A stretch of 64,000 nt of DNA from Fibrobacter succinogenes (GTDB lineage: Bacteria > Fibrobacterota > Fibrobacteria > Fibrobacterales > Fibrobacteraceae): the NCBI GenBank assembly GCA_902799745.1, contig CADCBQ010000004.1:1-64000 (forward strand), written 5' to 3'. Of the stretch, positions 1-64,000 are shown one piece after another (position 1 is the first letter of the stretch; each line of letters starts with the position of its first letter). The translations under genes and the position numbers were made by a program. The notes under the pieces were generated by a model that worked only from the letters and a program-made list of their open reading frames with translations, searched no databases and was not told where the DNA came from.

Positions 1-590
1 AAAATCAAGAAATGCTTGAAAGTCGAAGGATCGACGAAGTTTTCCATGACCTTCTGAAGGTCGGACTGAATGACTGCAATATCCTTGGTATTCCGTTCCG
101 TTTGCACGGCAATTTGGGCAATGCCGTCATAACCCAATAAATTCCGATTTTCGGCAATGATGTAGTCCTTCATCTGCTTGAAAAGGCGGATGATAGCCTT
201 GCTTTGTAAAATGGCCAAATCACCCCTAAGAACAGTCATAAGCATATAAATACCTTGTTCAGTGAAGGCGTAAGGGAGCTTTCTTACGCCTCCCCAACTT
301 GAAGTCGGAATTTCCGACTTCAAGTTTTCCTGTTCTAAGGTCGTTTTTTTCGACCTTAGAATTGACTGGTACTCTTCTCGTGTCAATTGAAACCGAAAAT
401 CCTCGTCAAATCGCTCAATATTACACTTTACTTGTTCATTGAATCTTTTGGTACTATACCCATAAATTTCCGCCAAGTCGGCATCGAGCATAACCTTGAG
501 CCCACGAATAGTATATATCCGCGACTTGAGCATATTTTCGTCTATCAGGGAAAATTCGGGTTTGGCAATCGCCGTTACTTCTTTCTTCAT
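1..590 (-). CDS. ORF6N-domain protein (3-prime end beyond window)
   Basis: The reading frame starts at an ATG at 590 with an AGGAG-like site upstream and runs off the left edge, so the C-terminus is missing; about 196 residues are visible. Residues 20-65 contain the ORF6N pattern: IYTIRGLKVMLDADLAEIYG, then KRFNEQVKCNIERF and FRFQLTREEY. A second conserved block, KLPYAFTEQGIYML, follows near residue 105. ORF6N proteins are known from phages and mobile regions and are thought to bind DNA, often as regulators or antirepressor-like proteins; the exact role here is unknown. Between the two blocks the protein has a low-similarity segment encoded by three DNA hairpins (see 267-361). Its location at the edge of a decaying accessory island fits a mobile-element origin. 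Confidence 0.85.
   Translation of the reverse strand, partial: MKKEVTAIAKPEFSLIDENMLKSRIYTIRGLKVMLDADLAEIYGYSTKRFNEQVKCNIERFDEDFRFQLTREEYQSILRSKKTTLEQENLKSEIPTSSWGGVRKLPYAFTEQGIYMLMTVLRGDLAILQSKAIIRLFKQMKDYIIAENRNLLGYDGIAQIAVQTERNTKDIAVIQSDLQKVMENFVDPSTFKHFLI
267..361. repeat. Three consecutive hairpins inside the ORF6N coding sequence
   Basis: Three inverted repeats lie back to back in the gene: 267-290 (8-bp arms, GGCGTAAG/CTTACGCC), 296-326 (15-bp perfect arms around one central base), and 333-361 (11-bp arms around seven T). They encode the variable stretch between the two conserved ORF6N blocks. Related palindromes occur at 1866-1923. Confidence 0.85.
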
Positions 591-694
591 TTTAACTCCT
601 TCCCGTCTACACGCGAAAAAGACGGGACTACACACTTGTTCACTACAAATATAAATTCAACAATGACGATTGTCAAGAGGAATAACAATTAAAG

Positions 695-1015
695 GTGAAA
701 TTTGTACCTCAAGTTTTCTCTTGTAACAGAATCGTGATTGATAAGCTGGGTCACTTGACAGAGAGTTCGAAAGTATCTAACTTCTCTAAAGAAGAATTTG
801 AGGTATACCAGAAAATGTATCACGAAAAATGGGACCATAATCTTATGGGAGAGGCCTTTTTGAAGGACTACGCGGACTTAGTCAACGCGAAGGTCGCCGA
901 AGGCGTCCTTGACAAAACTCGTGAAATTGCTCGTGATATGCTTGCCGAAGGTGATTCGGTGGAAAAGGTTGCTCGAATAACACATCTCTCCGAAGATATC
1001 GTTCGCAAACTATAA
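695..1015 (+). pseudogene. C-terminal remnant of a PD-(D/E)XK / Rpn-type nuclease-transposase protein
   Basis: The open frame encodes about 106 residues, but only roughly residue 25 onward looks like protein. The end (DKTREIARDMLAEGDSVEKV then ARITHLSEDIVRKL) resembles the C-terminal helix-turn-helix-like tail common in PD-(D/E)XK nuclease family transposases of the Rpn type, where a run of KxxEIA is followed by a short HTH-like motif. No catalytic D-ExK core precedes it; the upstream DNA belongs to another element (the tail repeat at 709-741, opposite strand). I therefore read it as a 5-prime-truncated remnant. It could alternatively be a short expressed protein starting at 695, but there is no convincing ribosome-binding site. 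Confidence 0.55.
709..741 (-). pseudogene. Short tail remnant of the 1917-2651 gene family (copy 1)
   Basis: Read on the minus strand this stretch encodes ITILLQEKT followed by TGA, matching the last residues (ITIQLQEKT, TGA) of the intact gene at 1917-2651. Only about ten codons remain. It is one of three copies of this gene end in the first 2 kb. Confidence 0.6.
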
Positions 1016-1022
1016 ACCGACC

Positions 1023-1104
1023 TCAAATTTTCTCTTGTAGCTGAATCGTTATCGGGAACGGGATTTCTTTTAAGAAGTTTTCCGTTTGTTTCAGGATGCA
1101 TTGC
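1023..1104 (-). pseudogene. C-terminal remnant of the 1917-2651 gene family (copy 2)
   Basis: Minus-strand translation gives about 27 codons, including QTENFLKEIPFPITIQLQEK and a stop, nearly identical to the C-terminus of the protein at 1917-2651 (QTENFVKEIPFPITIQLQEK). The rest of the gene is gone. The neighbouring gene 1091-1714 runs into this remnant in another frame and takes its stop codon from it. Confidence 0.75.
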
Positions 1105-1714
1105 AAAATCTAGATTCGTTCTTTTTAGGTACATAAAAATCCAGATCGTTATGAATCTTTGTGCTAATATAAAATCTTTCTGGATCCATGGTGACTGCGT
1201 CTTGCAAGGAATAGAGTCCGCGATTAAAATGCCAATGCATCAAAAAACAGATGTAACTGTTTTTAAATTCGGGACGATTAAAAACCCCTATATTCCAATT
1301 CACCGGTATACTAAAATCCATATCGCATACATCCTCTAGGTCATAACCATTTGCATAGGTTAGTGGTGCGACGGAGTCATACAGAGTTTGACAATCTGCA
1401 TCGGCAGCCAGTCTTTCATAAGTTGGATAGAATATGCCAACTTCTACCTGAATTAATTTGTCGTAGTACTTTTTCCCGTCGTCAATCAACTTTTGAATAT
1501 CATTGTGAATTGATTTCCCGACACGATCCGCATCGTGCATCAAAGCCCAAAGTTTATCGTTCAAGCGGATGATTTTAGCGACATTTTCTGAAGACCAGAC
1601 AAATTCTTCGTTTTGCTTTTGCTGGCGCTCGTACATGCAATGCATTGATTCGGTCTTTCGCTTTGAAAAGATCTCTTCATCTTTACAGCTTTGTTCAATT
1701 TCATCTAAACGCAT
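1091..1714 (-). CDS. Unknown protein, paralogue of 7825-8496
   Basis: This gene of 207 codons has no family I recognise. It is soluble-looking, with no signal peptide or membrane segment and a charged N-terminal helical half. It is a clear diverged paralogue of the protein at 7825-8496: compare NEEFVWSSENVAKIIRLNDK here with NKNFRWTYANMKKLIALDQR there, and SLYSLQDAVTMDPERF-like endings with SLYTFHDIVRMKPEQF. Its last few codons come from the remnant of another gene (1023-1104), so the native C-terminus may have been lost or replaced. It lies downstream of the unknown gene 1917-2651 in the same direction. It could belong to a small immunity or defence accessory family, but nothing in the sequence proves that. 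Confidence 0.65.
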   Translation of the reverse strand: MRLDEIEQSCKDEEIFSKRKTESMHCMYERQQKQNEEFVWSSENVAKIIRLNDKLWALMHDADRVGKSIHNDIQKLIDDGKKYYDKLIQVEVGIFYPTYERLAADADCQTLYDSVAPLTYANGYDLEDVCDMDFSIPVNWNIGVFNRPEFKNSYICFLMHWHFNRGLYSLQDAVTMDPERFYISTKIHNDLDFYVPKKNESRFCNAS

Positions 1715-1865
1715 AGATTCTCCATTTTTTCACTATTCAAAAATAAACATTCGTTGCGACAAATATTGTCGTGAAGGAAAATGTTTTGACAAGTTCCCTG
1801 GCAAATAGCTGAAGGGAATCCGCCTATAACCAAACTATAAACCGAACTACAAATCTACCTTTAAG

Positions 1866-1923
1866 TTCAAGGACGAAAATTTCGACCTTGAAAACTTGAG
1901 GTCAATTTTTTTGACCTCAAGTT
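1866..1923. repeat. Pair of adjacent palindromes
   Basis: Two inverted repeats abut: 1866-1892 (13-bp arms with one mismatch pair) and 1893-1923 (13-bp arms AACTTGAGGTCAA/TTGACCTCAAGTT around five T). The second overlaps the stop codon of the 1917-2651 gene. They resemble in sequence and pairing the palindromes inside the ORF6N gene (296-361). They could also act as a terminator. Confidence 0.75.
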
Positions 1924-2651
1924 TTCTCTTGTAACTGAATCGTGATGGGAAACGGGATTTCTTTCACGAAATTTTCCGTTTGTTTCAGAATGCCTTGCAA
2001 TGCCGGAATTCGGTTTAGGTAATTTTGGGTATTAAAATCCATTTCGACGGAGTATTCGTTGTTAATTGAGACTTCTAGCGAAAAGGTGTTTTCGTCTTCG
2101 TTCAAATTCCAGGAATACTTCGTAGATTCCATAATGTGCGAAACCGTCGCGCGGATTGTATCCCGCGCGATTTCATCCAGCTTCTGCTCTTTTTCGATCT
2201 CGGTTATGATTCTTGAAGACTGTTCGCAGTAACTCGGAAATTCCTCGATGAAATTTGCGAGATTATCGAGAGTGGCGCCGAGGTCACATTGACTGCGCCG
2301 AAAAGGGACGTTGAACGCCTCTATATCCGCATACTCAAAATGAATGCTTAAAAATTCAGCCTCGCAATTCACGATAAGGCTGATAGAATCCTGCACCTCA
2401 AAAGATTTAGAAATGCAGATGGCCTGCGTCTTATCGCATTTGCGATAGCCCCTGGATTCTTGCTTATAAGAAATCTCAAAGCCGACATTCGGCCATGCCT
2501 TTTGCAAGCAAATAAACGCCGCGTAAGCCCCATCCTTATTCGGGAAGACTCCATCTGTATTGCAGGCATAAATCTTTTTGACAAGTGGTTGCCAGAAATT
2601 GAGGCAAGCTTCAGATTTATACTTGGTGAGATTTTCTGAATGATTATGCAT
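1917..2651 (-). CDS. Unknown protein; intact member of a family with two decayed copies nearby
   Basis: The gene encodes 244 residues with no recognised domain, signal peptide or membrane segment. It begins MHNHSENLTKYKSEACLNFW and ends in ITIQLQEKT. Acidic and aromatic residues are spread evenly, consistent with a globular cytoplasmic protein. Its C-terminal coding sequence is repeated as fragments at 1023-1104 and 709-741, so the locus once held more copies. It is transcribed towards the paralogue gene 1091-1714 and may be co-expressed with it. The start at 2651 is the only good ATG near the N-terminus; another ORF in a different frame overlaps and is a shadow. Confidence 0.65.
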   Translation of the reverse strand: MHNHSENLTKYKSEACLNFWQPLVKKIYACNTDGVFPNKDGAYAAFICLQKAWPNVGFEISYKQESRGYRKCDKTQAICISKSFEVQDSISLIVNCEAEFLSIHFEYADIEAFNVPFRRSQCDLGATLDNLANFIEEFPSYCEQSSRIITEIEKEQKLDEIARDTIRATVSHIMESTKYSWNLNEDENTFSLEVSINNEYSVEMDFNTQNYLNRIPALQGILKQTENFVKEIPFPITIQLQEKT

Positions 2652-2820
2652 GGAGTAGATTGTTGATGGCTATGGGTCTCTTCAAAATACATTCTTTACG
2701 CGACAGATATAGTCATAAAAAATATAAATTGCTATTGAAGATGTTTTACTTCAATGTTTATTTCCGCAGTTTCATAGGCAAAATTGTTTACACAAGTGCG
2801 GTACTTAATTGTCCATACAA

Positions 2821-3051
2821 TCATCTACAACATCTTTTATCGTCGAATAATTCGCAACATAACGAATTGCCGTCATTACGAACTTGACGCCCAACAATAA
2901 GAAGGAAGCTATATACTTCGTCAGAATCATTAACATCTTCGTCAAGGATTCCAATACGGTTGGCCAGAATATCTTCAATATCCTTTTCTATCAAATCGAT
3001 TGAACTAAAATCATTTTTGTTAAAGGAATCAATTCCTTTTTGTTTGAGGAC
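2821..3051 (-). pseudogene. Fragment resembling a PD-(D/E)XK nuclease N-terminus
   Basis: This otherwise gene-free stretch (2652-3074) has a minus-strand open frame of 76 codons without a start codon. It includes IDLIEKDIEDILANRIGILD and then LLIVGRQVRNDGNSLCCELF, which resembles the start of NucS/DUF91-like or related PD-(D/E)XK nuclease domains (E-dLE-fL ... iigrQv-td). A strong ribosome-binding site (GGAGGT at about 3067-3073) and an ATG lie just upstream, but in a different frame that stops after three codons, so a frameshift seems to have killed the gene. A shorter frame on the same strand ending near 2810 is also open and could be the continuation after a second shift. Family assignment is weak. 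Confidence 0.35.
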
Positions 3052-3074
3052 TATTCATACATTTTACACCTCCA

Positions 3075-3860
3075 TTAGGTATTCACTTTTTTCAAAGACC
3101 CTTTTACCCTTTCCAAAATTGAATCGTCAATTTTCACTCCATCATATTGCATATATTCTTGATTGTTCCCAACATGATTCTTGTCTATGTGAACATATCC
3201 GTTTGGATCAATTTTAAGAATTTTAGCGTCGCTATCAAACAAAAGATGCAAATCTGATCTTAACAAGATGCCATTATTTGTTACTTCACGCCCTCCCTTT
3301 TTTACAGCAACAATATGCGCCGCTTGAAGAACTTCGGGAATAGTGATTTTTGTTATAGCGCATTTTCCATCCAAATCTAAAAGGTTACTACGGAAAGCCG
3401 ATTGGTCACGGGCAACCTGCTCTGTAGTTCTTTTTTTTCTTTTTTCTTGATAGTTTTCTTTAAATGCAAGGGTTCTGATATTTTTTCTTGAATCGTAAAC
3501 TCTATTATTTTCATAGGGTTTCCATAAAATATATGACACATGACCATCATCTCTCATATAATATTGTTCTACGCCATATTCAATTCCCGTCCTTAATTTG
3601 GTCTCTTTCACAAATGCTTCCATTCTGGAATTTAGGTTTTTATTGTATGCGACTTCAATATATTTTGATTTATGCTTCCACTTAACGTGATATGGAGGAA
3701 CTTCATTCATATTTCCTTTATTCATCCAAAAAACTAGAAGATCAGCTTCCCCTGATTCTCCAATTTTTGAACGCGTAATTTTTAACGGAATAATAATTAA
3801 TTCTTCTGCTTTCACGTATTTTATTTGCAGTCCTTCATAATTTATAAACTCAATAGACAT
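3075..3860 (-). CDS. HNH endonuclease, restriction-like
   Basis: The gene encodes 261 residues. The C-terminal part (about residues 160-220) carries an HNH_2-like nuclease core: CAITKITIPEVLQAAHIVAV, then a conserved NNGILLRSDLHLLFD segment, with AAH as the first His, the Asn of NNG, and DLHLLFD as the last motif. Such domains occur in restriction enzymes and other DNA nucleases. The N-terminal 150 residues are unrelated to the other HNH protein here and could be a target-recognition or sensor domain. It follows 3884-4309 in the same direction with a gap of 23 bp, so the two are probably co-transcribed. An arginine/lysine-rich linker (KRKKRTTEQ) precedes the nuclease domain. Role in phage defence is an inference from the neighbourhood. 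Confidence 0.8.
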   Translation of the reverse strand: MSIEFINYEGLQIKYVKAEELIIIPLKITRSKIGESGEADLLVFWMNKGNMNEVPPYHVKWKHKSKYIEVAYNKNLNSRMEAFVKETKLRTGIEYGVEQYYMRDDGHVSYILWKPYENNRVYDSRKNIRTLAFKENYQEKRKKRTTEQVARDQSAFRSNLLDLDGKCAITKITIPEVLQAAHIVAVKKGGREVTNNGILLRSDLHLLFDSDAKILKIDPNGYVHIDKNHVGNNQEYMQYDGVKIDDSILERVKGSLKKVNT

Positions 3861-3883
3861 TGCCTTTATCTCCTTTTTTTCAG

Positions 3884-4309
3884 TTATACAGTTCCCTCAT
3901 TTTCCATTAATTTTTTGTTGACTGCATCAACATGATTATAAACTGGTCCTGACACAACAACTTTATTTTTACCATCGCTTTCCTTTTTTACAATGGTTTC
4001 TGCAACATTTCCGAAACCTATTGTCAACCAATATTTTTCATTTTCAAGAGCATATTCCCATGTTGAATTCACAAATTTTCCCGTATCGATACGAACTTCA
4101 CTTACAACCAATTTCCATTCATGGGTATTAAAATTCTGCATTTTCTGAATTATCTCAGCAGGGACTACCCGTTCCTTACATCGTTCTACAAAATGTTTTG
4201 CCGACAAATTTAGAGAACAAACTGAATCCATTTTATAGTGAATTCGCTCAAATAATGAGCGTGGGCCACTATCTATATGAAATCGAGCCTTTTGGAAACG
4301 TGTTGTCAT
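3884..4309 (-). CDS. Unknown small protein, possibly DUF4258-like
   Basis: The gene encodes 141 residues with no signal peptide or membrane segment. A central stretch, SAKHFVERCKERVVPAEII, followed by strands around WEYALENEKYWLTIGFG, recalls the DUF4258/RelE-like small-protein layout (H-x-ER-x-x-R), but the match is weak. An upstream GGGGA supports the start at 4309; an internal ATG at 4231 would remove a poorly structured N-terminus and is a fair alternative. It sits between the glycosylase-like gene and the first HNH gene, all in one direction, so it may be a small partner of one of them. Confidence 0.6.
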   Translation of the reverse strand: MTTRFQKARFHIDSGPRSLFERIHYKMDSVCSLNLSAKHFVERCKERVVPAEIIQKMQNFNTHEWKLVVSEVRIDTGKFVNSTWEYALENEKYWLTIGFGNVAETIVKKESDGKNKVVVSGPVYNHVDAVNKKLMENEGTV

Positions 4310-4324
4310 ATAAAATTCCCCAGT

Positions 4325-4396
4325 CTACCTTTTCTCCACGGCTTCGATTTCTTCCGCATTGATGATGCCATAGCGTTGATAGACGAAGTAGGCTTT
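4325..4396 (-). other. In-frame 23-codon tail after the stop of the glycosylase-like gene
   Basis: Directly after the TAG stop of the gene at 4397-4960, the same frame continues with AYFVYQRYGIINAEEIEAVE and ends in TAG. The segment has good coding character and might be the leftover 3-prime end of another gene, or a lost extension. I do not recognise its source. Confidence 0.3.
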
Positions 4397-4960
4397 CTAA
4401 TCTTTTTGGGGAAACCTGTCTAGATAACCTTTAATTGCTTTATAGTATCCAATTTTTGTTTCTTTATCATGATGGCTATCAATTGGAAATGGAACTACAT
4501 AAAACATCGTTGAGCAATTTTCAATTATTCTGCCAATTTTCCCATATTTATTTTTGTCAAATTTCACGCCCATGTATGCTAGGAAAGATTTTTTTACTTT
4601 ACTATGTAGAAAAACTACGACTTTAGGAGCGTTCTTCTTTATTTTTTCTTTTAGATACTTGCAATCATCGTCACTGGGTTTAATATTTTTGCTATTGCTA
4701 TCTACAACATCGCGAACAAGGTCTGTGATCCCATAGGACCATTCCTTATAGTTCTTTTCATTCTTACCAAAGATTTCAACATCGGCACATAACTTGTCGA
4801 CTTCTTCCGTAATTAAACCAGCACCGAATAATTGATTCCAAAAGGCTTGATTCACGGAAAAATAATGCTTGTTTTTGTTGGAACCATTAGCAGGGTTGAG
4901 ACCAACGAAAAGGATATCCAATCCTTCTCTAACGAACGGAACCAAATTCGATCCTTTCAT
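4397..4960 (-). CDS. Uracil-DNA glycosylase superfamily protein (MUG/TDG-like)
   Basis: I place the start at ATG 4960, which has a strong site (GGAAGG) six bases upstream, giving 187 residues; an earlier ATG at 5017 overlaps the stop of a tiny ORF and is the alternative. Residues 10-40 hold the superfamily's first motif, ILFVGLNPANGSNKNKHYF then FWNQLFGAGL, in which GLNP supplies the Asn that activates water in MUG-type enzymes. Near the end, FYVVPFPIDSHH occupies the place of the second motif (usually PSPS or HPS). The family removes uracil or other abnormal bases from DNA. The changed second motif and the position between HNH genes make a role against modified phage DNA conceivable, but that is speculation. 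Confidence 0.75.
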   Translation of the reverse strand: MKGSNLVPFVREGLDILFVGLNPANGSNKNKHYFSVNQAFWNQLFGAGLITEEVDKLCADVEIFGKNEKNYKEWSYGITDLVRDVVDSNSKNIKPSDDDCKYLKEKIKKNAPKVVVFLHSKVKKSFLAYMGVKFDKNKYGKIGRIIENCSTMFYVVPFPIDSHHDKETKIGYYKAIKGYLDRFPQKD

Positions 4961-5013
4961 ATTTTCCTTCCTTTGTGATTTGTTAGACCTTTTAAAAGAA
5001 ATATACCCTATTT

Positions 5014-5115
5014 TCATCCTTTTTTAAGTTTTCTTATTTCAAGGAAGATTTCTGAGTTCCGTTGAATGAAGTCTTCCAGATAGGTGATTGTGGTTTGGTT
5101 TGTGAAGGTATTCAT
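5014..5115 (-). CDS. Possible 33-residue leader ORF
   Basis: An ATG at 5115 follows AGAGAGG at good spacing and opens a frame beginning MNTFTNQTTITYLEDFIQRN and ending in a lysine-rich tail. Its stop overlaps the ATG at 5017 (ATGA), an arrangement suited to translational coupling with the glycosylase-like gene. The first 30 bases resemble those before and at the start of the HNH gene at 6161 (GAGGTA..CTTATGAA.ACCT), so the two leaders may share an origin. It may be a leader peptide, a remnant, or chance. Confidence 0.35.
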   Translation of the reverse strand: MNTFTNQTTITYLEDFIQRNSEIFLEIRKLKKG

Positions 5116-5174
5116 AAAGTAACCTCTCTTTTAGCTTATGGTTTGCGTGGTGAACTTTTAGTAGAAAAATGTGG

Positions 5175-6161
5175 TTATTGGTTAAACACCATGGTTCGGT
5201 GTATTTGAAGGAAAAACTCTATTTTATTTTTATCCCTTTCAGACAATGACTTTGGGGGATTGAGCCTCATTAAAGAATCAATACCTAATTTTTTACATTT
5301 TTCTTCTATTTCAGGAGATGCAAATAAAATCTTCCATTCTTCATCAAAGGTAATTAAACCCTTGTCAAAAAGAGCATCTAAATTAGCGGATAGCAGTAAG
5401 CCGTTATGCGGGTCAATGCGTTCTTCATCTGAACAGTTTTTCCAAGGTTTAGCATGACTTGCTATTAAAGCCTCTTGAATATCGCATCCAGTCACTGCGC
5501 ATGACCCATTCCATAAATTCTTCATTTGCTCGCGATATTCTCCTTGACCTATACGAGCAAGCGTTTGTTGCATTCGCTCAGTTATCCAGCTGACATCATT
5601 CGTCTCAAATTCTATTGAATGTCTTTGGATAATTCTCTTTATTTTTTCATCGTTGAAGAACATCGCAAGTGATGAATACTCATCTTTTCCATCAATATAT
5701 ACGGAACAGTAAATAATCCCGGCTTTATCCTTTTGGAATACAAATTCATTTACCGGTGGAATTATATTCAACTTCCATATTTTCTCATGTGTTTCGTTCT
5801 TCAACCATCCACTATATTCAGGAAAATCACTGAAAAAATCAGGTTCTTCATCGTAGGCTAAGGAAATAGCGTAAACAAACTCCTTACGATTCCAATATTC
5901 ATACCACAGATCAATAGAAACTTTAGCCTCCCCTGCGGAATTTTTTTCTGTAGATTCGCCTAAAGTGACGTAATAAGAGTTTCCCCTTATCCCCACATAG
6001 GCATCCAAAGGATTTTTTGCAAGCATCTTTTCAGGATCATTTCGTTCTAGAAAAGAATTCAATTGAACCTTTGCTTCTGATAGGTTCATGTTAAAGCGCC
6101 TTTTCTTCGTAAGAGAACCGGTCTTTTTGGGGGTTGACGGGATTTTTTTGTAGGTGTTCAT
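5175..6161 (-). CDS. HNH endonuclease, restriction-like
   Basis: The gene encodes 328 residues. Near residues 225-280 is an HNH_2-type domain: CAVTGCDIQEALIASHAKPW, then DPHNGLLLSANLDALFDKG, with the SH, the Asn of HNG and the final DALFD motif intact, so it should be catalytically competent. The N-terminal two thirds are likely a recognition or regulatory region; I recognise no family there. The start at 6161 has GCGAGG seven bases upstream; a second ATG at 6089 is possible, which would drop a basic N-terminus (TPKKTGSLTKKRR). This layout, unknown N-terminus plus C-terminal HNH_2, is common in stand-alone restriction endonucleases. No methyltransferase is visible beside it. Confidence 0.8.
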   Translation of the reverse strand: MNTYKKIPSTPKKTGSLTKKRRFNMNLSEAKVQLNSFLERNDPEKMLAKNPLDAYVGIRGNSYYVTLGESTEKNSAGEAKVSIDLWYEYWNRKEFVYAISLAYDEEPDFFSDFPEYSGWLKNETHEKIWKLNIIPPVNEFVFQKDKAGIIYCSVYIDGKDEYSSLAMFFNDEKIKRIIQRHSIEFETNDVSWITERMQQTLARIGQGEYREQMKNLWNGSCAVTGCDIQEALIASHAKPWKNCSDEERIDPHNGLLLSANLDALFDKGLITFDEEWKILFASPEIEEKCKKLGIDSLMRLNPPKSLSERDKNKIEFFLQIHRTMVFNQ

Positions 6162-6293
6162 AAGGATACCTCGCTTTCAGGTTGATAAAAATGAAACCAT
6201 GTCGAAAAATATTTCGAAATTTCGGTGATAGCAACACTTTCTAACCATACGCTTAAAACGTATGCTTAAAGGATGTTCGCTTAACAGGTTTGG

Positions 6294-6668
6294 CTAGTTG
6301 GCCGAGTCAGCCGAGAAATCCGGCTCATTGTCAACGAGTTCTTTGAACTTTTCAGAAATTTCTTCGTCAGAGCAATCTACAAGATCCTCAACTCGCTTAT
6401 AAGCAAGCTTGGTCCACTGATTGATTTTTTCTGTTTTTACGATAGCGAAGGAGTCTCCCATATTGATGAAACTCCATCCGAGTTCTACAAGAACGTCGTC
6501 CAGTTCCTTCAGAAATTCAGAAGAAAGCCTTTGGCGATTTGCAATGAACGCAAGCGTAGTATAACTGAATCGGTAACGAGAAACTTCTCGTTCTTTTTCA
6601 AGTTCATAGAGCAAAGCGTTGCAGATGAGGATTTGCGCTGTTTTTAGAGTTGAATTCAACTGTGTCAT
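6294..6668 (-). CDS. Unknown small protein
   Basis: The gene encodes 124 residues, mostly helical in composition, starting MTQLNSTLKTAQILICNALL and ending in an acidic tail (DEEISEKFKELVDNEPDFS). No signal peptide, membrane segment or known motif is visible. It is transcribed towards the HNH gene at 5175-6161, with a 132-bp gap that could hold a second promoter. The helical repeat of charged residues would suit a protein partner rather than an enzyme. Function unknown. Confidence 0.6.
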   Translation of the reverse strand: MTQLNSTLKTAQILICNALLYELEKEREVSRYRFSYTTLAFIANRQRLSSEFLKELDDVLVELGWSFINMGDSFAIVKTEKINQWTKLAYKRVEDLVDCSDEEISEKFKELVDNEPDFSADSAN

Positions 6669-7072
6669 CTTGATTCTCTTTTTTTTTCAGTAGATAAAGA
6701 TTTTTGCCGATGGTTTACTACAGGTAACCTTCCTGATACTAACAGTAATATACATAATTAGATGCAGAAAGTCAATAGCTAAAATGTTTTTTTTCACGTT
6801 TTTTTCTTTGAGGGAACTGATAAACAGATTATGGAAATGTCAGAAAAAGAGATTCTATTCCTAGCAGCCAGAAGCCAACCAACAGTCCCAAATTTAACAT
6901 TACTTGAACCAGGAAAAACTTTATGCATTCTGCATTAGGCTTCCAGCCACTTAACAATCTGTAGCCTTAGCAGAATTGCGTTAGGGACAGTTACCCGAAG
7001 GGACGAGACTTGCGTTAGCAAGGCTCGGTGAGCACGCCGTTAGCGGCGTGCGAGTATGGCCCGACCCGGCTA
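6669..7072. other. Gene-free stretch with a structured GC-rich element
   Basis: Between the genes at 6668 and 7149 I see no credible coding frame. Bases 6669-6960 are AT-rich and featureless apart from homopolymers; they probably hold the promoter of 6294-6668. Bases 6970-7070 switch to GC-rich sequence with two clean hairpins: 7005-7026 (GAG..TTGC-GTTA-GCAA..CTC) and 7032-7051 (GCACGCCG-TTAG-CGGCGTGC), directly followed by the interspersed repeat at 7073. The block may be part of a longer dispersed repeat or a structured RNA. Confidence 0.5.
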
Positions 7073-7110
7073 GATCCTTCGACTCCGTAGCACTCCGCTC
7101 AGGATGACAC
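7073..7110 (+). repeat. Interspersed repeat, GATCCTTCGAC...CTCAGGATGAC type, copy 1
   Basis: The unit begins GATCCTTCGACT and ends CTCAGGATGACAC; its ends form a short inverted repeat (ATCCT/AGGAT). Other copies lie at 46381-46420 and, reversed, inside rnhB at 61519-61561. It is noncoding here. Confidence 0.8.
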
Positions 7111-7148
7111 ATCGATTTGGCCGGGGAACGCCCAAAGGAATTTACTCT

Positions 7149-7808
7149 TTATGGTTCCAATTTATTGTAATTCGGAATGGGTAAATCGTAGGGCAGAATG
7201 CGGCTGTCGTCATCGCCTTGGACTTCGTTGTTGAAAGCTCCGATGACGCTCATCCAGTTGTTTGTACACTTGTCGCTAAATATGCTCCTGCATTTTGTTT
7301 TCAGGAACTTCATGAGCATCTTTTTCTCGTTGTCGTCCAGGAACCAGACGGATTTGTTGTACGAGGAACCCAGTTCGTATTTGGGTTCCAGAAAGGAGAT
7401 GCGCGCGCACTTGGTCGCGAGTCCTCGTTTCCAATGGTTGTACAGCGTAAAATACGGTTTTTTGCCGGGGCCGATGTCGATGACGGCGCGAAGGTCTATA
7501 TTCAGGCTCTTGCTCCACGCTCCGTTGCAGGACATCATGTTGAATTCCGAAAGCTGCAATTTGCCATCGGGCGAATAGACGTTGATTTGCCTATCGGATT
7601 CATAGTCCAAATCGTTGTCGACGGGCAGGTACATGATGGAAAAGCTATAGACCGGGCAATAGAAATCTCCGCCCTTGACGTAATCCCGCAGAACTTTTTT
7701 GGCGGTGCGTAGCGACGTGAAAATTCCCAGATCGTGATCAACGGTATCATAGCCCAGCCCATTCGGCAGTATCGTTGTCGCCAGCTGATAAATGTATCGT
7801 CTTCTCAT
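7149..7808 (-). CDS. Unknown protein
   Basis: The gene encodes 219 residues with no recognised family. It is rich in aromatic residues and has no signal peptide or membrane helix. The N-terminus RRRYIYQLATTILPNGLGYD and a later stretch DIGPGKKPYFTLYNHWKRGL suggest a compact beta-rich domain. The start at 7808 has GAGGT at suitable spacing. It follows the paralogous gene 7825-8496 by 16 bp and is probably co-transcribed with it. At the related locus near 1-2.6 kb the paralogue has a different neighbour, so the pairing is not fixed. Confidence 0.65.
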   Translation of the reverse strand: MRRRYIYQLATTILPNGLGYDTVDHDLGIFTSLRTAKKVLRDYVKGGDFYCPVYSFSIMYLPVDNDLDYESDRQINVYSPDGKLQLSEFNMMSCNGAWSKSLNIDLRAVIDIGPGKKPYFTLYNHWKRGLATKCARISFLEPKYELGSSYNKSVWFLDDNEKKMLMKFLKTKCRSIFSDKCTNNWMSVIGAFNNEVQGDDDSRILPYDLPIPNYNKLEP

Positions 7809-7824
7809 AGTACCTCACTTTTGT

Positions 7825-8496
7825 TTAAAAACTCAATGTATATCTCACTTCGAATTGTTCCGGTTTCATGCGGACAATGTCGTGGAAGGTGTAGAGGCTT
7901 GATTCGCTGTCGTAGAGGAGCGAGTCGAGTTCCCAGGAGACGCCGTCTTTGACGAACTTGTCGACGAGCAGCATTTGTTTCCAGGCGGGAACGAGGTAGA
8001 CCTTGTGGCGTTCGGGGTTGTGTTCGTTCGTGCTTGAGCAGATGTTAATGGAACCCCAGTTTGCGTACCAGAATAGCAGATCGCTGATGTACTCGTGTTC
8101 GCCGGGAATATCCCAGTCGTTCGCAGGGCAGATTTCCGATTCGAGTTCGTATTCCCTGTACCACTTGTGATTTTGCGCAGTAAGTGCGGCGATATCCCTT
8201 TTGGTCGCCTCGAAGGTGCGAGCGATGCTCCGGTGCAGTTCCCTGAAACGCTGGTCGAGCGCGATGAGCTTTTTCATGTTCGCGTAGGTCCAACGGAAAT
8301 TCTTGTTCAGCTTTTTGTAGCGGTCATTCAAAAATTCGGTGTGGATTCTGGTTTCGAAAAGTTCCTGTTCAAACCTGCTTTGGGGCATTTCTTTTTTCCA
8401 CTTCTCGACACAGCCGCGTTTGCGGCCGTTATCGAAGTCGCGGTAGAAATTTTGGAGAATATCCCACCGCGGTGTGCGTGAAAGAATCCTTGTCAT
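7825..8496 (-). CDS. Unknown protein, paralogue of 1091-1714
   Basis: The gene encodes 223 residues and is the fuller of two diverged paralogues in the island (the other is at 1091-1714). Shared features are a helical stretch NFRWTYANMKKLIALDQRFR, a following long helix, and a C-terminal SLYTFHDIVRMKPEQF. An N-terminal Arg/Lys-rich region could contact nucleic acid or a protein partner. There is no signal peptide or membrane segment and I recognise no domain. A GGGAGC site precedes the ATG at 8496. It likely heads a two-gene operon with 7149-7808. Confidence 0.65.
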   Translation of the reverse strand: MTRILSRTPRWDILQNFYRDFDNGRKRGCVEKWKKEMPQSRFEQELFETRIHTEFLNDRYKKLNKNFRWTYANMKKLIALDQRFRELHRSIARTFEATKRDIAALTAQNHKWYREYELESEICPANDWDIPGEHEYISDLLFWYANWGSINICSSTNEHNPERHKVYLVPAWKQMLLVDKFVKDGVSWELDSLLYDSESSLYTFHDIVRMKPEQFEVRYTLSF

Positions 8497-8599
8497 TGGA
8501 GCTCCCTTTTGGAGTTTTTTAGTGAAATCCGTTATTCACTAAAAATAGTCAGCGACTGCGACAAATAGCGTCGTATATAACGCATCCGTAAAAAAAACG

Positions 8600-8627
8600 A
8601 AAAAGGTGGTATTAACACCACCTTTTT
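8600..8627. terminator. Bidirectional terminator after the P-type ATPase
   Basis: The sequence AAAAAGGTGGT-ATTAAC-ACCACCTTTTT forms a stem flanked by A and T runs and lies 25 bp past the stop of the metal ATPase gene on the minus strand. Confidence 0.8.
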
Positions 8628-8651
8628 GACGAGATTTTATAGATTTCGAGG

Positions 8652-10733
8652 CTATTTCTGCTTCAACGGCGTCATACTCTTGGCACAGATTGCCATGGTC
8701 GAGAGATTGTGCAACAAGGCCGAGGTCGAGGGGGCCAAGAAGCCGAAGAAGCCTGCCGCCAGTAACGACGTGTTGAAGGCCACGATAAAGCGGTAATTCG
8801 CCTGGATACGTTCCATAAGTTGAGTACTCAACGTACGGAGTTCGGCGAGATCGCGCAGATCTTCGCTGCGGAGGGTCACGTCGGCGGTTTCGCGGGCAAT
8901 GTCGCTGGCATCGCTCATGGCGACCGACACGTTCGCGGCAGCCAATGCGGGAGCATCGTTGATTCCGTCGCCCACCATAATCACGCGGCGGCCTTCGGCC
9001 TTCATCTTTTCCACATAGCGGTGTTTGTCTTCGGGCAACACCTGCGCAAAGAAGGTATCAATGCCCAAAAGTTGAGCTGTACGTTCAGCGGCTTTCTGGC
9101 TATCGCCGGTAATCATCGCCACATGCCTGATTCCGCGTTCACGCAGCATGCGGATCGCTTCTGCCGCTTCGTCTCGCGGAGGATCGCTAATGCAAAGCAC
9201 TCCCGCAAGGTTCCCGCCAATGGCAAGGTAAATCACGGAGGCTGCTCCGGCGAGTTCGTCGATCTTTTTCTGTTCCGCTTCGCCCACTGCAATTTTTTCG
9301 TCTTCGACGACGAAATGTTTGCTGCCGATAACGGCGCGTTCACCGTCGAGAGTCGTCGCGATTCCATGCGCCACGATGTATTTGACATCGGCGTGTTCTT
9401 CTTCGTGGTCGATTCCCCGTTCGGCGGCACCGCGCACAATGGCGCGCGCCATGCTATGCGGGAAATGCTCCTCGATGCAGGCCGCAATGCGGAGGATTTC
9501 TTCTTCGCTGCGATTACCGAACGGAATAACACGTTCAAGTTTCGGTTCCGCCTTGGTGAGAGTTCCTGTCTTGTCGAAAACAATGGTATCGGCAAGCGCA
9601 AATTCTTCCAGGTACTTGCCGCCCTTCACGGTCATGTTGCGGTCAGCGGCTTCGCGCAGCGCAGAAATCACCGAAATCGGGGTCGAAAGCTTGATGGCGC
9701 AAGAATAATCCACCATCAGAATCGAGACGGCCTTGGTAATGTTGCGCGTAAACAGGAGCGTGAGCCCGAAACCGAGGAAACTGAACGGTACAATACCATC
9801 GGCAAGGCGTTCAGCGCGGCTCTGGATAGAGGCCTTCAAGTCTTCAGAGCGATCGATAAGTTCAATGATTTTCTGAATCTTGGTATTGCCGCTCACGGCC
9901 CGCACAGATACTACGATGGAGCCTTCGTCCACGACGGTGCCTGCAAAAACGGACTTTCCGACCGTCTTGTGCACCGCCTGCGATTCGCCCGTCATGGTCG
10001 CTTCGTTCACAAAGGCATCGCCTTCGGCAACGGTTCCGTCCACCGGAATCATGCTGCCGGAACGCACGCGCACGAGGTCGCCCACCTGAACATCCTGCAT
10101 GCGCACCTGAACATCGACACCGTCCTTGACAACCCACACGCGGTCTACCTTCACGGCAAGGCTTGCGGTAAGGGCGGTGCGGGTACGCGCCTTGGTGTAA
10201 CCTTCCAAAAGGCTACTTACGTTCAGCAAGAACATAATGGTTCCTGCCGATTCGTAATTGCGCTGCAGGATGCTCGCTCCGATAGCGGCTCCATCTAACA
10301 CCTCGACAGAAAGCTTTCCTTCACCAAGGCAATTCAAGCCCTTAGCCACAAACTTGAGGCCCCTGTAAATCAGGTGCACCGTGCGGATAGGAGCCGGAAT
10401 AAACAACTTGGCCAAGTAACGCCTCGCAATCATGAACGCGAGCTTATTCTTGAAATCCGTATCAAGAGCCTGCAGCTGATATTCGGTATCGGGTTCAATT
10501 TCCGGAAGATTTGCAATGTTAAGATTTCGAACGAAATCAATCACCTGTTCACGATAGCCATCTTCGTATTCCAGCAGAATACCGCCGTTTTCCGAATGGA
10601 CTACCGCTTTCTGGACATAAGGTTCACTCACGCATGCCATGTGGATGCGCGGTTCATGCATTGTCTCAAATGCGTAGGCCCCCGCCCGAAAGCGGATTCG
10701 CCCCGGCTGATCGTAAACAATCTTGAATTTCAT
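8652..10733 (-). CDS. Heavy-metal translocating P-type (P1B) ATPase
   Basis: The 693-residue protein moves a metal ion across the inner membrane using ATP. Visible motifs in order: an N-terminal GRIRFR domain (about 1-75) of the kind replacing the usual metal-binding domain in one ATPase subgroup; the actuator TGES (about 250); the phosphorylation site DKTGTLT (about 390); HFPHSMARA in the nucleotide domain; and the hinge GDGINDAPAL. The key transmembrane metal motif is not CPC but SCAIKLSTP, so copper specificity should not be assumed; metal unknown. There are few predicted membrane helices before the actuator. It is preceded, 3 bp away, by the small protein 10737-10961. Direct repeats upstream of that gene may be the metal-responsive control site. 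Confidence 0.9.
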   Translation of the reverse strand: MKFKIVYDQPGRIRFRAGAYAFETMHEPRIHMACVSEPYVQKAVVHSENGGILLEYEDGYREQVIDFVRNLNIANLPEIEPDTEYQLQALDTDFKNKLAFMIARRYLAKLFIPAPIRTVHLIYRGLKFVAKGLNCLGEGKLSVEVLDGAAIGASILQRNYESAGTIMFLLNVSSLLEGYTKARTRTALTASLAVKVDRVWVVKDGVDVQVRMQDVQVGDLVRVRSGSMIPVDGTVAEGDAFVNEATMTGESQAVHKTVGKSVFAGTVVDEGSIVVSVRAVSGNTKIQKIIELIDRSEDLKASIQSRAERLADGIVPFSFLGFGLTLLFTRNITKAVSILMVDYSCAIKLSTPISVISALREAADRNMTVKGGKYLEEFALADTIVFDKTGTLTKAEPKLERVIPFGNRSEEEILRIAACIEEHFPHSMARAIVRGAAERGIDHEEEHADVKYIVAHGIATTLDGERAVIGSKHFVVEDEKIAVGEAEQKKIDELAGAASVIYLAIGGNLAGVLCISDPPRDEAAEAIRMLRERGIRHVAMITGDSQKAAERTAQLLGIDTFFAQVLPEDKHRYVEKMKAEGRRVIMVGDGINDAPALAAANVSVAMSDASDIARETADVTLRSEDLRDLAELRTLSTQLMERIQANYRFIVAFNTSLLAAGFFGFLAPSTSALLHNLSTMAICAKSMTPLKQK

Positions 10734-10736
10734 GGA

Positions 10737-10961
10737 TTACTTCGCTTCTGCTTCTTTTTTTGCGTCGTTGCAGATGTCGGCAGCTTCGTCCTTCATGTCT
10801 TGGAAGGTGGCCTTAGCGTCGGCAGTGAACTTCATGCCCTGAGCAAGTCCCTTGACGGCATATTCGCGAGTTTTGGGAGCCTTGAGAATCTTCTTTGCAA
10901 TAGCGGAGCCAACAGCACCAGCCATCACCAACCAAAACTTTTCATTTTTCCATACGGACAT
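10737..10961 (-). CDS. Small P-type-ATPase-associated protein, DUF6110-like
   Basis: The 74-residue protein has one hydrophobic N-terminal segment (FWLVMAGAVGSAIAKKIL) followed by a charged amphipathic helix (ATFQDMKDEAADICNDAKKE). Small proteins of this type, including the DUF6110 family, are often encoded next to metal P-type ATPases and may assist metal delivery or membrane assembly; the assignment here rests on size, layout and neighbour. A consensus AAGGAGT site precedes the ATG. Its stop is 3 bp from the ATPase start, so the pair forms one transcript. Confidence 0.65.
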   Translation of the reverse strand: MSVWKNEKFWLVMAGAVGSAIAKKILKAPKTREYAVKGLAQGMKFTADAKATFQDMKDEAADICNDAKKEAEAK

Positions 10962-11102
10962 AGTTTACTCCTTTTGTTGATTGTTCGTCACTATAAATCT
11001 ATCTCTTTTTCACACAAAAAGCAACTCACATACAAACTAACAAACAGACTTAGAGCCTTAGTCCCATAAGCTTTCCAAGCGACTAACAATGTTGCAAATT
11101 TG

Positions 11103-11153
11103 AAATTTAGTTGACAACTTGCAACTTAGTTAGTAGTGATACAACTTAGTTAG
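11103..11153 (-). promoter_or_regulatory. Phased direct repeats upstream of the metal ATPase operon
   Basis: On the minus strand the 12-mer CTAACTAAGTTG occurs twice exactly 20 bp apart (11142-11153 and 11122-11133), with a degraded third copy, TCAACTAAATTT, at 11103-11114. They lie 140-190 bp before the start at 10961 and just past the stop of the receptor gene at 11160. Helical phasing suggests tandem binding of a regulator. The target regulator is unknown. Confidence 0.5.
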
Positions 11154-11159
11154 AATGAA

Positions 11160-13406
11160 CTACCTAAAACTGTATCTAATCTTAGTCGCGAAAGTGCGTC
11201 CCGGTTTAGATTCTCCATACTTATCGTAAACGGTTTCGTCCATAAAGTTATCGACTTCAAAGCTCCAAGCGAGTTTGTTTTCCCACACGGAATATTCAAT
11301 ACCTAAATCCTGCGTGAACGATGCATCGATTTTTCTGCTTTGGCGGGAACTGACTTTCCAGCCGTAATAGTATTCATCGGTGTAATTTGCAGCCCACCAG
11401 AACTTGACAAAATCGTTCTTGTTGAGTATATCACCCATGTGGAATTCGGCCATATAATTCATAAAGAACCGAGGAATGTTCGGGATGATGGCATCTTCAA
11501 GAATTCCCTGCTTGGCGTTATAATCTATATTGCGCAAATCCTGGAAAGTCCAGTTCGTTCCGAGCAACACCCATTCATTCACATCGAGTTTTACGTCGCC
11601 TTCGTAGCCCCAGCCGCGAATCGGGTCCATGTTAAAGTACGGCACCGACATTTGTGAAGTACCCATATAATGGATGCGGTTCTTGTAATAGGAATAAAAC
11701 ACGTCTCCGTCAAATCGGAATCGTGCAAACAACGGGATTTCCTGCAAATCAAGAGACAGTCCCACGTTAAAATTGTCCGCTTCTTCGGGCTTGAGATTTG
11801 TCGCGGCACTCACGCGCACCCCATCGCCAAAGAGTTCATCGGGCGTGGGCAAGCGCACCGCATGCTGGTAGGAGCCCTTGACCGAAAGCGGCTTTACAAT
11901 CCTAAACATCAAGCTTTCATCGTAACTGAAATCCGTATAATCGTTCGATTCTACAGAAGCCTGCTGAATCATACTTGTAGACGTATTCGAAATTTCAGCC
12001 TTCAAGTAGTGAAATTTGAAACCAAGTAAATTCTGCAACCTAGAATCAAAGAAATTATCTTCAAGCGAAAGGCCTGTCGTCACAGAAATTGTCTTTCCCG
12101 GGAAACCCGCCGTATTGAAGCCCACCATTTCAGAGCCCACATCATCTTCAGGATCTTCCTTATGATACCTGAAAAGAGTATTCCAGTAAACAAACTGATT
12201 TTTAATGAACTGATAATCCAAATTCAACAAATTGTTGAAGTCATAAGCCTGAACAGTCCTCAGTTTCGGGAGTCCCATTGACGAAAGTTCGCCCACATTT
12301 TTCTTTGCCGTATCGCAAGCATACCAGTTGCGGCAATGCACACGGCTCGTATCGATAATCTTATTTTCGTTATAACCGAATGAAAAATGGTTGCCGAAAT
12401 TCAAGCCGTTCACGAAAATATTCTTCTTATCCAATCCGAATGTAGCGCCAAAACTATAGCCTTCGGCAGTCGCTTCCACAATGCGGTTCGCATCGCCCTG
12501 AATTTCCTTGTCGAAAGCGCCGTAACTTGCGCCAAGCGAAATCTGGTCGAACCAAGCGTTCATCAAGTTTGCAAAAGCCTGTACATTGTAAGAGGTGTAA
12601 TGGTCGTGATCGCGAACAATGCTCGTGTCTTTGCCCGTAGAACTTTTCATATAAGGCGAAGTAAATTTGTAATCGTTGTCGGAATGGTTAAAATACCCCG
12701 ACACACCCACTTCCAAGCCTGCGCCACCCACAATACTATCCACCAAGTGGCTCGCCGTTACAGAAGCCTTGTGCGTATTAAAACTCGAAAGGCTGTAAGA
12801 AGCGTCAATCGAATTGGCAAGGCGTTTCTTGGTAATGATATTGATAGCACCGCCAGCGCCATCTGTTGCAAAACGTGCCGGAACATAGCCCTTATAGACT
12901 TCGATATCGGCAATCTGATCAATAGGAATATCGTCAAGGCCCAAGTTGCCCTGCGTTTCAACCGGGACACCGTTCACGAGCACCTTGATATTCTTGCCTT
13001 CCATGCCGCGAATGTTGACCTTGCCTTCGCTACCCATGCCGCCCGACTTACGGACCTTCACACCCGAGGCAGAGTTGACCGCCTTCGAAACAGTCTTGCT
13101 GGTATTCTGCATTTCGGCAGCATCAATCGTCGCAACCGATTCGGCCTTTTTTGCCTGTTTAGCCTGTTCCGCTTCTATTTCAGATTCCACCGAAAGTTCA
13201 TCTAGCTGCGTAACCCCCGACGCACTTGCTTGTGCAGGGGCGTCTGAATTCGACACATTTGCAGACTCCGAATTTTCTGGAGCAGTTTCTTCTAGAAAAT
13301 CGTCTATCGAGGTAATTTCATCATCTTGAGCGCGGACCGAAACCGCACCAACCGTAGCAAATATAAGGGCAAGCGTAGCTGCTTTGTAAATAAACATCTT
13401 TTTCAT
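11160..13406 (-). CDS. TonB-dependent outer-membrane receptor
   Basis: I choose the ATG at 13406, which gives a normal signal peptide (MKKMFIYKAATLALIFATVG, cleaved near VRA-QD) and 748 residues. After an acidic Ser/Ala-rich linker, a plug domain spans about 90-200 with VNIRGMEGKNIKVLVNGVPV and EVYKGYVPARFATDGAGGAI; the rest is the beta-barrel, ending in an aromatic-containing strand (FATKIRYSF). The family imports siderophores, haem, cobalamin or other ligands using TonB energy, here probably from the tonB-exbBD operon at 30.8-32.5 kb. Upstream lies tandem site A (13439-13473), with a TAGAAT that can serve as -10, so it likely belongs to the same regulon as feoAB and the MMPL operon. Ligand unknown; iron chelate is my inference. 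Confidence 0.92.
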   Translation of the reverse strand: MKKMFIYKAATLALIFATVGAVSVRAQDDEITSIDDFLEETAPENSESANVSNSDAPAQASASGVTQLDELSVESEIEAEQAKQAKKAESVATIDAAEMQNTSKTVSKAVNSASGVKVRKSGGMGSEGKVNIRGMEGKNIKVLVNGVPVETQGNLGLDDIPIDQIADIEVYKGYVPARFATDGAGGAINIITKKRLANSIDASYSLSSFNTHKASVTASHLVDSIVGGAGLEVGVSGYFNHSDNDYKFTSPYMKSSTGKDTSIVRDHDHYTSYNVQAFANLMNAWFDQISLGASYGAFDKEIQGDANRIVEATAEGYSFGATFGLDKKNIFVNGLNFGNHFSFGYNENKIIDTSRVHCRNWYACDTAKKNVGELSSMGLPKLRTVQAYDFNNLLNLDYQFIKNQFVYWNTLFRYHKEDPEDDVGSEMVGFNTAGFPGKTISVTTGLSLEDNFFDSRLQNLLGFKFHYLKAEISNTSTSMIQQASVESNDYTDFSYDESLMFRIVKPLSVKGSYQHAVRLPTPDELFGDGVRVSAATNLKPEEADNFNVGLSLDLQEIPLFARFRFDGDVFYSYYKNRIHYMGTSQMSVPYFNMDPIRGWGYEGDVKLDVNEWVLLGTNWTFQDLRNIDYNAKQGILEDAIIPNIPRFFMNYMAEFHMGDILNKNDFVKFWWAANYTDEYYYGWKVSSRQSRKIDASFTQDLGIEYSVWENKLAWSFEVDNFMDETVYDKYGESKPGRTFATKIRYSFR

Positions 13407-13438
13407 CGCAGCGCAATTGAGCAATTTTCAGCCCAAAA

Positions 13439-13473
13439 TTCTACTCCAAATAGGTTACCAAAACCCCGAATGG
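13439..13473 (-). promoter_or_regulatory. Tandem 20-bp site A, upstream of the TonB-dependent receptor
   Basis: On the minus strand: CCATTCGG-N12-CTATTTGGAGTAGAAT. The two half-sites start exactly 20 bp apart (13473 and 13453). TAGAAT overlaps the end and fits a -10 box about 30 bp before the receptor start. Matching sites lie at 15044-15078, 15116-15147, 26293-26320 and 26330-26364. Confidence 0.8.
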
Positions 13474-13570
13474 TTTTCCTTTTCATAAAGCAAAATTCGC
13501 CAAGCCGAGTGTCGCGGGCAAGTTTACTTGCACATGACCGAGGCGCAAGATTTTGAATTTGCGAAGCAAA

Positions 13571-13601
13571 TAAAAATCCGTCCTTGCCTGAGCAAGAACG
13601 G
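13571..13601 (-). terminator. Terminator downstream of the lipoprotein gene
   Basis: On the minus strand CCGTTCTTGC-TCAG-GCAAGGACGG forms a 10-bp stem with one mismatch, followed by ATTTTTATTT, about 50 bp past the stop of 13649-14968. The remaining gap to 13438 shows nothing else apart from site A. Confidence 0.8.
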
Positions 13602-13648
13602 AAGTTTGTGTTTATGAGGATATTGAGGGTTTATGGAGATTCTTTTGC

Positions 13649-14968
13649 TTACTTGAGCGGAACAAGCCACATCGGAATCGGTTCCACCGTAGCAATCTTT
13701 TCGGCCTTTTCCGTCTTCGGGTCATAACGGAAGTAGGCATTGCCGTCTTCTTCAGTAGACACAGCAAAAATCACGGTACCGTCTTCATCAATGTACTTAC
13801 CGTAGCTAGCCCAGCTAGAAGAATAGCCGATCGGCAGAGCCTTCATAGTCTTCTTGGCAAGATCGATTTCCACCGGCTTGCAAGTGTTATTGTGGTAGCT
13901 ATCCATATCGGTCCAAACCTGCTGCAGGTCCACCATCACGTTCAAGAATGCATAAACCTTAGTACCATTAGCATAAGTAGTGGGGCTCAGGTACTTGAAG
14001 TTATCCTTCTTGGTAACACCATCGATAGCGACTTCCTTGGTCACGAGCCAAGCATAGTCCTTATCGAACTTAGTTTCACCCACCTTGATGCGCAGGAAAC
14101 CGTCAACCTGGCCCGGAGCGTAGCCCCAGGAGGCGTTACTGTAGCAGTAAATGTAGCCATCAGCAACAATGAACGCCTGATTCTGAGAGTCGTCCAGCGA
14201 ACCCACGGCTGCAACGCGGTCATCTTCAGCCACGGCAATCACGGAATCCTTCTCAACGTCAATGATAGCAACCTGAGCCTTGTTGCCAGTTGCATAGTCG
14301 CTCACATTCTGCAAGAGGCCCACATAGAGGCGACCATCTACAATCACGCCAGTACCCGGGCTCACCACGAGAGCGTCATCACCCTTGTACTTGGAAAGAT
14401 CAATTGCACCGGTGGTTTTCATGGTCTTCGGATTAATGATAAGGAGCGAATCAAGCATGCCACCCAAATAGGCCTTTTCTTCGTTCACGAAGTAAATGTG
14501 GTTTGCCCAAACGCCCGGGAGCGTAAGTTCAGCAGACTTTTTACCGATCTTGTTATTGTCATCGAGGCTGTAACGGGCAACGGAACCAATGTCAAGGTCC
14601 GCAATGAAGAGAGATCCATCGTAATAAACGACGCCTGCGCGGGTGCCGACTTCGATATAGTCCTTGCCCAAATCACCGGTGTGGTCCAGAGACATGGTGC
14701 CGATAAACATTGTTTCACCCGAAGCGATCGATGTTGCGAATTCACGCTTGTATTCGCCCTTTTCTTCTTTCTTAGAACTGCTAGAGGCGTCCTTGCTATC
14801 GCTAGACTTTTCAGTCGAAGAACTGGACTTATCCTTGCTATCGCCGGACTTTTCGGTCGAAGAGGAAGATAGTTCCTTGTCGTTGTCAGAGCTTGCCGAA
14901 GAGGAATCGTCGCAAGCAACCAGCATACCAAGCGACACGATGAGCGCCGCCAAGAATCTTTTTTTCAT
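13649..14968 (-). CDS. Surface lipoprotein, beta-propeller type (DUF4374-like)
   Basis: The 439-residue protein has a lipoprotein signal peptide with lipobox LVAC (Cys 19), then a Ser/Lys/Asp linker to about residue 75, as is typical of Fibrobacter lipoproteins. The remainder has repeated strands such as VVYYDGSLFIADLDIGSVAR and VDGRLYVGLLQN, consistent with a beta-propeller resembling DUF4374 proteins, which in other bacteria sit beside TonB receptors for siderophores. I infer a cell-surface or periplasmic accessory for ligand capture. It is transcribed in the same direction as the receptor gene downstream. Its promoter region contains tandem sites B and E. Enzymatic function is not apparent. 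Confidence 0.8.
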   Translation of the reverse strand: MKKRFLAALIVSLGMLVACDDSSSASSDNDKELSSSSTEKSGDSKDKSSSSTEKSSDSKDASSSSKKEEKGEYKREFATSIASGETMFIGTMSLDHTGDLGKDYIEVGTRAGVVYYDGSLFIADLDIGSVARYSLDDNNKIGKKSAELTLPGVWANHIYFVNEEKAYLGGMLDSLLIINPKTMKTTGAIDLSKYKGDDALVVSPGTGVIVDGRLYVGLLQNVSDYATGNKAQVAIIDVEKDSVIAVAEDDRVAAVGSLDDSQNQAFIVADGYIYCYSNASWGYAPGQVDGFLRIKVGETKFDKDYAWLVTKEVAIDGVTKKDNFKYLSPTTYANGTKVYAFLNVMVDLQQVWTDMDSYHNNTCKPVEIDLAKKTMKALPIGYSSSWASYGKYIDEDGTVIFAVSTEEDGNAYFRYDPKTEKAEKIATVEPIPMWLVPLK

Positions 14969-15043
14969 ATTAGCTCCTGAAATGGTGCGGAAAAACCGCG
15001 GTTGTTAATTTTGCGGAGCATTTTAGAAATGTCCCTGGAGCGG

Positions 15044-15078
15044 TTCTACTCCAAACGGAGGTGGAAAAATCCGATTGG
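15044..15078 (-). promoter_or_regulatory. Tandem 20-bp site B, upstream of the lipoprotein gene
   Basis: On the minus strand: CCAATCGG-N12-CCGTTTGGAGTAGAAC, half-sites starting at 15078 and 15058, 20 bp apart. TAGAAC is the likely -10 box; the leader to the ATG at 14968 is about 70 nt. Confidence 0.8.
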
Positions 15079-15115
15079 ATTTTTAAGGGGGAAATCGTCT
15101 TTTTCGCTTTGTTTT

Positions 15116-15147
15116 AACTCCGTTCAGTCGTTTTTCACTCCATTCAG
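15116..15147 (-). promoter_or_regulatory. Tandem 20-bp site E, between lipoprotein and araC genes
   Basis: On the minus strand the 11-mer CTGAATGGAGT and then CTGAACGGAGT start 20 bp apart (15147 and 15127). They match the second-half consensus (GGAGT) of sites A-C. The site could be a second upstream element for the lipoprotein promoter or an autoregulatory site for araC, whose start is 134 bp away. The 312-bp gap 14969-15280 otherwise holds site B and the araC promoter. Confidence 0.65.
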
Positions 15148-15192
15148 ACATTCTTGCAATAAAATTTTTCTATTGCCGTCACAAAATTAGCC

Positions 15193-15221
15193 TTGACGAA
15201 GTTTTGTTCACTAATTAGATT
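15193..15221 (+). promoter_or_regulatory. Candidate promoter of the araC-ABC operon
   Basis: TTGACG (15193-15198), a 17-bp spacer, and TAGATT (15216-15221) lie about 60 bp before the ATG at 15281. The 17-mer acaaaattagccttgac that ends in the -35 box recurs at the promoter of 19718-20284. Confidence 0.55.
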
Positions 15222-15280
15222 TGGCTTACTTTTTAAGACTAGACTAACAAAGCCAGTTTAAAGAGATTTTTGAGGGAAAT

Positions 15281-16117
15281 ATGTTGAATATTAACGGAAT
15301 TGAATGGTTGCACAAAGTCGGGTGCTACCATACAACGCTTGAAAGGGATCCGCTCCTAGTTCTTGAATTTTGTCGAAAGGGGCAAATCAGCTGGGCCGGC
15401 GGAGCACTCCCCTGCAATCAGCTGAAGGCAGGAGAAATGCTGGTTTACGACGCGTGGACTTCGGGAGCGCTAACGCGTTCCGCCGATTACTGCGGCGACC
15501 GCATTTTGTTCTTTGAAGAATCGATAAAGTACATCCGCGAACATTTTGCAGGTTTTCTGATTGACATCAAGATGCTCGCACAGAAAATGTGCCGACCGGG
15601 CCGACCGTTCATCGTCCACACCAAGGAAGAAGTCGCCAACGCCTTCGAAAAGATTGACAACAAGTCAAAGAATTTGCAGGCGGAATATGGCAGGCTCGCC
15701 ATTTTGGAACTTTTGCTCACCCTGAAAAACCTAGACACGCAGCGAGAATCCATTTGCCGCGAATGCAATTTATCTTCGATGCAAATTGAAAAAATCTACT
15801 GTATCCGTTCGTTTATCTGCGAAAACATGGACAGTCATTTCACCATCGAGGAACTTTCCAACAAGTTTGACATGCCGCCTACCGCAATGAAACTCTGCTT
15901 CAAGAACGTGTTCGGTTTGCCGGTATTCACTTACGCTCGCCGCGAGCGTATGAAACTCGCCGCAAAGCAGTTGCGGGAATGCGACCGCGGAATCCTCGAG
16001 ATTGCAGGCACGGTCGGCTACAACAACGGGAGCAAGTTCGCCCACGCCTTCCAGGACGTAATGGGCATGACCCCCAAGGAATACAGGAAAAAGTACAGGA
16101 TGACAAACGTCGCATAA
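15281..16117 (+). CDS. AraC-family transcriptional regulator
   Basis: The 278-residue protein has a poorly conserved N-terminal sensing domain (about 1-160) and a C-terminal AraC DNA-binding domain with two helix-turn-helix units: FTIEELSNKFDMPPTAMKLC (about 188-207) and ILEIAGTVGYNNGSKFAHAF (about 240-260), followed by the family signature GMTPKEYRKKYR. The layout resembles PchR/YbtA-type regulators of siderophore systems. It is followed 2 bp later by an ABC transporter pair, as in YbtA-YbtP-YbtQ loci. AraC proteins bind tandem half-sites about 20-21 bp apart, and five sites with exactly 20-bp spacing lie near metal-uptake genes in this window; I infer this protein is the binder. An effector (iron chelate) is assumed, not shown. 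Confidence 0.9.
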   Translation: MLNINGIEWLHKVGCYHTTLERDPLLVLEFCRKGQISWAGGALPCNQLKAGEMLVYDAWTSGALTRSADYCGDRILFFEESIKYIREHFAGFLIDIKMLAQKMCRPGRPFIVHTKEEVANAFEKIDNKSKNLQAEYGRLAILELLLTLKNLDTQRESICRECNLSSMQIEKIYCIRSFICENMDSHFTIEELSNKFDMPPTAMKLCFKNVFGLPVFTYARRERMKLAAKQLRECDRGILEIAGTVGYNNGSKFAHAFQDVMGMTPKEYRKKYRMTNVA

Positions 16118-16119
16118 TT

Positions 16120-17904
16120 ATGAAAAAGACATTCTCTAAACTCTACGCATACATGGGATCGCGAAAGCCGCTGTTCCCGCTAGCATTGATTCTCTCGGCA
16201 TTGAGCGCCATCGCGGGGCTCGTGCCGTTTTTACTGATGTGGCTCATTGTCCGCGAGGTGATCTCTGGCGGCGACATGACGAACATCAAGATTTTCGACT
16301 ACTCCATCGGAGCGGTTCTCGCCTCGGTCACAAGCGTATTGCTCTACTTTGCGGCCCTCGCCTGCTCGCACATGGTTGCATTCAGGCTCGAAGGCGACCT
16401 GCGTCGATTCGCCATGAAAAAGTTGATGTCAGCTCCGCTTGGATTTTTCGACAAGAACCCAACCGGCAAGCTCCGCAAGATTATTGACGACAATGCTGCA
16501 ATTACGCACACCTTCGTCGCGCACGAGATGCCCGATATTTCGGGCACCATCCTGATTCCCATCGTGGCGCTTGTGATGATGTTCGTTTTCGATTGGCGAC
16601 TCGGCCTTGCCTCTTTGGTGCCTATCGCATACGCCTTGTTCATTTTGGGTACCCTTGGCCGCAGGGGAACCAAGTTCATGGAACGCTACATGCAGGCCCT
16701 CGAAGAGATGAACTCCGAAGCGGTGGAATACGTGCGCGGAATTCCCGTAGTCAAGGTTTTCCAGCAGACGATTTTTTCGTTCAAGAGTTTCTACAACAGC
16801 ATCGTGACTTACCACAAGATGGTCACAGCCTATTCCAACAACTGGAAAGTCCCTTACTGCATCTACACGATTCTCGTGAACGGATTCGTGCTGTTCCTGG
16901 TGCCGACGGCAGCGCTCATTATCGGTAACGACGGCGATGTTAAACTCACCATCGTGAACATGATGATTTACGTGTTGGTAACACCGCTGTTCTCGCAATG
17001 CGTGATGCGCAGCATGTACCTGAGCAATGCCACGAACCAGGCGGGAATCGCGGTTGACCGCATCAACGATATCGCCCGCACCAAGGATTTGGAGGTTTGC
17101 GAAAATCCGGTGCCGATGCAAAAGTTCGATGTGGAATTCCGGAACGTGAACTTTACCTACCCCGATACCGACAAGCAGGTATTGAGCGACATTTCGCTCA
17201 CAGTACCGGCGGGCCACACGGTAGCACTTGTCGGGCCTTCGGGCGGCGGCAAGAGTACGATTGCAAAACTCCTACCGCGCTTTTTCGACGTCGATAGCGG
17301 CGAAATTACTATTGGCGGTGTTCCCGTAAAGCAGATTGACCCGAAGGAACTGATGAAGAACGTTTCGTTCGTGTTCCAGAACACGCGCCTTTTCAAGATG
17401 AGCATTTTGGACAACGTTCGCTACGGCATGCCCGATGCAACTCTCGAGCAGGTAAACAAGGCGCTTGATCTTGCGCAGTGCCGCGAAATCATTGACAAGT
17501 TGCCTGCTGGCATTAATACCGTTATCGGAAGCAAGGGAACTTATCTTTCGGGTGGCGAGCAGCAGCGAGTGGTACTTGCGCGCGCCATTTTGAAGAACGC
17601 CCCCATCGTGGTGCTCGACGAGGCAACCGCCTTTGCTGACCCCGAAAACGAACGCCTGATTCAAGAAGCCTTGCACAAACTGGCCGCCGGCAAGACCGTG
17701 CTGATGATTGCCCACAGGCTTACAAGCGTGGTGAACGCCGACCAGATTATCGTTGTTGAAGAAGGCGAAATCGCTGAACGCGGAACGCACAGCGAATTGC
17801 TTGAAAAGAACGGCATTTATGCCAAGATGTGGGCCGAATACCAGCAGTCTGTCACATGGACCCTCGACAATTCCAAGGATAATGAAGGAGGCGAAAATGT
17901 ATAA
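16120..17904 (+). CDS. ABC transporter half-unit, permease fused to ATPase (YbtP/YbtQ-like)
   Basis: I place the start at ATG 16120, two bases after the araC stop, giving 594 residues; a longer open frame overlapping araC is not credible. Residues 1-320 form a six-helix exporter-type membrane domain. Residues about 340-575 are the ATPase with Walker A GPSGGGKST, signature LSGGEQQRV, Walker B IVVLDEATA and the H-loop AHRL. Such pairs with an AraC regulator import iron-siderophore complexes despite exporter-type folds (YbtPQ, IrtAB). It should pair with the next gene, which overlaps its end by 8 bp. The DEATAFADPENE sequence after Walker B, rather than the usual SALD, is frequent in this subgroup. 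Confidence 0.9.
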   Translation: MKKTFSKLYAYMGSRKPLFPLALILSALSAIAGLVPFLLMWLIVREVISGGDMTNIKIFDYSIGAVLASVTSVLLYFAALACSHMVAFRLEGDLRRFAMKKLMSAPLGFFDKNPTGKLRKIIDDNAAITHTFVAHEMPDISGTILIPIVALVMMFVFDWRLGLASLVPIAYALFILGTLGRRGTKFMERYMQALEEMNSEAVEYVRGIPVVKVFQQTIFSFKSFYNSIVTYHKMVTAYSNNWKVPYCIYTILVNGFVLFLVPTAALIIGNDGDVKLTIVNMMIYVLVTPLFSQCVMRSMYLSNATNQAGIAVDRINDIARTKDLEVCENPVPMQKFDVEFRNVNFTYPDTDKQVLSDISLTVPAGHTVALVGPSGGGKSTIAKLLPRFFDVDSGEITIGGVPVKQIDPKELMKNVSFVFQNTRLFKMSILDNVRYGMPDATLEQVNKALDLAQCREIIDKLPAGINTVIGSKGTYLSGGEQQRVVLARAILKNAPIVVLDEATAFADPENERLIQEALHKLAAGKTVLMIAHRLTSVVNADQIIVVEEGEIAERGTHSELLEKNGIYAKMWAEYQQSVTWTLDNSKDNEGGENV

Positions 17905-19627
17905 GTGGGTTCAGAATACTTTTGCTCTTTCGGAAGAAGGCTCGCGCACGTTTGTCCGTGGCGTTGTCTGGACATTCCTGCACTTTATTTCGCTCATGTT
18001 CCCGATGATGATGCTCTTTTACTTTTTGATGGAGCAGATGGGCATAGGTGAATTTGCCGGCAAGACTCCGCACGGGACATGGTTCTATGTGGGCATTGCG
18101 GTAATTCTGTTTGTGGTGATGCTTGTCATTTACAGGTTCTCGTACAGCGCGACTTACAGTAGCGTGTACGACGAAAGCATGCGTCGCCGCGTTTCGATTG
18201 CCGAAAAGCTTCGTAAGTTGCCGCTCTCCTTCTTTGGCAAGAAGAACCTTTCGGATTTGACGTCGACCATCATGGACGACTGCAACGCACTCGAAATGAT
18301 TTTCTCGCATGCGGTGCCGGAACTTTTCGCCGCCATCGGAAGCGTCACCATAATCGGAATCATGCTGTTCTGCTACAACTGGAAAATGTCTATCGCGCTT
18401 TTCTGGGTGGTGCCCGCAGCAGCATTGCTCATTGCGCTTTCCAAGAAAATTCAGGATCACTGGTTCGAAAATTCATATAACGCCCGCCGCATGATTATGG
18501 AAGACATCCAGGAAGGCCTCGAAAACGTGCAGGAAATCCGTTCCTACTCGGGCGAAGCCGCCTACCTCGACCATTTCGACAAGGACTGCATCAAATACGA
18601 AAAAACGCAGATGGATTCCGATATCAAGGTTGGCATGTTCCTGAATTCGGCGCAGGGCATTCTCAAGATGGGTCTTGCCACGGTGCTGATTACAGGCGCA
18701 AGGCTTTGGACCAAGGGCGAAATCGACGTGTTTACCTACCTGGTATTCATCGTATGCGCGGCGACTGTCTACAATCCGGTTTTCCTCGTATTCAATAACC
18801 TCGCCGAACTGTTCTTCGTGAACGTGCGCCTGCGCCGTTTCCGCGAAATGGATCAGATGAAACCTCAGGAAGGCGTAACGGAATTCGTTCCCCAGAATTA
18901 CGATATCGAATTCAAGGATGTTGACTTCAATTACAACGAGAACAAGCAAGTCCTGAAAAAAATTTCGTTCACCGCAAAGCAGGGCGAAATCACCGCACTT
19001 GTGGGGCCGAGCGGTAGCGGAAAGACAACCGCCGCCAAAATTGCCGCACGATTCTGGGACATTCAAGGCGGAACGGTAACGCTCGGCGGCCAAGATATCA
19101 GCAAGATTGACCCCGAAACGCTCCTCAAGAACTTCTCCATCGTCTTCCAAGACGTGGTGCTGTTCAACACGAGCATCAAGGACAATATCCGCATCGGTAA
19201 GCGCGGAGCAACCGACGAAGAAATCCTGAAAGTCGCAAAACTTGCCGGCTGCGACGATTTCGTGCAGAAAATGCCGCAGGGTTACGATACCGTCATCGGC
19301 GAAAACGGCGACACACTCTCGGGCGGTGAACGCCAGCGAATCTCGATTGCACGCGCCTTGTTGAAGGACGCGCCCATCATCTTGCTCGACGAAGCGACCG
19401 CAAGCCTCGACGTAGAAAACGAATCCAAGATCCAGCGCGGCATTTCGCAGTTGGTGAAGGGCAAGACAGTCATCATCATCGCGCACCGCATGCGTACCAT
19501 CGCAAACGCCGACAAGGTCGTGGTGCTGCAAGACGGTCACATCGCCGAAACAGGCTCCCCTGCCGAACTCAAGGCGAAAGGCGGCCTATTCAGCAAGATG
19601 CTCGAATTGCAAATGAACAAAAATTAA
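17897..19627 (+). CDS. ABC transporter half-unit, permease fused to ATPase (YbtP/YbtQ-like partner)
   Basis: The start at ATG 17897 has a near-perfect AAGGAGG six bases before it and lies inside the end of the preceding gene, implying coupled translation; the protein is 576 residues. It has six membrane helices (about 20-310) and an ATPase domain with Walker A GPSGSGKTT, signature LSGGERQRI, Walker B IILLDEATAS and H-loop AHRM. It is expected to form a heterodimer with 16120-17904. Substrate is inferred as a ferric siderophore or similar chelate from the regulator and neighbours; a peptide or lipid exporter cannot be excluded from sequence alone. Confidence 0.9.
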   Translation: MYKWVQNTFALSEEGSRTFVRGVVWTFLHFISLMFPMMMLFYFLMEQMGIGEFAGKTPHGTWFYVGIAVILFVVMLVIYRFSYSATYSSVYDESMRRRVSIAEKLRKLPLSFFGKKNLSDLTSTIMDDCNALEMIFSHAVPELFAAIGSVTIIGIMLFCYNWKMSIALFWVVPAAALLIALSKKIQDHWFENSYNARRMIMEDIQEGLENVQEIRSYSGEAAYLDHFDKDCIKYEKTQMDSDIKVGMFLNSAQGILKMGLATVLITGARLWTKGEIDVFTYLVFIVCAATVYNPVFLVFNNLAELFFVNVRLRRFREMDQMKPQEGVTEFVPQNYDIEFKDVDFNYNENKQVLKKISFTAKQGEITALVGPSGSGKTTAAKIAARFWDIQGGTVTLGGQDISKIDPETLLKNFSIVFQDVVLFNTSIKDNIRIGKRGATDEEILKVAKLAGCDDFVQKMPQGYDTVIGENGDTLSGGERQRISIARALLKDAPIILLDEATASLDVENESKIQRGISQLVKGKTVIIIAHRMRTIANADKVVVLQDGHIAETGSPAELKAKGGLFSKMLELQMNKN

Positions 19628-19636
19628 TACAAAATT

Positions 19637-19663
19637 AGCCTTGACAAACATCAAGGCTTTTTT
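19637..19663 (+). terminator. Terminator of the araC-ABC operon
   Basis: AGCCTTGA-CAAACA-TCAAGGCT forms an 8-bp stem followed by a T run, starting 10 bp after the ABC gene stop. It is interleaved with the next promoter, whose -35 lies in the stem. Confidence 0.8.
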
Positions 19664-19670
19664 ATATATT
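19641..19670 (+). promoter_or_regulatory. Promoter of the DUF3793-flavodoxin pair
   Basis: TTGACA (19641-19646) and TATATT (19665-19670) with an 18-bp spacer (or ATATAT at 17 bp) make a strong vegetative-type promoter 48 bp before the ATG at 19718. The -35 sits inside the upstream terminator stem. Confidence 0.65.
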
Positions 19671-19717
19671 TGTTAGAGAAATCTAACTTTACAATTTATT
19701 TGTAATTTGCAATAAAA

Positions 19718-20284
19718 ATGAATCGCCTTTTAGACCACCGTCTCGTTCGCCAATGCGCGCCAACACTCGCCGGACTCAAAGTCGGAAGTTTATTCTGCCT
19801 TGAATCTTCACCCAGCGAAACGCTATGTAAACAACTCGCCCACTGGAACAAGGAACTCAACCCTCGCGGCGTGTGCGTGCGCGTTATCGCAGAACGCTGC
19901 GGTCGCAGTTTTATCTACGTCTATCGCGAAGACGCCCTGAAAAAGCTTATTGCCGAGCCGGAAATCCGCCATTTTCTCGCCACCTACGGCTACACAGACT
20001 TTAGCACCGACTGTGCACTCGCATACATGACGGCGCGCATCCGCAAATGCCACTGTTTTCCGCACGAAGTCGGACTTTTCTTGGGCTACCCCCTCGAAGA
20101 CGTGAAAGGGTTCATTATCAACGGCGGCAGGAATAGCAAATATACGGGCTACTGGAAAGTTTACGGCGATGTAACCGAATGCGAAAAACGGTTCGCCTGC
20201 TTTCGCAAGTGCTTCGATATTTTCAACAAACTATTTGAAAAAGGATATTCGCTGCCGATGCTGACCGTCCGAAACGCAGCGTAA
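19718..20284 (+). CDS. DUF3793 family protein
   Basis: The 188-residue cytoplasmic protein matches the DUF3793 pattern: CAPTLAGLKVGSLFCL at the N-terminus, then FPHEVGLFLGYPLEDVKGFI in the centre and a late GYWKVYGD segment. The family often sits beside a flavodoxin and iron or metal transport genes in anaerobes; the biochemical role is unknown. Here it is followed 42 bp later by a flavodoxin gene, supporting the same functional pairing. Several conserved Cys and His residues (KCHCFPHE) could bind metal. Confidence 0.85.
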   Translation: MNRLLDHRLVRQCAPTLAGLKVGSLFCLESSPSETLCKQLAHWNKELNPRGVCVRVIAERCGRSFIYVYREDALKKLIAEPEIRHFLATYGYTDFSTDCALAYMTARIRKCHCFPHEVGLFLGYPLEDVKGFIINGGRNSKYTGYWKVYGDVTECEKRFACFRKCFDIFNKLFEKGYSLPMLTVRNAA

Positions 20285-20326
20285 TCAAACGACATTTACC
20301 TCTTTAATTCACCTAGGAGAATCACA

Positions 20327-20755
20327 ATGGAAAAAATCGCAGTCATATACTGGAGCGGAACCGGCAACACCGAACTGATGGCGAAATACGTCGCCGAAGG
20401 CGCAAAGGCCGCCGGTGCCAAAGCCGACGTGTTCAGCGTCTCGGACTTTTCGCAGGGCCAGCTGAGCGAATACGCCCGCTATGCGCTGGGTTGCCCCGCC
20501 ATGGGCGCCGAGGAACTCGAAGATTCCGAATTCCAGCCCTTCTACGAAGCCGTCAAGCCCGCACTCAACGGCAAGAAAGTCGCCCTATTTGGCTCTTACG
20601 GCTGGGGTGGCGGCGAATGGATGAATCCGTGGAAGGCTGACGCAGAAGCCGCCGGGCTCGTACTTGTGGCAGACCCGCTCGCCATCGAGAACGCCCCCGA
20701 TGACGCCGGCAAGGCCGCCTGCCAGGATCTCGGCAAGGCACTCGCCACCGCCTAA
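20327..20755 (+). CDS. Flavodoxin
   Basis: The 142-residue protein is a short-chain flavodoxin. The FMN phosphate loop is at the N-terminus (YWSGTGNTELMA, about residues 8-19), and the isoalloxazine-stacking loops lie in FGSYGWGGGEWM (about 87-98) and near ADPLAIENAPDD. Flavodoxin replaces ferredoxin in electron transfer when iron is scarce, which fits the iron-uptake neighbourhood. It has a good AGGAGAA site and probably shares the promoter before 19718. It may also supply electrons for reductive release of iron from chelates (inference). Confidence 0.92.
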   Translation: MEKIAVIYWSGTGNTELMAKYVAEGAKAAGAKADVFSVSDFSQGQLSEYARYALGCPAMGAEELEDSEFQPFYEAVKPALNGKKVALFGSYGWGGGEWMNPWKADAEAAGLVLVADPLAIENAPDDAGKAACQDLGKALATA

Positions 20756-20793
20756 AAAGAACTTTTCTTTCTTATAGTGTTTTGGATTGAAGC

Positions 20794-20827
20794 AGCCCCG
20801 ACGGAATCACATTCCGTTGGGGCTTTT
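20794..20827 (+). terminator. Terminator after the flavodoxin gene
   Basis: AGCCCCGACGGAAT-CAC-ATTCCGTTGGGGCT forms a long stem with one wobble pair and a TTTT tail. It ends only 15 bp before the next ATG (20842), so any transcript for that gene starting upstream would have this hairpin in its leader. Confidence 0.85.
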
Positions 20828-20841
20828 AGAGGAGTTTTTCA

Positions 20842-23190
20842 ATGCAGGTTTCTCGTGTCAACAAGGTTTTTGCCCGATTGGGGCGTTTTCAGGTGAAGTT
20901 TCGCTGGTTGATTCTGCTGGTAACGGCAATTGTGACATTTTTGGCGTGTCTCGGGCTTCCGCAACTGCAGATGACGAGCAGCGAAGAGGAATGGTTTGAC
21001 GACTGGGACAAGGTGAAGATTGACCAGGCGCACTTTAACGAAAAATTCGGCAGCGACGATGGCTATATGGTGATGGTGCGTGCCGATGACGTGTTTGCGC
21101 CGGAGGTTTTGCAGGCGATTGACAAGCTTTCGCGCAGGCTCGAAAACGAGGTGCCTTACGCTGACCGCGTGGTTTCGCTGACGCACAATTTGTCGATTCC
21201 GGTCGCGAACGAAGAAGGTTTCGAGGTCGTCGACCCGTTCGAAGGCGGCGTTCCAGATGACCCGCAGGAACTGGAAGCGAAAAAGAAACTAATTCTTTCG
21301 CGCGAATCGCTCGTGAACAACATCGTCTCGGACGACGCGAAAGAAACCTGGATTATCCTCTCGCTGAAATCCTACGAAGGCGGCGTCGATTTCGGCAAGG
21401 ACAGCATCGCGCCTTTCGCCCGCGAGGTCATTTATTCCGACGAATTCAAGAGCGACAAGTTCGAGATGCTCCCGACAGGCATGAGCTACACCGAGATGGA
21501 AGAAAACGAAGTCATCTCGCGAGAATGTGCAATGCGTATCGGTTTCGGATTCCTAGTGATGCTCGTATGCCTTATCTTGTTTGTAAGGTCGCTGCGCGGC
21601 GTGGTGGTGCCTGCAATTGCAACGGTCGGCGGTATCGCCTCGGTACTCGGCATCAATGCGTGGCTCGGCGTTGTCGGCGACGAGAGCATGGTCGCACTCC
21701 CGGTGCTTTTAGGCATGGCGCTTTCGGTGGGCTACTCCATCCACTACATCAATTCATTCCGCATGCATTTTAGGCGTACGGGCAACCGCCGCGAATCCGT
21801 GATTTGCGCCGTCGAAGAAACAGGCTGGCCCATCCTTTTTACCGTCATCACTACGGTAGCATCGCTGATTTCGTTTCTGTTCGCAGGCATTCGCCCTATC
21901 CGCTGGATTGGCGGAATTTCGGCGGGCATCGTCACGATGGTTTATCTGTACGTCATCATCCTGATTCCGATTCTCATGAGTTTCGGCAAGAATGCAAAAC
22001 CGAACCCGACGCAGGTAAAGTCGGCAGGGGCCACCAAGGCGGACATCCTCTTTGAATTCTTCGGGCGCAAGGTGTGCAGGCACAGCGTTATTGTCGCAGT
22101 GATTTCGGCGGCGGTAATGTTGCTGCAGATTCCGGGAATGATGCGTATCGACGTGAACATGGACTACACCGAAACTATGGGTGAAAAGATTCCCTTCGTG
22201 GTGCGGCTCAAGGACATGCTCAGCGGAAAACTCGGGAGCCTTTACGACTTTAACGTGATGGTGGAATTCGATAATGCAGACGCACTCAAGGATCCCGCCA
22301 ACATGAAACGCATCGAGCAACTTGAACAGAAACTCGGCACGCTCCTGCTCACGAAAATTTCAGGCGACAAGCCGCGCGTGCAATCGGTGACGCGCCTCGT
22401 GAAAGAGATGAACCGCACGCTGAACGCCGACAGCATCGAGTATTATAAGATTCCCGACGCGCAGGACATGCTCACGCAACTGCTGTTCCTGTACGAAATT
22501 TCGGACCCCGACGCGCTCTTTGAACGCATGGACGAAGAATACAAGACCACGTTCATCCACATAGAACTTTCGGGCTACGACGCCAACAAAATCGTCGAGG
22601 ACTTGGATTCAGCAAACGCTTATGCCGCCCGCATTTTCCCGGACGCCAAGACTTCTGTCGTGGGCGAAGTCGTGAACTACGCCGAGATGAATGGCAAGCT
22701 GGTCGGCGGGCTTTTGCGCTCGTTCGGCGGGTCGTTCGTGATTATCGCAATCATGATGATTCTTGCATTCGGGAGCATCAAGGCGGGCCTTATCGGGATG
22801 ATTCCAAACGTTGCGCCAGTTCTCCTGATTGGCGGTGTCATGGGCTATTCGGGCATGCCACTCGACATGATCACGATGATCGTGATGCCAATGATTTTGG
22901 GCATCGCCGTCGACGACACCATCCACATGAACAACCACATCAAATACGGATTCGAGCGCACGGGCAGCTACAGGCACGCGTTACTGCTCTCTTACCGCGA
23001 AATCGGAAAGACCATGGGCATGACCACTTTCATCCTTTGCGCGATGTTCTTCGTATTCATCTTCAGCCCCATGGGGGCCCTCCACAATGTGGGTTTGCTC
23101 TCCATCGTGGGCCTCGGTGCCGCACTCCTTGCCGACTACACACTCACCACCGCCCTCGTGTACCTGACAAAACCGTACGGAAAAGGTTAA
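20842..23190 (+). CDS. MMPL/RND-family permease (first of two)
   Basis: The 782-residue protein has the two-fold RND layout: a membrane helix at about 20-40, a large periplasmic loop to about 230, five or six helices to about 385, one helix near 410, a second periplasmic loop, and a final helix bundle from about 630. Charged transmembrane motifs such as GIAVDDTIHMNN near residue 690 are typical. It has no obvious fusion partner or outer-membrane channel of the TolC type nearby. It is a paralogue of 26413-28788. MMPL/HpnN-like members move lipids or hydrophobic compounds across the periplasm. A GAGGAG site precedes the ATG. Substrate unknown. Confidence 0.85.
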   Translation: MQVSRVNKVFARLGRFQVKFRWLILLVTAIVTFLACLGLPQLQMTSSEEEWFDDWDKVKIDQAHFNEKFGSDDGYMVMVRADDVFAPEVLQAIDKLSRRLENEVPYADRVVSLTHNLSIPVANEEGFEVVDPFEGGVPDDPQELEAKKKLILSRESLVNNIVSDDAKETWIILSLKSYEGGVDFGKDSIAPFAREVIYSDEFKSDKFEMLPTGMSYTEMEENEVISRECAMRIGFGFLVMLVCLILFVRSLRGVVVPAIATVGGIASVLGINAWLGVVGDESMVALPVLLGMALSVGYSIHYINSFRMHFRRTGNRRESVICAVEETGWPILFTVITTVASLISFLFAGIRPIRWIGGISAGIVTMVYLYVIILIPILMSFGKNAKPNPTQVKSAGATKADILFEFFGRKVCRHSVIVAVISAAVMLLQIPGMMRIDVNMDYTETMGEKIPFVVRLKDMLSGKLGSLYDFNVMVEFDNADALKDPANMKRIEQLEQKLGTLLLTKISGDKPRVQSVTRLVKEMNRTLNADSIEYYKIPDAQDMLTQLLFLYEISDPDALFERMDEEYKTTFIHIELSGYDANKIVEDLDSANAYAARIFPDAKTSVVGEVVNYAEMNGKLVGGLLRSFGGSFVIIAIMMILAFGSIKAGLIGMIPNVAPVLLIGGVMGYSGMPLDMITMIVMPMILGIAVDDTIHMNNHIKYGFERTGSYRHALLLSYREIGKTMGMTTFILCAMFFVFIFSPMGALHNVGLLSIVGLGAALLADYTLTTALVYLTKPYGKG

Positions 23191-23205
23191 TACTATCTTT
23201 ATGGC

Positions 23206-23953
23206 ATGAACGAGCCGGTTATACAAATTGCCCAAGGTCTTGCCATCCCGTTTTTAGGGACGGTTCTCGGTGCCGCCTGCGTATTCTTTATGAAAAAGCA
23301 GATGGGGCAAAATCTCAAACGTGGCCTTTTGTCGTTTGCGGCGGGCAATCAGCGCGAGCGAGTCGATGGGCAAACTGGCCTTCGTCCCGGCGACGGTCGG
23401 ATTCTGGGCCGGCATTCTGTTCCTGTTTGTTTTGGATAAAATAACGCCTCACTTGCATTTGGGCAGCGCCACGCCCGAAGGCCCCAAGGCAAAACTCAAG
23501 CGCACGACCATGCTTACGCTGGCGGTAACTTTGCACAACTTGCCCGAGGGAATGGCCGTCGGCATCGTTTTCGCAGGCTGGCTTTCGGGGAACGTGGCCA
23601 TCACGCTTTCGGGAGCGTTTGCACTTGCGATAGGCATCGCCACCCAGAACTTCCCCGAAGGAGCCGTGGTTTCGCTCCCGCTCCGTGCCGAAGGGGCTTC
23701 CCGCAAAAAGGCATTTGCACTTGGCGCGCTTTCCGGTGCCGTAGAACCCGTAGGTGCGTTAATCACGCTGCTTGCCGCCGAAGCACTTTCGCCATTCATG
23801 CCCTACCTGCTTTCGCTTGCGGCAGGAGCCATGATTTATGTCGTAATCGAAGAAATGCTCCCCGAAGTCAGCGAAGGAGAGCATTTTGATGCAGGCACCA
23901 TCCTTTTTGCCGTGGGCTTCACGCTCATGATGGTGCTCGACAGCGCGCTATAA
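23206..23953 (+). pseudogene. ZIP-family metal transporter, broken by an internal deletion
   Basis: The N-terminal frame (from ATG 23206) encodes a first helix, a loop and RGLLSFAAG, then shifts to nonsense. The +1 frame from about 23345 resumes with ISASESMGKLAFVPATVGFW and continues normally to 23953, including the metal-site motifs HNLPEG and QNFPEGA. In intact ZIP proteins a second helix of about 13 residues lies between these two parts; it is missing here, together with a net loss that is not a multiple of three. The total length 748 is consistent with a deletion of 3n+2 bases (about 38-44). It was probably a zinc or iron importer. A mis-assembled read could give the same picture, so a real loss of function is not certain. 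Confidence 0.8.
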
Positions 23954-23961
23954 TTTTTCCG

Positions 23962-26001
23962 TTAGAAAATCAGCAATCCGATGTGGTAGCCGATAAAGGC
24001 GAGCCCGAGCGAAAGGGCGAGATAGTAACCCATGATGGTTGCTAGCCACTTGAACGAGCCTGCCTCGCGGTAGGTCGTGCCCATTGCCAGCACGCAGGGA
24101 ACATTAAACATCGACGCAAACAGGAACGCGAGCGCTTCGGGCTTGGTGATGGTACTTGCAAGCGCCTCGCCCAAGTTTTCGCTTGCAGCCACGCGGGTCA
24201 CCAGCGAGAACGCCTCTCCAGTGTGGTTGAAGAGCGTGCTCATGATACCAAGCGAAGCTTCCTTACTGAACATGCCGCCAAGATAAGAGACGAACAGCTC
24301 CCAGCGCATTCCGAAGAACATCGTTACCGGCTCAATCGCATTACCAATCTTGTACAGGAGCGTATTTTCCACATTCCCGTCTCCTGCGTAAGAGAGCGCC
24401 CAGAAAAGAGCCGCCACCATCAGGATCATCTTCAAGGCCTTCTTGAAAATTCCCCAAGTGCTGCGCCCGACCATCGCGGCAATCATCTTCCAATGCGGCT
24501 TGTGATACGGCGGGAGCTCCATAATCATGCCTACGCGTTCATTCTGCGGGACAAGCTTTTTGCCGAACAGGCGCGAAGACAGGTAGAAACTGGCGAAAAT
24601 CAGTGCCACATAGCCGATGCCGAACAGCGGCGCCGCTGACCCGAAGAAAGTCGACGCCAGGAACAGCACCACGGCCACCTTGCTCCCGCACGGAATCGCC
24701 CACAACAGAACGAGCGCAAGCAGGCGTTGACCGCGGGTATCAAGCACGCGCGTGCCGCAAACCGCCCCCGCCGTGCAGCCAATTCCGGAGAACAGCGGCA
24801 TAATCGCCTTGCCCTGTAAGCCCAGGCGCGAAAGCCAGTTGTCGAACGCATACGAGAAACGCGCCATGTAGCCGATTTCTTCGAGAATGCGGAACACGAA
24901 AATGATGGCGAAAATGAAACTCGTCATACAAATCGTGATGCAAGTTCCACCAACAAGCACCAGATTGATGAACGAAATTACTACAGGCCAGACGCCAAGC
25001 GCATTGCCAGCGCGTTCTACGAGCGACTGCAATACAGGCTGCATTCCAAAACCGATTCCCATGCCCGGGAAAGCGAGAATCATGCACGCAACCAGCGACA
25101 CAACCATGATACCAAACGCAAAGAACTTGCCCTTGATATGGTGCGTCGCGATGCGGTCCCATTTGCTAAAGACCTTCTCGATGGACTTGGGCGTCGCCGA
25201 TTCACGCACAATCTTTGAAACCCAGCGGTACTTGGCCTCGCCGGTGAGAATACCGCCGTCACGCCCTTCTTCGCTATCGAGGATTGCATCAATCGCATTT
25301 TTGCGGGCGAACGGAAGCATTTCATTCACTACACCGCAAATGAGCTTGTCTTTTTCGAGGAGCTTTTCTGCAATCCAGATTTTTTCGCATACGCCGTATT
25401 CAAAGTCGCCCAAGGCCACCTCGATGCGGCTTACGACATCTTCCCCATTTGATTTTTCACCGACGAATTCCTCGCGCAAGCTACCACTATCAAGGCAAAC
25501 AGGCGTCTTGATAGCCGAAACCATCTTCTTGAAAAATTCAGGATAACGCTCCGTTTCGGCCGCACTGAAGCCAAGCACCGGAACACCGAGGCGCTTTTCA
25601 ATCGCACTCACGTCAATCTTCTTACCCGCCGCTTCGGCCACATCCATCATGTTGAGCACCAGCATCACCGGCATACGAATGCCCACAAAATCCGCCAGCA
25701 TGTAAAGGCTGCGTTCCAGCTGCGAAGCATCCACCAGAATGCACACGAGGTCCGCCTTGCCGCTCTGAATGTAGTCGCGAGTGACGACTTCTTCTTCGGA
25801 GTTCGCCGAAAGCCCGTAACTACCCGGAAGGTCCACCACTTTGTACGTAACACCATCAAAAACAAAAGAACCTTCGGCCTGTTCCACCGTTTTGCCAGGC
25901 CAGTTGCCCACGCGCTGGTGAAGCCCCGTAAGGTTGTTAAAAAGCGTCGATTTACCAGAATTAGGCTGTCCGAGCAAAGCAATAGTCTTGATTTCGCTCA
26001 T
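23962..26001 (-). CDS. feoB: FeoB-type ferrous-iron transporter, divergent gate motifs
   Basis: The 679-residue protein has an N-terminal GTPase domain with G1 GQPNSGKST (about 11-19), the switch WPGKTVE, G3 DLPG and G4 NMMD, then a helical spacer and a membrane region from about residue 295. The usual gate motifs (GCxVPA..ATR and PFMSC..RLPVY) are replaced by GIGCTAGAVCGTRVL and WAIPCGSKVAVVL; Cys residues are kept at both. This marks a divergent FeoB group, and metal preference (iron or manganese) is less certain than in the classical proteins. It lies 2 bp after feoA in one operon behind tandem site D. The C-terminus ends in a membrane helix without a FeoC-like domain. Confidence 0.92.
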   Translation of the reverse strand: MSEIKTIALLGQPNSGKSTLFNNLTGLHQRVGNWPGKTVEQAEGSFVFDGVTYKVVDLPGSYGLSANSEEEVVTRDYIQSGKADLVCILVDASQLERSLYMLADFVGIRMPVMLVLNMMDVAEAAGKKIDVSAIEKRLGVPVLGFSAAETERYPEFFKKMVSAIKTPVCLDSGSLREEFVGEKSNGEDVVSRIEVALGDFEYGVCEKIWIAEKLLEKDKLICGVVNEMLPFARKNAIDAILDSEEGRDGGILTGEAKYRWVSKIVRESATPKSIEKVFSKWDRIATHHIKGKFFAFGIMVVSLVACMILAFPGMGIGFGMQPVLQSLVERAGNALGVWPVVISFINLVLVGGTCITICMTSFIFAIIFVFRILEEIGYMARFSYAFDNWLSRLGLQGKAIMPLFSGIGCTAGAVCGTRVLDTRGQRLLALVLLWAIPCGSKVAVVLFLASTFFGSAAPLFGIGYVALIFASFYLSSRLFGKKLVPQNERVGMIMELPPYHKPHWKMIAAMVGRSTWGIFKKALKMILMVAALFWALSYAGDGNVENTLLYKIGNAIEPVTMFFGMRWELFVSYLGGMFSKEASLGIMSTLFNHTGEAFSLVTRVAASENLGEALASTITKPEALAFLFASMFNVPCVLAMGTTYREAGSFKWLATIMGYYLALSLGLAFIGYHIGLLIF

Positions 26002-26003
26002 TT

Positions 26004-26255
26004 TTACAATTCCACCTTGACAAAAATCTGTGAACTTTCCTTATGATTGACGGCAATAACCGTATCGCGGCAAAAAACGAGCACCGGCGAGCGCCCATCA
26101 TTCTTGAGAAGCGTAAAAGCAGAACCCGGCGTAAGCCCGATGGAAACAATTCTTGAAATAAAGCGGGAATCGCCCTCGATCTGAGCGACCGTCCCGCAAC
26201 GATTTTCGCCCATTTCGGCGAGACTCAAACGGTCAACAAATTCAGCGTTTTTCAT
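26004..26255 (-). CDS. feoA: FeoA-like protein
   Basis: The start at ATG 26255 gives 83 residues; a longer frame to 26333 would run through the regulatory sites and lacks a good start. The protein is a small SH3-like barrel: GTVAQIEGDSRFISRIVSIG, LTPGSAFTLLKND and a final FVKVEL strand, the pattern shared by FeoA and the C-terminal domain of DtxR regulators. It acts in the cytoplasm with FeoB in ferrous-iron uptake. Its stop codon is 2 bp from the feoB start. Tandem site D lies about 40 bp upstream, in the same orientation. Confidence 0.9.
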   Translation of the reverse strand: MKNAEFVDRLSLAEMGENRCGTVAQIEGDSRFISRIVSIGLTPGSAFTLLKNDGRSPVLVFCRDTVIAVNHKESSQIFVKVEL

Positions 26256-26292
26256 GCGCCAAAAGTAGCCGAAACCCGCACAAAAAACCGCT

Positions 26293-26320
26293 CCAAATGG
26301 ACTTACGACAATCCGGAAAG
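26293..26320 (-). promoter_or_regulatory. Tandem 20-bp site D, upstream of feoAB
   Basis: On the minus strand: CTTTCCGG-N12-CCATTTGGAGC, half-sites starting at 26320 and 26300. It is the weakest first half-site of the five, and no TAGAAT follows. It lies back to back with site C in the 157-bp divergent region. Confidence 0.65.
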
Positions 26321-26329
26321 ATTTGTAAC

Positions 26330-26364
26330 CCATTCGGTTTTAAGCAAAACCATTTGGAGTAGAA
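26330..26364 (+). promoter_or_regulatory. Tandem 20-bp site C, upstream of the MMPL-tonB-exbBD operon
   Basis: On the plus strand: CCATTCGG-N12-CCATTTGGAGTAGAAT, half-sites starting at 26330 and 26350. TAGAAT can be the -10 box; the leader to ATG 26413 is about 45 nt. Nearly identical to site A. Confidence 0.8.
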
Positions 26365-26412
26365 TTTTTAGACCCATATCCCTATTTTTGCCGTGCAAAA
26401 AAAGAGGATACA

Positions 26413-28788
26413 ATGAGCCTACCAAAGATCAACATTGAAAGAATCAACGAGCGATTCGGCCGTTTTGGCGAATTTTTGCTCGGTCACCGCGCCATTTTGC
26501 TGGTGGCGTTTATCGTTTTGCTCGCGGTTTCGGTCGTGGGCATGAAAAAAATCTACGTCGAGGCCTCGTGGGACAGCTACTTTATCGAAGGCGACCCGAT
26601 GCTTGTCGAAACGGACAAGTTCAAGGAAACTTTCGGTAACGACTATTTCGTGGGCGTGCTGGTCGAGAGCGACCATTCCATCTTGACGCCGGACAACCTG
26701 AAGCTTTTGCGCGAGCTTTCGAACGAACTGCGCGATAGCCTCTCGTATTCCAACGGCAAGGCGACTTCGATTGTCGATTTGGAATACATGCTCGGCACCG
26801 AAGAGGGCATGGAAATCACGCAGATTGTTCCCGAAGAAATTCCGACGGATGAGGCTGGCATCGCTGAAATCGAGAAGCGCCTAGCCGACAAGCCGGAACT
26901 TGCAAAGAAGCTGATTTCGACAGACCGCAAGCAAGCCTTCATCAACATCAAGCTGCGTCCCTTCCCCGAAGATTCTGTATGGAAGGCCGAGGGCGAAGCG
27001 AAGGGCAAAAAAGCAGAAGCCCCTGACATGAAAACGGGTCGCGAAACGGCCGCAATCATCGCGAAGGAAAAGTATGCACCGCTGAACCCGCGTGCAACAG
27101 GCATGCCTTACTTGAGCTTCGAGAAAATGACCTACATCGGTCAGGAAATGGGCCGCATTTTCATCATGACGATTCTCTGCGCCATCATCGTGATGTTCTT
27201 GGTGACGCGTTCGCTGCGCGGAATCGTCTCTCCGTTGATTACGACATTCGCAGGCGTCATCATGACTTTCGGTCTAGTGGGTTACCTTGGCCTTTATATG
27301 GACGTAACCAACATCATGGTGCCCGTGATTTTGGCCTTCGCCGTTTCGATTGCATACAACATTCACATCAACTCGTTCTTCCGCAAGAACATGATGCTTA
27401 CGGGCAAACGCAAGGAATCGGTGCTTTACGCCATGCGTGAAACGGGCTGGTCGGTGCTGTTCTCTGGCCTTACCACCATCGTGGCGTTGCTCTCGTTCCT
27501 GTCCGTGATGCTTAAGCCCATTCGCTCTGTGGGCATTCTCTCGTCGATTGCGATTGCATTCATTCTGCTTGTAGCACTGACGGTTTCGCCGATTCTCTTG
27601 AGCTTCGGTAAAGACAAGAAGCCGAACGCCAAGGTGCTTGAACGCGGCGACACGCGCATGGGACTCATTCTTGATTCTATCGGCAAGTTCGTACTCGGTC
27701 ACGGCAAGCCGATTGCCATCGTATTCGCCGTCATCACCGCAATTTCGATTTACGGCGTGACCAAGATGGAACCCGCCTTTGACGTGGAACGCACCATGGG
27801 CCGCAAGGTCGAATATGTGAACAAGATGCTCTATGTGGCCGAATCGGAAATCGGTAGTTTCTATTCGTACGACTTGGTGATTGACTTTGGCGAAAACGAC
27901 AAGGCGAAAGAAGTCGAGAACCTGAAGAAGTTGGAACAGTTGCAGGATCACGCCGGCAAGTATCCGCTCACCAAGCGTTCTACCTCCATTCTTGATATTG
28001 TCAAGGATTTGGACCGCACGCTGAACGAGAATCGCCAAGAAATGTACGCCATCCCCGAAAACGAGGAACAGGTGGCGCAGATGCTGTTGCTCTACGAAAA
28101 TGCGGGCGGTAGCGAAGCGACTTACTGGATGGATTACGATTACAGAAAGCTCCGCTTGATGGTGGAAATTTCAAGCTACAACTCCAATGAACTCCAAAAG
28201 GAAATCGAAGACTTGCAAAATTTCGCTCGCGAACTTTACCCGAACGCAAAGGTGACGGCTGTGGGTAACTTGCCGCAGTTTACTGCCATGCAGCAGTACT
28301 TGGAAGTGGGCCAAATGACGTCTTTCCTGATTTCTGTGGTGATTGTGGCGATCCTCTTGATGATTGTCTTCGGCAGTGTGCGCACGGGCCTTATCGGCAT
28401 GATTCCGAACATTGCGCCGGGTATTTTCGTGGGCGGTTACCTCGGTCTTACCAACATTCCGCTTGATATGATGACCGCGACGCTCATCCCGATGATTATC
28501 GGTCTCTCGGTGGACGACACGATTCACTTTATCAACCACGGGCATGTGGAATTTGACCGCAACAAGGATTACCGCGAATCGATTCTCTGCGTGTTCCGCA
28601 CGGCAGGCCCCGCACTCGTGATGACCACCATCATCATGGTGGCAACCTTCGCAGGCTTTACCACCTCGAAGGCAACGCAAATGTTCAACTTCGGTTTCGT
28701 GGTATTTATCGGCCTTGTCTCGGCATTGCTCGCCGACCTGTTCGTAACACCGCTTTTGATCAAGAAATTCAAGATTTTTGGAAAATAG
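26413..28788 (+). CDS. MMPL/RND-family permease (second of two)
   Basis: The 791-residue protein repeats the layout of 20842-23190: helix 1 at about 25-45, periplasmic loop, helix bundle about 235-395, then a second loop and final bundle from about 640, with GLSVDDTIHFINHGHVEF near residue 695. It heads an operon in which a LolA-like periplasmic protein, an outer-membrane barrel and TonB-ExbB-ExbD follow with short gaps. The MMPL + LolA-like + barrel combination is a known conserved module and suggests passage of a hydrophobic molecule or lipoprotein between membranes. Site C upstream ties it to the putative iron regulon. An AGAGGA site precedes the ATG. Confidence 0.87.
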   Translation: MSLPKINIERINERFGRFGEFLLGHRAILLVAFIVLLAVSVVGMKKIYVEASWDSYFIEGDPMLVETDKFKETFGNDYFVGVLVESDHSILTPDNLKLLRELSNELRDSLSYSNGKATSIVDLEYMLGTEEGMEITQIVPEEIPTDEAGIAEIEKRLADKPELAKKLISTDRKQAFINIKLRPFPEDSVWKAEGEAKGKKAEAPDMKTGRETAAIIAKEKYAPLNPRATGMPYLSFEKMTYIGQEMGRIFIMTILCAIIVMFLVTRSLRGIVSPLITTFAGVIMTFGLVGYLGLYMDVTNIMVPVILAFAVSIAYNIHINSFFRKNMMLTGKRKESVLYAMRETGWSVLFSGLTTIVALLSFLSVMLKPIRSVGILSSIAIAFILLVALTVSPILLSFGKDKKPNAKVLERGDTRMGLILDSIGKFVLGHGKPIAIVFAVITAISIYGVTKMEPAFDVERTMGRKVEYVNKMLYVAESEIGSFYSYDLVIDFGENDKAKEVENLKKLEQLQDHAGKYPLTKRSTSILDIVKDLDRTLNENRQEMYAIPENEEQVAQMLLLYENAGGSEATYWMDYDYRKLRLMVEISSYNSNELQKEIEDLQNFARELYPNAKVTAVGNLPQFTAMQQYLEVGQMTSFLISVVIVAILLMIVFGSVRTGLIGMIPNIAPGIFVGGYLGLTNIPLDMMTATLIPMIIGLSVDDTIHFINHGHVEFDRNKDYRESILCVFRTAGPALVMTTIIMVATFAGFTTSKATQMFNFGFVVFIGLVSALLADLFVTPLLIKKFKIFGK

Positions 28789-28797
28789 GAGAAAATC

Positions 28798-29580
28798 ATG
28801 ACAATGAAAATTGCAAAAACAGCCGCGACAATCGTTGTCGCATTAAGCGCCATGGTGTGCGCAGAAACTTTAACCGGCCGCGACATTATACAGAAGGTAC
28901 ACGACCGCCCCGATGGCGACACGCGTAGTTCCGAACTTTCGATGACACTCGTAAACAAGAGCGGCAGCAAGCGCGAACGCAAGATTACCTCGTTCGCAAT
29001 GGATGTGGGCAAAGATACCAAGCAGATCATGTTCTTCCGCTACCCCAACGACGTGAAGGGCACGGGATTCCTGACGGTCGATTACGACGACATCAACAAG
29101 GATGACGACAAGTGGCTTTACCTGCCCGCCATGAAAAAGACGCGCCGCATTAGCGGAAAGAGCTCCAAGACGGATTACTTCATGGGTTCCGACTTCACTT
29201 ACGACGATGTGGGCCAGCGCAACATCGACGAAGACACCCATAAGCTCCTTCGCGAAGAAAAAGTGGACGGAATCGATTGCTGGGTGGTTGAATCCGTGCC
29301 GAAAAAAGGCGACGAAATCTTCTCGAAGAAAATTTCCTGGATTCGCAAGGACTGCCTGATTGCCGCCAAGGTGGAATACTACGACAAGCTCGGCAAACTG
29401 CACCGCTCGCTGAAGGTCGAAAACGTGGTTCAGATTGACGGCTTCTGGTCTATCGCCAAGATGAGCATGGAAAACGTGCAGACCAACCACAAGACGCTCC
29501 TTGAATTCGGCGACATCAAGTTCAACATTCCGCTTGACGCAAAGACATTCACCGTGCCGAGATTGGAAAGAGGACTGTAA
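28798..29580 (+). CDS. Outer-membrane lipoprotein-sorting family protein (LolA-like)
   Basis: The 260-residue protein has a signal peptide ([20 protein letters not shown], cleavage near VCA-ET) and a mature part with the LolA-like fold signature: [20 protein letters not shown], then a [18 protein letters not shown] segment and [20 protein letters not shown]. It belongs to the group annotated as outer membrane lipoprotein-sorting proteins that accompany MMPL permeases, and is expected to carry a hydrophobic ligand through the periplasm. It starts 9 bp after the permease with an AGGAG site. True lipoprotein-sorting function is doubtful; the substrate is unknown. Confidence 0.87.
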
Positions 29581-29582
29581 TA

Positions 29583-30794
29583 GTGGCTAATGGTTGGTGG
29601 TTAGTGGTTGGGGCGGCCGCTGTCGCGGCATTTGCCCAAGAAAGTCCGTTTCAATTCAACGGGTTCGTGGACACATATCACGCCGTGCAAACGCAACATC
29701 CGCACGATTTTACCACGTCGCGGACGCGCCTGCGTGCGGAACTTCGCGTAGATTACGAGAACGCCTACTTGTTCACTAGCCTGAATGGCGTGCACAACAG
29801 CATTCTCGAAGACCGCACCGGAGTGCAGTTGCAAGAGGCGTATCTCAACTACCAGAACGACTTTCTTGAAATTCGCGCGGGCCGCCAGATTGTGGTATGG
29901 GGCGTTGCCGACGGGCTTCGCGTCACCGACCTGATTTCGCCTGTAGACTACACCGAGTTTATGTCGAGCGATTACGACGACATGCGCATGGCTGTTGACG
30001 GATTCCGCATCAAGTACCCCGGCGAGCGCGTGAATGCCGAAGTCGTTTACGTGCCCGTGCCGCGATATTTCCAGATGCCCATGCAAGAAGAAAATCCTTG
30101 GCGTCCTGAATTGCCCGAAAAAGCGAGCATCGATTTTCCGGAAGGTCCCGATGCCAAATTCAAGAACGGCGACTTCGGAACGCGAGTTTCGTTTTTCCTC
30201 TCGAATCTGGATTTCTCTATCTCGGCGCTCCATACGCATAATCAGTCGCCCGTCACCGTCGCGGGTTACGACCCTGTCAAGGATTCCATTGTCATCCACG
30301 GCATTCACGAAACCATGACGATGATCGGTGGCGACCTCTCGATGCCAGTCGGAGAATTCGTATTGCGAGCAGAAGTTGCCGAATACTTTGGCGAAGCACT
30401 CGGTTATGCCAACAGACTTGATTATGCCCGCAAGAACACGTTCAACGCGCTCGGCGGAATCGACTGGTATGCTGGCGACAACTGGACTTTCATGGTGCAG
30501 TATTTGCACAAGTACATCGCCGACTATTCGCACACCTTGGCCGCCGAAAAGAATTCCTCCGAAATGACCTTCCGCATTTCAAAGGAACTGCTAAACAACA
30601 CGCTCAAACTTTCGCTCTACGGCGTATTCGACATCGACAACCTTGCCTATTACGCGCGCGTTTCGGGCGATTACTCAGTTACCGACCAAGTCATGCTCTC
30701 GCTCGGTTATGACCACTTTGGTGGCAAGCGCGGGCAACTCGCAGGCTACGACAAAAACCGCGAAATCTGGGCGAAAGCGAAGTACTACTTCTAA
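29583..30794 (+). CDS. Outer-membrane beta-barrel protein (DUF1302-like)
   Basis: The frame begins at GTG 29583, two bases after the previous stop, and encodes 403 residues with a signal peptide (to about AAFAQ-ES). The mature part alternates aromatic and polar residues in strands and ends in IWAKAKYYF with a terminal Phe, as outer-membrane barrels do. Early motifs (FVDTYHAVQTQHPHDFTTSR, GRQIVVWGVADGLRVTDLIS) resemble DUF1302-type proteins found with MMPL permeases. It likely forms the outer-membrane part of the module. The first 30 bases are a G/T-rich near-repeat (TGGTTGGTGGTTAGTGG), encoding an unusual N-terminus; the repeat may have replaced the original start. Confidence 0.8.
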   Translation: MANGWWLVVGAAAVAAFAQESPFQFNGFVDTYHAVQTQHPHDFTTSRTRLRAELRVDYENAYLFTSLNGVHNSILEDRTGVQLQEAYLNYQNDFLEIRAGRQIVVWGVADGLRVTDLISPVDYTEFMSSDYDDMRMAVDGFRIKYPGERVNAEVVYVPVPRYFQMPMQEENPWRPELPEKASIDFPEGPDAKFKNGDFGTRVSFFLSNLDFSISALHTHNQSPVTVAGYDPVKDSIVIHGIHETMTMIGGDLSMPVGEFVLRAEVAEYFGEALGYANRLDYARKNTFNALGGIDWYAGDNWTFMVQYLHKYIADYSHTLAAEKNSSEMTFRISKELLNNTLKLSLYGVFDIDNLAYYARVSGDYSVTDQVMLSLGYDHFGGKRGQLAGYDKNREIWAKAKYYF

Positions 30795-30803
30795 TAAGAC
30801 CTA

Positions 30804-31514
30804 ATGAATTTTGAATTTGAATCAAACTCCCGCAATCCCTATTCCGCGTTCACGATGCGGCGTGTATTTTGCTTTGGCATTGTTATCGCCATTTTGCTGC
30901 ACGCAGGCTTTTACGCTTGGGGATTCCTGAAGCGGACGCAGGTGGTTACCACCCGCGAAGATGCCGAGGTGATTCATGTAGAGCGTTTGCTCTTGCAACC
31001 ACCTCCGCCCCCGCCCGAAGTCAAGAAAATCGTGAAGAAGGTGGTTCGCGCAAAAATCATCCCGAACATCGTGCAAGATACGGTGCCGGAACCTGAACCG
31101 GAGCCAGAGCCGGAACCGATTGTGGTTACGGATGCCGAACCCGTTGTCGAAGCACCGCCTGAGCCAGTGGCACCGCCCCCGCCGCCACCTCCACCGCCGA
31201 AACCCTCGAAGGATTCGCTGATGAAGGTGACAAAGGCCTACCTTATCGGGCTTTCCAAGGCGTTTGAAAAGCAGAAGGACTACCCCGCTACGGCCCGCCG
31301 CTTAAAGCAAGAAGGTACCGTGCGCGTGCAATTCACCGTCGCAAAGGATGGAAGCATCAGCGGAGCAACCGTTTCGAAACCGTGCCCCTATTCTTCACTG
31401 AACGAAAGTGCGCTTGCCGCCGTGCAGGCCGTGCCCAAATTTGATCCAATTCCAGCTGTACTTGGCAAGGACACCTGGAAAATGGAGATTCCAATCAAGT
31501 ATAACCTTCACTAA
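30804..31514 (+). CDS. tonB: TonB energy-transducing protein
   Basis: The 236-residue protein has a short cytoplasmic N-terminus, one membrane helix (about 20-37, FCFGIVIAILLHAGFYAWGF), a proline-rich periplasmic spacer with PPPPPP and EPEPEP runs (about 60-135), and a C-terminal TonB domain (DYPATARRLKQEGTVRVQFT, then SSLNESALAAVQ). It passes proton-motive energy from ExbB-ExbD to TonB-dependent receptors such as 11160-13406. It lies in one operon with exbB and exbD, separated from exbB by a hairpin repeat. ATG 30804 lacks a strong binding site; an ATG at residue 18 is possible. Confidence 0.93.
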   Translation: MNFEFESNSRNPYSAFTMRRVFCFGIVIAILLHAGFYAWGFLKRTQVVTTREDAEVIHVERLLLQPPPPPPEVKKIVKKVVRAKIIPNIVQDTVPEPEPEPEPEPIVVTDAEPVVEAPPEPVAPPPPPPPPPKPSKDSLMKVTKAYLIGLSKAFEKQKDYPATARRLKQEGTVRVQFTVAKDGSISGATVSKPCPYSSLNESALAAVQAVPKFDPIPAVLGKDTWKMEIPIKYNLH

Positions 31515-31518
31515 CAAA

Positions 31519-31547
31519 GGAGATTCCGGCTCGGAGGCCGGAATGAC
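31519..31547 (+). repeat. Hairpin intergenic repeat between tonB and exbB
   Basis: GAGATTCCGGC-TCGGAG-GCCGGAATGACA contains an 8-bp perfect stem (31523-31530 with 31537-31544). It looks like a short dispersed hairpin repeat ending in AATGAC, comparable to the larger family at 7073 but distinct. It also precedes the exbB start and could modulate its translation. Confidence 0.6.
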
Positions 31548-31553
31548 ATAAAC

Positions 31554-32135
31554 ATGAACTACATCTTAGACTTTATCCAGCAGGGCGGCGTTATCGCCTA
31601 CGTACTCGTGGCGATGAATTTCGTCGGTTATTCCATCATCGTATGGAAAATCATCTCGCTGATTCTCTTCAACAGGAGCATCCGCAAGCGCCTTCCGTCT
31701 AAAATTCTGCACCGCGTGGTGAGCCACAACACCGACCACCACATCATCATGGAAAGCATCCGCACCGAAATCGCACTCGCGTTCTCGCCGCTGCAGAAGG
31801 GCATGACCACGATTGAAAACATCGCAAGCATTTCTCCGCTGCTCGGCCTCTTGGGTACCGTGTTCGGCATCTTCAACGCCTTCAGCGTCATCGCCGTTTC
31901 GGGTCTTTCTGACGCGGGCGCATTCGCCACGGGCATCAAGCTCGCCCTTATTACGACGGTGATTGGCCTTGTGGTCGCTATTCCGCACGTCATCGCCTTC
32001 AACTATCTGAACGCAAGCATGGAATCGGAACAGGACAACGTTGAAAACGATGTGCTTTTGCAGCTGGGCCGCATTCTCAAGGAAAAGGACCACATCCGTT
32101 CTCATAGCGCCGATTCCGCAAACGAGGATGTATAA
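31554..32135 (+). CDS. exbB: ExbB proton-channel protein (MotA/TolQ/ExbB family)
   Basis: The 193-residue inner-membrane protein has three helices: near 12-32, and a pair at about 98-125 and 135-165 (ISPLLGLLGTVFGIFNAFSV and FATGIKLALITTVIGLVVAI), with the conserved GLLGTVxG and TTxxGLxVAIP motifs of the family. With ExbD it forms the proton channel that energises TonB. The exbD ATG follows the stop directly. It differs from tolQ at 60378-61076 in neighbours, which gives its identity as ExbB. Confidence 0.93.
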   Translation: MNYILDFIQQGGVIAYVLVAMNFVGYSIIVWKIISLILFNRSIRKRLPSKILHRVVSHNTDHHIIMESIRTEIALAFSPLQKGMTTIENIASISPLLGLLGTVFGIFNAFSVIAVSGLSDAGAFATGIKLALITTVIGLVVAIPHVIAFNYLNASMESEQDNVENDVLLQLGRILKEKDHIRSHSADSANEDV

Positions 32136-32531
32136 ATGGCCAAGCGCACCCGCCGAATCCGCCCCGACATGACGCCGCTCATCGACTGCGTCTTCTTGCT
32201 GCTGGTGTTCTTTCTGGTGACATCGGTATTCAAGCAAGACGAATCGGTGCTCAAGCTGATTCTGCCTGAAACACAGACCGAAACCAAGCGCGACACGCCC
32301 GAGGGCCTGTACATTGAGCTTTCCGAGACAGAACTCGCCTTTAACGGCCAACGTGGCACTCCCGACGAACTCCGCGAAAAAGCCGCTGCGGTGCAGAATA
32401 AGAAATCCCCTGTCGCCATCAAGATCGACAAGGGAACAACTTACGAGCGCATCGCCGTCATCCTTGATATTTTACAGGTGCAAAAGCTGTACAATATCCA
32501 GCTAATTAACGAGATGGAAAGCGCGGAATAA
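32136..32531 (+). CDS. exbD: ExbD energy-transduction protein
   Basis: The 131-residue protein has a basic N-terminus (AKRTRRIRPDMTPLIDCVFL), one membrane helix with the essential Asp of the family (PLIDCVFLLLVFFLVTSVF) and a periplasmic domain ending in LQVQKLYNIQLINEME. It completes the TonB-ExbB-ExbD complex. It is the last gene of the operon; the 40-bp gap to the convergent GLUG-protein gene shows no clear terminator. Confidence 0.92.
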   Translation: MAKRTRRIRPDMTPLIDCVFLLLVFFLVTSVFKQDESVLKLILPETQTETKRDTPEGLYIELSETELAFNGQRGTPDELREKAAAVQNKKSPVAIKIDKGTTYERIAVILDILQVQKLYNIQLINEMESAE

Positions 32532-32572
32532 AGCCACTTACCGAAGACAATCTCCGAGGAGCTTTGCATTAT

Positions 32573-35500
32573 TTAGTGGACCAAGACCTTGGCCACCATT
32601 GACTTCACTTTGACGAAATAGATGCCGGGTGAATTCACGTGTACAGTAAGCTCGGCTCCCGTGGCACGGCCGATCCAAGCGGCCTTTCCATTGACTTTTA
32701 CAACGGTCACCTTCTCGTTGCCGGCCAGACCCGAAATGGCAATCGAACCATGGCTTGCAGCAACATTGTACAACGGGATATTCTTGGCAATCTTAGGCTC
32801 GTCATTCGCACCAGGAGTTTTTTTGAACAGGGCCATGCTGTTGATGAGTATCGGATAGCCGTTATTGACCTTGGCAGAATCATACTCAAATTCCGAGCCC
32901 AGAAGTTCTACAAATTCCTTAGACTTCATGAATTCCTGAGTAAGCCCATTGGAATCTTGAGAATCTCCCTGCAAATAGAAAATATTTACACCGAATTCGC
33001 CACTCCCTGAATAATTACCACTTTCAGCCTTTACTGTCGAGGTCGTATATACTTTTTGAATTTTCATGTTATCTTTCAAAGACGAAATCCCGATTAATGT
33101 TGACAGGGAGCCATTGCTGTTATCCGTCACCTGAACCTTGCCTACATTAAAACTATTGGAAAGAGTAAAGCGACTTCCCCTAACATAACCGACAATTCCG
33201 CCCACAAAATGGTTTCCGTTCACAGTTCCAGTATTAAACACTCTATCAAATGTACTGCCAATTGTTGCCAAGGCAACAATTCCACCTGCAACCGAATCGC
33301 CCTTTACCTCAGAATTTCGATTCCAGCAATTCTTTACGCTACTACCGTAAAGAACAGAAGCAATTGCAGCCGCCGTATCTCCGACAAATTTTGAATTTAC
33401 CACGCCAAGATTCATGATGGAACCTGTAACATGGCTGAAAAGAGAGGCCATATGATTCTTCGTGCCAGTTACATCTACATTAAGTCCCGAAATAATATGA
33501 TTGTTCCCATCAAACTCACCATCAAACGAAGCCGACACACTTCCTATCGGTTCCCAAATATCGGAGCTTTCAAATACGATATCTTTTGTAAGCTTGTATT
33601 TTTTAGTCTGATAGAGATTACCCAACGTCGAATCTTTCACAAGAGAAGACAGCCTATACAAATCTTCCTTTGAGCTAATCAGGTACGGCGAATCCGTAGT
33701 TCCCTTACCTTTGAAACCTTCGTACAAAATAGGATATCCATCATTTTCACCATTTTCATCGTAAGCAAAATAAACTCCCATTTTTTGGACGACATCTTTT
33801 TCCAGGAACTGCTGTTGAGTAAAGCTTGCGGTATCCGCAAAATCTATACTAAAGATATTTTTCGAACCCGACAGTCCAAAATTCCCTTTCTTTTCATAAT
33901 AAGCATGATTCACAATCGATGTACTCGAAGAGGAGCCATAGCCTAAAATCATTCCGCCAACCTCAAGGCTATCCGTAATGACGTTCCCTGTGTTATAAAC
34001 ATGGCTCAAAATCCGAGCTTCGGAAGCAATGCCTCCCACCTCGACACCCCTCACCTGTCCACGGTTAAAGGAAGCGATTACTTTACTAGCGCGGGCAGCA
34101 ATACCTCCAGCTTCATTAGCTCTGACATTGCCATAATTCTTGACAAAGACCATCGTCCCGCCATCACCAGATATTCCACCAGCGTACCTTACTGCGTAAA
34201 TGTTTCCGTAATTTGCTGAATGATAAACAGAAAAAGAGCCTTTTCCCAAAATGCCCCCTGCATATTCCGGACCCGTCACATTGGCATAGTTTTCAACATT
34301 ATCTATGGTTCCTCCCCAGTGAAGCCGCCCAACAACACCGCCAGCATAACCACTCCCGGAAAATGATCCACTTTTTCCCCGGGCCACGACTTTTCCAGAC
34401 ACCTTTATGTTGGAAAGATTCGCATTATATAAACGAGCAGCCAAGGCTCCGGCCAAATAATAACCATCAACATGCACGTTGGAAAGTTCCAGATTTTTAA
34501 CAGTAATGGAGCTAGAATACGAAGTGTCGATAAAGCCAGCGTAACCATTAGGCCAAACGGATTTAAGATTTATGATTTTATGATCATCGCCATCATAAAT
34601 AAGACCTTTCACCACTGCAGGCATCCAGTTTCGCAAAGTATCATACATAATATCGGCAGTTTGCTTATAGTAGCCACGATCTACGGCGCGAGCATGTTTG
34701 CCGAACATAATCAAGTCGTCCATGTTGCTAATCAAATACGGATCATCCGACGTACCGGAGCCTTTCAGGTACGTAAAATCCTTATTCTCTTCGATTAGGA
34801 TCGGAAATCCGTCATTCAACTTTGTTGCACCCGTATCGGGTATGTAATATGCACCCAGGGAATCTGTATAATCATTCAGTTCCTCTAAGGTTTTTCGCTC
34901 GTCAAGCAAAACAAGATCACCTTTATAAGTTTCAGCAAAGCTGTACGAATGCCACTTGGCGACAACATCTTCGCCGTAAAGGGTAAACAGAGGATCTACA
35001 TGGTCGTTTCCCTTGACTCGTCCCGCATTATATGAATATTCAATGACGTTTGGACTAGAAGTTTTCCCTCGGCTGTATTCTCCGAAAAGACCTCCTACAT
35101 AAGAGTCCCCAAAAACTTCACCCATGTTTCTCAAATACGAAAATTCATAGTCATGCCCAAATTTGATTTCTCTATTTATGTACAATTCGCCACCAATGCC
35201 CCCAACATGCTCAGCTCCAGAAACAGCTCCAAAATTTCTCAGCTTGTTAAGGCCGGCTTCAGCCACATCTATCTCAAAATGTCCAAAAATACCACCTATA
35301 TACTTTCCAGAACCAACAACGGAGCCATAATTGTCGCAATGGGAAGAATAAGCAGACGAACTATAGTCAGCACTTCCAGCTCCAAAAATTCCACCCACAT
35401 AGGAATGTCCCTTTACAGAACCCTTGAACACGGCATTAGAAACAGCCCCACCGTCATCGTCATAGAACGACTGACCGGCAACGCCTCCCACATAATCCTG

Positions 35501-36034
35501 GCCTTCTACAATGGCTTCGACAAATACGTTATCCACCCCCCCGTCAGAACCTCTGACTTTTCCGGCAACAGCGCCAACATAGTTGCCACCCTTGATAAAA
35601 GAATTAACGACTTTCAGGTTCTTGATTTGTCCACGCACCTTGCCGAACAACCCCTGATAATCCTTCTCGGAATTCACATAGAGGCCGCTAATGGTATGTC
35701 CGTTTCCATCCAAATACACAGAAGCTTCCCTCGAGGAATCTCCTAAAGAAATCCATTTGTATTTGGGAGGCTTGGTTCCCCAATTCGCGGCATTGTCTTC
35801 GTTGATTACGATATCCGTTTCCAGTATATAGGAACGGCCTCTTTTTGTCGAGTCCGTGGAGTATGCCGCCATAAGAGCAAAATCTTCTACCGAGGAAATA
35901 ATATAGGGATCACTCAAAGATCCGTTCCCTTTAAAGAAACTCTTTGAAGGCTTGACATTCCAGGCGACTGGAGCCGCTAAAGAATTTCCCAAAGCAAGCA
36001 GCAGAAATAAGCTGACAAGTAGAATGTTTCTCAT
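32573..36034 (-). CDS. Large secreted GLUG-repeat surface protein
   Basis: The 1,153-residue protein has a signal peptide (MRNILLVSLFLLLALGNSLA) and three similar blocks, each starting with a GNGSLSDPYIISS or GTSDDPYLISN-like segment, followed by GLUG-type repeats (for example YVGGIFG, GGIAARAS, AGGVVGRL) that form beta-helix-like folds. The end, GIYFVKVKSMVAKVLVH, resembles a type-IX-secretion or similar C-terminal sorting tail. Such proteins in Fibrobacter are surface or secreted adhesin-like proteins of unknown ligand. Codon use is more AT-rich than in the flanking operons. It lies 1 bp upstream of the FISUMP gene 36036-37871, whose stop is at 36036; all three surface genes run in one direction. 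Confidence 0.85.
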   Translation of the reverse strand: MRNILLVSLFLLLALGNSLAAPVAWNVKPSKSFFKGNGSLSDPYIISSVEDFALMAAYSTDSTKRGRSYILETDIVINEDNAANWGTKPPKYKWISLGDSSREASVYLDGNGHTISGLYVNSEKDYQGLFGKVRGQIKNLKVVNSFIKGGNYVGAVAGKVRGSDGGVDNVFVEAIVEGQDYVGGVAGQSFYDDDGGAVSNAVFKGSVKGHSYVGGIFGAGSADYSSSAYSSHCDNYGSVVGSGKYIGGIFGHFEIDVAEAGLNKLRNFGAVSGAEHVGGIGGELYINREIKFGHDYEFSYLRNMGEVFGDSYVGGLFGEYSRGKTSSPNVIEYSYNAGRVKGNDHVDPLFTLYGEDVVAKWHSYSFAETYKGDLVLLDERKTLEELNDYTDSLGAYYIPDTGATKLNDGFPILIEENKDFTYLKGSGTSDDPYLISNMDDLIMFGKHARAVDRGYYKQTADIMYDTLRNWMPAVVKGLIYDGDDHKIINLKSVWPNGYAGFIDTSYSSSITVKNLELSNVHVDGYYLAGALAARLYNANLSNIKVSGKVVARGKSGSFSGSGYAGGVVGRLHWGGTIDNVENYANVTGPEYAGGILGKGSFSVYHSANYGNIYAVRYAGGISGDGGTMVFVKNYGNVRANEAGGIAARASKVIASFNRGQVRGVEVGGIASEARILSHVYNTGNVITDSLEVGGMILGYGSSSSTSIVNHAYYEKKGNFGLSGSKNIFSIDFADTASFTQQQFLEKDVVQKMGVYFAYDENGENDGYPILYEGFKGKGTTDSPYLISSKEDLYRLSSLVKDSTLGNLYQTKKYKLTKDIVFESSDIWEPIGSVSASFDGEFDGNNHIISGLNVDVTGTKNHMASLFSHVTGSIMNLGVVNSKFVGDTAAAIASVLYGSSVKNCWNRNSEVKGDSVAGGIVALATIGSTFDRVFNTGTVNGNHFVGGIVGYVRGSRFTLSNSFNVGKVQVTDNSNGSLSTLIGISSLKDNMKIQKVYTTSTVKAESGNYSGSGEFGVNIFYLQGDSQDSNGLTQEFMKSKEFVELLGSEFEYDSAKVNNGYPILINSMALFKKTPGANDEPKIAKNIPLYNVAASHGSIAISGLAGNEKVTVVKVNGKAAWIGRATGAELTVHVNSPGIYFVKVKSMVAKVLVH

Positions 36035-36035
36035 A

Positions 36036-37871
36036 TTATTCCTCCCCCAAATTCTTGATGCACCTTACCGCCAAAGCAGTTTGCTTACTCGTACCCCACG
36101 AATCGAATAGATTTTGCCTGAAATAAAAACCCAAGGCTTCCGTCGATGTCGTTTGGTGAGATGAGGCAAAGCTGGCTTCATGCCCTATATTAGAGAAAGA
36201 TCCCGACTTATAGTAAGCTATAGGTATCGCAGAAAAACCAGATTGATTATAACCTGTATTTGAAGTAACAGAAATACTATACCAATAGGTTAACCAGCCA
36301 CATTCCGACATCAGTTCCTTGTAGGAATAATTTTCAGCCAAAGCCATCCATTCCAACGAATCAGGGATATGCCATCCCAGGGGGCAAATTCCGCGGCGGT
36401 CCTCATCACTAGAAAAAGCGGGGGCAGAAATCGAATCATACTTGGGATCAATATTCATGGCAGCAGTCCATTCATACCAACGGCCATAGGTTTCGCATGC
36501 TGTATCGCCGTAGCAATAATTCTTTTTCGCCATATTTTCAGAATCGTCAAGGTAATTCAGGTTTTCGGCCATCCAAGTCCTGCCGCCGATATCAACGGTC
36601 TTGTAAACGTGCCCATCGCGAGAATCCTTCAGCTGACCATATTTCACAGAAGGATTGAAAAAGTCCTCCTTAGCCGTATTTTGAATGCTATCCTGAACCC
36701 ACTTGTGATTTTCACAGCGGAAGCGGTAGCCTAGCATATAGTAGATTTCGCCTTCGATCGATTTCGTGCAAGCGTGGAGATTACAGATTTCTTCACTTGA
36801 GGCCTTGCGCCAACCATTGCCTTCATACACATAATAGACAGGATATGGTTTACTATCGTTCACCAAGCATTCCTTCGGCAAATTACGACGCGCATAGGTG
36901 GTGTCCTTGGAAAAACGGGCTACGGCGAAGGATCCTTCGGGAGCTTTGCCCAGACCAACCGTATCCGCCACGGAGTCGGGAAGCACATGCCAGTACCCAT
37001 CAGTACAGCGGTAGTAACCGAAACTCGAATATCCCGGCAGTCTCTCGTCATAAAGGAAGGTTCCTTCTTTTGCCGCTGTACATGGAGCAAAGACAGAATC
37101 ACGAGCATCCGTTATATAGTGGATTATCTCATGATCCAATGCGTTTTCGTTCCATGCTTTAAACGGGTTTTCTTCGTCCCTTTCTCCAATGAAGAAATTA
37201 CGCATGGAGTACCACTCTCCATTGACACAAACCAATGTATCCTGCTTCTTTGAATCATAAATCCCCATCCCTTGAGTCTCTGCAGTACAATCCTTGTTAT
37301 AATTGGCAACAAAGTCTTCAATCCATAAGGTTCCGGAGCATTTAAGGAATCTATCGAAGGACTCTACATAGCCTGTTTTATCGGACAAGGATTTGTCGCA
37401 GGCAGGGAGATCCGAATATTGATGGAATGATCCTAGGCAACCATATTTTCCTTCGCAAACGGTGGCACTATCGCTGCCAGAAATTCTGCTGGAACTGGAC
37501 GACCGAGCGCTGGAACTAGATTTTTCAGAAGAACTGGATTTTGCCGAAGAACTCGAGTTTGTAGAGGAGCTAGACTTTGCAGACGAGCTTGATTTTGTTG
37601 ATGAACTGGACTTTTCAGCCCATTCAGAGTATTCTATCCAGCGTTTGGAATGGCAAACCATCCTTTCTTCATCTTCGGAAAGGAATATGATAAAGCCTTC
37701 TCTTGCACTGGTACATTCGTAATCGTCCAAGTCTTCCAAAGTCCTAACATATTCTTGAGAAGTCGCCGTATTTTCCGAAGAGGCAGAATCATCTCCGCAT
37801 CCAAAGAAAATCAAAGAAATAGCAAACAGAACAGTAATATGCAAGGCGTTGATTATGTTAAGGATTTTCAT
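36036..37871 (-). CDS. FISUMP-domain lipoprotein
   Basis: The 611-residue protein has a lipoprotein signal with FFGC (Cys near 25), a short N-terminal module, then a poly-serine linker of about seven 5-residue units (SSSSxK, about 90-130). The C-terminal 200 residues are a FISUMP domain: DSRDGHVYKTVDIGGRTWMA, then ENLNY, a GRWYEWTAAMN segment, and CPLGWHIPDSLEWMALAEN. The domain is a hallmark of Fibrobacter surface proteins and of unknown function. It overlaps the stop of the upstream FISUMP gene by one base (TAATG), suggesting co-transcription. Middle sections repeat a C-x-W-like module (CHSKRWIEY, CVNGEWYSM, CTDGYWHVL) at least four times. Confidence 0.9.
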   Translation of the reverse strand: MKILNIINALHITVLFAISLIFFGCGDDSASSENTATSQEYVRTLEDLDDYECTSAREGFIIFLSEDEERMVCHSKRWIEYSEWAEKSSSSTKSSSSAKSSSSTNSSSSAKSSSSEKSSSSARSSSSSRISGSDSATVCEGKYGCLGSFHQYSDLPACDKSLSDKTGYVESFDRFLKCSGTLWIEDFVANYNKDCTAETQGMGIYDSKKQDTLVCVNGEWYSMRNFFIGERDEENPFKAWNENALDHEIIHYITDARDSVFAPCTAAKEGTFLYDERLPGYSSFGYYRCTDGYWHVLPDSVADTVGLGKAPEGSFAVARFSKDTTYARRNLPKECLVNDSKPYPVYYVYEGNGWRKASSEEICNLHACTKSIEGEIYYMLGYRFRCENHKWVQDSIQNTAKEDFFNPSVKYGQLKDSRDGHVYKTVDIGGRTWMAENLNYLDDSENMAKKNYCYGDTACETYGRWYEWTAAMNIDPKYDSISAPAFSSDEDRRGICPLGWHIPDSLEWMALAENYSYKELMSECGWLTYWYSISVTSNTGYNQSGFSAIPIAYYKSGSFSNIGHEASFASSHQTTSTEALGFYFRQNLFDSWGTSKQTALAVRCIKNLGEE

Positions 37872-39559
37872 TATTCATCCTCCTCTGCCACGACAGCGCT
37901 TTTGACGCAACGCAAATTGCAATAAGTGGTAGTAGACGTACTAGCGATTCTTGTAGAAGACGATGACTCTAAAGGTTCCATTACCGCATAATATCGGTCA
38001 CTACGAGCTGCAGAAGCGATGCAGAATAGAGTTCCACTACCCCAAAAATCATTGGCAAGATACCCGCCCAAAGCGGTAAATCCAGAAGTATTCATTTCAG
38101 GATCAAAGGAATGGGCATCATCAACAAAAGTCCAAGCTGACGGAGAATAAAGATCTGCGGAATGGTTTTTGAACAGGTTCTGGAAGAGAGTGGTATCCGG
38201 GACTTCCCAGCCTTCAGGACAAGCGCCATGATTTGTAAGAGCGTCACCGGAATCCGCCGCGTTCATGAAGTCCGCCCATTTGTAGAAGCGTCCGGTTATT
38301 TCGCAGTTTGCAGGATCATCTTTGTAGCAAGTTCCAACTTCTTTGTCACCGCCCTTGTAGTTCAAATTCTCAGCCATCCATGTGACGCCGTCAATTTCAA
38401 CGGTCCTGTATACATGACCATCGCGTTCATCCGTCAAAGAGCCAAATTCAACATCCTCATTGAAAAAATTAACGTTTTTTAAATCAAGAATGTCCGTATC
38501 ATCCCATCCATCCAAATGGCAGATGTACCAATAGCCCTTAAAATTATGCAGGGAACCACGATTTGCCCTGGAACACATTTTTCCGAAACAGGTTTCCAAA
38601 TCACTAGCCAATCTCCAGATTCCATCCATTACATACTGTTCGCCACCTGGAACTTCATTACTGCAATAAGCCGACATTTTATTTTTCTTTGCTTTTTTAG
38701 TCGGGTACACAGCTTCAGCAAACGTTCCATCAGAAGCATCTCCAAGCGCAACCCCATTCGCTCCCTGATATGTCAATGCAATCCAAGCACGATTCTTGCA
38801 ATAGTATAAATTGTCTGACGAAGCTTTGACAACCCCTGCGGAATCTACGAAAACCTTGCCATCCTTGCTGTCGTCGCATTTACCAAAAAGACTGTCAGCC
38901 TTAAAAATCTCGGGAAGTTCGACCATGGTCATGCTAGAGCTGCTATGAGTCACAGTATCCTTATAGACATCAAAGTAATTAGACAAATCGCTAATGCCAG
39001 TCTGATTATTTGAATCCGCTACGACTGTTGAAGAACTGGACTTGTGAACAGGAGGCTTGAATTCTTTCCACTCATCATCACTGCAAACTAGGTAAGCGTT
39101 CAAGGAAATGACAAAAACATACTTGCCTTCGTGAGAACTATTGCAATCATTCAAATACTTGAGAGAAAACAGAGTGTCGTCGGCGGCAACATAGAGCGAA
39201 TCAAGGCTTTCGGGATTATGCACATAAGAAGAACTGCTCTCGGATTTGCCTTCATCAGAGGAACTACTTTTATCATCAGATCCTTTTTCGGAGCCATTGT
39301 CTTTTTTGGAACTTGACGAGCTCTTACCGTCGGAACGGGATTCCGTTTCAGAGTTTGTAAACTCCATCCAGAATCCATCCTGGCATGTCATGTAGACATC
39401 CATACTTTTTACATAGACAGAATCATCCTGATGATCTTTATCGCAATCCTCTAAAGAAGAAACGCTTTCGTAATGCTCGCTGGCATTGGACGAAGAATCA
39501 CCTCCGCATCCCGCAATCAAAAGCATCATGGATAGGAGGACAAAATAAGCCTTTATCAT
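37871..39559 (-). CDS. FISUMP-domain lipoprotein
   Basis: I start at ATG 39559, which has AAGGA four bases before it and gives a lipoprotein signal (MIKAYFVLLSMMLLIAGCGG, lipobox IAGC); the open frame extends further into the nicO gene but that is noncoding. The 562-residue protein has Ser-rich linkers, repeated C-x-DGFW or C-x-DDEW modules, and a C-terminal FISUMP domain (DERDGHVYRTVEIDGVTWMA, ENLNY, GRFYKWADFMN, CPEGWEVPDTT). It is a tandem paralogue of 36036-37871 and shares the layout. Probably surface-anchored; function unknown. Confidence 0.9.
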   Translation of the reverse strand: MIKAYFVLLSMMLLIAGCGGDSSSNASEHYESVSSLEDCDKDHQDDSVYVKSMDVYMTCQDGFWMEFTNSETESRSDGKSSSSSKKDNGSEKGSDDKSSSSDEGKSESSSSYVHNPESLDSLYVAADDTLFSLKYLNDCNSSHEGKYVFVISLNAYLVCSDDEWKEFKPPVHKSSSSTVVADSNNQTGISDLSNYFDVYKDTVTHSSSSMTMVELPEIFKADSLFGKCDDSKDGKVFVDSAGVVKASSDNLYYCKNRAWIALTYQGANGVALGDASDGTFAEAVYPTKKAKKNKMSAYCSNEVPGGEQYVMDGIWRLASDLETCFGKMCSRANRGSLHNFKGYWYICHLDGWDDTDILDLKNVNFFNEDVEFGSLTDERDGHVYRTVEIDGVTWMAENLNYKGGDKEVGTCYKDDPANCEITGRFYKWADFMNAADSGDALTNHGACPEGWEVPDTTLFQNLFKNHSADLYSPSAWTFVDDAHSFDPEMNTSGFTALGGYLANDFWGSGTLFCIASAARSDRYYAVMEPLESSSSTRIASTSTTTYCNLRCVKSAVVAEEDE

Positions 39560-39582
39560 TTCCTTAACCCTAATTAAATTTT

Positions 39583-40581
39583 TTACATATATAGAAAATA
39601 CTGGTTCGTAAACAGCAACAGTCCCGAAACAAAGATAATAACACCGCCTGCGAGAGTCGCGACGGTGTATATTTTTGTCGCAATACGGGTATGGGCACTC
39701 CCCTTGTCGATTCCCTTGCGGAAAGCGACCGCAGCAATACCGAAGGCAACATTCGTAATCGTCATGCCGATGCAGATGACAAGCGCCCCCAGGAGCGAAA
39801 GCGCCACCATCGAATTCAGCAGGCAGAAAAGCACAATCAACGCCACCGCCGGGCAAGGCACAATTCCCGTAACGGCGGCAACACCCAGGATTTCGCGCCA
39901 GCGGGCAATCGGCGGGAGCGCCCCATCCTGCACAGTCCCCTCCGCGGAATCAATCCGAGCTGCACATCCACAGCCCCTGCGCGACTTAATCACATCGCGA
40001 ATCGCAAGCACCACGAGCAACACACCCGTGAGCATTACCAGCGCATAGCTTGCCCGCTCGATTCCAATGCGTCCCGTTTCAAACGCAGCAAATACCGTCG
40101 CCTTGAAAATCGCATAGAGAATCAGCAACAAGAGAACAGCACTCATCGTGTGCGTCACGGTAATGCCTGCGCCAAGCGCAACACCCTGCCGCCAGCGACC
40201 ACGACGCGCAATAAAATATCCGACCACAATCGACTTGCCATGCCCGGGGCCAAGCGCGTGCAACATACCGTACACAAGGCAAATCGCGAGGAACTTCCAA
40301 ATGGCATCCCAGTCGCCGCTTTTCATCGCCGAAATCGCAGCCGTCAACTTTTCGCGAAGGACCTTCTGTTCCTCCGCAATCACCGAATAAAGAGACCGCG
40401 TTTTTTCCACGGGTTTTTCGGGTTCCATAGCAGGTTCCGCAGGCACAACCGATTCAACAGTCGCTTCCGTCGCAACCGGCGCATCCGACGCCTCGCCCAC
40501 GTCAAAGCGCTTCTTCTTGACCGCAGCCGTTGCAGCCACCGCAAGCATAAAAATCAAAATCAACGAAACAATCTTATTCAT
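39583..40581 (-). CDS. NicO-family metal permease (nickel/cobalt-type efflux or transport)
   Basis: The 332-residue protein starts with a signal-like helix, an Ala/Glu/Pro-rich periplasmic stretch, then a six-helix membrane domain with the family motif HALGPGHGKS (about 118-127), a Cys-rich cytoplasmic loop (RRGCGCAARID) and the second motif GIVPCPAVALIVLF. NicO and RcnA-like proteins carry Ni, Co or related ions. It follows the DUF1007 gene by 3 bp, a pairing seen in many genomes. Direction of transport and metal are not determined by sequence. Its last codons lie 23 bp before the FISUMP gene. Confidence 0.85.
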   Translation of the reverse strand: MNKIVSLILIFMLAVAATAAVKKKRFDVGEASDAPVATEATVESVVPAEPAMEPEKPVEKTRSLYSVIAEEQKVLREKLTAAISAMKSGDWDAIWKFLAICLVYGMLHALGPGHGKSIVVGYFIARRGRWRQGVALGAGITVTHTMSAVLLLLILYAIFKATVFAAFETGRIGIERASYALVMLTGVLLVVLAIRDVIKSRRGCGCAARIDSAEGTVQDGALPPIARWREILGVAAVTGIVPCPAVALIVLFCLLNSMVALSLLGALVICIGMTITNVAFGIAAVAFRKGIDKGSAHTRIATKIYTVATLAGGVIIFVSGLLLFTNQYFLYM

Positions 40582-40584
40582 ACG

Positions 40585-41175
40585 CTACTTCTTAAATCTC
40601 AAAAAAAGACCTTCCGTATCGCTCATAAAAGCACGAAACAGAGTCAGGCCTTTCAAGTTATCCGGGAAAAACTCCACATCCATCGCATCGGGCGCATCGA
40701 CATCCGCATTTTCCATATCCGTAGTCATCTGAATGTAGTTGGTTATATCGCTAACGACCACAACAAGCATCGTGTAATCCGAAGTGGCAGGAACAGAAAA
40801 GGCTACCTTGAAGTCCAGCACCATTTTTCCGTTTTTCATTTTTACAGAAAAATTTTCAATTTTTTCGGCACGCAAGAACTTGGTTCCAAATTGCACATAA
40901 TTGTAGTAGTTGTTTTGCTCAAGAGGACCAAGAACGAGAGCCTTCATACGATCCGCCTCTTTCCCCGTGATTTTCCCATCACCGTCGGCATCTGCAGAGG
41001 CAACCATTGCCGTACTGTACACCTCGTCAAAGGCCCACTGATTCTGCACTCCCGTAAAGCCATTTTGGTCAAACACGGCCTTGACAGTCACATCGGCAAA
41101 CACATGCGGATGCGCCTCGGCCATACAAGCAAAGCCTACAGTCAAAAACAGTACAAAAGACAGGAAAGAACGCAA
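40585..41175 (-). CDS. DUF1007 family periplasmic protein
   Basis: The 196-residue protein has a signal peptide (MRSFLSFVLFLTVGFACMAE, cleaved near AEA) and begins the mature part with HPHVFADVTVKAVFD, the histidine-containing start diagnostic of DUF1007. A calcium-binding-like loop, DADGDGKITGKEAD, follows at about 60-75. DUF1007 proteins sit beside NicO permeases and are thought to be their periplasmic metal-binding partners. It is the first gene of the pair; AT-rich sequence upstream (41176-41300) contains divergent promoters. Confidence 0.85.
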   Translation of the reverse strand: MRSFLSFVLFLTVGFACMAEAHPHVFADVTVKAVFDQNGFTGVQNQWAFDEVYSTAMVASADADGDGKITGKEADRMKALVLGPLEQNNYYNYVQFGTKFLRAEKIENFSVKMKNGKMVLDFKVAFSVPATSDYTMLVVVVSDITNYIQMTTDMENADVDAPDAMDVEFFPDNLKGLTLFRAFMSDTEGLFLRFKK

Positions 41176-41308
41176 GATTTTTCCTCAAATTCTACCTAAA
41201 ATATAAAACAAAATTTTACTTTTTTTAATCTTATTCAAGAAAAAAGCGAATATATATTGAACTAGTGTTTTTTATATTTTCCCTTCGTTATTTAGTTTGG
41301 GCCCTCGC

Positions 41309-42547
41309 ATGATTCGTTTTTTGATTGTCGTTCTTGTTGCCATTTCCCTGTCGCATGCAATTACATCAATCAGTATCAGTGGCATTAAGGCGTCTGCGAC
41401 ACTCCCCGACTTAGGCCAAAAGAGTTACAGACCCGAAAACATGGTCATGAAAAAGAATGTCCATCCGTTCTTCCAAGTTTGGGCAGCCAGGTACAAAGAA
41501 AAACCGATTACCCTAGAATTTATTGTCGAAGCCCAGGAACTCGATGTCATTACGCTGTATAACGGCTATATGCGCGACTCGTCCTCTTACACGAACTACA
41601 GCCTCGCCAAGAACATCAAAATTTACCAGAATTCGACGGACAATCTTGTAAAAACATACACGCTCGCCAAGCCCAAATGGGGCGGATACAAAATTCACCG
41701 TCCCGACATCATCGTTTTCGAAAAGCCCCTCAAGAACGTATTCAAGATTATCATTGAAATCGACGATATTTACCCGGGAAAGCTTTATCAGGACGTGTGT
41801 ATCGCTCTTATTAAATTCTGGGGATTCCCGAGACTCCCGCGCAAATTGAAGGCGGGCCAGGTAACAGACCCGCGCGACGGACAAACCTACGGCACCATCA
41901 AGGTGGGCGACCAAGTTTGGATGTCCCAAGATTTGCGCTACAAGACTCCCGGAAGCAGACCTTTTACAGATCCTGCCAAGCCTAATTTAAGACCTCCTGC
42001 AGATGCAGGCCTCGAATATCCCGAATCGGACATCGAATACGGAATCTGCCCTGAAGGCTGGAGACTCCCGACCGAAGCCGAATTTGCAAGTCTCAAGGAC
42101 AAACTCCCTGCATCGGCCACCTTCGACGACTTTTTCTCGACCGCAAGCCGCAGACCTTTCTACGCCATCTACGAAACGGCAAGATCCAGCGCAGACCCGG
42201 CACTCAAAACCGATGTCGAAGACTTCTTTTACCCGACAGACGCCTACGGGCTCAACATTTCTAGACTGACGCGCCGCTATTACGACCAGCAATGCATCGA
42301 AGAAAGCGGCGAAATGTTCGCCTTCGCCTCTTACTGGACATCGGACTCGAAGGATATCCCCCTTTGGCCGGACGAAAACGGCAATGTCGAGGTCAAGCCC
42401 CTAAGGTTTTACAGATTTGGTGGTACCGACTATTGTGAAGCCATGCTTTGCCCCGAAAACTACCATTTTGTCCGCTGTATCCAGGCAGACGACCCTCCTA
42501 GTTATGAAAACGGGGCTCCCGGTTTTACAGATTCCGTAAACGAATAA
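41309..42547 (+). CDS. Secreted FISUMP protein with discoidin/NADase-type glycan-binding-like domain
   Basis: I choose ATG 41309 over an upstream TTG; it gives a signal peptide (MIRFLIVVLVAISLSHA) and 412 residues. Residues about 20-155 resemble the discoidin-like or NADase-type glycan-binding domain: KNVHPFFQVWAARYKEKPIT then ITLYNGYMRDSSSYTNYSLA. Residues about 185-400 are a FISUMP domain: DPRDGQTYGTIKVGDQVWMS, CPEGWRLPTEAEF, and a late ASYWTSD motif. The combination suggests a secreted carbohydrate- or surface-binding protein. It has no lipobox and no Ser linker, unlike the two FISUMP lipoproteins on the other side of the nicO pair. Confidence 0.85.
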   Translation: MIRFLIVVLVAISLSHAITSISISGIKASATLPDLGQKSYRPENMVMKKNVHPFFQVWAARYKEKPITLEFIVEAQELDVITLYNGYMRDSSSYTNYSLAKNIKIYQNSTDNLVKTYTLAKPKWGGYKIHRPDIIVFEKPLKNVFKIIIEIDDIYPGKLYQDVCIALIKFWGFPRLPRKLKAGQVTDPRDGQTYGTIKVGDQVWMSQDLRYKTPGSRPFTDPAKPNLRPPADAGLEYPESDIEYGICPEGWRLPTEAEFASLKDKLPASATFDDFFSTASRRPFYAIYETARSSADPALKTDVEDFFYPTDAYGLNISRLTRRYYDQQCIEESGEMFAFASYWTSDSKDIPLWPDENGNVEVKPLRFYRFGGTDYCEAMLCPENYHFVRCIQADDPPSYENGAPGFTDSVNE

Positions 42548-42594
42548 ACGATTTTTCAATTTCTGAAAAAGATTGAATTTTTGTAAAGACTATA

Positions 42595-42629
42595 AAAATG
42601 GCGATTCTGCAAAGAATTCGCCATTTTTT
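42595..42629 (+). terminator. Terminator after the FISUMP gene
   Basis: AAAATGGCGA-TTCT-GCAA-AGAA-TTCGCCATTTTTT forms a strong stem and T run, 50 bp after the stop at 42547, directly before the sigma-54 promoter. Confidence 0.85.
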
Positions 42630-42632
42630 GAT

Positions 42633-42651
42633 TTTGGCACGCGTTTTGCTT
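42633..42651 (+). promoter_or_regulatory. Sigma-54 (RpoN) promoter of the glutamine synthetase gene
   Basis: TTGGCACG-N4-TTGC matches the sigma-54 -24/-12 consensus at every conserved base: GG at 42636-42637 and GC at 42648-42649, 12 bp apart. The predicted start of transcription is about 12 bp later, leaving a leader of roughly 30 nt with AGGAG before ATG 42690. Enhancer sites for an NtrC-like activator were not found, and would lie in or beyond the upstream terminator. Confidence 0.85.
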
Positions 42652-42689
42652 TTATGGCACCGAAAACAAAAACATAATAGGAGATTGCC

Positions 42690-44787
42690 ATGAGCAACGA
42701 ATACAGATTAAAAGCTATCAAGGAAATCGCCAGCGAAAACGCCGGCGCCAACCTTCCCGCAGCACCCGCAAACATCGACTTCTACGGCGAAGACGTTTTC
42801 AACGCCGAGGCCATGCGCGCATATCTTCCCAAGGACATTTGCAAGAAGCTCTTCGCTACCATCGACGGCGGCGCACCGCTTGATCCGAGCATCGCTGGCG
42901 AAGTTGCCCACGCCATGAAAAAGTGGGCTATCGACCGCGGCGCCACCCACTTTACTCACTGGTTCCAGCCTCTTACCGGTTCCACCGCCGAAAAGCATGA
43001 CTCCTTCCTCGAACCCGAAGACGGCAAGGCCATTCTCGCCTTCAGCGGCAAGAACCTGATCGTCGGTGAACCGGACGCTTCTTCTTTCCCGAGCGGCGGC
43101 CTCCGTTCTACTTTCGAAGCCCGCGGCTATACCGCCTGGGATCCGACCTCTCCGGCCTTCATCAAGCGCCACGGCAACGGCGCAACGCTTTGCATCCCGA
43201 CCGCTTTCTGTAGCTATACTGGCGAAGCCTTGGACAAGAAGACTCCGCTTCTCCGTTCTATTCAGGCCCTCCAGAAGTCCGCCGACCGCCTTATGGGTCT
43301 CTTCGGCGTTGCCCAGCAGAAGGTCACCGTCACTCTCGGTGCCGAACAGGAATACTTCCTGATTGACAAGCGTTTCTACCTGCAGCGCCCGGACCTGTAC
43401 CAGGCCGGCCGCACCTTGTTCGGTGCAGCTCCGGCAAAGCACCAGCAGATGGAAGACCACTACTTCGGTAGCATTCCGGCTCGCATCATCAACTTCATGA
43501 ACGACGTTGAAAAGGAACTCTGGAAGCTCGGCATTCCGGCCAAGACCCGCCACAACGAAGTTGCTCCTGCCCAGTTCGAACTTGCCCCGATGTTCGAAGA
43601 AGTGAACCTCGCCTGCGACCACAACATGCAGATTATGGAAGTGCTCCGCCAGGTCGCTGACCGCCACGGTCTCGTCTGCTTGCTGCACGAAAAGCCGTTT
43701 GCCGGCATCAATGGTTCCGGTAAGCACAACAACTGGTCTGTGAACTACGGCAAGACCAACCTTTTGAACCCGGGTAAGGACCCGCACCAGAACGCCATTT
43801 TCCTTACCACGCTCTGCGCTGTAATCTACGCTGTCGACACCCACGCCGACTTGCTCCGTATGGCTGTTGCTAGCGCCGGTAACGACCACCGTCTCGGTGC
43901 CAACGAAGCTCCTCCGGCAATCATCTCTATGTACCTCGGCGACCAGCTCGCCGACGTCATCGACCAGCTTGAAAAGGGCGATCCGAAGTCCAGCAAGCAG
44001 GCCGGTGCACTGAAGCTCGGTTCTGACACACTCCCGCCGCTCCCGCGCGACGCTACCGACCGTAACCGTACTTCTCCGTTCGCCTTCACCGGCAACAAGT
44101 TCGAATTCCGCGCTCCGGGTTCCAGCCAGAGCGAACACCATCGTGGCCGAAGCCTTCGACCTCATCGCCGACAAGATGCAGAGCGTTCCGGCCGACAAGT
44201 TCCACGAAGAACTGCAGAACCTGTTGCAGAAGATCGTGAAGGAACACAAGCGCGTCATCTTCAACGGCAACGGCTACACCGACGAATGGGTCGAAGAAGC
44301 AGCAAAGCGCGGCCTCCCGAACATCCGCACCACCATGGAAGCCCTCCAGGCTCTCAACAAGAAGGAAAATGTGGCCCTGTTCGAAAAGTACGGCGTGTTC
44401 AACAAGCGCGAACTCGACTCCCGTTACGAAGTTAACATGGAAGATTACCACAAGAAGATTCACATCGAAGGCAAGATCGCTTTCGACATCGCGAAGAACG
44501 TGGTGCTTCCGCAGGTGCTTTGCGCCTACAGCAACGCCCTCAAGACCAACGAAATGGCCAAGACCCAGGGTTTCTACGCTGTGGACGGTTACGCTCGCGA
44601 ACTCGGCGACAAGCTCAAGGAACTCGAAGCCGCTGTGGCCCAGATGGAAGCCGCTCTCGGCGACAAGCACGAAGCAATTCTCGATGCCATGGCAAACCTC
44701 CGCATTATCGTCGACAAGATCGAAAGCATCGTGCCCGACGAAAAGTGGCCGCTGCCGAAGTATCGCGAAATGCTCTTCATCTACTAA
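42690..44787 (+). pseudogene. glnN: Type III glutamine synthetase, frameshifted by a short internal deletion
   Basis: The first frame (42690 to about 44130) is a typical GSIII N-terminal and catalytic region, with [33 protein letters not shown] and [20 protein letters not shown], ending at [12 protein letters not shown]. The last part (about 44131 to 44787) resumes in another frame with [16 protein letters not shown] and ends in YREMLFIY. Intact family members have about eight residues (of the form IAGPNTVL) between these blocks; here they are missing, with a predicted loss of 23 bases. Adding 23 to 2,098 restores a frame of 706 residues, a normal GSIII length. The enzyme makes glutamine from glutamate and ammonia. 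Loss of a central nitrogen gene would be surprising, so assembly error is a serious alternative. Confidence 0.88.
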
Positions 44788-44821
44788 TCTTCCTATTCAT
44801 AATAATCCGAACCTCAAAAAT

Positions 44822-44858
44822 GCAATTCGTCGGCTTCACGCCGGCGGATTGCTTTTTT
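44822..44858 (+). terminator. Terminator of the glutamine synthetase gene
   Basis: GCAATTCGTCGGC-TTCA-CGCCGGCGGATTGC forms a long stem with a few mismatches, followed by TTTTTT, 34 bp after the stop. Confidence 0.85.
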
Positions 44859-44974
44859 ACAAAAAGCACCCCTTTTTCCGGTTGCCACTTCCCTAGAAAC
44901 TTTTTATATTTATGCATATATTAAAATATTTGCATAGACTTAGGGTGCCGGTTCGACCCGCCCACGGAGAGATT

Positions 44975-45865
44975 ATGAAGATTGTTGACATTCTGAAGCA
45001 AGACAAGATGAGCCTTTCGTTCGAAGTGTTCCCGCCTAAAAAAGAGACGAGCTTCGAAAGCGTAAAGGCCGCCACCGAATCGATTGCTGCCCTTGGCCCC
45101 GCCTTCATGAGCGTGACTTACGGTGCAGGCGGCGGCGTAAGCCACTTCACTCTTGATATTGCCAAGAACCTCAAGCAAAAGTTCGGCATCCCGATGCTCG
45201 CCCACCTTACCTGCGTTTCCAGCAGCAAGGAAACGGTGCACCAGCGCATCGAAGACATGAAGACCGCAGGCATCAAGAACGTCATGGCTCTCCGCGGCGA
45301 CTTGACTCCGGAACTCATCGAAAAGGGCCGCGACAATTGCGACTACCACTATGCCGTCGAGCTCATCCGTGAACTCAAGGCTTCCGATGCCGACTTCTGC
45401 ATTGGTGCCGCCTGCTACCCCGAAAAGCACCCCGAAAGTGCAAACCAGGCCGAAGACATCAAGCACCTTAAGGAAAAGGTCGATGCCGGCGCAGACTTTT
45501 TGACCACGCAGATGGTGTTCGACAACAACCTGTTCTTCAGTTTCCTCTACAAGCTGCGCGACGCAGGCGTCAACTGCCCGGTGCTCCCCGGTATTATGCC
45601 GATTACGAACGCCAACCAGGTGGAACGCGCCATCAAGCTTTCCGGTTCGTTCATGCCGCAGCGCTTTAAGTCGCTGGTCGACAAATTCGGTAGCGATCCC
45701 GAAGCCATGAAGCAGGCCGGCATTATCTACGCAAGTGATCAGATCATTGACCTGTACGCCAACGGCATCACGAACGTTCACGTGTATTCGATGAATAAGC
45801 CCGACGTTGCAGAAGGCATTCTCAAGAACGTCACTGCGATTTTGGGAAAGAATTTTGCCGGTTAA
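44975..45865 (+). CDS. metF: Methylenetetrahydrofolate reductase
   Basis: The start at ATG 44975 has GGAGAG nearby and gives 296 residues; an upstream in-frame ATG at 44912 would add promoter-like sequence. The enzyme reduces 5,10-methylene- to 5-methyltetrahydrofolate with FAD, feeding methionine synthesis. Family motifs: FEVFPPKKE near the N-terminus (Glu of the active site), FMSVTYGAGGG, HLTCVSS, ALRGDLTP, and FCIGAACYPEKHPE for FAD binding, then FLTTQMVFDNN. Length matches the bacterial enzyme. It has its own AT-rich promoter region (44890-44950). No SAM or cobalamin riboswitch is visible in the short leader. Confidence 0.95.
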   Translation: MKIVDILKQDKMSLSFEVFPPKKETSFESVKAATESIAALGPAFMSVTYGAGGGVSHFTLDIAKNLKQKFGIPMLAHLTCVSSSKETVHQRIEDMKTAGIKNVMALRGDLTPELIEKGRDNCDYHYAVELIRELKASDADFCIGAACYPEKHPESANQAEDIKHLKEKVDAGADFLTTQMVFDNNLFFSFLYKLRDAGVNCPVLPGIMPITNANQVERAIKLSGSFMPQRFKSLVDKFGSDPEAMKQAGIIYASDQIIDLYANGITNVHVYSMNKPDVAEGILKNVTAILGKNFAG

Positions 45866-45877
45866 TTTTTCGCGAGG

Positions 45878-46381
45878 TTAAAGAACAATCGTCTTTAACC
45901 ATTCGCGCATTTCATAAACATCAACATTCGCCCGCAATGACTTGTGGGCGATTCTTGCACCCGGAGCTGTCGCCATCTTTTTCGGATTGAGCGTCATCCC
46001 CACACGGCCGAGGTCTAGGCGGTCGGCATCGTAGCAGGTGTTGATGGTCGGATCATCGGTCTGATGTTCTTTGGTGTGGTAGAAGCAGGCGTGGTACAGT
46101 TGGTCGAACTGTTCCTGCGTGATTTCGAGAAGGCCCTTTTCGAAGCATTCCTTGGCAAAGGCCGCTCCGCGCTCGCCATGTTCGCCATCGTAGCCGTCAT
46201 CTTCGCGCTTGCAGTCGTGAAAGAGAGCGAACAGTCGCACGACTGTCACGTCGGCACCTGTAATGGGCGCAAGGAGCAAACCGTTGAATTCCACCTGCCG
46301 CCAATGAGAAAGTCCATGAATCGTCGAATCCACGATTCGATTGCTATAGACAAACTCTTGTAAGGCGGCAAAATCTAGCAT
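45878..46381 (-). CDS. HD-domain phosphohydrolase-like protein
   Basis: The 167-residue protein shows an HD-domain pattern: IHGLSHWRQVEFNGLLL, LFALFHDCKREDDGYDGEHG with the metal-binding HD, a downstream H-T-x-x-HQTDD segment (FYHTKEHQTDDPTI), and a final CYDADRLDLGRVGM with Asp. HD proteins hydrolyse nucleotides or related phosphates; substrate unknown. The ribosome-binding site of this gene, AAGGA, comes from the interspersed repeat at 46381-46420, so the repeat forms its leader. A hairpin (GGTTAAAGA/TCTTTAACC) spans its stop and the metF end. Confidence 0.8.
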   Translation of the reverse strand: MLDFAALQEFVYSNRIVDSTIHGLSHWRQVEFNGLLLAPITGADVTVVRLFALFHDCKREDDGYDGEHGERGAAFAKECFEKGLLEITQEQFDQLYHACFYHTKEHQTDDPTINTCYDADRLDLGRVGMTLNPKKMATAPGARIAHKSLRANVDVYEMREWLKTIVL

Positions 46382-46420
46382 AGATCCTTCGACTTCACTT
46401 CGTTACGCTCAGGATGACAC
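46381..46420 (+). repeat. Interspersed repeat, GATCCTTCGAC...CTCAGGATGAC type, copy 2
   Basis: The unit GATCCTTCGACTTCACTTCG then CTCAGGATGACAC fills the 47-bp gap between the HD gene start and the mutS stop. Read on the minus strand it supplies GAAGGATCTATG, the binding site and start of the HD gene. Confidence 0.8.
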
Positions 46421-46428
46421 ACAACGTG

Positions 46429-49041
46429 TCATTTCCCGTAATGCTCCTTCAAGTCCATCAGGCATTGGAGCGCCTGGATCGGAGTCATTTCTTCGGGTTT
46501 CAGGCGGCGGATTTCTTCTTTAAGGAGCTGCGTAGATTCGTCGGGAGGCGCGAACAGGTCGACCTGCGGCTTTTCCATAAGCTTCTTGTGGGTAGCGCCA
46601 TCGCTCGGGTCAATCTTCTGCTTTTCGAGGCGCAAAAGAATCTTGCGTGCACGGCGGAGCACATTGTTCGGGAGGCCCGCCATTTCGGCCACGTGAATAC
46701 CGTAGCTAGAATCGCAGGCACCTTCGAGAATTTTGTGCAAGAAGATGAGCTTGTCGCCCTTTTCCTGAACGCCCACCTGGAAGTTTCCGGCGTGTTCAAG
46801 GCTTTCCACAAGGCCAGTGAGTTCGTGGTAATGCGTTGCAAACAGCGTGATGGCGGCGCGAGCCGGCTCATCGTGCAGAGTTTCCACAATCGCCCACGCA
46901 ATCGAGAGGCCGTCAAAGGTGCTCGTTCCGCGACCGATTTCGTCGAGGAGTACCAAGCTGTGCGAAGTCGCATTGCGCAAGATGTTCGCGGTTTCGATCA
47001 TTTCGACCATAAACGTCGAAAGGCCGCGGCTCAGGCGGTCGCTGGCACCCACGCGGGTAAAGATGCGGTCCACCACGCCAATGCGGGCACTTTCTGCCGG
47101 CACGAAGCAGCCGATTTGCGCCATGAGCACAATGAGTCCCGTCTGGCGCAGGTAAGTTGATTTACCGGCCATGTTCGGGCCCGTAATGAGCATCAAGCGG
47201 GTCGCTTCGGGCGAAAGATTCACATCGTTCGGGATAAAGTCAAGGTCCGAATTGACCGCAACAATCACCGGATGGAAACCGCCCTTGATTTCGATACCCG
47301 AGCCTTCGAAGACTTCGGGACAAACGTAATTGTATTTGCGGGCGGCGCGGGCAAAGCTGTAAAGCGTATCCACATGCGCAATCGCATTCGCGATTTCCTG
47401 GAGTTCGGCACGCCAGCTGTTCACGCGTTCGCGGAGTTCGCAGAAAATCTTGTATTCCAGCGCATGGATGTTGACTTCGGCGTTACTGATGATGGATTCG
47501 CATTCCTTCATCTCGGGCGTAATGTAGCGTTCGCCGTTCACCGTCGTCTGCTTGCGAATGTATTCGTCGGGAATCGGGGCGGTCGCCTTCGCCATCTGCG
47601 CCTTGGTAATTTCGATATAGTAACCGAAAACGCGGTTGTAGCCAACCTTCAAGCTCGGGATTCCGAGGCGTTCGCGTTCACGGACTTCGAGCGAGGCAAT
47701 CCATTCGCGGCGTTCCTTGATGTCTTCGTTCATGGCATCGAGTTCCGCATTTGCGCCCGCGCGAATCATGCCGCCCTCGCGGACGGTCAGCGGCAAGTCA
47801 TCGTTAAATTGCGAAAGAAGTTCTTCGCCACGGCCACGGGCGGCAATGAGGGCCGCTCGCATCGGTTCAAAAATCGGCGAATTCAAACCTTCAAGTACAT
47901 CGGCCACCTTGGATGCCTGCGAAAGCGAACGGCCCATGCCCGCCAAGTCGCGGGCATTCGCGCGGCCAGAACCGACGCGGCCCATCAGGCGTTCCATATC
48001 GAGAATCGAAGTCAGCGATTCCTTAAGCTCATCGAGAGCGACCGGGTTATTGACGAGTTCCTCGACGGCTTCTTCGCGTTCCTTGATGCGGTCCACCGAA
48101 ATCAGCGGGTGGCTCACCCACTCCTTCAGATTGCGCCCGCCCATTGCGGTCACCGTAAAGTCGAGCACATAGCAAAGCGTACTGCTGATATCGTCGGCAT
48201 TCAGCGGACGCACCAGTTCCAAGTTACGCAACGTGCTCGGATCAAGCGTCATGTAATCGTCAAGATTCAGAATCTCGAGCGTCGTAAAGTGCGAAAGTTC
48301 AGACTTCTTCTGGTCCATCAGGTACTGGAGAAGCGCTCCCGTCACCTGCGTTTCAACCACTCGCCCGTCCAAGCCAAGGCCATCCAAAGCCTCGACCTTA
48401 AAATGCGTAAACAGCACATCCTTCGCAGAATCTTCGCCAAACAGGAATGCCGGAAGTTCAGTCACCAGAATGTTTTCGGAGCGGATCAAGTCCATCACTC
48501 CGCTAGGAATCACAGTTCCTTCGGGCACAACGACTTCTTTGGGCATGCGGCGGCAGAATTCACATTCGAAAGCCTGCACCGAGCTCTTGCACGCGGCCAA
48601 GTAGCCAGTCGTCACGTCGGCAATCGCAAACGAGACCGAGTCTTTCTCGGGAATGAACGCGCAAAGGTAATTCGCCTCTTTCGCATTCAGGTTCGATTCG
48701 TCCATCGCAGTGCCTGCACTGATGATTTCCACAATGTCGCGCTTGACGATTCCCTTCGCGAGTTTCGGGTCTTCCACCTGTTCGCAAATGGCGATGCGAT
48801 AACCCGCCGCCACCATCTTGGGCACGTAGCGGTCCGCGGCATGGTGCGGGAACCCGCACAAGGGTGTCGCACCCGAGGCACCATTATTGCGGCTCGTGAG
48901 CGTAAGTCCTAAAATCTTCGAGGCAACTACAGCATCGTCTTCGAAAAGTTCGAAGAAGTCGCCCATTCTAAAAAACAAGATGCAGCCGGGATTCTGTTTC
49001 TTGATCTCGTAATACTGCTGCATTAACGGGGTCACAGCCAT
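46429..49041 (-). CDS. mutS: DNA mismatch repair protein MutS
   Basis: The 870-residue protein recognises base mismatches and small loops. It has the N-terminal mismatch-binding domain with the Phe-x-Glu motif (CILFFRMGDFFELFEDDAVV, about 18-38), the connector and lever domains, and the ATPase with Walker A GPNMAGKSTYLRQTG (about 615-630), Walker B LVLLDEIGRGTSTFDG and the helix-turn-helix end (GLPNNVLRRARKIL). The length is normal. It starts with TAATG overlap on the scpB stop, so scpB and mutS form an operon with proB and rapA upstream in the same direction. Confidence 0.97.
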   Translation of the reverse strand: MAVTPLMQQYYEIKKQNPGCILFFRMGDFFELFEDDAVVASKILGLTLTSRNNGASGATPLCGFPHHAADRYVPKMVAAGYRIAICEQVEDPKLAKGIVKRDIVEIISAGTAMDESNLNAKEANYLCAFIPEKDSVSFAIADVTTGYLAACKSSVQAFECEFCRRMPKEVVVPEGTVIPSGVMDLIRSENILVTELPAFLFGEDSAKDVLFTHFKVEALDGLGLDGRVVETQVTGALLQYLMDQKKSELSHFTTLEILNLDDYMTLDPSTLRNLELVRPLNADDISSTLCYVLDFTVTAMGGRNLKEWVSHPLISVDRIKEREEAVEELVNNPVALDELKESLTSILDMERLMGRVGSGRANARDLAGMGRSLSQASKVADVLEGLNSPIFEPMRAALIAARGRGEELLSQFNDDLPLTVREGGMIRAGANAELDAMNEDIKERREWIASLEVRERERLGIPSLKVGYNRVFGYYIEITKAQMAKATAPIPDEYIRKQTTVNGERYITPEMKECESIISNAEVNIHALEYKIFCELRERVNSWRAELQEIANAIAHVDTLYSFARAARKYNYVCPEVFEGSGIEIKGGFHPVIVAVNSDLDFIPNDVNLSPEATRLMLITGPNMAGKSTYLRQTGLIVLMAQIGCFVPAESARIGVVDRIFTRVGASDRLSRGLSTFMVEMIETANILRNATSHSLVLLDEIGRGTSTFDGLSIAWAIVETLHDEPARAAITLFATHYHELTGLVESLEHAGNFQVGVQEKGDKLIFLHKILEGACDSSYGIHVAEMAGLPNNVLRRARKILLRLEKQKIDPSDGATHKKLMEKPQVDLFAPPDESTQLLKEEIRRLKPEEMTPIQALQCLMDLKEHYGK

Positions 49042-49748
49042 TAGGCATCTCCCATCGACAATTCAACCTGGTCCGGATTTTCTTCGGGCTGCACCGGTTC
49101 TTCGGGGCTCACCGATTCGGGTTTCGCATACTGCGGCACCAAGGCACCGGCTTCCAAAAGTTCACTAAATTCGCGGAGTCTCGGCAAATCTTCCGGAATG
49201 CGGTTGATGCCGAAATACTTCATGAATTCCTGCGTAGTCACGTAGGTATAGGGGTTTCCAACCGTATCGGCACGGCTACCTAGCGCAATAAAGCCCTTGT
49301 CGAGCAGGTTACGGATCGGGCCATCCACCGACGACACGCCACGCACCTGTTCAATCGCCGCCTTGGTAATCGGCTGCTGGTAAGCAATCACAGCCAAAGT
49401 TTCAAGCGCCGCCTGGCTGAGCCTACGGGCGTTTGCCTCGGGGAACAGCTTGCGCACCCACGGGTAATACTTGGCGCGGGTCCTAAAGCGGTAACCGCCC
49501 GCCTGTTCCACGATTTCGAACGGGGAATTAATCTTGTTCAGCGAATCGTTCGCCGCAATCAGCGCATCGGACACCAAGCGCGCATCCAAAAAGTCGCCCA
49601 GAATTTCACGCAGTTTCTTGAGCGTCACAATATCAGGAGACGCAAACACAAGCGCCTGGATAATGCGGGCCAAATCCTCTTGGCTCTCGACTTTCGGGAG
49701 TTCCGCCGATTCTTCGGCCAAATCGTCCAAATTCTGATTTTCTTCCAT
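49041..49748 (-). CDS. scpB: Segregation and condensation protein B
   Basis: I use ATG 49748 rather than an upstream TTG; the protein then has 235 residues. It is the winged-helix partner of the SMC-ScpA condensin. Core motifs are ARIIQALVFASPDIVTLKKL, SPFEIVEQAGGYRFRTRAKY, and RRLSQAALETLAVIAYQQPI then GVSSVDGPIRNLLDKGFI, which are strongly conserved in the family. The acidic C-terminal tail (about 200-235) is less usual and probably disordered. It ends at the mutS start (1-bp overlap) and follows proB by about 26 bp. Confidence 0.93.
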   Translation of the reverse strand: MEENQNLDDLAEESAELPKVESQEDLARIIQALVFASPDIVTLKKLREILGDFLDARLVSDALIAANDSLNKINSPFEIVEQAGGYRFRTRAKYYPWVRKLFPEANARRLSQAALETLAVIAYQQPITKAAIEQVRGVSSVDGPIRNLLDKGFIALGSRADTVGNPYTYVTTQEFMKYFGINRIPEDLPRLREFSELLEAGALVPQYAKPESVSPEEPVQPEENPDQVELSMGDA

Positions 49749-49774
49749 ACGCTTACCAAGATACAAATTTTCGA

Positions 49775-50914
49775 CTAGAACACGACCAGGTCGTTCTTGT
49801 GAATCAGTTCGTCGGCGACATCCTTGCCCAGGAGTTCGTGAACCTGGGCAGTCTTCTTGTGGAGCACAAGCTTCAGCGTTTCGCTGTCGAACTTTGCTAC
49901 ACCGCGTGCAACGGCTTCGCCGTCCTGGCTCAAGACTTCAATCAGGTCGCCCTTGTCGAAATGTTTCTTCACGGCGCACACGCCCACGGGGAGCAAGCTA
50001 GAATGCTTTTCGCGCAAAGCCTTCACACCACCTTCGTCGACCACCACGGCCCCGCGCGGAGTCGTCACGAAGCTGAGCCAGCGCTGACGGCTATTGAGCT
50101 TTTTCTTGGAGCCCACAAAGAGCGTGCCTTCGGCATTTTCAAAAATCACCTGGTGCGGCAATACCTTCATGCCGCTCGCGAGGAATGCGTTGCAACCACT
50201 CTTGGTCACGTTGCGAATCGCTTCGAGCTTGCTACGCATACCGCCGGTACTCACGGCGGAGCCCGTCTCACCGGGCTTACCCGCGAGCGCAAGCACTGCA
50301 GGCGTAATTTCCGGCACAAAGCGGAGCAAACGGGCGTTCGGATTTTTCTTCGGATTGTCGTCGAAGAGTCCGTCTTCGTCCGTGAAAATCAAAAGCAAGT
50401 CGGCATCAAGGAACAGCGCCACATCGCTCGAAAGCTTGTCGTTATCGCCCACCTTGATTTCGGCGACGGCGAGCGAGTCGTTCTCGTTGATAATCGGAAC
50501 AATCTTGCGGGCAAGCATCGCCTTGATGGTGTTCTGCAAATTCTTGTAGCGGTTGCGGTCGCGGAAGTCTTCGGCAGACAAAAGAATCTGGCCCACTGAA
50601 AGCTGCATCCAGCGGAACATTTCGCGGTAGGCGTACATGAGGTCAATCTGGCCCACAGCAGCACAGGCCTGCTTTTCGGCAAGCACCGTCGGCTTTTCCT
50701 TGTAACCGAGCTGGCTCATGCCTGTTCCCACGGCACCGCTTGTGACAATCACAACTTCCTTGCCCGCTTCCATGAGGCGGGCGACGGAATCGGCGAGTTT
50801 CTGGATGTAGCGAGTACGAACACCGCCCTTTTCGGAGTCGACCAAAATACGCGAGCCGATCTTTACGACAATGCGACGGGATTCATCGAGAATATTCTTT
50901 CTTAATTCACTCAT
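49775..50914 (-). CDS. proB: Glutamate 5-kinase with PUA domain
   Basis: The 379-residue enzyme phosphorylates glutamate at the first step of proline synthesis. Residues about 12-265 are the amino-acid kinase domain: RRIVVKIGSRILVD, VTSGAVGTGMSQLG, VPIINENDSLAVAEIKVGDN and GGMRSKLEAI. Residues about 285-370 are the PUA domain (GAVVVDEGGVKALREKHSSL), found in many full-length ProB proteins. Feedback by proline is expected. It lies 3 bp after rapA and upstream of scpB in the same operon; the proA partner is not in this window. Confidence 0.95.
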   Translation of the reverse strand: MSELRKNILDESRRIVVKIGSRILVDSEKGGVRTRYIQKLADSVARLMEAGKEVVIVTSGAVGTGMSQLGYKEKPTVLAEKQACAAVGQIDLMYAYREMFRWMQLSVGQILLSAEDFRDRNRYKNLQNTIKAMLARKIVPIINENDSLAVAEIKVGDNDKLSSDVALFLDADLLLIFTDEDGLFDDNPKKNPNARLLRFVPEITPAVLALAGKPGETGSAVSTGGMRSKLEAIRNVTKSGCNAFLASGMKVLPHQVIFENAEGTLFVGSKKKLNSRQRWLSFVTTPRGAVVVDEGGVKALREKHSSLLPVGVCAVKKHFDKGDLIEVLSQDGEAVARGVAKFDSETLKLVLHKKTAQVHELLGKDVADELIHKNDLVVF

Positions 50915-50917
50915 AGA

Positions 50918-53899
50918 TTACCTACACACCAAAAGCCTGATTGCATCGAGGCGAATCTGCGGGTTCGAAATGACCTTCTTCCATTCCTGGGCGTTCTTGC
51001 GGAGCTGTTGCAGCTGGGCGTTATTGCCCGCCTTGCCACGCATGCTCAACAAATGGTTCATACGCTGGTATTCCTGCTCGGCGCGGGCTTCGACAGCGGC
51101 AGCGGCCACTTCGGCAATTTCCTTTGCCTTGGCAGACACAATGCGGCGAGCGATGGCGAGGCCTTCTTTACCGAAATACTTGAGCGTCATGTTCACAGCG
51201 GCATTGCCCTGCGGAACAGGCACATCCTTGAAGTTTGCGTTCTTCAGTTCCGGCACCTTTTCGGTCAAGTCTTCACCCGTCGGGTTCACAAGCACGCTAA
51301 TGTAGCGCGGGCCAGCAAGGTCCGACACGCCCCATTCTTCGGCCACCGAGAAGTCCACCGCGAAATTGTACTGCATCACCAGGCCGCGCATTCCGGAATT
51401 CTGCCAGATGTTGCAAGCCACAGCACCGTTGTCCAGCGAGGTTTCAAAGTCAATCACGCCCTGCGAAAGCGGGTGTTCCAAGCTCACAAAGTCCACTTCG
51501 TCGTGCACCATGGCCACGTTGCGGTCAAAGGTCACAGTCAAGCTAGACGTATCGCAGAAGCGGGCATCTTCGTCACCACCGCCAGAGCTTTCTTCAAAAT
51601 TACCCACAGCCTGCGTCACACGGCCACCGCCACCGGCGCCCGCCATGCCAACGCTTTCGGGCATGCCAGGAATCGAGCCCGATTCCACCTGCGTGCCTTG
51701 ACTGATAATGTAGCAGCCCTTAATCTTGCTCTTTTCGATTTCAAGACCGCGGTCCATCAGCGACGAGAACACGAGGGTTTCCAAATCCTTGTCGGCGTCA
51801 ATCTTCAAGATGGCATCGGTAATTTCTTTTGCCTTCGCCGGATTGCGGGAGTTGAATTCCAGCAAGCGGTCGCGGCCCTTTTCAATATTCTTGCGCATGG
51901 TGTCGCAGTCTTTCTTGACCTGCGGAATCACCGTGTCTACAAAGTTCTGGAGCAATGCCTGCGGTTCGGCCAAAGCGGCAATCAGTTCGTCAGTGTACTT
52001 GAGGAACAGTTCGCCACCGCTCATCATCGGAGTACCGAAGGCGTTCAAGCCGTTGTGATACCAGCGGAACATGACTTCCTGGCCGGAGCCCTTCACATAC
52101 GGCACATGAATAATGATGTTTTCAGTCTGACCGATACGGTCCAAGCGACCAATACGCTGTTCCACCAAGGCGGCATCGAGCGGCAGGTCGAACAGAATCA
52201 AATGGTGAGCAAACTGGAAGTTGCGGCCTTCAGAACCGATTTCAGAAGCAATCAACAGGTTTGCGCCGTTTTCTCTGCTGAAGTTTGCAGCAGCCTTGTC
52301 GCGGGCCATAATCGTCATGTTCTCATGGAACATCGAGAACGCGCCCTCGCCCATGTATTCGTTCAAGAGCGTTTCAAGCGCCTGCACCACCTGAATCGAT
52401 TCGCAAATCAGGAGCACCTTGTCGCCCGCATGTTCCTTCAAGAATCCCTTAAGCCACACGTAGCGTTCGTCGAGCGCCCAGGCATCGGAATAGCTCGTGC
52501 AAAGCAGGCCGTTTTCCTGAATGTCGGTGGACATGTCCAAATCGTTTTCGGCAGCCACGTTCACCATGTCGCGGTAATTCTTGTTCGGTTCCAGCGGAAT
52601 TTCATCGAGCACGCGTTTCGGGAATCCGCCCACGCCCTTACGGGTATTGCGGAATACCACCGAACCTGTACCCACGGCATCCACAATGCGGCGGATCCAT
52701 TCGTCGGCGGGCATGCTCTTTGCGCTTTCCTGTTCAAGCCACGGGCGAATAATCGACTTTTTCGGCACGCATTCGTTCAAGTCGTCCCAGCTCATGGTCT
52801 GGCCGGGGTCCGTCGGCAACTTCGAAAGTTCGTTCACCAGCTTGCGGTAAGCGTCCTGGTCCTTGATAAAGCTGTTGTAGTCCGCAAAGCGCACGGGGTC
52901 GAGCATCTTCAAGCGGTTGAACTGCGATTCCGGATGGAACTGCAGCGGCGTACCCGTCAAAAGGAGCACGCCCTTCGAGCGCTGAATCACGGCGTTAGCG
53001 AGCAAGTATTCGTGGCTCGTGAATCCGTCTTCGCAAACCAGGTGGTGCGCTTCGTCGATAATCACCATGTCCCAAGTTGTCTTGAGCAAGTCTTCGATCA
53101 GAGCGGGCTGCTTGATCAAGAAGTCTATGGAGCAAATAATATCGTTTGCAATCGTGAACGGATTCGGGCGGTCATCGTCGTCATTCACGAACAGGCCCTT
53201 GATGTAGCCTTCGTCCACCAGCGTGAACAAGTGGTTAAAGCGGCGCTTCATTTCCACAAGCCACTGGTGCTTCAGCGTTTCGGGCACAATAATCAATGTA
53301 CGGGTCAGGCGGCCGCGGGCCTTGAGCGCATGCCAAATCATGCCGGCTTCAATCGTCTTGCCGAGACCCACTTCGTCGGACAGCATCAAGCGCGGGAGCG
53401 TAGAACTGTCGCAGGCGCGCTGGCACAAATAATACTGGTGCGGAATCATCGAGGTACGCGGGCCAATCATGCCACGCACCGGCGAAGAAATCCACTTGCA
53501 AGAAAGTTCCATAGCCGATTCACGGCGACCGAACTGCACACTGTTCGACACGCGATTTTCCATGAGGGCCTTGAACAAGTCCGCAGGACGCGCAATCGAA
53601 ATCTTGCCGCTCAGTTCAGATTCCTTCATCTGTCTGCCGGCGCGGCCCGTATAAACCAACAAGCCGTCCACCTCTTTCACCGATTCCACGGTAAAAGACA
53701 TTCCCTTTTCGCTCTTGGCGGTATCACCCACCGAAAGTTCAAAGCGGTCCACAGGGGCACCCATGGAACGGTAGCAACGGACATCACTTACAGCGGGGAA
53801 AGAAATCTTAACAATACGGTCTTGCACCTCGGTGACTATACCAAGCCCGAGAGTAGGTTCCGATTGACTTACATAGCGTTGGCCAATCTTGAAATTCAT
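50918..53899 (-). CDS. rapA: RapA-type RNA-polymerase-associated SNF2 ATPase
   Basis: The start is the second of two adjacent ATG codons (53899) because GGAGGT lies too close to the first; the protein has 993 residues. The N-terminal 100 residues match the RapA tudor-like module (FKIGQRYVSQSEPTLGLGIV, LLVYTGR). The SNF2 core follows: Walker A DEVGLGKTIEAGMIW (about 190-205), DEAHH, LLTGTPLQF, then helicase C motifs ending QRIGRLDRIGQTE. RapA recycles RNA polymerase after transcription. Inserted between the lobes and near the C-terminus are Gly-rich stretches (GAGGGGR) that are unlike E. coli RapA. It is divergent from the GYF/RDD gene, sharing a 43-bp intergenic region. Confidence 0.93.
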   Translation of the reverse strand: MNFKIGQRYVSQSEPTLGLGIVTEVQDRIVKISFPAVSDVRCYRSMGAPVDRFELSVGDTAKSEKGMSFTVESVKEVDGLLVYTGRAGRQMKESELSGKISIARPADLFKALMENRVSNSVQFGRRESAMELSCKWISSPVRGMIGPRTSMIPHQYYLCQRACDSSTLPRLMLSDEVGLGKTIEAGMIWHALKARGRLTRTLIIVPETLKHQWLVEMKRRFNHLFTLVDEGYIKGLFVNDDDDRPNPFTIANDIICSIDFLIKQPALIEDLLKTTWDMVIIDEAHHLVCEDGFTSHEYLLANAVIQRSKGVLLLTGTPLQFHPESQFNRLKMLDPVRFADYNSFIKDQDAYRKLVNELSKLPTDPGQTMSWDDLNECVPKKSIIRPWLEQESAKSMPADEWIRRIVDAVGTGSVVFRNTRKGVGGFPKRVLDEIPLEPNKNYRDMVNVAAENDLDMSTDIQENGLLCTSYSDAWALDERYVWLKGFLKEHAGDKVLLICESIQVVQALETLLNEYMGEGAFSMFHENMTIMARDKAAANFSRENGANLLIASEIGSEGRNFQFAHHLILFDLPLDAALVEQRIGRLDRIGQTENIIIHVPYVKGSGQEVMFRWYHNGLNAFGTPMMSGGELFLKYTDELIAALAEPQALLQNFVDTVIPQVKKDCDTMRKNIEKGRDRLLEFNSRNPAKAKEITDAILKIDADKDLETLVFSSLMDRGLEIEKSKIKGCYIISQGTQVESGSIPGMPESVGMAGAGGGGRVTQAVGNFEESSGGGDEDARFCDTSSLTVTFDRNVAMVHDEVDFVSLEHPLSQGVIDFETSLDNGAVACNIWQNSGMRGLVMQYNFAVDFSVAEEWGVSDLAGPRYISVLVNPTGEDLTEKVPELKNANFKDVPVPQGNAAVNMTLKYFGKEGLAIARRIVSAKAKEIAEVAAAAVEARAEQEYQRMNHLLSMRGKAGNNAQLQQLRKNAQEWKKVISNPQIRLDAIRLLVCR

Positions 53900-53942
53900 C
53901 ATACCTCCAAAATGTAGCTTTTTTTCTAAATTATGGCTCATC

Positions 53943-54716
53943 ATGATTTGGTACTACATAGATGAAACCGTGACAGACGGTGAACGACGCAAGGGTCCCT
54001 TTAATATCGACGAAATCAGGGACTTTGTAAAAGACGGCACAATAAAAGACGAAACTTTAGTGTGGCATTCGGGCATGGAAGCCTGGGTCGCCTGGAAAGA
54101 CACCGAAGAATCCAAGGAAGTCCCGCTTTCCGAAGAAGAACAGATCAAGGCTGCCCTCGAAGCAATCATTGCCGAGCACAATAAAGGGAAACACTACGCC
54201 GGATTCTTTGTCCGCGCTATCGCCTACTTTATTGACAATGTTATTTTGTCTGCAACAGGCGTTTTGATTCTGATGATTATGAGCGCCGTTCAAGCAATAG
54301 ACCTTAACGTCCTTGCTGACGCCATGAGCGCCTACATCAGCAATCCCACCTCCGAAGAGGCTTTGAACAAGGTGATTGACATTCCCGGCACGCACTTGTT
54401 CCTGATTATTTGGGGCGTTGTGCAAGCCATTTACTTCATTGCATTTACGGCCATCAAGTCGGCAACCCCCGGCAAAATGCTCGTGAAGATTCATGTCGAA
54501 GTCGCCCACGGTGAACCCATGAGCTGGGTAAGTGCCGCACTCCGCTTTATCGCAAGCTTGATTACGCAATGCACGCTCATGTTCTACGGCCTTGGCTACC
54601 TGATTGTCTTTATCGACCCCAAGCGCCGCGCCCTCCACGACCACATCGCCCGCACCCGCGTGGTGCACGATATGATTAGACGAGAGACGAAAGACGAAAG
54701 AAAAAAGAATAATTAA
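53943..54716 (+). CDS. GYF-domain and RDD-family membrane protein
   Basis: I choose ATG 53943 since the longer frame reads through the divergent rapA start. The 257-residue protein has an N-terminal GYF_2-like domain (IWYYIDETVTDGERRKGPFN then LVWHSGMEAWVAW, about 1-45), a linker, and an RDD membrane domain with about four helices (FVRAIAYFIDNVILSATGVL, ATPGKMLVKIHVE, and DPKRRALHDHIARTRVV). RDD proteins include ion antiporters, but most are uncharacterised. The last 12 residues (IRRETKDERKKNN-like) are encoded by a GA-rich microrepeat (about 54676-54714) similar to one at 56135-56180, so the C-terminus appears to be extended by repeat DNA. Confidence 0.85.
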   Translation: MIWYYIDETVTDGERRKGPFNIDEIRDFVKDGTIKDETLVWHSGMEAWVAWKDTEESKEVPLSEEEQIKAALEAIIAEHNKGKHYAGFFVRAIAYFIDNVILSATGVLILMIMSAVQAIDLNVLADAMSAYISNPTSEEALNKVIDIPGTHLFLIIWGVVQAIYFIAFTAIKSATPGKMLVKIHVEVAHGEPMSWVSAALRFIASLITQCTLMFYGLGYLIVFIDPKRRALHDHIARTRVVHDMIRRETKDERKKNN

Positions 54717-54742
54717 AAGGGAGAGGTTTCTCCCTCGTTCAA

Positions 54743-54769
54743 ACCCCGGCTGCACACAGCCGGGTTTTT
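54743..54769 (+). terminator. Terminator after the RDD gene
   Basis: ACCCCGGCTG-CACA-CAGCCGGGT with a TTTTT tail lies 26 bp after the stop. A smaller GGGAGA/TCTCCC hairpin precedes it and a TAGGGGC/GCCCCTA hairpin follows at 54786-54801. Confidence 0.9.
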
Positions 54770-54855
54770 CTCTACCCTCTCTCCTAGGGGCACGCCCCTA
54801 AAACCCGGTACTTTTACTATCTTATAAATGCAAAAAATTTAAGTCTAATTTTACT

Positions 54856-56133
54856 ATGTACCAGTTTATTGTACCTCAGGTTAAAAAGCCGCTCGACGGC
54901 GAAGTTGAAATTTCCGGCGCCAAGAACGCAGTCCTTGCCGTAATGGCAGCAGCCCTCTTGGCCGACGGCGTCTCCGAAATCACGAACGTCCCGCACCTCA
55001 AAGACATGAAGACCATGTCCGATGTGCTGCGCGTGATCGGTTGCCACATCGGTGGCGAAGCCCACACCTTAAGAATCGACACCCGTGGTGCCGACCATCT
55101 GGAAGCCCCTTACGAACTCGTGAAGACCATGCGCGCAAGCTTCTATGTGCTCGGTCCTCTGGTAGCACGCTTTGGCCGCTGCCGCGTGTCTCTCCCGGGC
55201 GGTTGCGCATGGGGTCCGCGCCCTGTGGACTTGCACCTGAAAGGCCTCGAAGCCTTGGGCGCCAAGATTACCGTGACTCACGGCTACGTAGAAGCCACTT
55301 GCGACGGACGCCTCCCCGGCGGTACATTCCATTTCCCGATTTCGAGCGTGGGTGCCACGGTGAACGTACTGATGGCCGCAACGCTTGCCAAGGGCACCAG
55401 CGTCCTGCAGAATGCAGCCCTCGAACCTGAAATCGACAACCTCGTCGATTACCTCATCGGCATGGGCGCCAAGATTCAAGGTCGCGGCACGCGCACCCTT
55501 ACGGTGCAGGGCGTAGAAGCTCTACGCCCGGGTAATGGCGTCACCATTCCCGACCGTATCGAAGCAGGCACCTACCTTTGTGGTGCCGCCATTACGCGTG
55601 GCCGCGTCAAGGTCACCAAGATTATCCCCGAACACATCGCCTCGACGCTCGACGCCTTCCGCGACATGAACTGCAAGGTGTCCGTCGGCCCCGACTGGGC
55701 CGAAGTCGACGCCCGCAACGTAGAACTCAAGCCGATTACGATTCAGACTCTCCCGTTTCCGGGCTACCCCACCGACATGCAGGCGCCGCTCATGGCGACA
55801 CTTCTGTCGGTTCCGGGCAACAGCGTGATTCAAGATACCGTCTACAATGACCGCTTTAAGCATGTGGCCGAAATGGAACGCCTCGGCGCAAGCATTACGC
55901 TCAGCGGCAACACCGCCACCATCAAGGGTGGCCTCCCGCTCGAAGGTGCCGACGTCATGGGCTCCGACCTGCGTGCAAGCGCAGCCCTCGTGCTCGCCGC
56001 GTTAATCGCCGAAGGCGAAACCAAGATCAGCCGCATTTACCACCTGGACCGCGGTTACGAAGACTTCGAAGCTAAAATGGCAAAGCTCGGCGCCGAAGTC
56101 AAGCGCGTCATCATTGACGCCGACGAACCGTAG
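54856..56133 (+). CDS. murA: UDP-N-acetylglucosamine 1-carboxyvinyltransferase
   Basis: The 425-residue enzyme transfers enolpyruvate to UDP-GlcNAc, the first committed step of peptidoglycan synthesis in the cytoplasm. Visible features: GEVEISGAKNAVLAVMAAAL at residues 15-35, the catalytic loop PGGCAWGPRPVDLH with the active-site Cys (about 117; the Trp after Ala is less usual than Ile), and SLPVS-like lobe repeats. The late RASAALVLAALIAEGET segment is the family's second conserved block. Length is normal. It has its own AT-rich promoter region and a terminator on both sides, so it is likely monocistronic. The Cys predicts sensitivity to fosfomycin. Confidence 0.96.
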   Translation: MYQFIVPQVKKPLDGEVEISGAKNAVLAVMAAALLADGVSEITNVPHLKDMKTMSDVLRVIGCHIGGEAHTLRIDTRGADHLEAPYELVKTMRASFYVLGPLVARFGRCRVSLPGGCAWGPRPVDLHLKGLEALGAKITVTHGYVEATCDGRLPGGTFHFPISSVGATVNVLMAATLAKGTSVLQNAALEPEIDNLVDYLIGMGAKIQGRGTRTLTVQGVEALRPGNGVTIPDRIEAGTYLCGAAITRGRVKVTKIIPEHIASTLDAFRDMNCKVSVGPDWAEVDARNVELKPITIQTLPFPGYPTDMQAPLMATLLSVPGNSVIQDTVYNDRFKHVAEMERLGASITLSGNTATIKGGLPLEGADVMGSDLRASAALVLAALIAEGETKISRIYHLDRGYEDFEAKMAKLGAEVKRVIIDADEP

Positions 56134-56134
56134 A

Positions 56135-56180
56135 CTAGACGAGAGAACGCCGCTACGCGGCTACAGACGAGAGACTAAAG
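56135..56180 (+). repeat. GA-rich microrepeat with small hairpin
   Basis: ACTAGACGAGAGAA, then GCCGC-TACG-CGGC, then AGACGAGAGACTAAAG. The GACGAGAGAC unit also forms the tail of the RDD gene (about 54676-54714). It separates the murA stop from its terminator. Confidence 0.6.
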
Positions 56181-56183
56181 AAA

Positions 56184-56214
56184 AAACTCCGACGAGGCAA
56201 TCGTCGGAGTTTTC
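56184..56214. terminator. Terminator between murA and the cpoB-like gene
   Basis: ACTCCGACGA-GGCAA-TCGTCGGAGT is a 10-bp perfect stem flanked by A and T runs, so it can end both the murA transcript and the convergent Tol-Pal transcript. Confidence 0.9.
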
Positions 56215-56236
56215 GTTTTGAAAGAATTTTGAACTA

Positions 56237-57181
56237 TTACAGGGCGGCTTCCGTAGATTCAGTCGTTACGCGGGCAGTCGGTTCAGATACGTTATCGGTA
56301 GTCGACTTGCGGGAAGTCGGCTTGACCGGTTCGCGAACCACAGGCACGCATCTTTCGACAGGTTCACCGGCAGATTTTTTGTCTTCTTTTTCCAAGATTT
56401 CCTGCAACATTTCGGCAGCCTGTTCAAATTCGGCAGACTTTTCGCAAGACTTGGTAGAAAGAATCTTCTGCAGGTACTGCTTCTGCATGTTGATGTCGCA
56501 TTCTTCACCATAAAGGCCCGAAAGCTTGAACAATGCGGGGCAGGTCTTCTGACCGTCGGGGAAGGCTTCCGACATGCGAGCAAAGACCTTTTTCGCCTTG
56601 TCAATCTGCGCCACATCAATCAGGCAGAGCGCCATCCAGTAAAGCGAATTCTCGGCGAGTTCGCCTTCTTTCATTTGTTCATAAACCTGTTTGAAACCAC
56701 TGTAAGCCAGCTTGAATTCACCGCGATGGTAATCGGAGCGGGCCGTATTGAACATCGCTTCGGCTTCCACGAGCTTTTCGGCTTCGCGTTCCAGGCTATC
56801 CATGGAGACCGGTGCAGCAGGCGCACCGCTCACGACCACCTTCTTCGCCAAGATCTTGTCGGACTTGCCGAGCAACATATCCAAGCGGTAGATGATTTCT
56901 TCTTGCCTAGAATCGTTACGTTCAGACTCATCGGCCACGCGACGCGAAAGCATGGTGATTTCAGCCTGCATGCGCTTTTGCGCAAGCTCAGCCGCATCCA
57001 GCTCTGCACGCAGAGAATCGTTTTGAGCCTGAAGCCTTACCGCCACAGAATCGAGGTTGGCCTGAACTTCAGCGCCGACAGCCTTCATTTCCTGTGTACG
57101 GAGAACCGTCATCTGGCTACAACCCGTCAGGGCTGCGACCATAAGCAAGGGAAATACGATGTTCAATTTTTTGTTTTTCAT
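56237..57181 (-). CDS. CpoB/YbgF-like TPR lipoprotein of the Tol-Pal operon
   Basis: The 314-residue protein has a lipobox (ALTGC, Cys 21), then a heptad-rich coiled coil (about 30-105: LRTQEMKAVGAEVQANLDSV and onwards), and TPR-like helices at about 130-260 (FNTARSDYHRGEFKLAYSGF, ENSLYWMALCLIDVAQIDKA). This matches CpoB/YbgF, which coordinates septal peptidoglycan synthesis with outer-membrane constriction, except that most CpoB proteins are not lipidated. The C-terminal 50 residues are low-complexity. It is the last gene of the tol-pal cluster, 78 bp after pal. Confidence 0.8.
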   Translation of the reverse strand: MKNKKLNIVFPLLMVAALTGCSQMTVLRTQEMKAVGAEVQANLDSVAVRLQAQNDSLRAELDAAELAQKRMQAEITMLSRRVADESERNDSRQEEIIYRLDMLLGKSDKILAKKVVVSGAPAAPVSMDSLEREAEKLVEAEAMFNTARSDYHRGEFKLAYSGFKQVYEQMKEGELAENSLYWMALCLIDVAQIDKAKKVFARMSEAFPDGQKTCPALFKLSGLYGEECDINMQKQYLQKILSTKSCEKSAEFEQAAEMLQEILEKEDKKSAGEPVERCVPVVREPVKPTSRKSTTDNVSEPTARVTTESTEAAL

Positions 57182-57259
57182 ATAACAAGTTCTTTTTAAT
57201 TACCCGCAAAATTCCTCGCCTGCAGTAACAGGCAAGACGAGGACGAAATTTAAAGAATC

Positions 57260-57847
57260 TTATTCCTTGATGTTCACGCGGAAGTTGGCGCGACGGTTCT
57301 GGGAGTAGGCTTCTTCGGTTGCACCTTCAACCTTCGGAGCTTCCTTACCGTAGCTGACCGATTCCATGCGCTTGGCATCAATGCCGTAAGCAACGAGGAA
57401 TTCCTTCACCTTCATGGCACGCTTTGCACCGAGAGTGAAGTTATAGTCTTCGGTACCGCGAGCATCGGTGTGGCCTTCGATCGTAATCGTGAAGCGTTCT
57501 TCCTTGATCAGGAGTTCGCCCACCTGAGCCAGGAGTTCCTTAGCCTTTTCGGTGAGTTCAGAACGGTCAAAGTCAAAGTACACGTCTTCGCTCATGATCT
57601 GGTTGATCAAGGCTTCGAGACGAGCGCGTTCGGCTTCGAGGCGGGCGCGTTCGGCAGCCAGGCGTTCAGCTTCGAGGCGAGCCTGTTCGGCAGCCAGGGA
57701 ATCTGCGTTGGGTTCAGCAGCCGGAGCGACAGCGGCAGGAGCCGGTTCTGCTTCCGGTTCGGTCTGGGGCTGCTGCTTCTTGGCGCAAGCGACAAGGCAG
57801 AGGGCTGCGGCAGATGCCACTACAGCGAGTTTAACGAAGTTCTTCAT
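57260..57847 (-). CDS. pal: Peptidoglycan-associated lipoprotein Pal
   Basis: The 195-residue protein has a lipoprotein signal (LCLVACAKK, Cys 21), an Ala/Pro/Glu-rich linker, an Arg/Glu/Leu-rich coiled helix (LAAERARLEAERARLE, about 60-80), and an OmpA-like peptidoglycan-binding domain (about 85-195) with TIEGHTDARGTEDYN and the LGAKRAMKVKEFLV helix. It anchors the outer membrane to peptidoglycan with TolB. Its ATG overlaps the tolB stop (ATGA). The helical insert before the OmpA domain is longer than in E. coli Pal. Confidence 0.95.
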   Translation of the reverse strand: MKNFVKLAVVASAAALCLVACAKKQQPQTEPEAEPAPAAVAPAAEPNADSLAAEQARLEAERLAAERARLEAERARLEALINQIMSEDVYFDFDRSELTEKAKELLAQVGELLIKEERFTITIEGHTDARGTEDYNFTLGAKRAMKVKEFLVAYGIDAKRMESVSYGKEAPKVEGATEEAYSQNRRANFRVNIKE

Positions 57848-59142
57848 TTTTTACCTTCCTTTTTTGGTTGTTTAAAATCGTCATAGAAGAACGACCAAGT
57901 GGGCGAAGTGTTTTCACCGGAATTGGTGATTCGCGTAACATTGGAGCCGTCTTTTCTCATAATGTAAATCTGGTACGAACCGCTACGGTTGCTCGAGAAG
58001 GCGATCAGCTTGCCATCGGGCGACCAAGTCGGGTGTTCGTTGTTACCGGCGTTGCTCGTGAGCTGCACAATATCAGAACCGTCGAGAGCGCAGGTATAAA
58101 TATTCATGTGACCAGCATCCATAGAAGTATAGGCGATACGGTCCCCTTCGGGCGACCAGGCGGCGCGTTCATTGTAGCGGCCCATAAAGGTCACGCGGCG
58201 CAAATCGGAACCGTCCTTGCCCATTGCAAAAATCTGCGGGCCACCGCCACGGTCACTCGTAAAGAGCACTTCAGAAGCATACGGGCTCCAAGCCGGGCTC
58301 GTCTGATTCGACTTCAAGTAAGCAAATTTCTTTGCCCTACCCGTAGAAGGATCACCGATATACAAATCCGTCTTGCCATCCACCGTGCTCGAGAACAAAA
58401 GTTCTCCGGTTTTCGGGTTCACAGCCGGGCTATAAGTCTGTTCCAACTGCGGGAACACCGACTTTTCGACACCGCCAAAAGTCTTGGAATAAAGCTTCGG
58501 ACGATGCGTCTTGAAATTCACATAGTAAAGGCCTGCGTTACCCTTCATCCACACGGGCATCATGCTAATGGTCGTGTCGCGGGTAATCTGGCTGCGATGG
58601 AACCCGTCATAGTCGGACACCACCACCTGCTTAACGCCATCCATCTTGGACACATAGGCAAGCTTGGTCGATGCCACACCGCGTTCGCCCCACAGGCGAT
58701 AAATCACCTGGTCAAAGAACTGGTGCAGGGCACGGCGCATATCCTTCTGTTCCACCGTGTAAGCTTCACCGAGCATCACATCCTTGGTCTGTGCTGCATA
58801 CAAGAAACATTCCACCTTCAGCATCTTGCCGACAGGCGTTACCTTACCTGTAATGTAATGCTTGGCATGAGCCTTGCTGAATTTCGGCAGGTCAAACTTA
58901 TCCGAGGAGATCACGTCGAAGCGGCCAGAAAGGTTTGCATCGCGAGTGACAATCAAGTGCGGCTTTTCTTCGATCCAGTCAATGGACTTCTTTTCTGCAA
59001 AGGGAACAACGCCAATGGGCATCGTCTTGAAGACAGAAATCCCCACGTCAACGGCAATCGTATCGATGGTCGCATGCGATGTCACCGGCAGCATGGCCAG
59101 CGCAAAGGCCGCAACGCTTACAAGAAATCTCATTTTTTCCAT
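57844..59142 (-). CDS. tolB: Tol-Pal system protein TolB
   Basis: The 432-residue periplasmic protein has a signal peptide (SVAAFALAMLPVTSHA), an N-terminal alpha/beta domain (about 25-165), and a C-terminal six-bladed beta-propeller of repeated DGS/RGG units (TDRGGGPQIFAMGKDGSDLR, TSPAWSPYASEVLFTSDRGG, HPTWSPDGKLIAFSSNRSGS). It binds Pal and TolA during envelope constriction. The length matches E. coli TolB. It is followed by pal with an ATGA overlap and preceded, 60 bp away, by tolA. Confidence 0.95.
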   Translation of the reverse strand: MEKMRFLVSVAAFALAMLPVTSHATIDTIAVDVGISVFKTMPIGVVPFAEKKSIDWIEEKPHLIVTRDANLSGRFDVISSDKFDLPKFSKAHAKHYITGKVTPVGKMLKVECFLYAAQTKDVMLGEAYTVEQKDMRRALHQFFDQVIYRLWGERGVASTKLAYVSKMDGVKQVVVSDYDGFHRSQITRDTTISMMPVWMKGNAGLYYVNFKTHRPKLYSKTFGGVEKSVFPQLEQTYSPAVNPKTGELLFSSTVDGKTDLYIGDPSTGRAKKFAYLKSNQTSPAWSPYASEVLFTSDRGGGPQIFAMGKDGSDLRRVTFMGRYNERAAWSPEGDRIAYTSMDAGHMNIYTCALDGSDIVQLTSNAGNNEHPTWSPDGKLIAFSSNRSGSYQIYIMRKDGSNVTRITNSGENTSPTWSFFYDDFKQPKKEGKK

Positions 59143-59202
59143 TCTAATCCACTCGTTTATTCAATATAATACAATTTTTCGCTACCCCAGACCACAACCA
59201 CC

Positions 59203-59961
59203 TTAATTTGGCGTGAAATTAAAGTGAAGCACCAACGACGGGGCTCTAAAATTGGGCGGAAGTTCCGGAACCTTCGAAATCTGCACCGCACGCACCGACA
59301 AATGGTCCCAGGTTTTGTTTCCCGAACTGCGCTTGAGGGTAATTGCCGTAATGCCACCAAAGCGGTCCACCGTAAACTGCACCGTGGTCTTTACATCGCG
59401 ACGCACGTTCAAGTTCGAGGGCGGATTAAAGTTGCTCATGATAATTTGTTTTAAACGTTCCAAATAAACTTGCATCAGCGGATCCATGTCCACAGATCCC
59501 ACCGGGTTCAAGCTCGGTGCTTCGACAGCCGTCGGCAAGTCCAAGTCGTCTACTTCAAAGTCATCCTGCGGTTCCGGCTCCGGTTCGGGTTCCGGTTTCG
59601 GTTCTTCCACCGGTTCCGGTTCGGGCGGTTTTTCTTCGACCTTAGGTTCGGGCGGCAACTGCTGATCGACCTTCGGCTTCGGTTCCGGCTTGGGTTTAGG
59701 TTCAATTGGCTTGGGTTCTTCGGGTTTCGGTTCAACCGGCTTCGGGCGCGGCGGTTTCGGACGCGGCTGCACCGCCGGCTGGTTCACCTGCACCATTTCG
59801 AATACCGGAATCGGTTCCGGTTCATGCTTAAAGTTCACAAAGTGGAAAGCAATACAAATACCGGCAACGAGCAAGTGGAACACCACCGCACATACGATGA
59901 TCTTCGTCGTCATTCCATCGTCTTGCGACGAGAAATATTGGATGTTTCTTTCTCCGCTCAC
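59203..59961 (-). CDS. tolA: TolA/TonB-like energy-transducing protein of the Tol-Pal operon
   Basis: The frame starts at GTG 59961, directly after the tolR stop, with GGGGAAG before it; the protein has 252 residues. It has one membrane helix (TTKIIVCAVVFHLLVAGICI, about 17-36), a long Pro/Glu/Lys periplasmic spacer (EPKPEEPKP-type repeats, about 50-140), and a C-terminal TonB/TolA-type domain (NVRRDVKTTVQFTVDRFGGI, then WDHLSVRAVQ). By position between tolR and tolB it is the TolA, although the C-terminal domain resembles TonB, as in many non-proteobacterial Tol systems. It links TolQR energy to Pal and TolB. Confidence 0.88.
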   Translation of the reverse strand: MSGERNIQYFSSQDDGMTTKIIVCAVVFHLLVAGICIAFHFVNFKHEPEPIPVFEMVQVNQPAVQPRPKPPRPKPVEPKPEEPKPIEPKPKPEPKPKVDQQLPPEPKVEEKPPEPEPVEEPKPEPEPEPEPQDDFEVDDLDLPTAVEAPSLNPVGSVDMDPLMQVYLERLKQIIMSNFNPPSNLNVRRDVKTTVQFTVDRFGGITAITLKRSSGNKTWDHLSVRAVQISKVPELPPNFRAPSLVLHFNFTPN

Positions 59962-60369
59962 CTACTTCCCCGGTTTTTCCTTGGGATTCATCGTCAGGAA
60001 TCCGAGCTTGGTCACCCCGAGTTTTTGCACCTGGGTCACCACTTTCATCACAAGGCCATAGTTCACCGACTCGTCGGCATTGATGACCACCGCCATCTCG
60101 CCGTTCCAGAGCGACTTGAACACATTGTTGAAACTTGCAAAGTCAACCATCATGTCGGCAATGTAGAGTTCCTCGTTCTTAGTGATTGAAACTTTCAAGA
60201 GCTTCTCTTGTTCCATGGTCGGGGCTTCCGCCTTAGGCAGATCCACCTTGACGCCCTGGCTCATGAGAGGTGCAGAAATAATGAACACAATCAGAATCGC
60301 GAACACGATATCGATCATGTTCGTGAGGTTCATTTCCTGCTTTAGTTCTTTACCGCGACTGCGCTTCAC
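59962..60369 (-). CDS. tolR: Tol-Pal system protein TolR
   Basis: The 135-residue protein has a basic N-terminus, one membrane helix carrying the family's Asp (NLTNMIDIVFAILIVFIISA, about 15-34), and a periplasmic ExbD/TolR domain (LKVSITKNEELYIADMMVDF, VVINADESVNYGLVMKVV). It forms the proton channel with TolQ. The exbD paralogue at 32136-32531 serves TonB instead. It follows tolQ by 8 bp and abuts tolA. Confidence 0.93.
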   Translation of the reverse strand: MKRSRGKELKQEMNLTNMIDIVFAILIVFIISAPLMSQGVKVDLPKAEAPTMEQEKLLKVSITKNEELYIADMMVDFASFNNVFKSLWNGEMAVVINADESVNYGLVMKVVTQVQKLGVTKLGFLTMNPKEKPGK

Positions 60370-60377
60370 TATGCCTC

Positions 60378-61076
60378 CTAGCCAGCCACTTCTTCAAGGG
60401 CGAGCAAGTCACCGCGCTTAAAGAGACTGAGCACCTGGGAGCCGAAGTTGAAGTACGAAATTTCGTTCTGACCGTTGCGGGCGGTAAAGTAGTTATAACC
60501 GGCAGAGGCAGGGATAGCAACCACAAGGCCAGCAACCGTCGTAATCAAAGCCATTGCGATACCCGGAGCGACCACGGTAAGGTCTGCCGAGCCATGCTGA
60601 CCAATCTGGAAGAAGGCAACCATGATTCCCCACACCGTACCCAAAAGACCAAAGAACGGGGCGAGGTTGGAGCACGTGGCCAAGAAGCCGAGGTAGCGGT
60701 CTTCAGTCAGGCGGAGGCCTTCGATCGAACGCTGGATGGTGTCTTCCAAGAGCGATGCACGGTGCTGAATGGAGTCGTAACTCACGAAGTTACTGAACTT
60801 GGAGGCTTCCTTGAGCACTTCGGAGGTCAAGCTGCGGAGCGCACTGTCGTCGGCGGTTTCGCAGAGGCCCTGCAATTCCACGAACTGGCGCACGTTAATG
60901 AATTCGCGGAAGAACACGACGTTTGCGCGCTGGTTCTTGCGATTCACGATGTACTTTACAATGATAATGCCCCACGAACCGAGCGACATGACCGCCAAGA
61001 TGCCCAAAATCACGATGGTCGCGATATCGGACTGCGTAAGCATTTGGAGTAAAGGGACCGAATTGTTCAAAATCAC
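60378..61076 (-). CDS. tolQ: Tol-Pal system protein TolQ
   Basis: The 232-residue frame opens at GTG 61076, but the near-perfect GGGAGGTGA is too close to it; TTG at 61070, five bases after GGAGG, is probably the real start. The protein has three helices: IATIVILGILAVMSLGSWGI (about 19-40), and the pair LAPFFGLLGTVWGIMVAFFQ and IAMALITTVAGLVVAIPASA (about 135-205), carrying the conserved GLLGTV and TTxxGLVVAIP motifs of proton-channel proteins. It heads the tolQ-R-A-B-pal-cpoB operon. A TATATT box lies about 40 bp upstream. Confidence 0.94.
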   Translation of the reverse strand: MILNNSVPLLQMLTQSDIATIVILGILAVMSLGSWGIIIVKYIVNRKNQRANVVFFREFINVRQFVELQGLCETADDSALRSLTSEVLKEASKFSNFVSYDSIQHRASLLEDTIQRSIEGLRLTEDRYLGFLATCSNLAPFFGLLGTVWGIMVAFFQIGQHGSADLTVVAPGIAMALITTVAGLVVAIPASAGYNYFTARNGQNEISYFNFGSQVLSLFKRGDLLALEEVAG

Positions 61077-61126
61077 CTCCCGTTAGCCGGAAAAAGACTC
61101 GTATCTTGTTGTTTGACAACAATATA

Positions 61127-61156
61127 GCAAAAGACCACGGAAAAAATTCCGAGGTC
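61127..61156 (-). terminator. Terminator after rnhB
   Basis: On the minus strand GACCTCGGAA-TTTT-TTCCGTGGTC with a TTTTGC tail forms a 10-bp stem with one mismatch, about 55 bp past the rnhB stop. It separates purN-rnhB transcription from the tolQ promoter. Confidence 0.85.
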
Positions 61157-61209
61157 CTAGGTAAAATTTGCAACAATATCGTAAGAAACAAAAGTTTACA
61201 AAATTGGGG

Positions 61210-61995
61210 CTAGAGATCCAGCTCTGTCTGTAAGCTCTTGGGGTGAAAGCTTTTACGATGTTCAGGGGTCATGCCAAGGCGACGAATGGCGTCCAAGTGA
61301 GCCTTGGTTCCGTATCCGGCATGCTTGTCAAAACCGTAACCGGGGAACTTCTTTTCGAGGTCATCCATGTAGCGGTCACGGAAGACTTTCGCCAAAATCG
61401 AGGCCGCCGAGATACTTGCGATACGGCCATCGCCCTTGACTACCGGAATTTGCAATTCTTCGGGGATTCCGTGAATCTTGAGGTTGCCGTCGACGGCGAT
61501 AAGAACTCGCACCGTTTTGTCATCCTGAGCGGAGAGCCCCTGGCTCGTAGTCGAAGGATCTCTACTAATGTTGAGACTCCCCTTCTTAAAGATCGGGATT
61601 TGAGGAGCGGATTCGTGCAAACCGGGCATACCGAGAGCCTGCAAGGCTCGACGCATGGCTAAAAAGTCGGCTTCCAGGATATTCATGCGGTCGATTTCCT
61701 CGACCGAGGCGCTCGCTACGGCAAAGCAGGCGCAAGCATCTTGCACATCCTGGTACATGGCTTCGCGCTTCGGGCGCGTGAGTTTCTTGGAATCGTTGAG
61801 CGTCAAAAGCGCATCGGGCGCCTTAAGGACAGCCGCACAAGCTACGACCGGCCCCGCAAGCGGACCACGGCCGACTTCGTCGATGCCGACCACAATCGCA
61901 TTCTCCCCCGCTTGCGCGGCGAACTTGCGCATGGCCACTTCGCCATCGACAGGGGCTTCAATCCCTTCGAGAAATGCCGGAACCTTGAACTTCAT
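61210..61995 (-). CDS. rnhB: Ribonuclease HII with an in-frame repeat insertion
   Basis: The 261-residue enzyme removes ribonucleotides and RNA from RNA-DNA hybrids. Active-site motifs are intact: VVGIDEVGRGPLAGPVVACA (about 36-55, Asp-Glu), DSKKLT, VLIAVDGNLKI (about 167-177, Asp) and SAASILAKVFRDRYM (about 194-208). Compared with typical RNase HII of about 200 residues there are about 30 extra residues before VDGN, including SRDPSTTSQGLSAQDDKT, which is the interspersed repeat of 7073 and 46381 read in frame. The insertion lies in a surface loop, so activity may survive. It is preceded 3 bp by purN. Confidence 0.93.
   Translation of the reverse strand: MKFKVPAFLEGIEAPVDGEVAMRKFAAQAGENAIVVGIDEVGRGPLAGPVVACAAVLKAPDALLTLNDSKKLTRPKREAMYQDVQDACACFAVASASVEEIDRMNILEADFLAMRRALQALGMPGLHESAPQIPIFKKGSLNISRDPSTTSQGLSAQDDKTVRVLIAVDGNLKIHGIPEELQIPVVKGDGRIASISAASILAKVFRDRYMDDLEKKFPGYGFDKHAGYGTKAHLDAIRRLGMTPEHRKSFHPKSLQTELDL
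61519..61561 (-). repeat. Interspersed repeat copy 3, inside rnhB
   Basis: On the minus strand AGATCCTTCGACTACG and, after a GC-rich centre, CTCCGCTCAGGATGAC match copies 1 and 2. It is in frame with rnhB and lacks stop codons in this phase. Confidence 0.85.
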
Positions 61996-61998
61996 GGG

Positions 61999-62589
61999 TT
62001 ACAAGCCTATTTGAGCGGCGTAATCCTTAATCGTTTTCCAGTAGAGGGCGTGTTCCTGCACCAGCACTCGGGCAGCAAGCGTTTCCGGAGTATCGCCTTC
62101 TTCAACAGGCACGCGAGTCTGAGCCAAGACACGGCCCTGGTCGATTTCTTCGCTGACCAGGTGAACCGTCGGGCCCGATTCCGTATCGTGGGCGGCAATG
62201 ACCGCCTCGTGCACGTGAATCCCGAAAAAGCCCTTGCCGCCATACTTGGGCAAAAGCGACGGGTGAATGTTCAGAATGCGGTCCGGAAGCCTTTTAATGA
62301 GGCTCACGGGCAGGGCCTTCATGTAGCCCGCTAGAATCAACAAATCAATATCGTAGCGATCGATGACTTCTAAAAGAGCAGCTTCGTAGACCGCCGTATC
62401 AGGGTGAGTTTTCCCCGAAATGTGGTATACGGGAATCCCGTAAGATTCCGCGTGAGAAACAGCCCCGCAACCACCATTATTGGTAATCAGGAACTTGCAT
62501 TGGGCTTCGAGGTCGCCCTCGCCAATGCGGTCAATTATCGCTTTAAAGTTGCTTCCTCCGCCGGAAGCCATCACGCCTATTTTAAACAT
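61999..62589 (-). CDS. purN: Phosphoribosylglycinamide formyltransferase
   Basis: The 196-residue enzyme transfers a formyl group from 10-formyl-THF to GAR in purine synthesis. Motifs: MASGGGSNFKAIIDRI (about 7-22, phosphate loop), LLILAGYMKALPVSLI (about 84-99), the catalytic NIHPSLLPKYGGKGF (about 108-122, with Asn and His), and VHEAVIAAHDTESGPTVHLV. The final Asp of the active site lies in the SEEIDQG segment. The length matches PurN. It is followed 3 bp by rnhB in the same direction. Confidence 0.95.
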   Translation of the reverse strand: MFKIGVMASGGGSNFKAIIDRIGEGDLEAQCKFLITNNGGCGAVSHAESYGIPVYHISGKTHPDTAVYEAALLEVIDRYDIDLLILAGYMKALPVSLIKRLPDRILNIHPSLLPKYGGKGFFGIHVHEAVIAAHDTESGPTVHLVSEEIDQGRVLAQTRVPVEEGDTPETLAARVLVQEHALYWKTIKDYAAQIGL

Positions 62590-62622
62590 GGCGCCAAAGA
62601 TAGAAAAAAAAGAAGAGCTTGT

Positions 62623-62739
62623 TTAGCAGATATTCATCAGTACCAGTGCTACAGCCCAAAAGGTCAGCAGGTAGTTGACGATGAATCGCCAGAAGATTTT
62701 TGTTCTTTCCGTAACCGACATTGCATGACTCTTAATCAT
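62623..62739 (-). CDS. Tiny predicted membrane protein
   Basis: A 38-residue frame begins with MIKSHAMSVTERTKIFWRFI and has one hydrophobic helix (IVNYLLTFWAVALVLMNI) with a basic cytoplasmic side. AAGGG lies just before ATG 62739; ATG at residue 7 is an alternative. A TATTATATC box lies about 15 bp upstream. Small single-helix proteins are often missed in annotation; coding status needs conservation evidence. It occupies the otherwise gene-free 62590-62877. Confidence 0.45.
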   Translation of the reverse strand: MIKSHAMSVTERTKIFWRFIVNYLLTFWAVALVLMNIC

Positions 62740-62776
62740 GCCCTTAATTTAGATATAATACATATAAATTTAAAGA

Positions 62777-62803
62777 GACGGAAATCACAATGCGATTTCC
62801 GTC
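62777..62803 (-). terminator. Hairpin downstream of the SulP gene
   Basis: GACGGAAATC and GATTTCCGTC pair perfectly around a 7-base loop, followed on the minus strand by TCTTTAAATTT. It lies 75 bp past the permease stop and before the tiny membrane ORF. Confidence 0.65.
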
Positions 62804-62877
62804 ACAAACTTTCAAAAATATTACGAATTTTGGCAGATTTTTAGGTTTTCTAGCCCCTAAGCTCTACAAACAAAGTT

Positions 62878-64000
62878 CTATTTTTCTTCGATCTTTACGA
62901 CCGGTTCATCCATCATCTTTTCGGCGATAACTTCCGGCGTTTCTTCGGCCACAGCAGCGTTGGATTCTTCAGGCATCCACGGCTTGTCGAGGTTCTTTTC
63001 CCAAGAAACCGTAGGCGCGGGCTGAGCTTCGTGCGAAGTATCGACAATCGGGAGGCCCAAGAGTTCGCGGGCGCGGTTGAGGGCTGCATCGATATTACCA
63101 AGGGCGTTTTCTTCGCCGAGCTGCTTGAGCACACCGGCGCGAGTCAGGGCTACCACCGGCTGGGCATGCACACCCGACAGCAACAGCTGAGTGCCTTCGC
63201 GGTTGCAACGGTTGAGCAAGTCTTCGATCATCTGGATACCGGCGGCATCGATGCTAGACACGCTACGCATGCGCAGAATAAGAATCTTCGGCTTGTCCGA
63301 AATGCGAGCCATGGTATCCTTGAACTTGTCCACCGCACCAAAGAACAAAGAACCGGCCAGTTCGTAAACCACCACACCCTTCGGCACCTGACGGCTGAGG
63401 TCATTATGGGCGGCTTCTTCGTCATCTTCCTTGAGGGCTTCGGTTACCGTTTCCATTTCAGAAACATCGCTCATGCGCTTAATGAAGAGTACAGCGGCAA
63501 GCAGCACACCGACTTCGATAGCAACCGTCAGGTCGATAATCACCGTGAGGAAGAAGGCCACGAGCATCACCGCAATGTCGCTCTTGGGAGCCTTGAACAT
63601 CTTGATAAAGCTGCGGTAACCGCACATGTTGAATGCCACCTGGAAAAGCACAGCGGCAAGAGCGGCCATCGGGATCATTTCGGCATACTTACCGAGCACG
63701 AGCATAATGAGGAGCAAAACAACCGCGTGTACCAAGCCAGAAATCGGGCTCACGGCACCATTACGGATATTGGTTGCCGTACGGGCAATGGCACCCGTAG
63801 CCGGGATACCGCCAAACATCGGAGAAAGCACGTTAGCGACACCCTGGCCAAAAAGTTCGGTATTGGAACGGTGCTTGGTCGAGGTCATACCGTCGGCCAC
63901 CACGGCAGACAAAAGGGATTCAATGGCGCCCAAAATGGCAATCGTCAAAGCCGGTTGGAACACCTTCTGCATCATTTCGAGGCTAATGTTTGGCAGGTGC
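62878..64000 (-). CDS. SulP-family anion permease with STAS domain (5-prime part beyond window)
   Basis: The frame enters from the right edge and ends at 62878; about 370 residues are visible from the middle of the membrane domain. The family segment NTELFGQGVANVLSPMFGGI then ATGAIARTATNIRNGAVSPI is diagnostic of SulP transporters, followed by helices (ALAAVLFQVAFNMCGYRSFI, IDLTVAIEVGVLLAAVLFIK) and a cytoplasmic STAS domain (about 200-300) with RMRSVSSIDAAGIQMIEDLL. SulP proteins carry sulfate, bicarbonate or other anions; the substrate is unknown. The C-terminal 65 residues after STAS are Pro/Glu-rich and unusual in length. The N-terminus is missing only because of the window edge. Confidence 0.93.
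   Translation of the reverse strand, partial: HLPNISLEMMQKVFQPALTIAILGAIESLLSAVVADGMTSTKHRSNTELFGQGVANVLSPMFGGIPATGAIARTATNIRNGAVSPISGLVHAVVLLLIMLVLGKYAEMIPMAALAAVLFQVAFNMCGYRSFIKMFKAPKSDIAVMLVAFFLTVIIDLTVAIEVGVLLAAVLFIKRMSDVSEMETVTEALKEDDEEAAHNDLSRQVPKGVVVYELAGSLFFGAVDKFKDTMARISDKPKILILRMRSVSSIDAAGIQMIEDLLNRCNREGTQLLLSGVHAQPVVALTRAGVLKQLGEENALGNIDAALNRARELLGLPIVDTSHEAQPAPTVSWEKNLDKPWMPEESNAAVAEETPEVIAEKMMDEPVVKIEEK

Follow-up and report, generated by a model that had tools for sequence, protein, structure and literature searches.

HNH nucleases and a TDG/MUG-like glycosylase in a variable slot of Fibrobacter genomes: a candidate site of modification-dependent restriction

We analysed an accessory island at the start of a stretch of 64,000 nucleotides (the window) from a Fibrobacter assembly, which probably is a metagenome bin. 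Window position 1 is the contig end, so that the gene encoding an ORF6N protein is cut. Between the contig end and the gene of a P-type ATPase every intact gene is encoded on the minus strand, the order of transcription being p223, p219, p124, HNH2, the glycosylase-like gene, the small gene, HNH1, p244, p207 and the cut ORF6N gene. Open reading frames and Pfam matches confirm what an earlier note had read from the letters alone, i.e. genes in one direction encoding two HNH_2 nucleases, a UDG-superfamily protein and a small protein. The features are as follows.

8652..10733, minus strand: P-type ATPase, conserved slot flank; 97% identical in G057 and at the same place in G027, G029, G095 and G035
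7825..8496, minus strand: p223, anchor protein on the ATPase side; adjoins p219 in 16/16 compared loci; dN/dS about 0.1
7149..7808, minus strand: p219, anchor protein and partner of p223; present in 25/111 genomes of the family
6294..6668, minus strand: p124, small cargo protein; phrog_26231 (E 2e-18); 90% identical copy in the G083 slot
5175..6161, minus strand: HNH2, slot cargo; N-terminal part of about 190 aa and HNH_2 nuclease domain (E 4.5e-13)
5017..5115, minus strand: putative ORF remnant of 33 codons upstream of the glycosylase gene, read from the sequence
4397..5017, minus strand: TDG/MUG-like glycosylase, UDG superfamily (PF03167, E 6e-9)
4328..4387, minus strand: C-terminal tail of a type IIG gene, 20 codons, the rest of the gene being lost; 80% identity to the IIG end in L024
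3884..4309, minus strand: small protein, 141 aa; homologues in Deinococcus, Mycolicibacterium and another Fibrobacterota genome
3075..3860, minus strand: HNH1; N-terminal part of about 145 aa and HNH_2 nuclease domain (PF13391, E 1.7e-9)
1917..2651, minus strand: p244, conserved slot flank opposite p223/p219; equally placed in G057, G060, G056, G083, G095 and G035
1913..2000, minus strand: 88-nt direct repeat, copy 1, at the end of p244; 89% identity to copy 2
1091..1714, minus strand: p207, between both 88-nt repeats; not at this place in G057
1019..1106, minus strand: 88-nt direct repeat, copy 2
1..635, minus strand: ORF6N protein, conserved far flank, cut by the contig end; PADLOC PDC-S05 (E 3e-59); G057 copy 76% identical

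The two copies of one family reported by the earlier note, p207 and p223, are distant paralogues with 30% identity over 81 aa. The 88-nt repeats around p207 (1019-2000) derive from the end of p244 and represent a gene-insertion footprint. For the 33-codon ORF remnant no clear homologue was found in the compared loci other than the window; its assignment as a further piece of the type IIG tail was dropped, as only the 20-codon stretch 4328-4387 is supported.

Comparison of 16 loci, either read around p219 or known beforehand, shows that a conserved Fibrobacter locus with a variable slot (P-type ATPase-p223-p219 / cargo / p244-ORF6N-WYL) explains the island better than one fixed system does. One border of the frame is p223-p219, frequently followed outwards by the ATPase; the other comprises p244, ORF6N, a protein of 136 aa and a WYL regulator. 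Individual elements are missing, or the locus is cut, in some of the 16 loci. Identity of p219 across the loci is 87-99% in most and 76-77% in G035b and G060. The cargo between these flanks is exchanged. Four other genomes (G092, G056, G029, G027) carry the known type IV enzyme McrBC in the orthologous position: McrC of G092 was identified by PF10117 (E 4e-98), its counterparts in G056, G029 and G027 are 83-89% identical to it, and the aligned McrB proteins diverge more (53-69% identity). HNH2-type nucleases occupy the slot in G102, G110 and G060, directly following p223/p219 in the former two, and HNH2 of the window (5175-6161) goes with the slot and not with the block of UDG, small and HNH1 genes. 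PLD nucleases are found in G035 and G095, the latter having an AAA_5/VWA pair in addition, p124 and a NOV_C protein in G083, HNH375 together with the UDG-small-HNH1 block in G057 and G089, and cargo of unrecognised type in G109 and G035b; in G059 nothing was recognised. The exchange has left gene ends behind, namely a p244 tail of 29-34 aa after McrC in G092 and G027, the 88-nt repeat of the p244 end and 95-nt repeats around the UDG-small-HNH1 block. The anchor genes p223 and p219 (7149-8496) are always paired, and both are kept even at the empty site of G059.

HNH_2 (PF13391) exceeds the Pfam cut-off in both HNH1 and HNH2. Their HNH domains are homologous (hhalign, 94%), whereas the comparison of the N-terminal parts gives 0.6%, in agreement with the unrelated N-termini noticed earlier. 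The catalytic residues H182, N196 and H205 of HNH1 are invariant in four sequences. Searches of Pfam, NCBIfam and PADLOC gave no SRA, SBD, EVE or other match above cut-off restricted to the N-terminal part of HNH1 or HNH2, and a profile search of solved structures with HNH1 gave none. HNH1 was not found in viral contigs, and its matches in phages and plasmids are partial and centred on the HNH domain only. The dN/dS values of cargo genes are mostly below 0.3 where computable (HNH1 0.08-0.27), the exceptions being two HNH2 pairs with 0.31 and 0.34; an HNH2 relative at L062 carries a stop. In combining a variable N-terminal part with a C-terminal HNH_2 domain, both proteins resemble HNH_2 enzymes with an N-terminal sensor (PADLOC PDLC04132; the phosphorothioate-dependent NF045808), but their N-terminal parts are mutually unrelated and have no database match, and NF045808 scores far below its cut-off. 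They share with McrBC and other type IV enzymes, which occupy the slot in sister genomes, the lack of a cognate methyltransferase, and differ from McrBC in being single proteins with an HNH_2 domain and no GTPase. The absence of a methyltransferase, remarked upon in the earlier note, is expected because the cargo resembles modification-dependent (type IV-like) restriction with McrBC among the slot-mates.

The glycosylase has a UDG fold according to PF03167 (above cut-off), and its profile matches human TDG (E 1.4e-7). Its structural model (pLDDT 76) is most similar to human TDG, followed by MUG and family 4 UDG (Foldseek TDG E 1e-11, TM 0.67-0.69). Translation probably starts at 4960 instead of 5017, as the homologues begin at M20. 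Six family sequences share a GLNPAKGS-like motif A, HYFSVNQAFWNQL, G[IV]TDL and an FPHGN-like motif B, individual members showing variation. Motif A, which in TDG/MUG reads G-[IMF]-N-P-[GS], is GLNPA in the window and PLNPA in G057, Asn-Pro being retained and the final residue being Ala. The altered second motif pointed out by the earlier note is real: the window has FPIDS as motif B, three relatives have FPHGN, and one each FPHRN and FPNGN. This divergence from FPHGN may impair the wedge loop and weaken the window enzyme.

The family shares with TDG/MUG (UDG family 2) the fold, the Asn-Pro of motif A and the overall profile match, but differs in having Asp where TDG/MUG have Asn or Lys at the GxT position, FPHGN in place of PSSARC/NPSGLS, the extra conserved HYFSVNQAFWNQL block and defence neighbourhoods. 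The wedge loop NPSGLS/PSSARC is absent from the window glycosylase and its relatives, and the NCBIfam cut-offs for mug are not reached (38 bits versus 402.6 for TIGR00584; 29 versus 144). In profile alignments the Asp of GITDL/GVTDL, present in 6/6 members, aligns with the Asn of GFTNM in TDG, and the Asn of FPHGN with the Arg of SSSARC in TDG. We take these TDG residues to be at the base-contact and the wedge position, respectively. In Brig1 the acidic residue E147, where Asn is usual, was assigned to base reading (PMC11078745), and Brig3 inserts an Asn into the DNA helix (PMC13160076). The alignments taken together with these two reports suggest a modified cytosine-type substrate.

Relatives of the glycosylase outside Fibrobacter occur in Bacteroidota, Clostridia and others; none was found among phages and plasmids, nor was the glycosylase found in viral contigs. 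The family is rare and patchy, being present in 3/111 genomes of the Fibrobacter family and with one new member among 395 Bacteroidota genomes. A weak match from the phylum of the Clostridia genome (G959) was rejected as a member, being a canonical MUG, and used as contrast. By raw count, four of the five loci outside Fibrobacter have defence genes near the family member: a CBASS cyclase and phospholipase in L066 (E 1e-131 and 1e-158), Schlafen AlbA_2 in L030, Shedu in L031 and AbiU in L032, a locus with a broken glycosylase gene. At the fifth locus, L029, no defence neighbour was recognised. Location in defence islands, as described for Brig, thus applies to these four loci and to the Fibrobacter slot, and together with the McrBC, PLD or HNH nucleases in slots of sister genomes it bears out the defence island suspected in the earlier note. 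In L066 the glycosylase directly adjoins the two-gene CBASS (5520-8174). An ordinary MUG/TDG mismatch-repair enzyme with the HNH genes as unrelated passengers would agree with TDG and MUG as nearest solved structures and with the catalytic Asn kept in motif A; we consider it very improbable, given GITDL and FPHGN differing from canonical MUG (PSSSGL in L094), the rare and patchy distribution and the defence neighbours.

The UDG, small and HNH1 genes have identical order and orientation in the window, G057, G089 and one rumen contig (L026), and 95-nt direct repeats flank them in G057 (91%) and L026 (89%), consistent with insertion in one piece. L026 is filed under Alphaproteobacteria with proteins 99% identical to those of Fibrobacter (G057), and the contig is probably misbinned. 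Low dN/dS values, 0.27 for the glycosylase and 0.13-0.18 for the small protein besides those of HNH1, show that all three genes are maintained by purifying selection. Conserved order, repeats and selection would fit a single base-excision restriction system, in which the glycosylase creates abasic sites in modified DNA, HNH1 cuts at these sites or is triggered by them and the small protein serves as regulator or RNase-like toxin. Such a machine is possible, but we judge it unlikely and do not favour it. All loci with the block represent one orthologous site and thus count as one event. HNH1 occurs without the glycosylase in two genomes, with an intact small gene in G038 and after a decayed one in G025. 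Outside the genus the glycosylase was never found beside HNH1 or the small protein, and the small protein stands without either of the other two. Moreover, dS between the window and G057 is 0.13 for the small gene, 0.52 for UDG and 0.86 for HNH1, which indicates separate recombination histories and not evolution as one block. The earlier proposal that HNH, small protein and glycosylase form one unit therefore holds for a physical block at a single Fibrobacter site, and the genes do co-occur in other genomes as it had asked, but they are separable: the block is real but modular.

G038 (L024) carries an intact 1286-aa type IIG restriction-methyltransferase (PDLC03612, Eco57I type) followed by the small gene and HNH1, whereas of this enzyme the window retains only a tail corresponding to its last 20 residues, which precedes the small gene at the same position as in L024. 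Window positions 3082-4386 align to the G038 DNA as one unbroken block including the last 20 IIG codons, from which we conclude that small and HNH1 originally followed a type IIG gene, whose place the glycosylase now occupies; G057 has a IIG trace upstream of the small gene too, shorter than in the window. The intact order in G038 and these traces would suit small and HNH1 being accessories of the type IIG enzyme, as back-up or guard, stranded after its loss, with the glycosylase there by chance. This appears quite improbable: purifying selection on HNH1 and small persists after loss of the IIG gene, G109 carries the IIG gene without either, and G025 keeps HNH1 despite its decayed small gene. 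The small protein itself gave no family above cut-off; hhalign relates it to DUF4258 with 64% probability over the HxxxRxxER motif only, hmmscan did not find this domain, and a structure prediction from two sequences reached pLDDT 42. It was found neither among the 395 Bacteroidota genomes nor in viral contigs. In Deinococcus deserti a homologue (L040, 7854-8393) follows a cassette of lexA, Y-family polymerase, DUF6504 and dnaE, a context hinting at a link of the small-protein family to DNA damage.

Our data support, with a probability of roughly 0.6, a model according to which the island is a variable slot of interchangeable nucleases without partner methyltransferase (McrBC, PLD, HNH), here filled with HNH2 and a transferable glycosylase-small-HNH1 block whose glycosylase and HNH1-small parts are separable. 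HNH1 and HNH2 would each recognise foreign, probably base-modified DNA via their own N-terminal part, the C-terminal HNH domain doing the cutting. The glycosylase, predicted to be a Brig-like defence enzyme acting alone beside these autonomous nucleases, would flip a modified pyrimidine, most probably a cytosine derivative, out of phage DNA and excise it, leaving abasic sites that would block phage replication or be cut by host AP endonucleases. Host DNA would be spared because the modification is absent from it. The glycosylase and the HNH1-small pair would be units travelling together here and no obligate complex. Attack on modified phage bases, as imagined in the earlier note, is consistent, by analogy, with the McrBC slot-mates and the published Brig glycosylases.

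Base-excision defence is already known from Brig1-3 and Dag (PMC11078745, PMC13160076, PMC13216743), and type IV restriction likewise. Brig1, Brig2 and Brig3 (PMC11078745, PMC13160076) are also UDG-superfamily-related DNA glycosylases of defence islands without partner methyltransferase, and Brig1 has an acidic base-reading residue where the window family has the Asp of GITDL. Compared with Brig by description only, the window family is nearest to TDG/MUG, whereas the closest structural match of Brig1 is family 4 UDG and Brig3 was compared with AAG; the partner of Brig3 is the ASCH protein BapA, whereas the window glycosylase is accompanied by HNH. Apparently new are the Fibrobacter slot and, on this comparison by description, the TDG/MUG-like defence-associated family with its own motifs. 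The slot, common to the genus and two related genera, exchanges McrBC with uncharacterised nucleases and offers a direct route to new modification-dependent restriction enzymes, and a TDG-like family with defence neighbours would extend base-excision immunity beyond Brig. A more far-reaching proposal treats the TDG/MUG-derived family (GITDL/FPHGN) as distinct from Brig and as an anti-phage enzyme, rare though widespread, that excises modified cytosine and that in Fibrobacter has been coupled to an HNH nuclease and the small protein as a base-excision restriction system replacing type IIG; we regard it as speculative and rather unlikely.

Two further observations concern the surroundings of these genes. 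On the far side of the slot some genomes encode a 774-aa AAA protein with an IetA-like ATPase domain (L022, 13705-16029). L024 (1140-14133) represents a second Fibrobacter restriction locus with the type IIG enzyme, small, HNH1, a KAP NTPase (PDC-S49) and a NERD protein, and at the same place L025 and L061 carry PDC-M62-like genes, L025 also SIR2.
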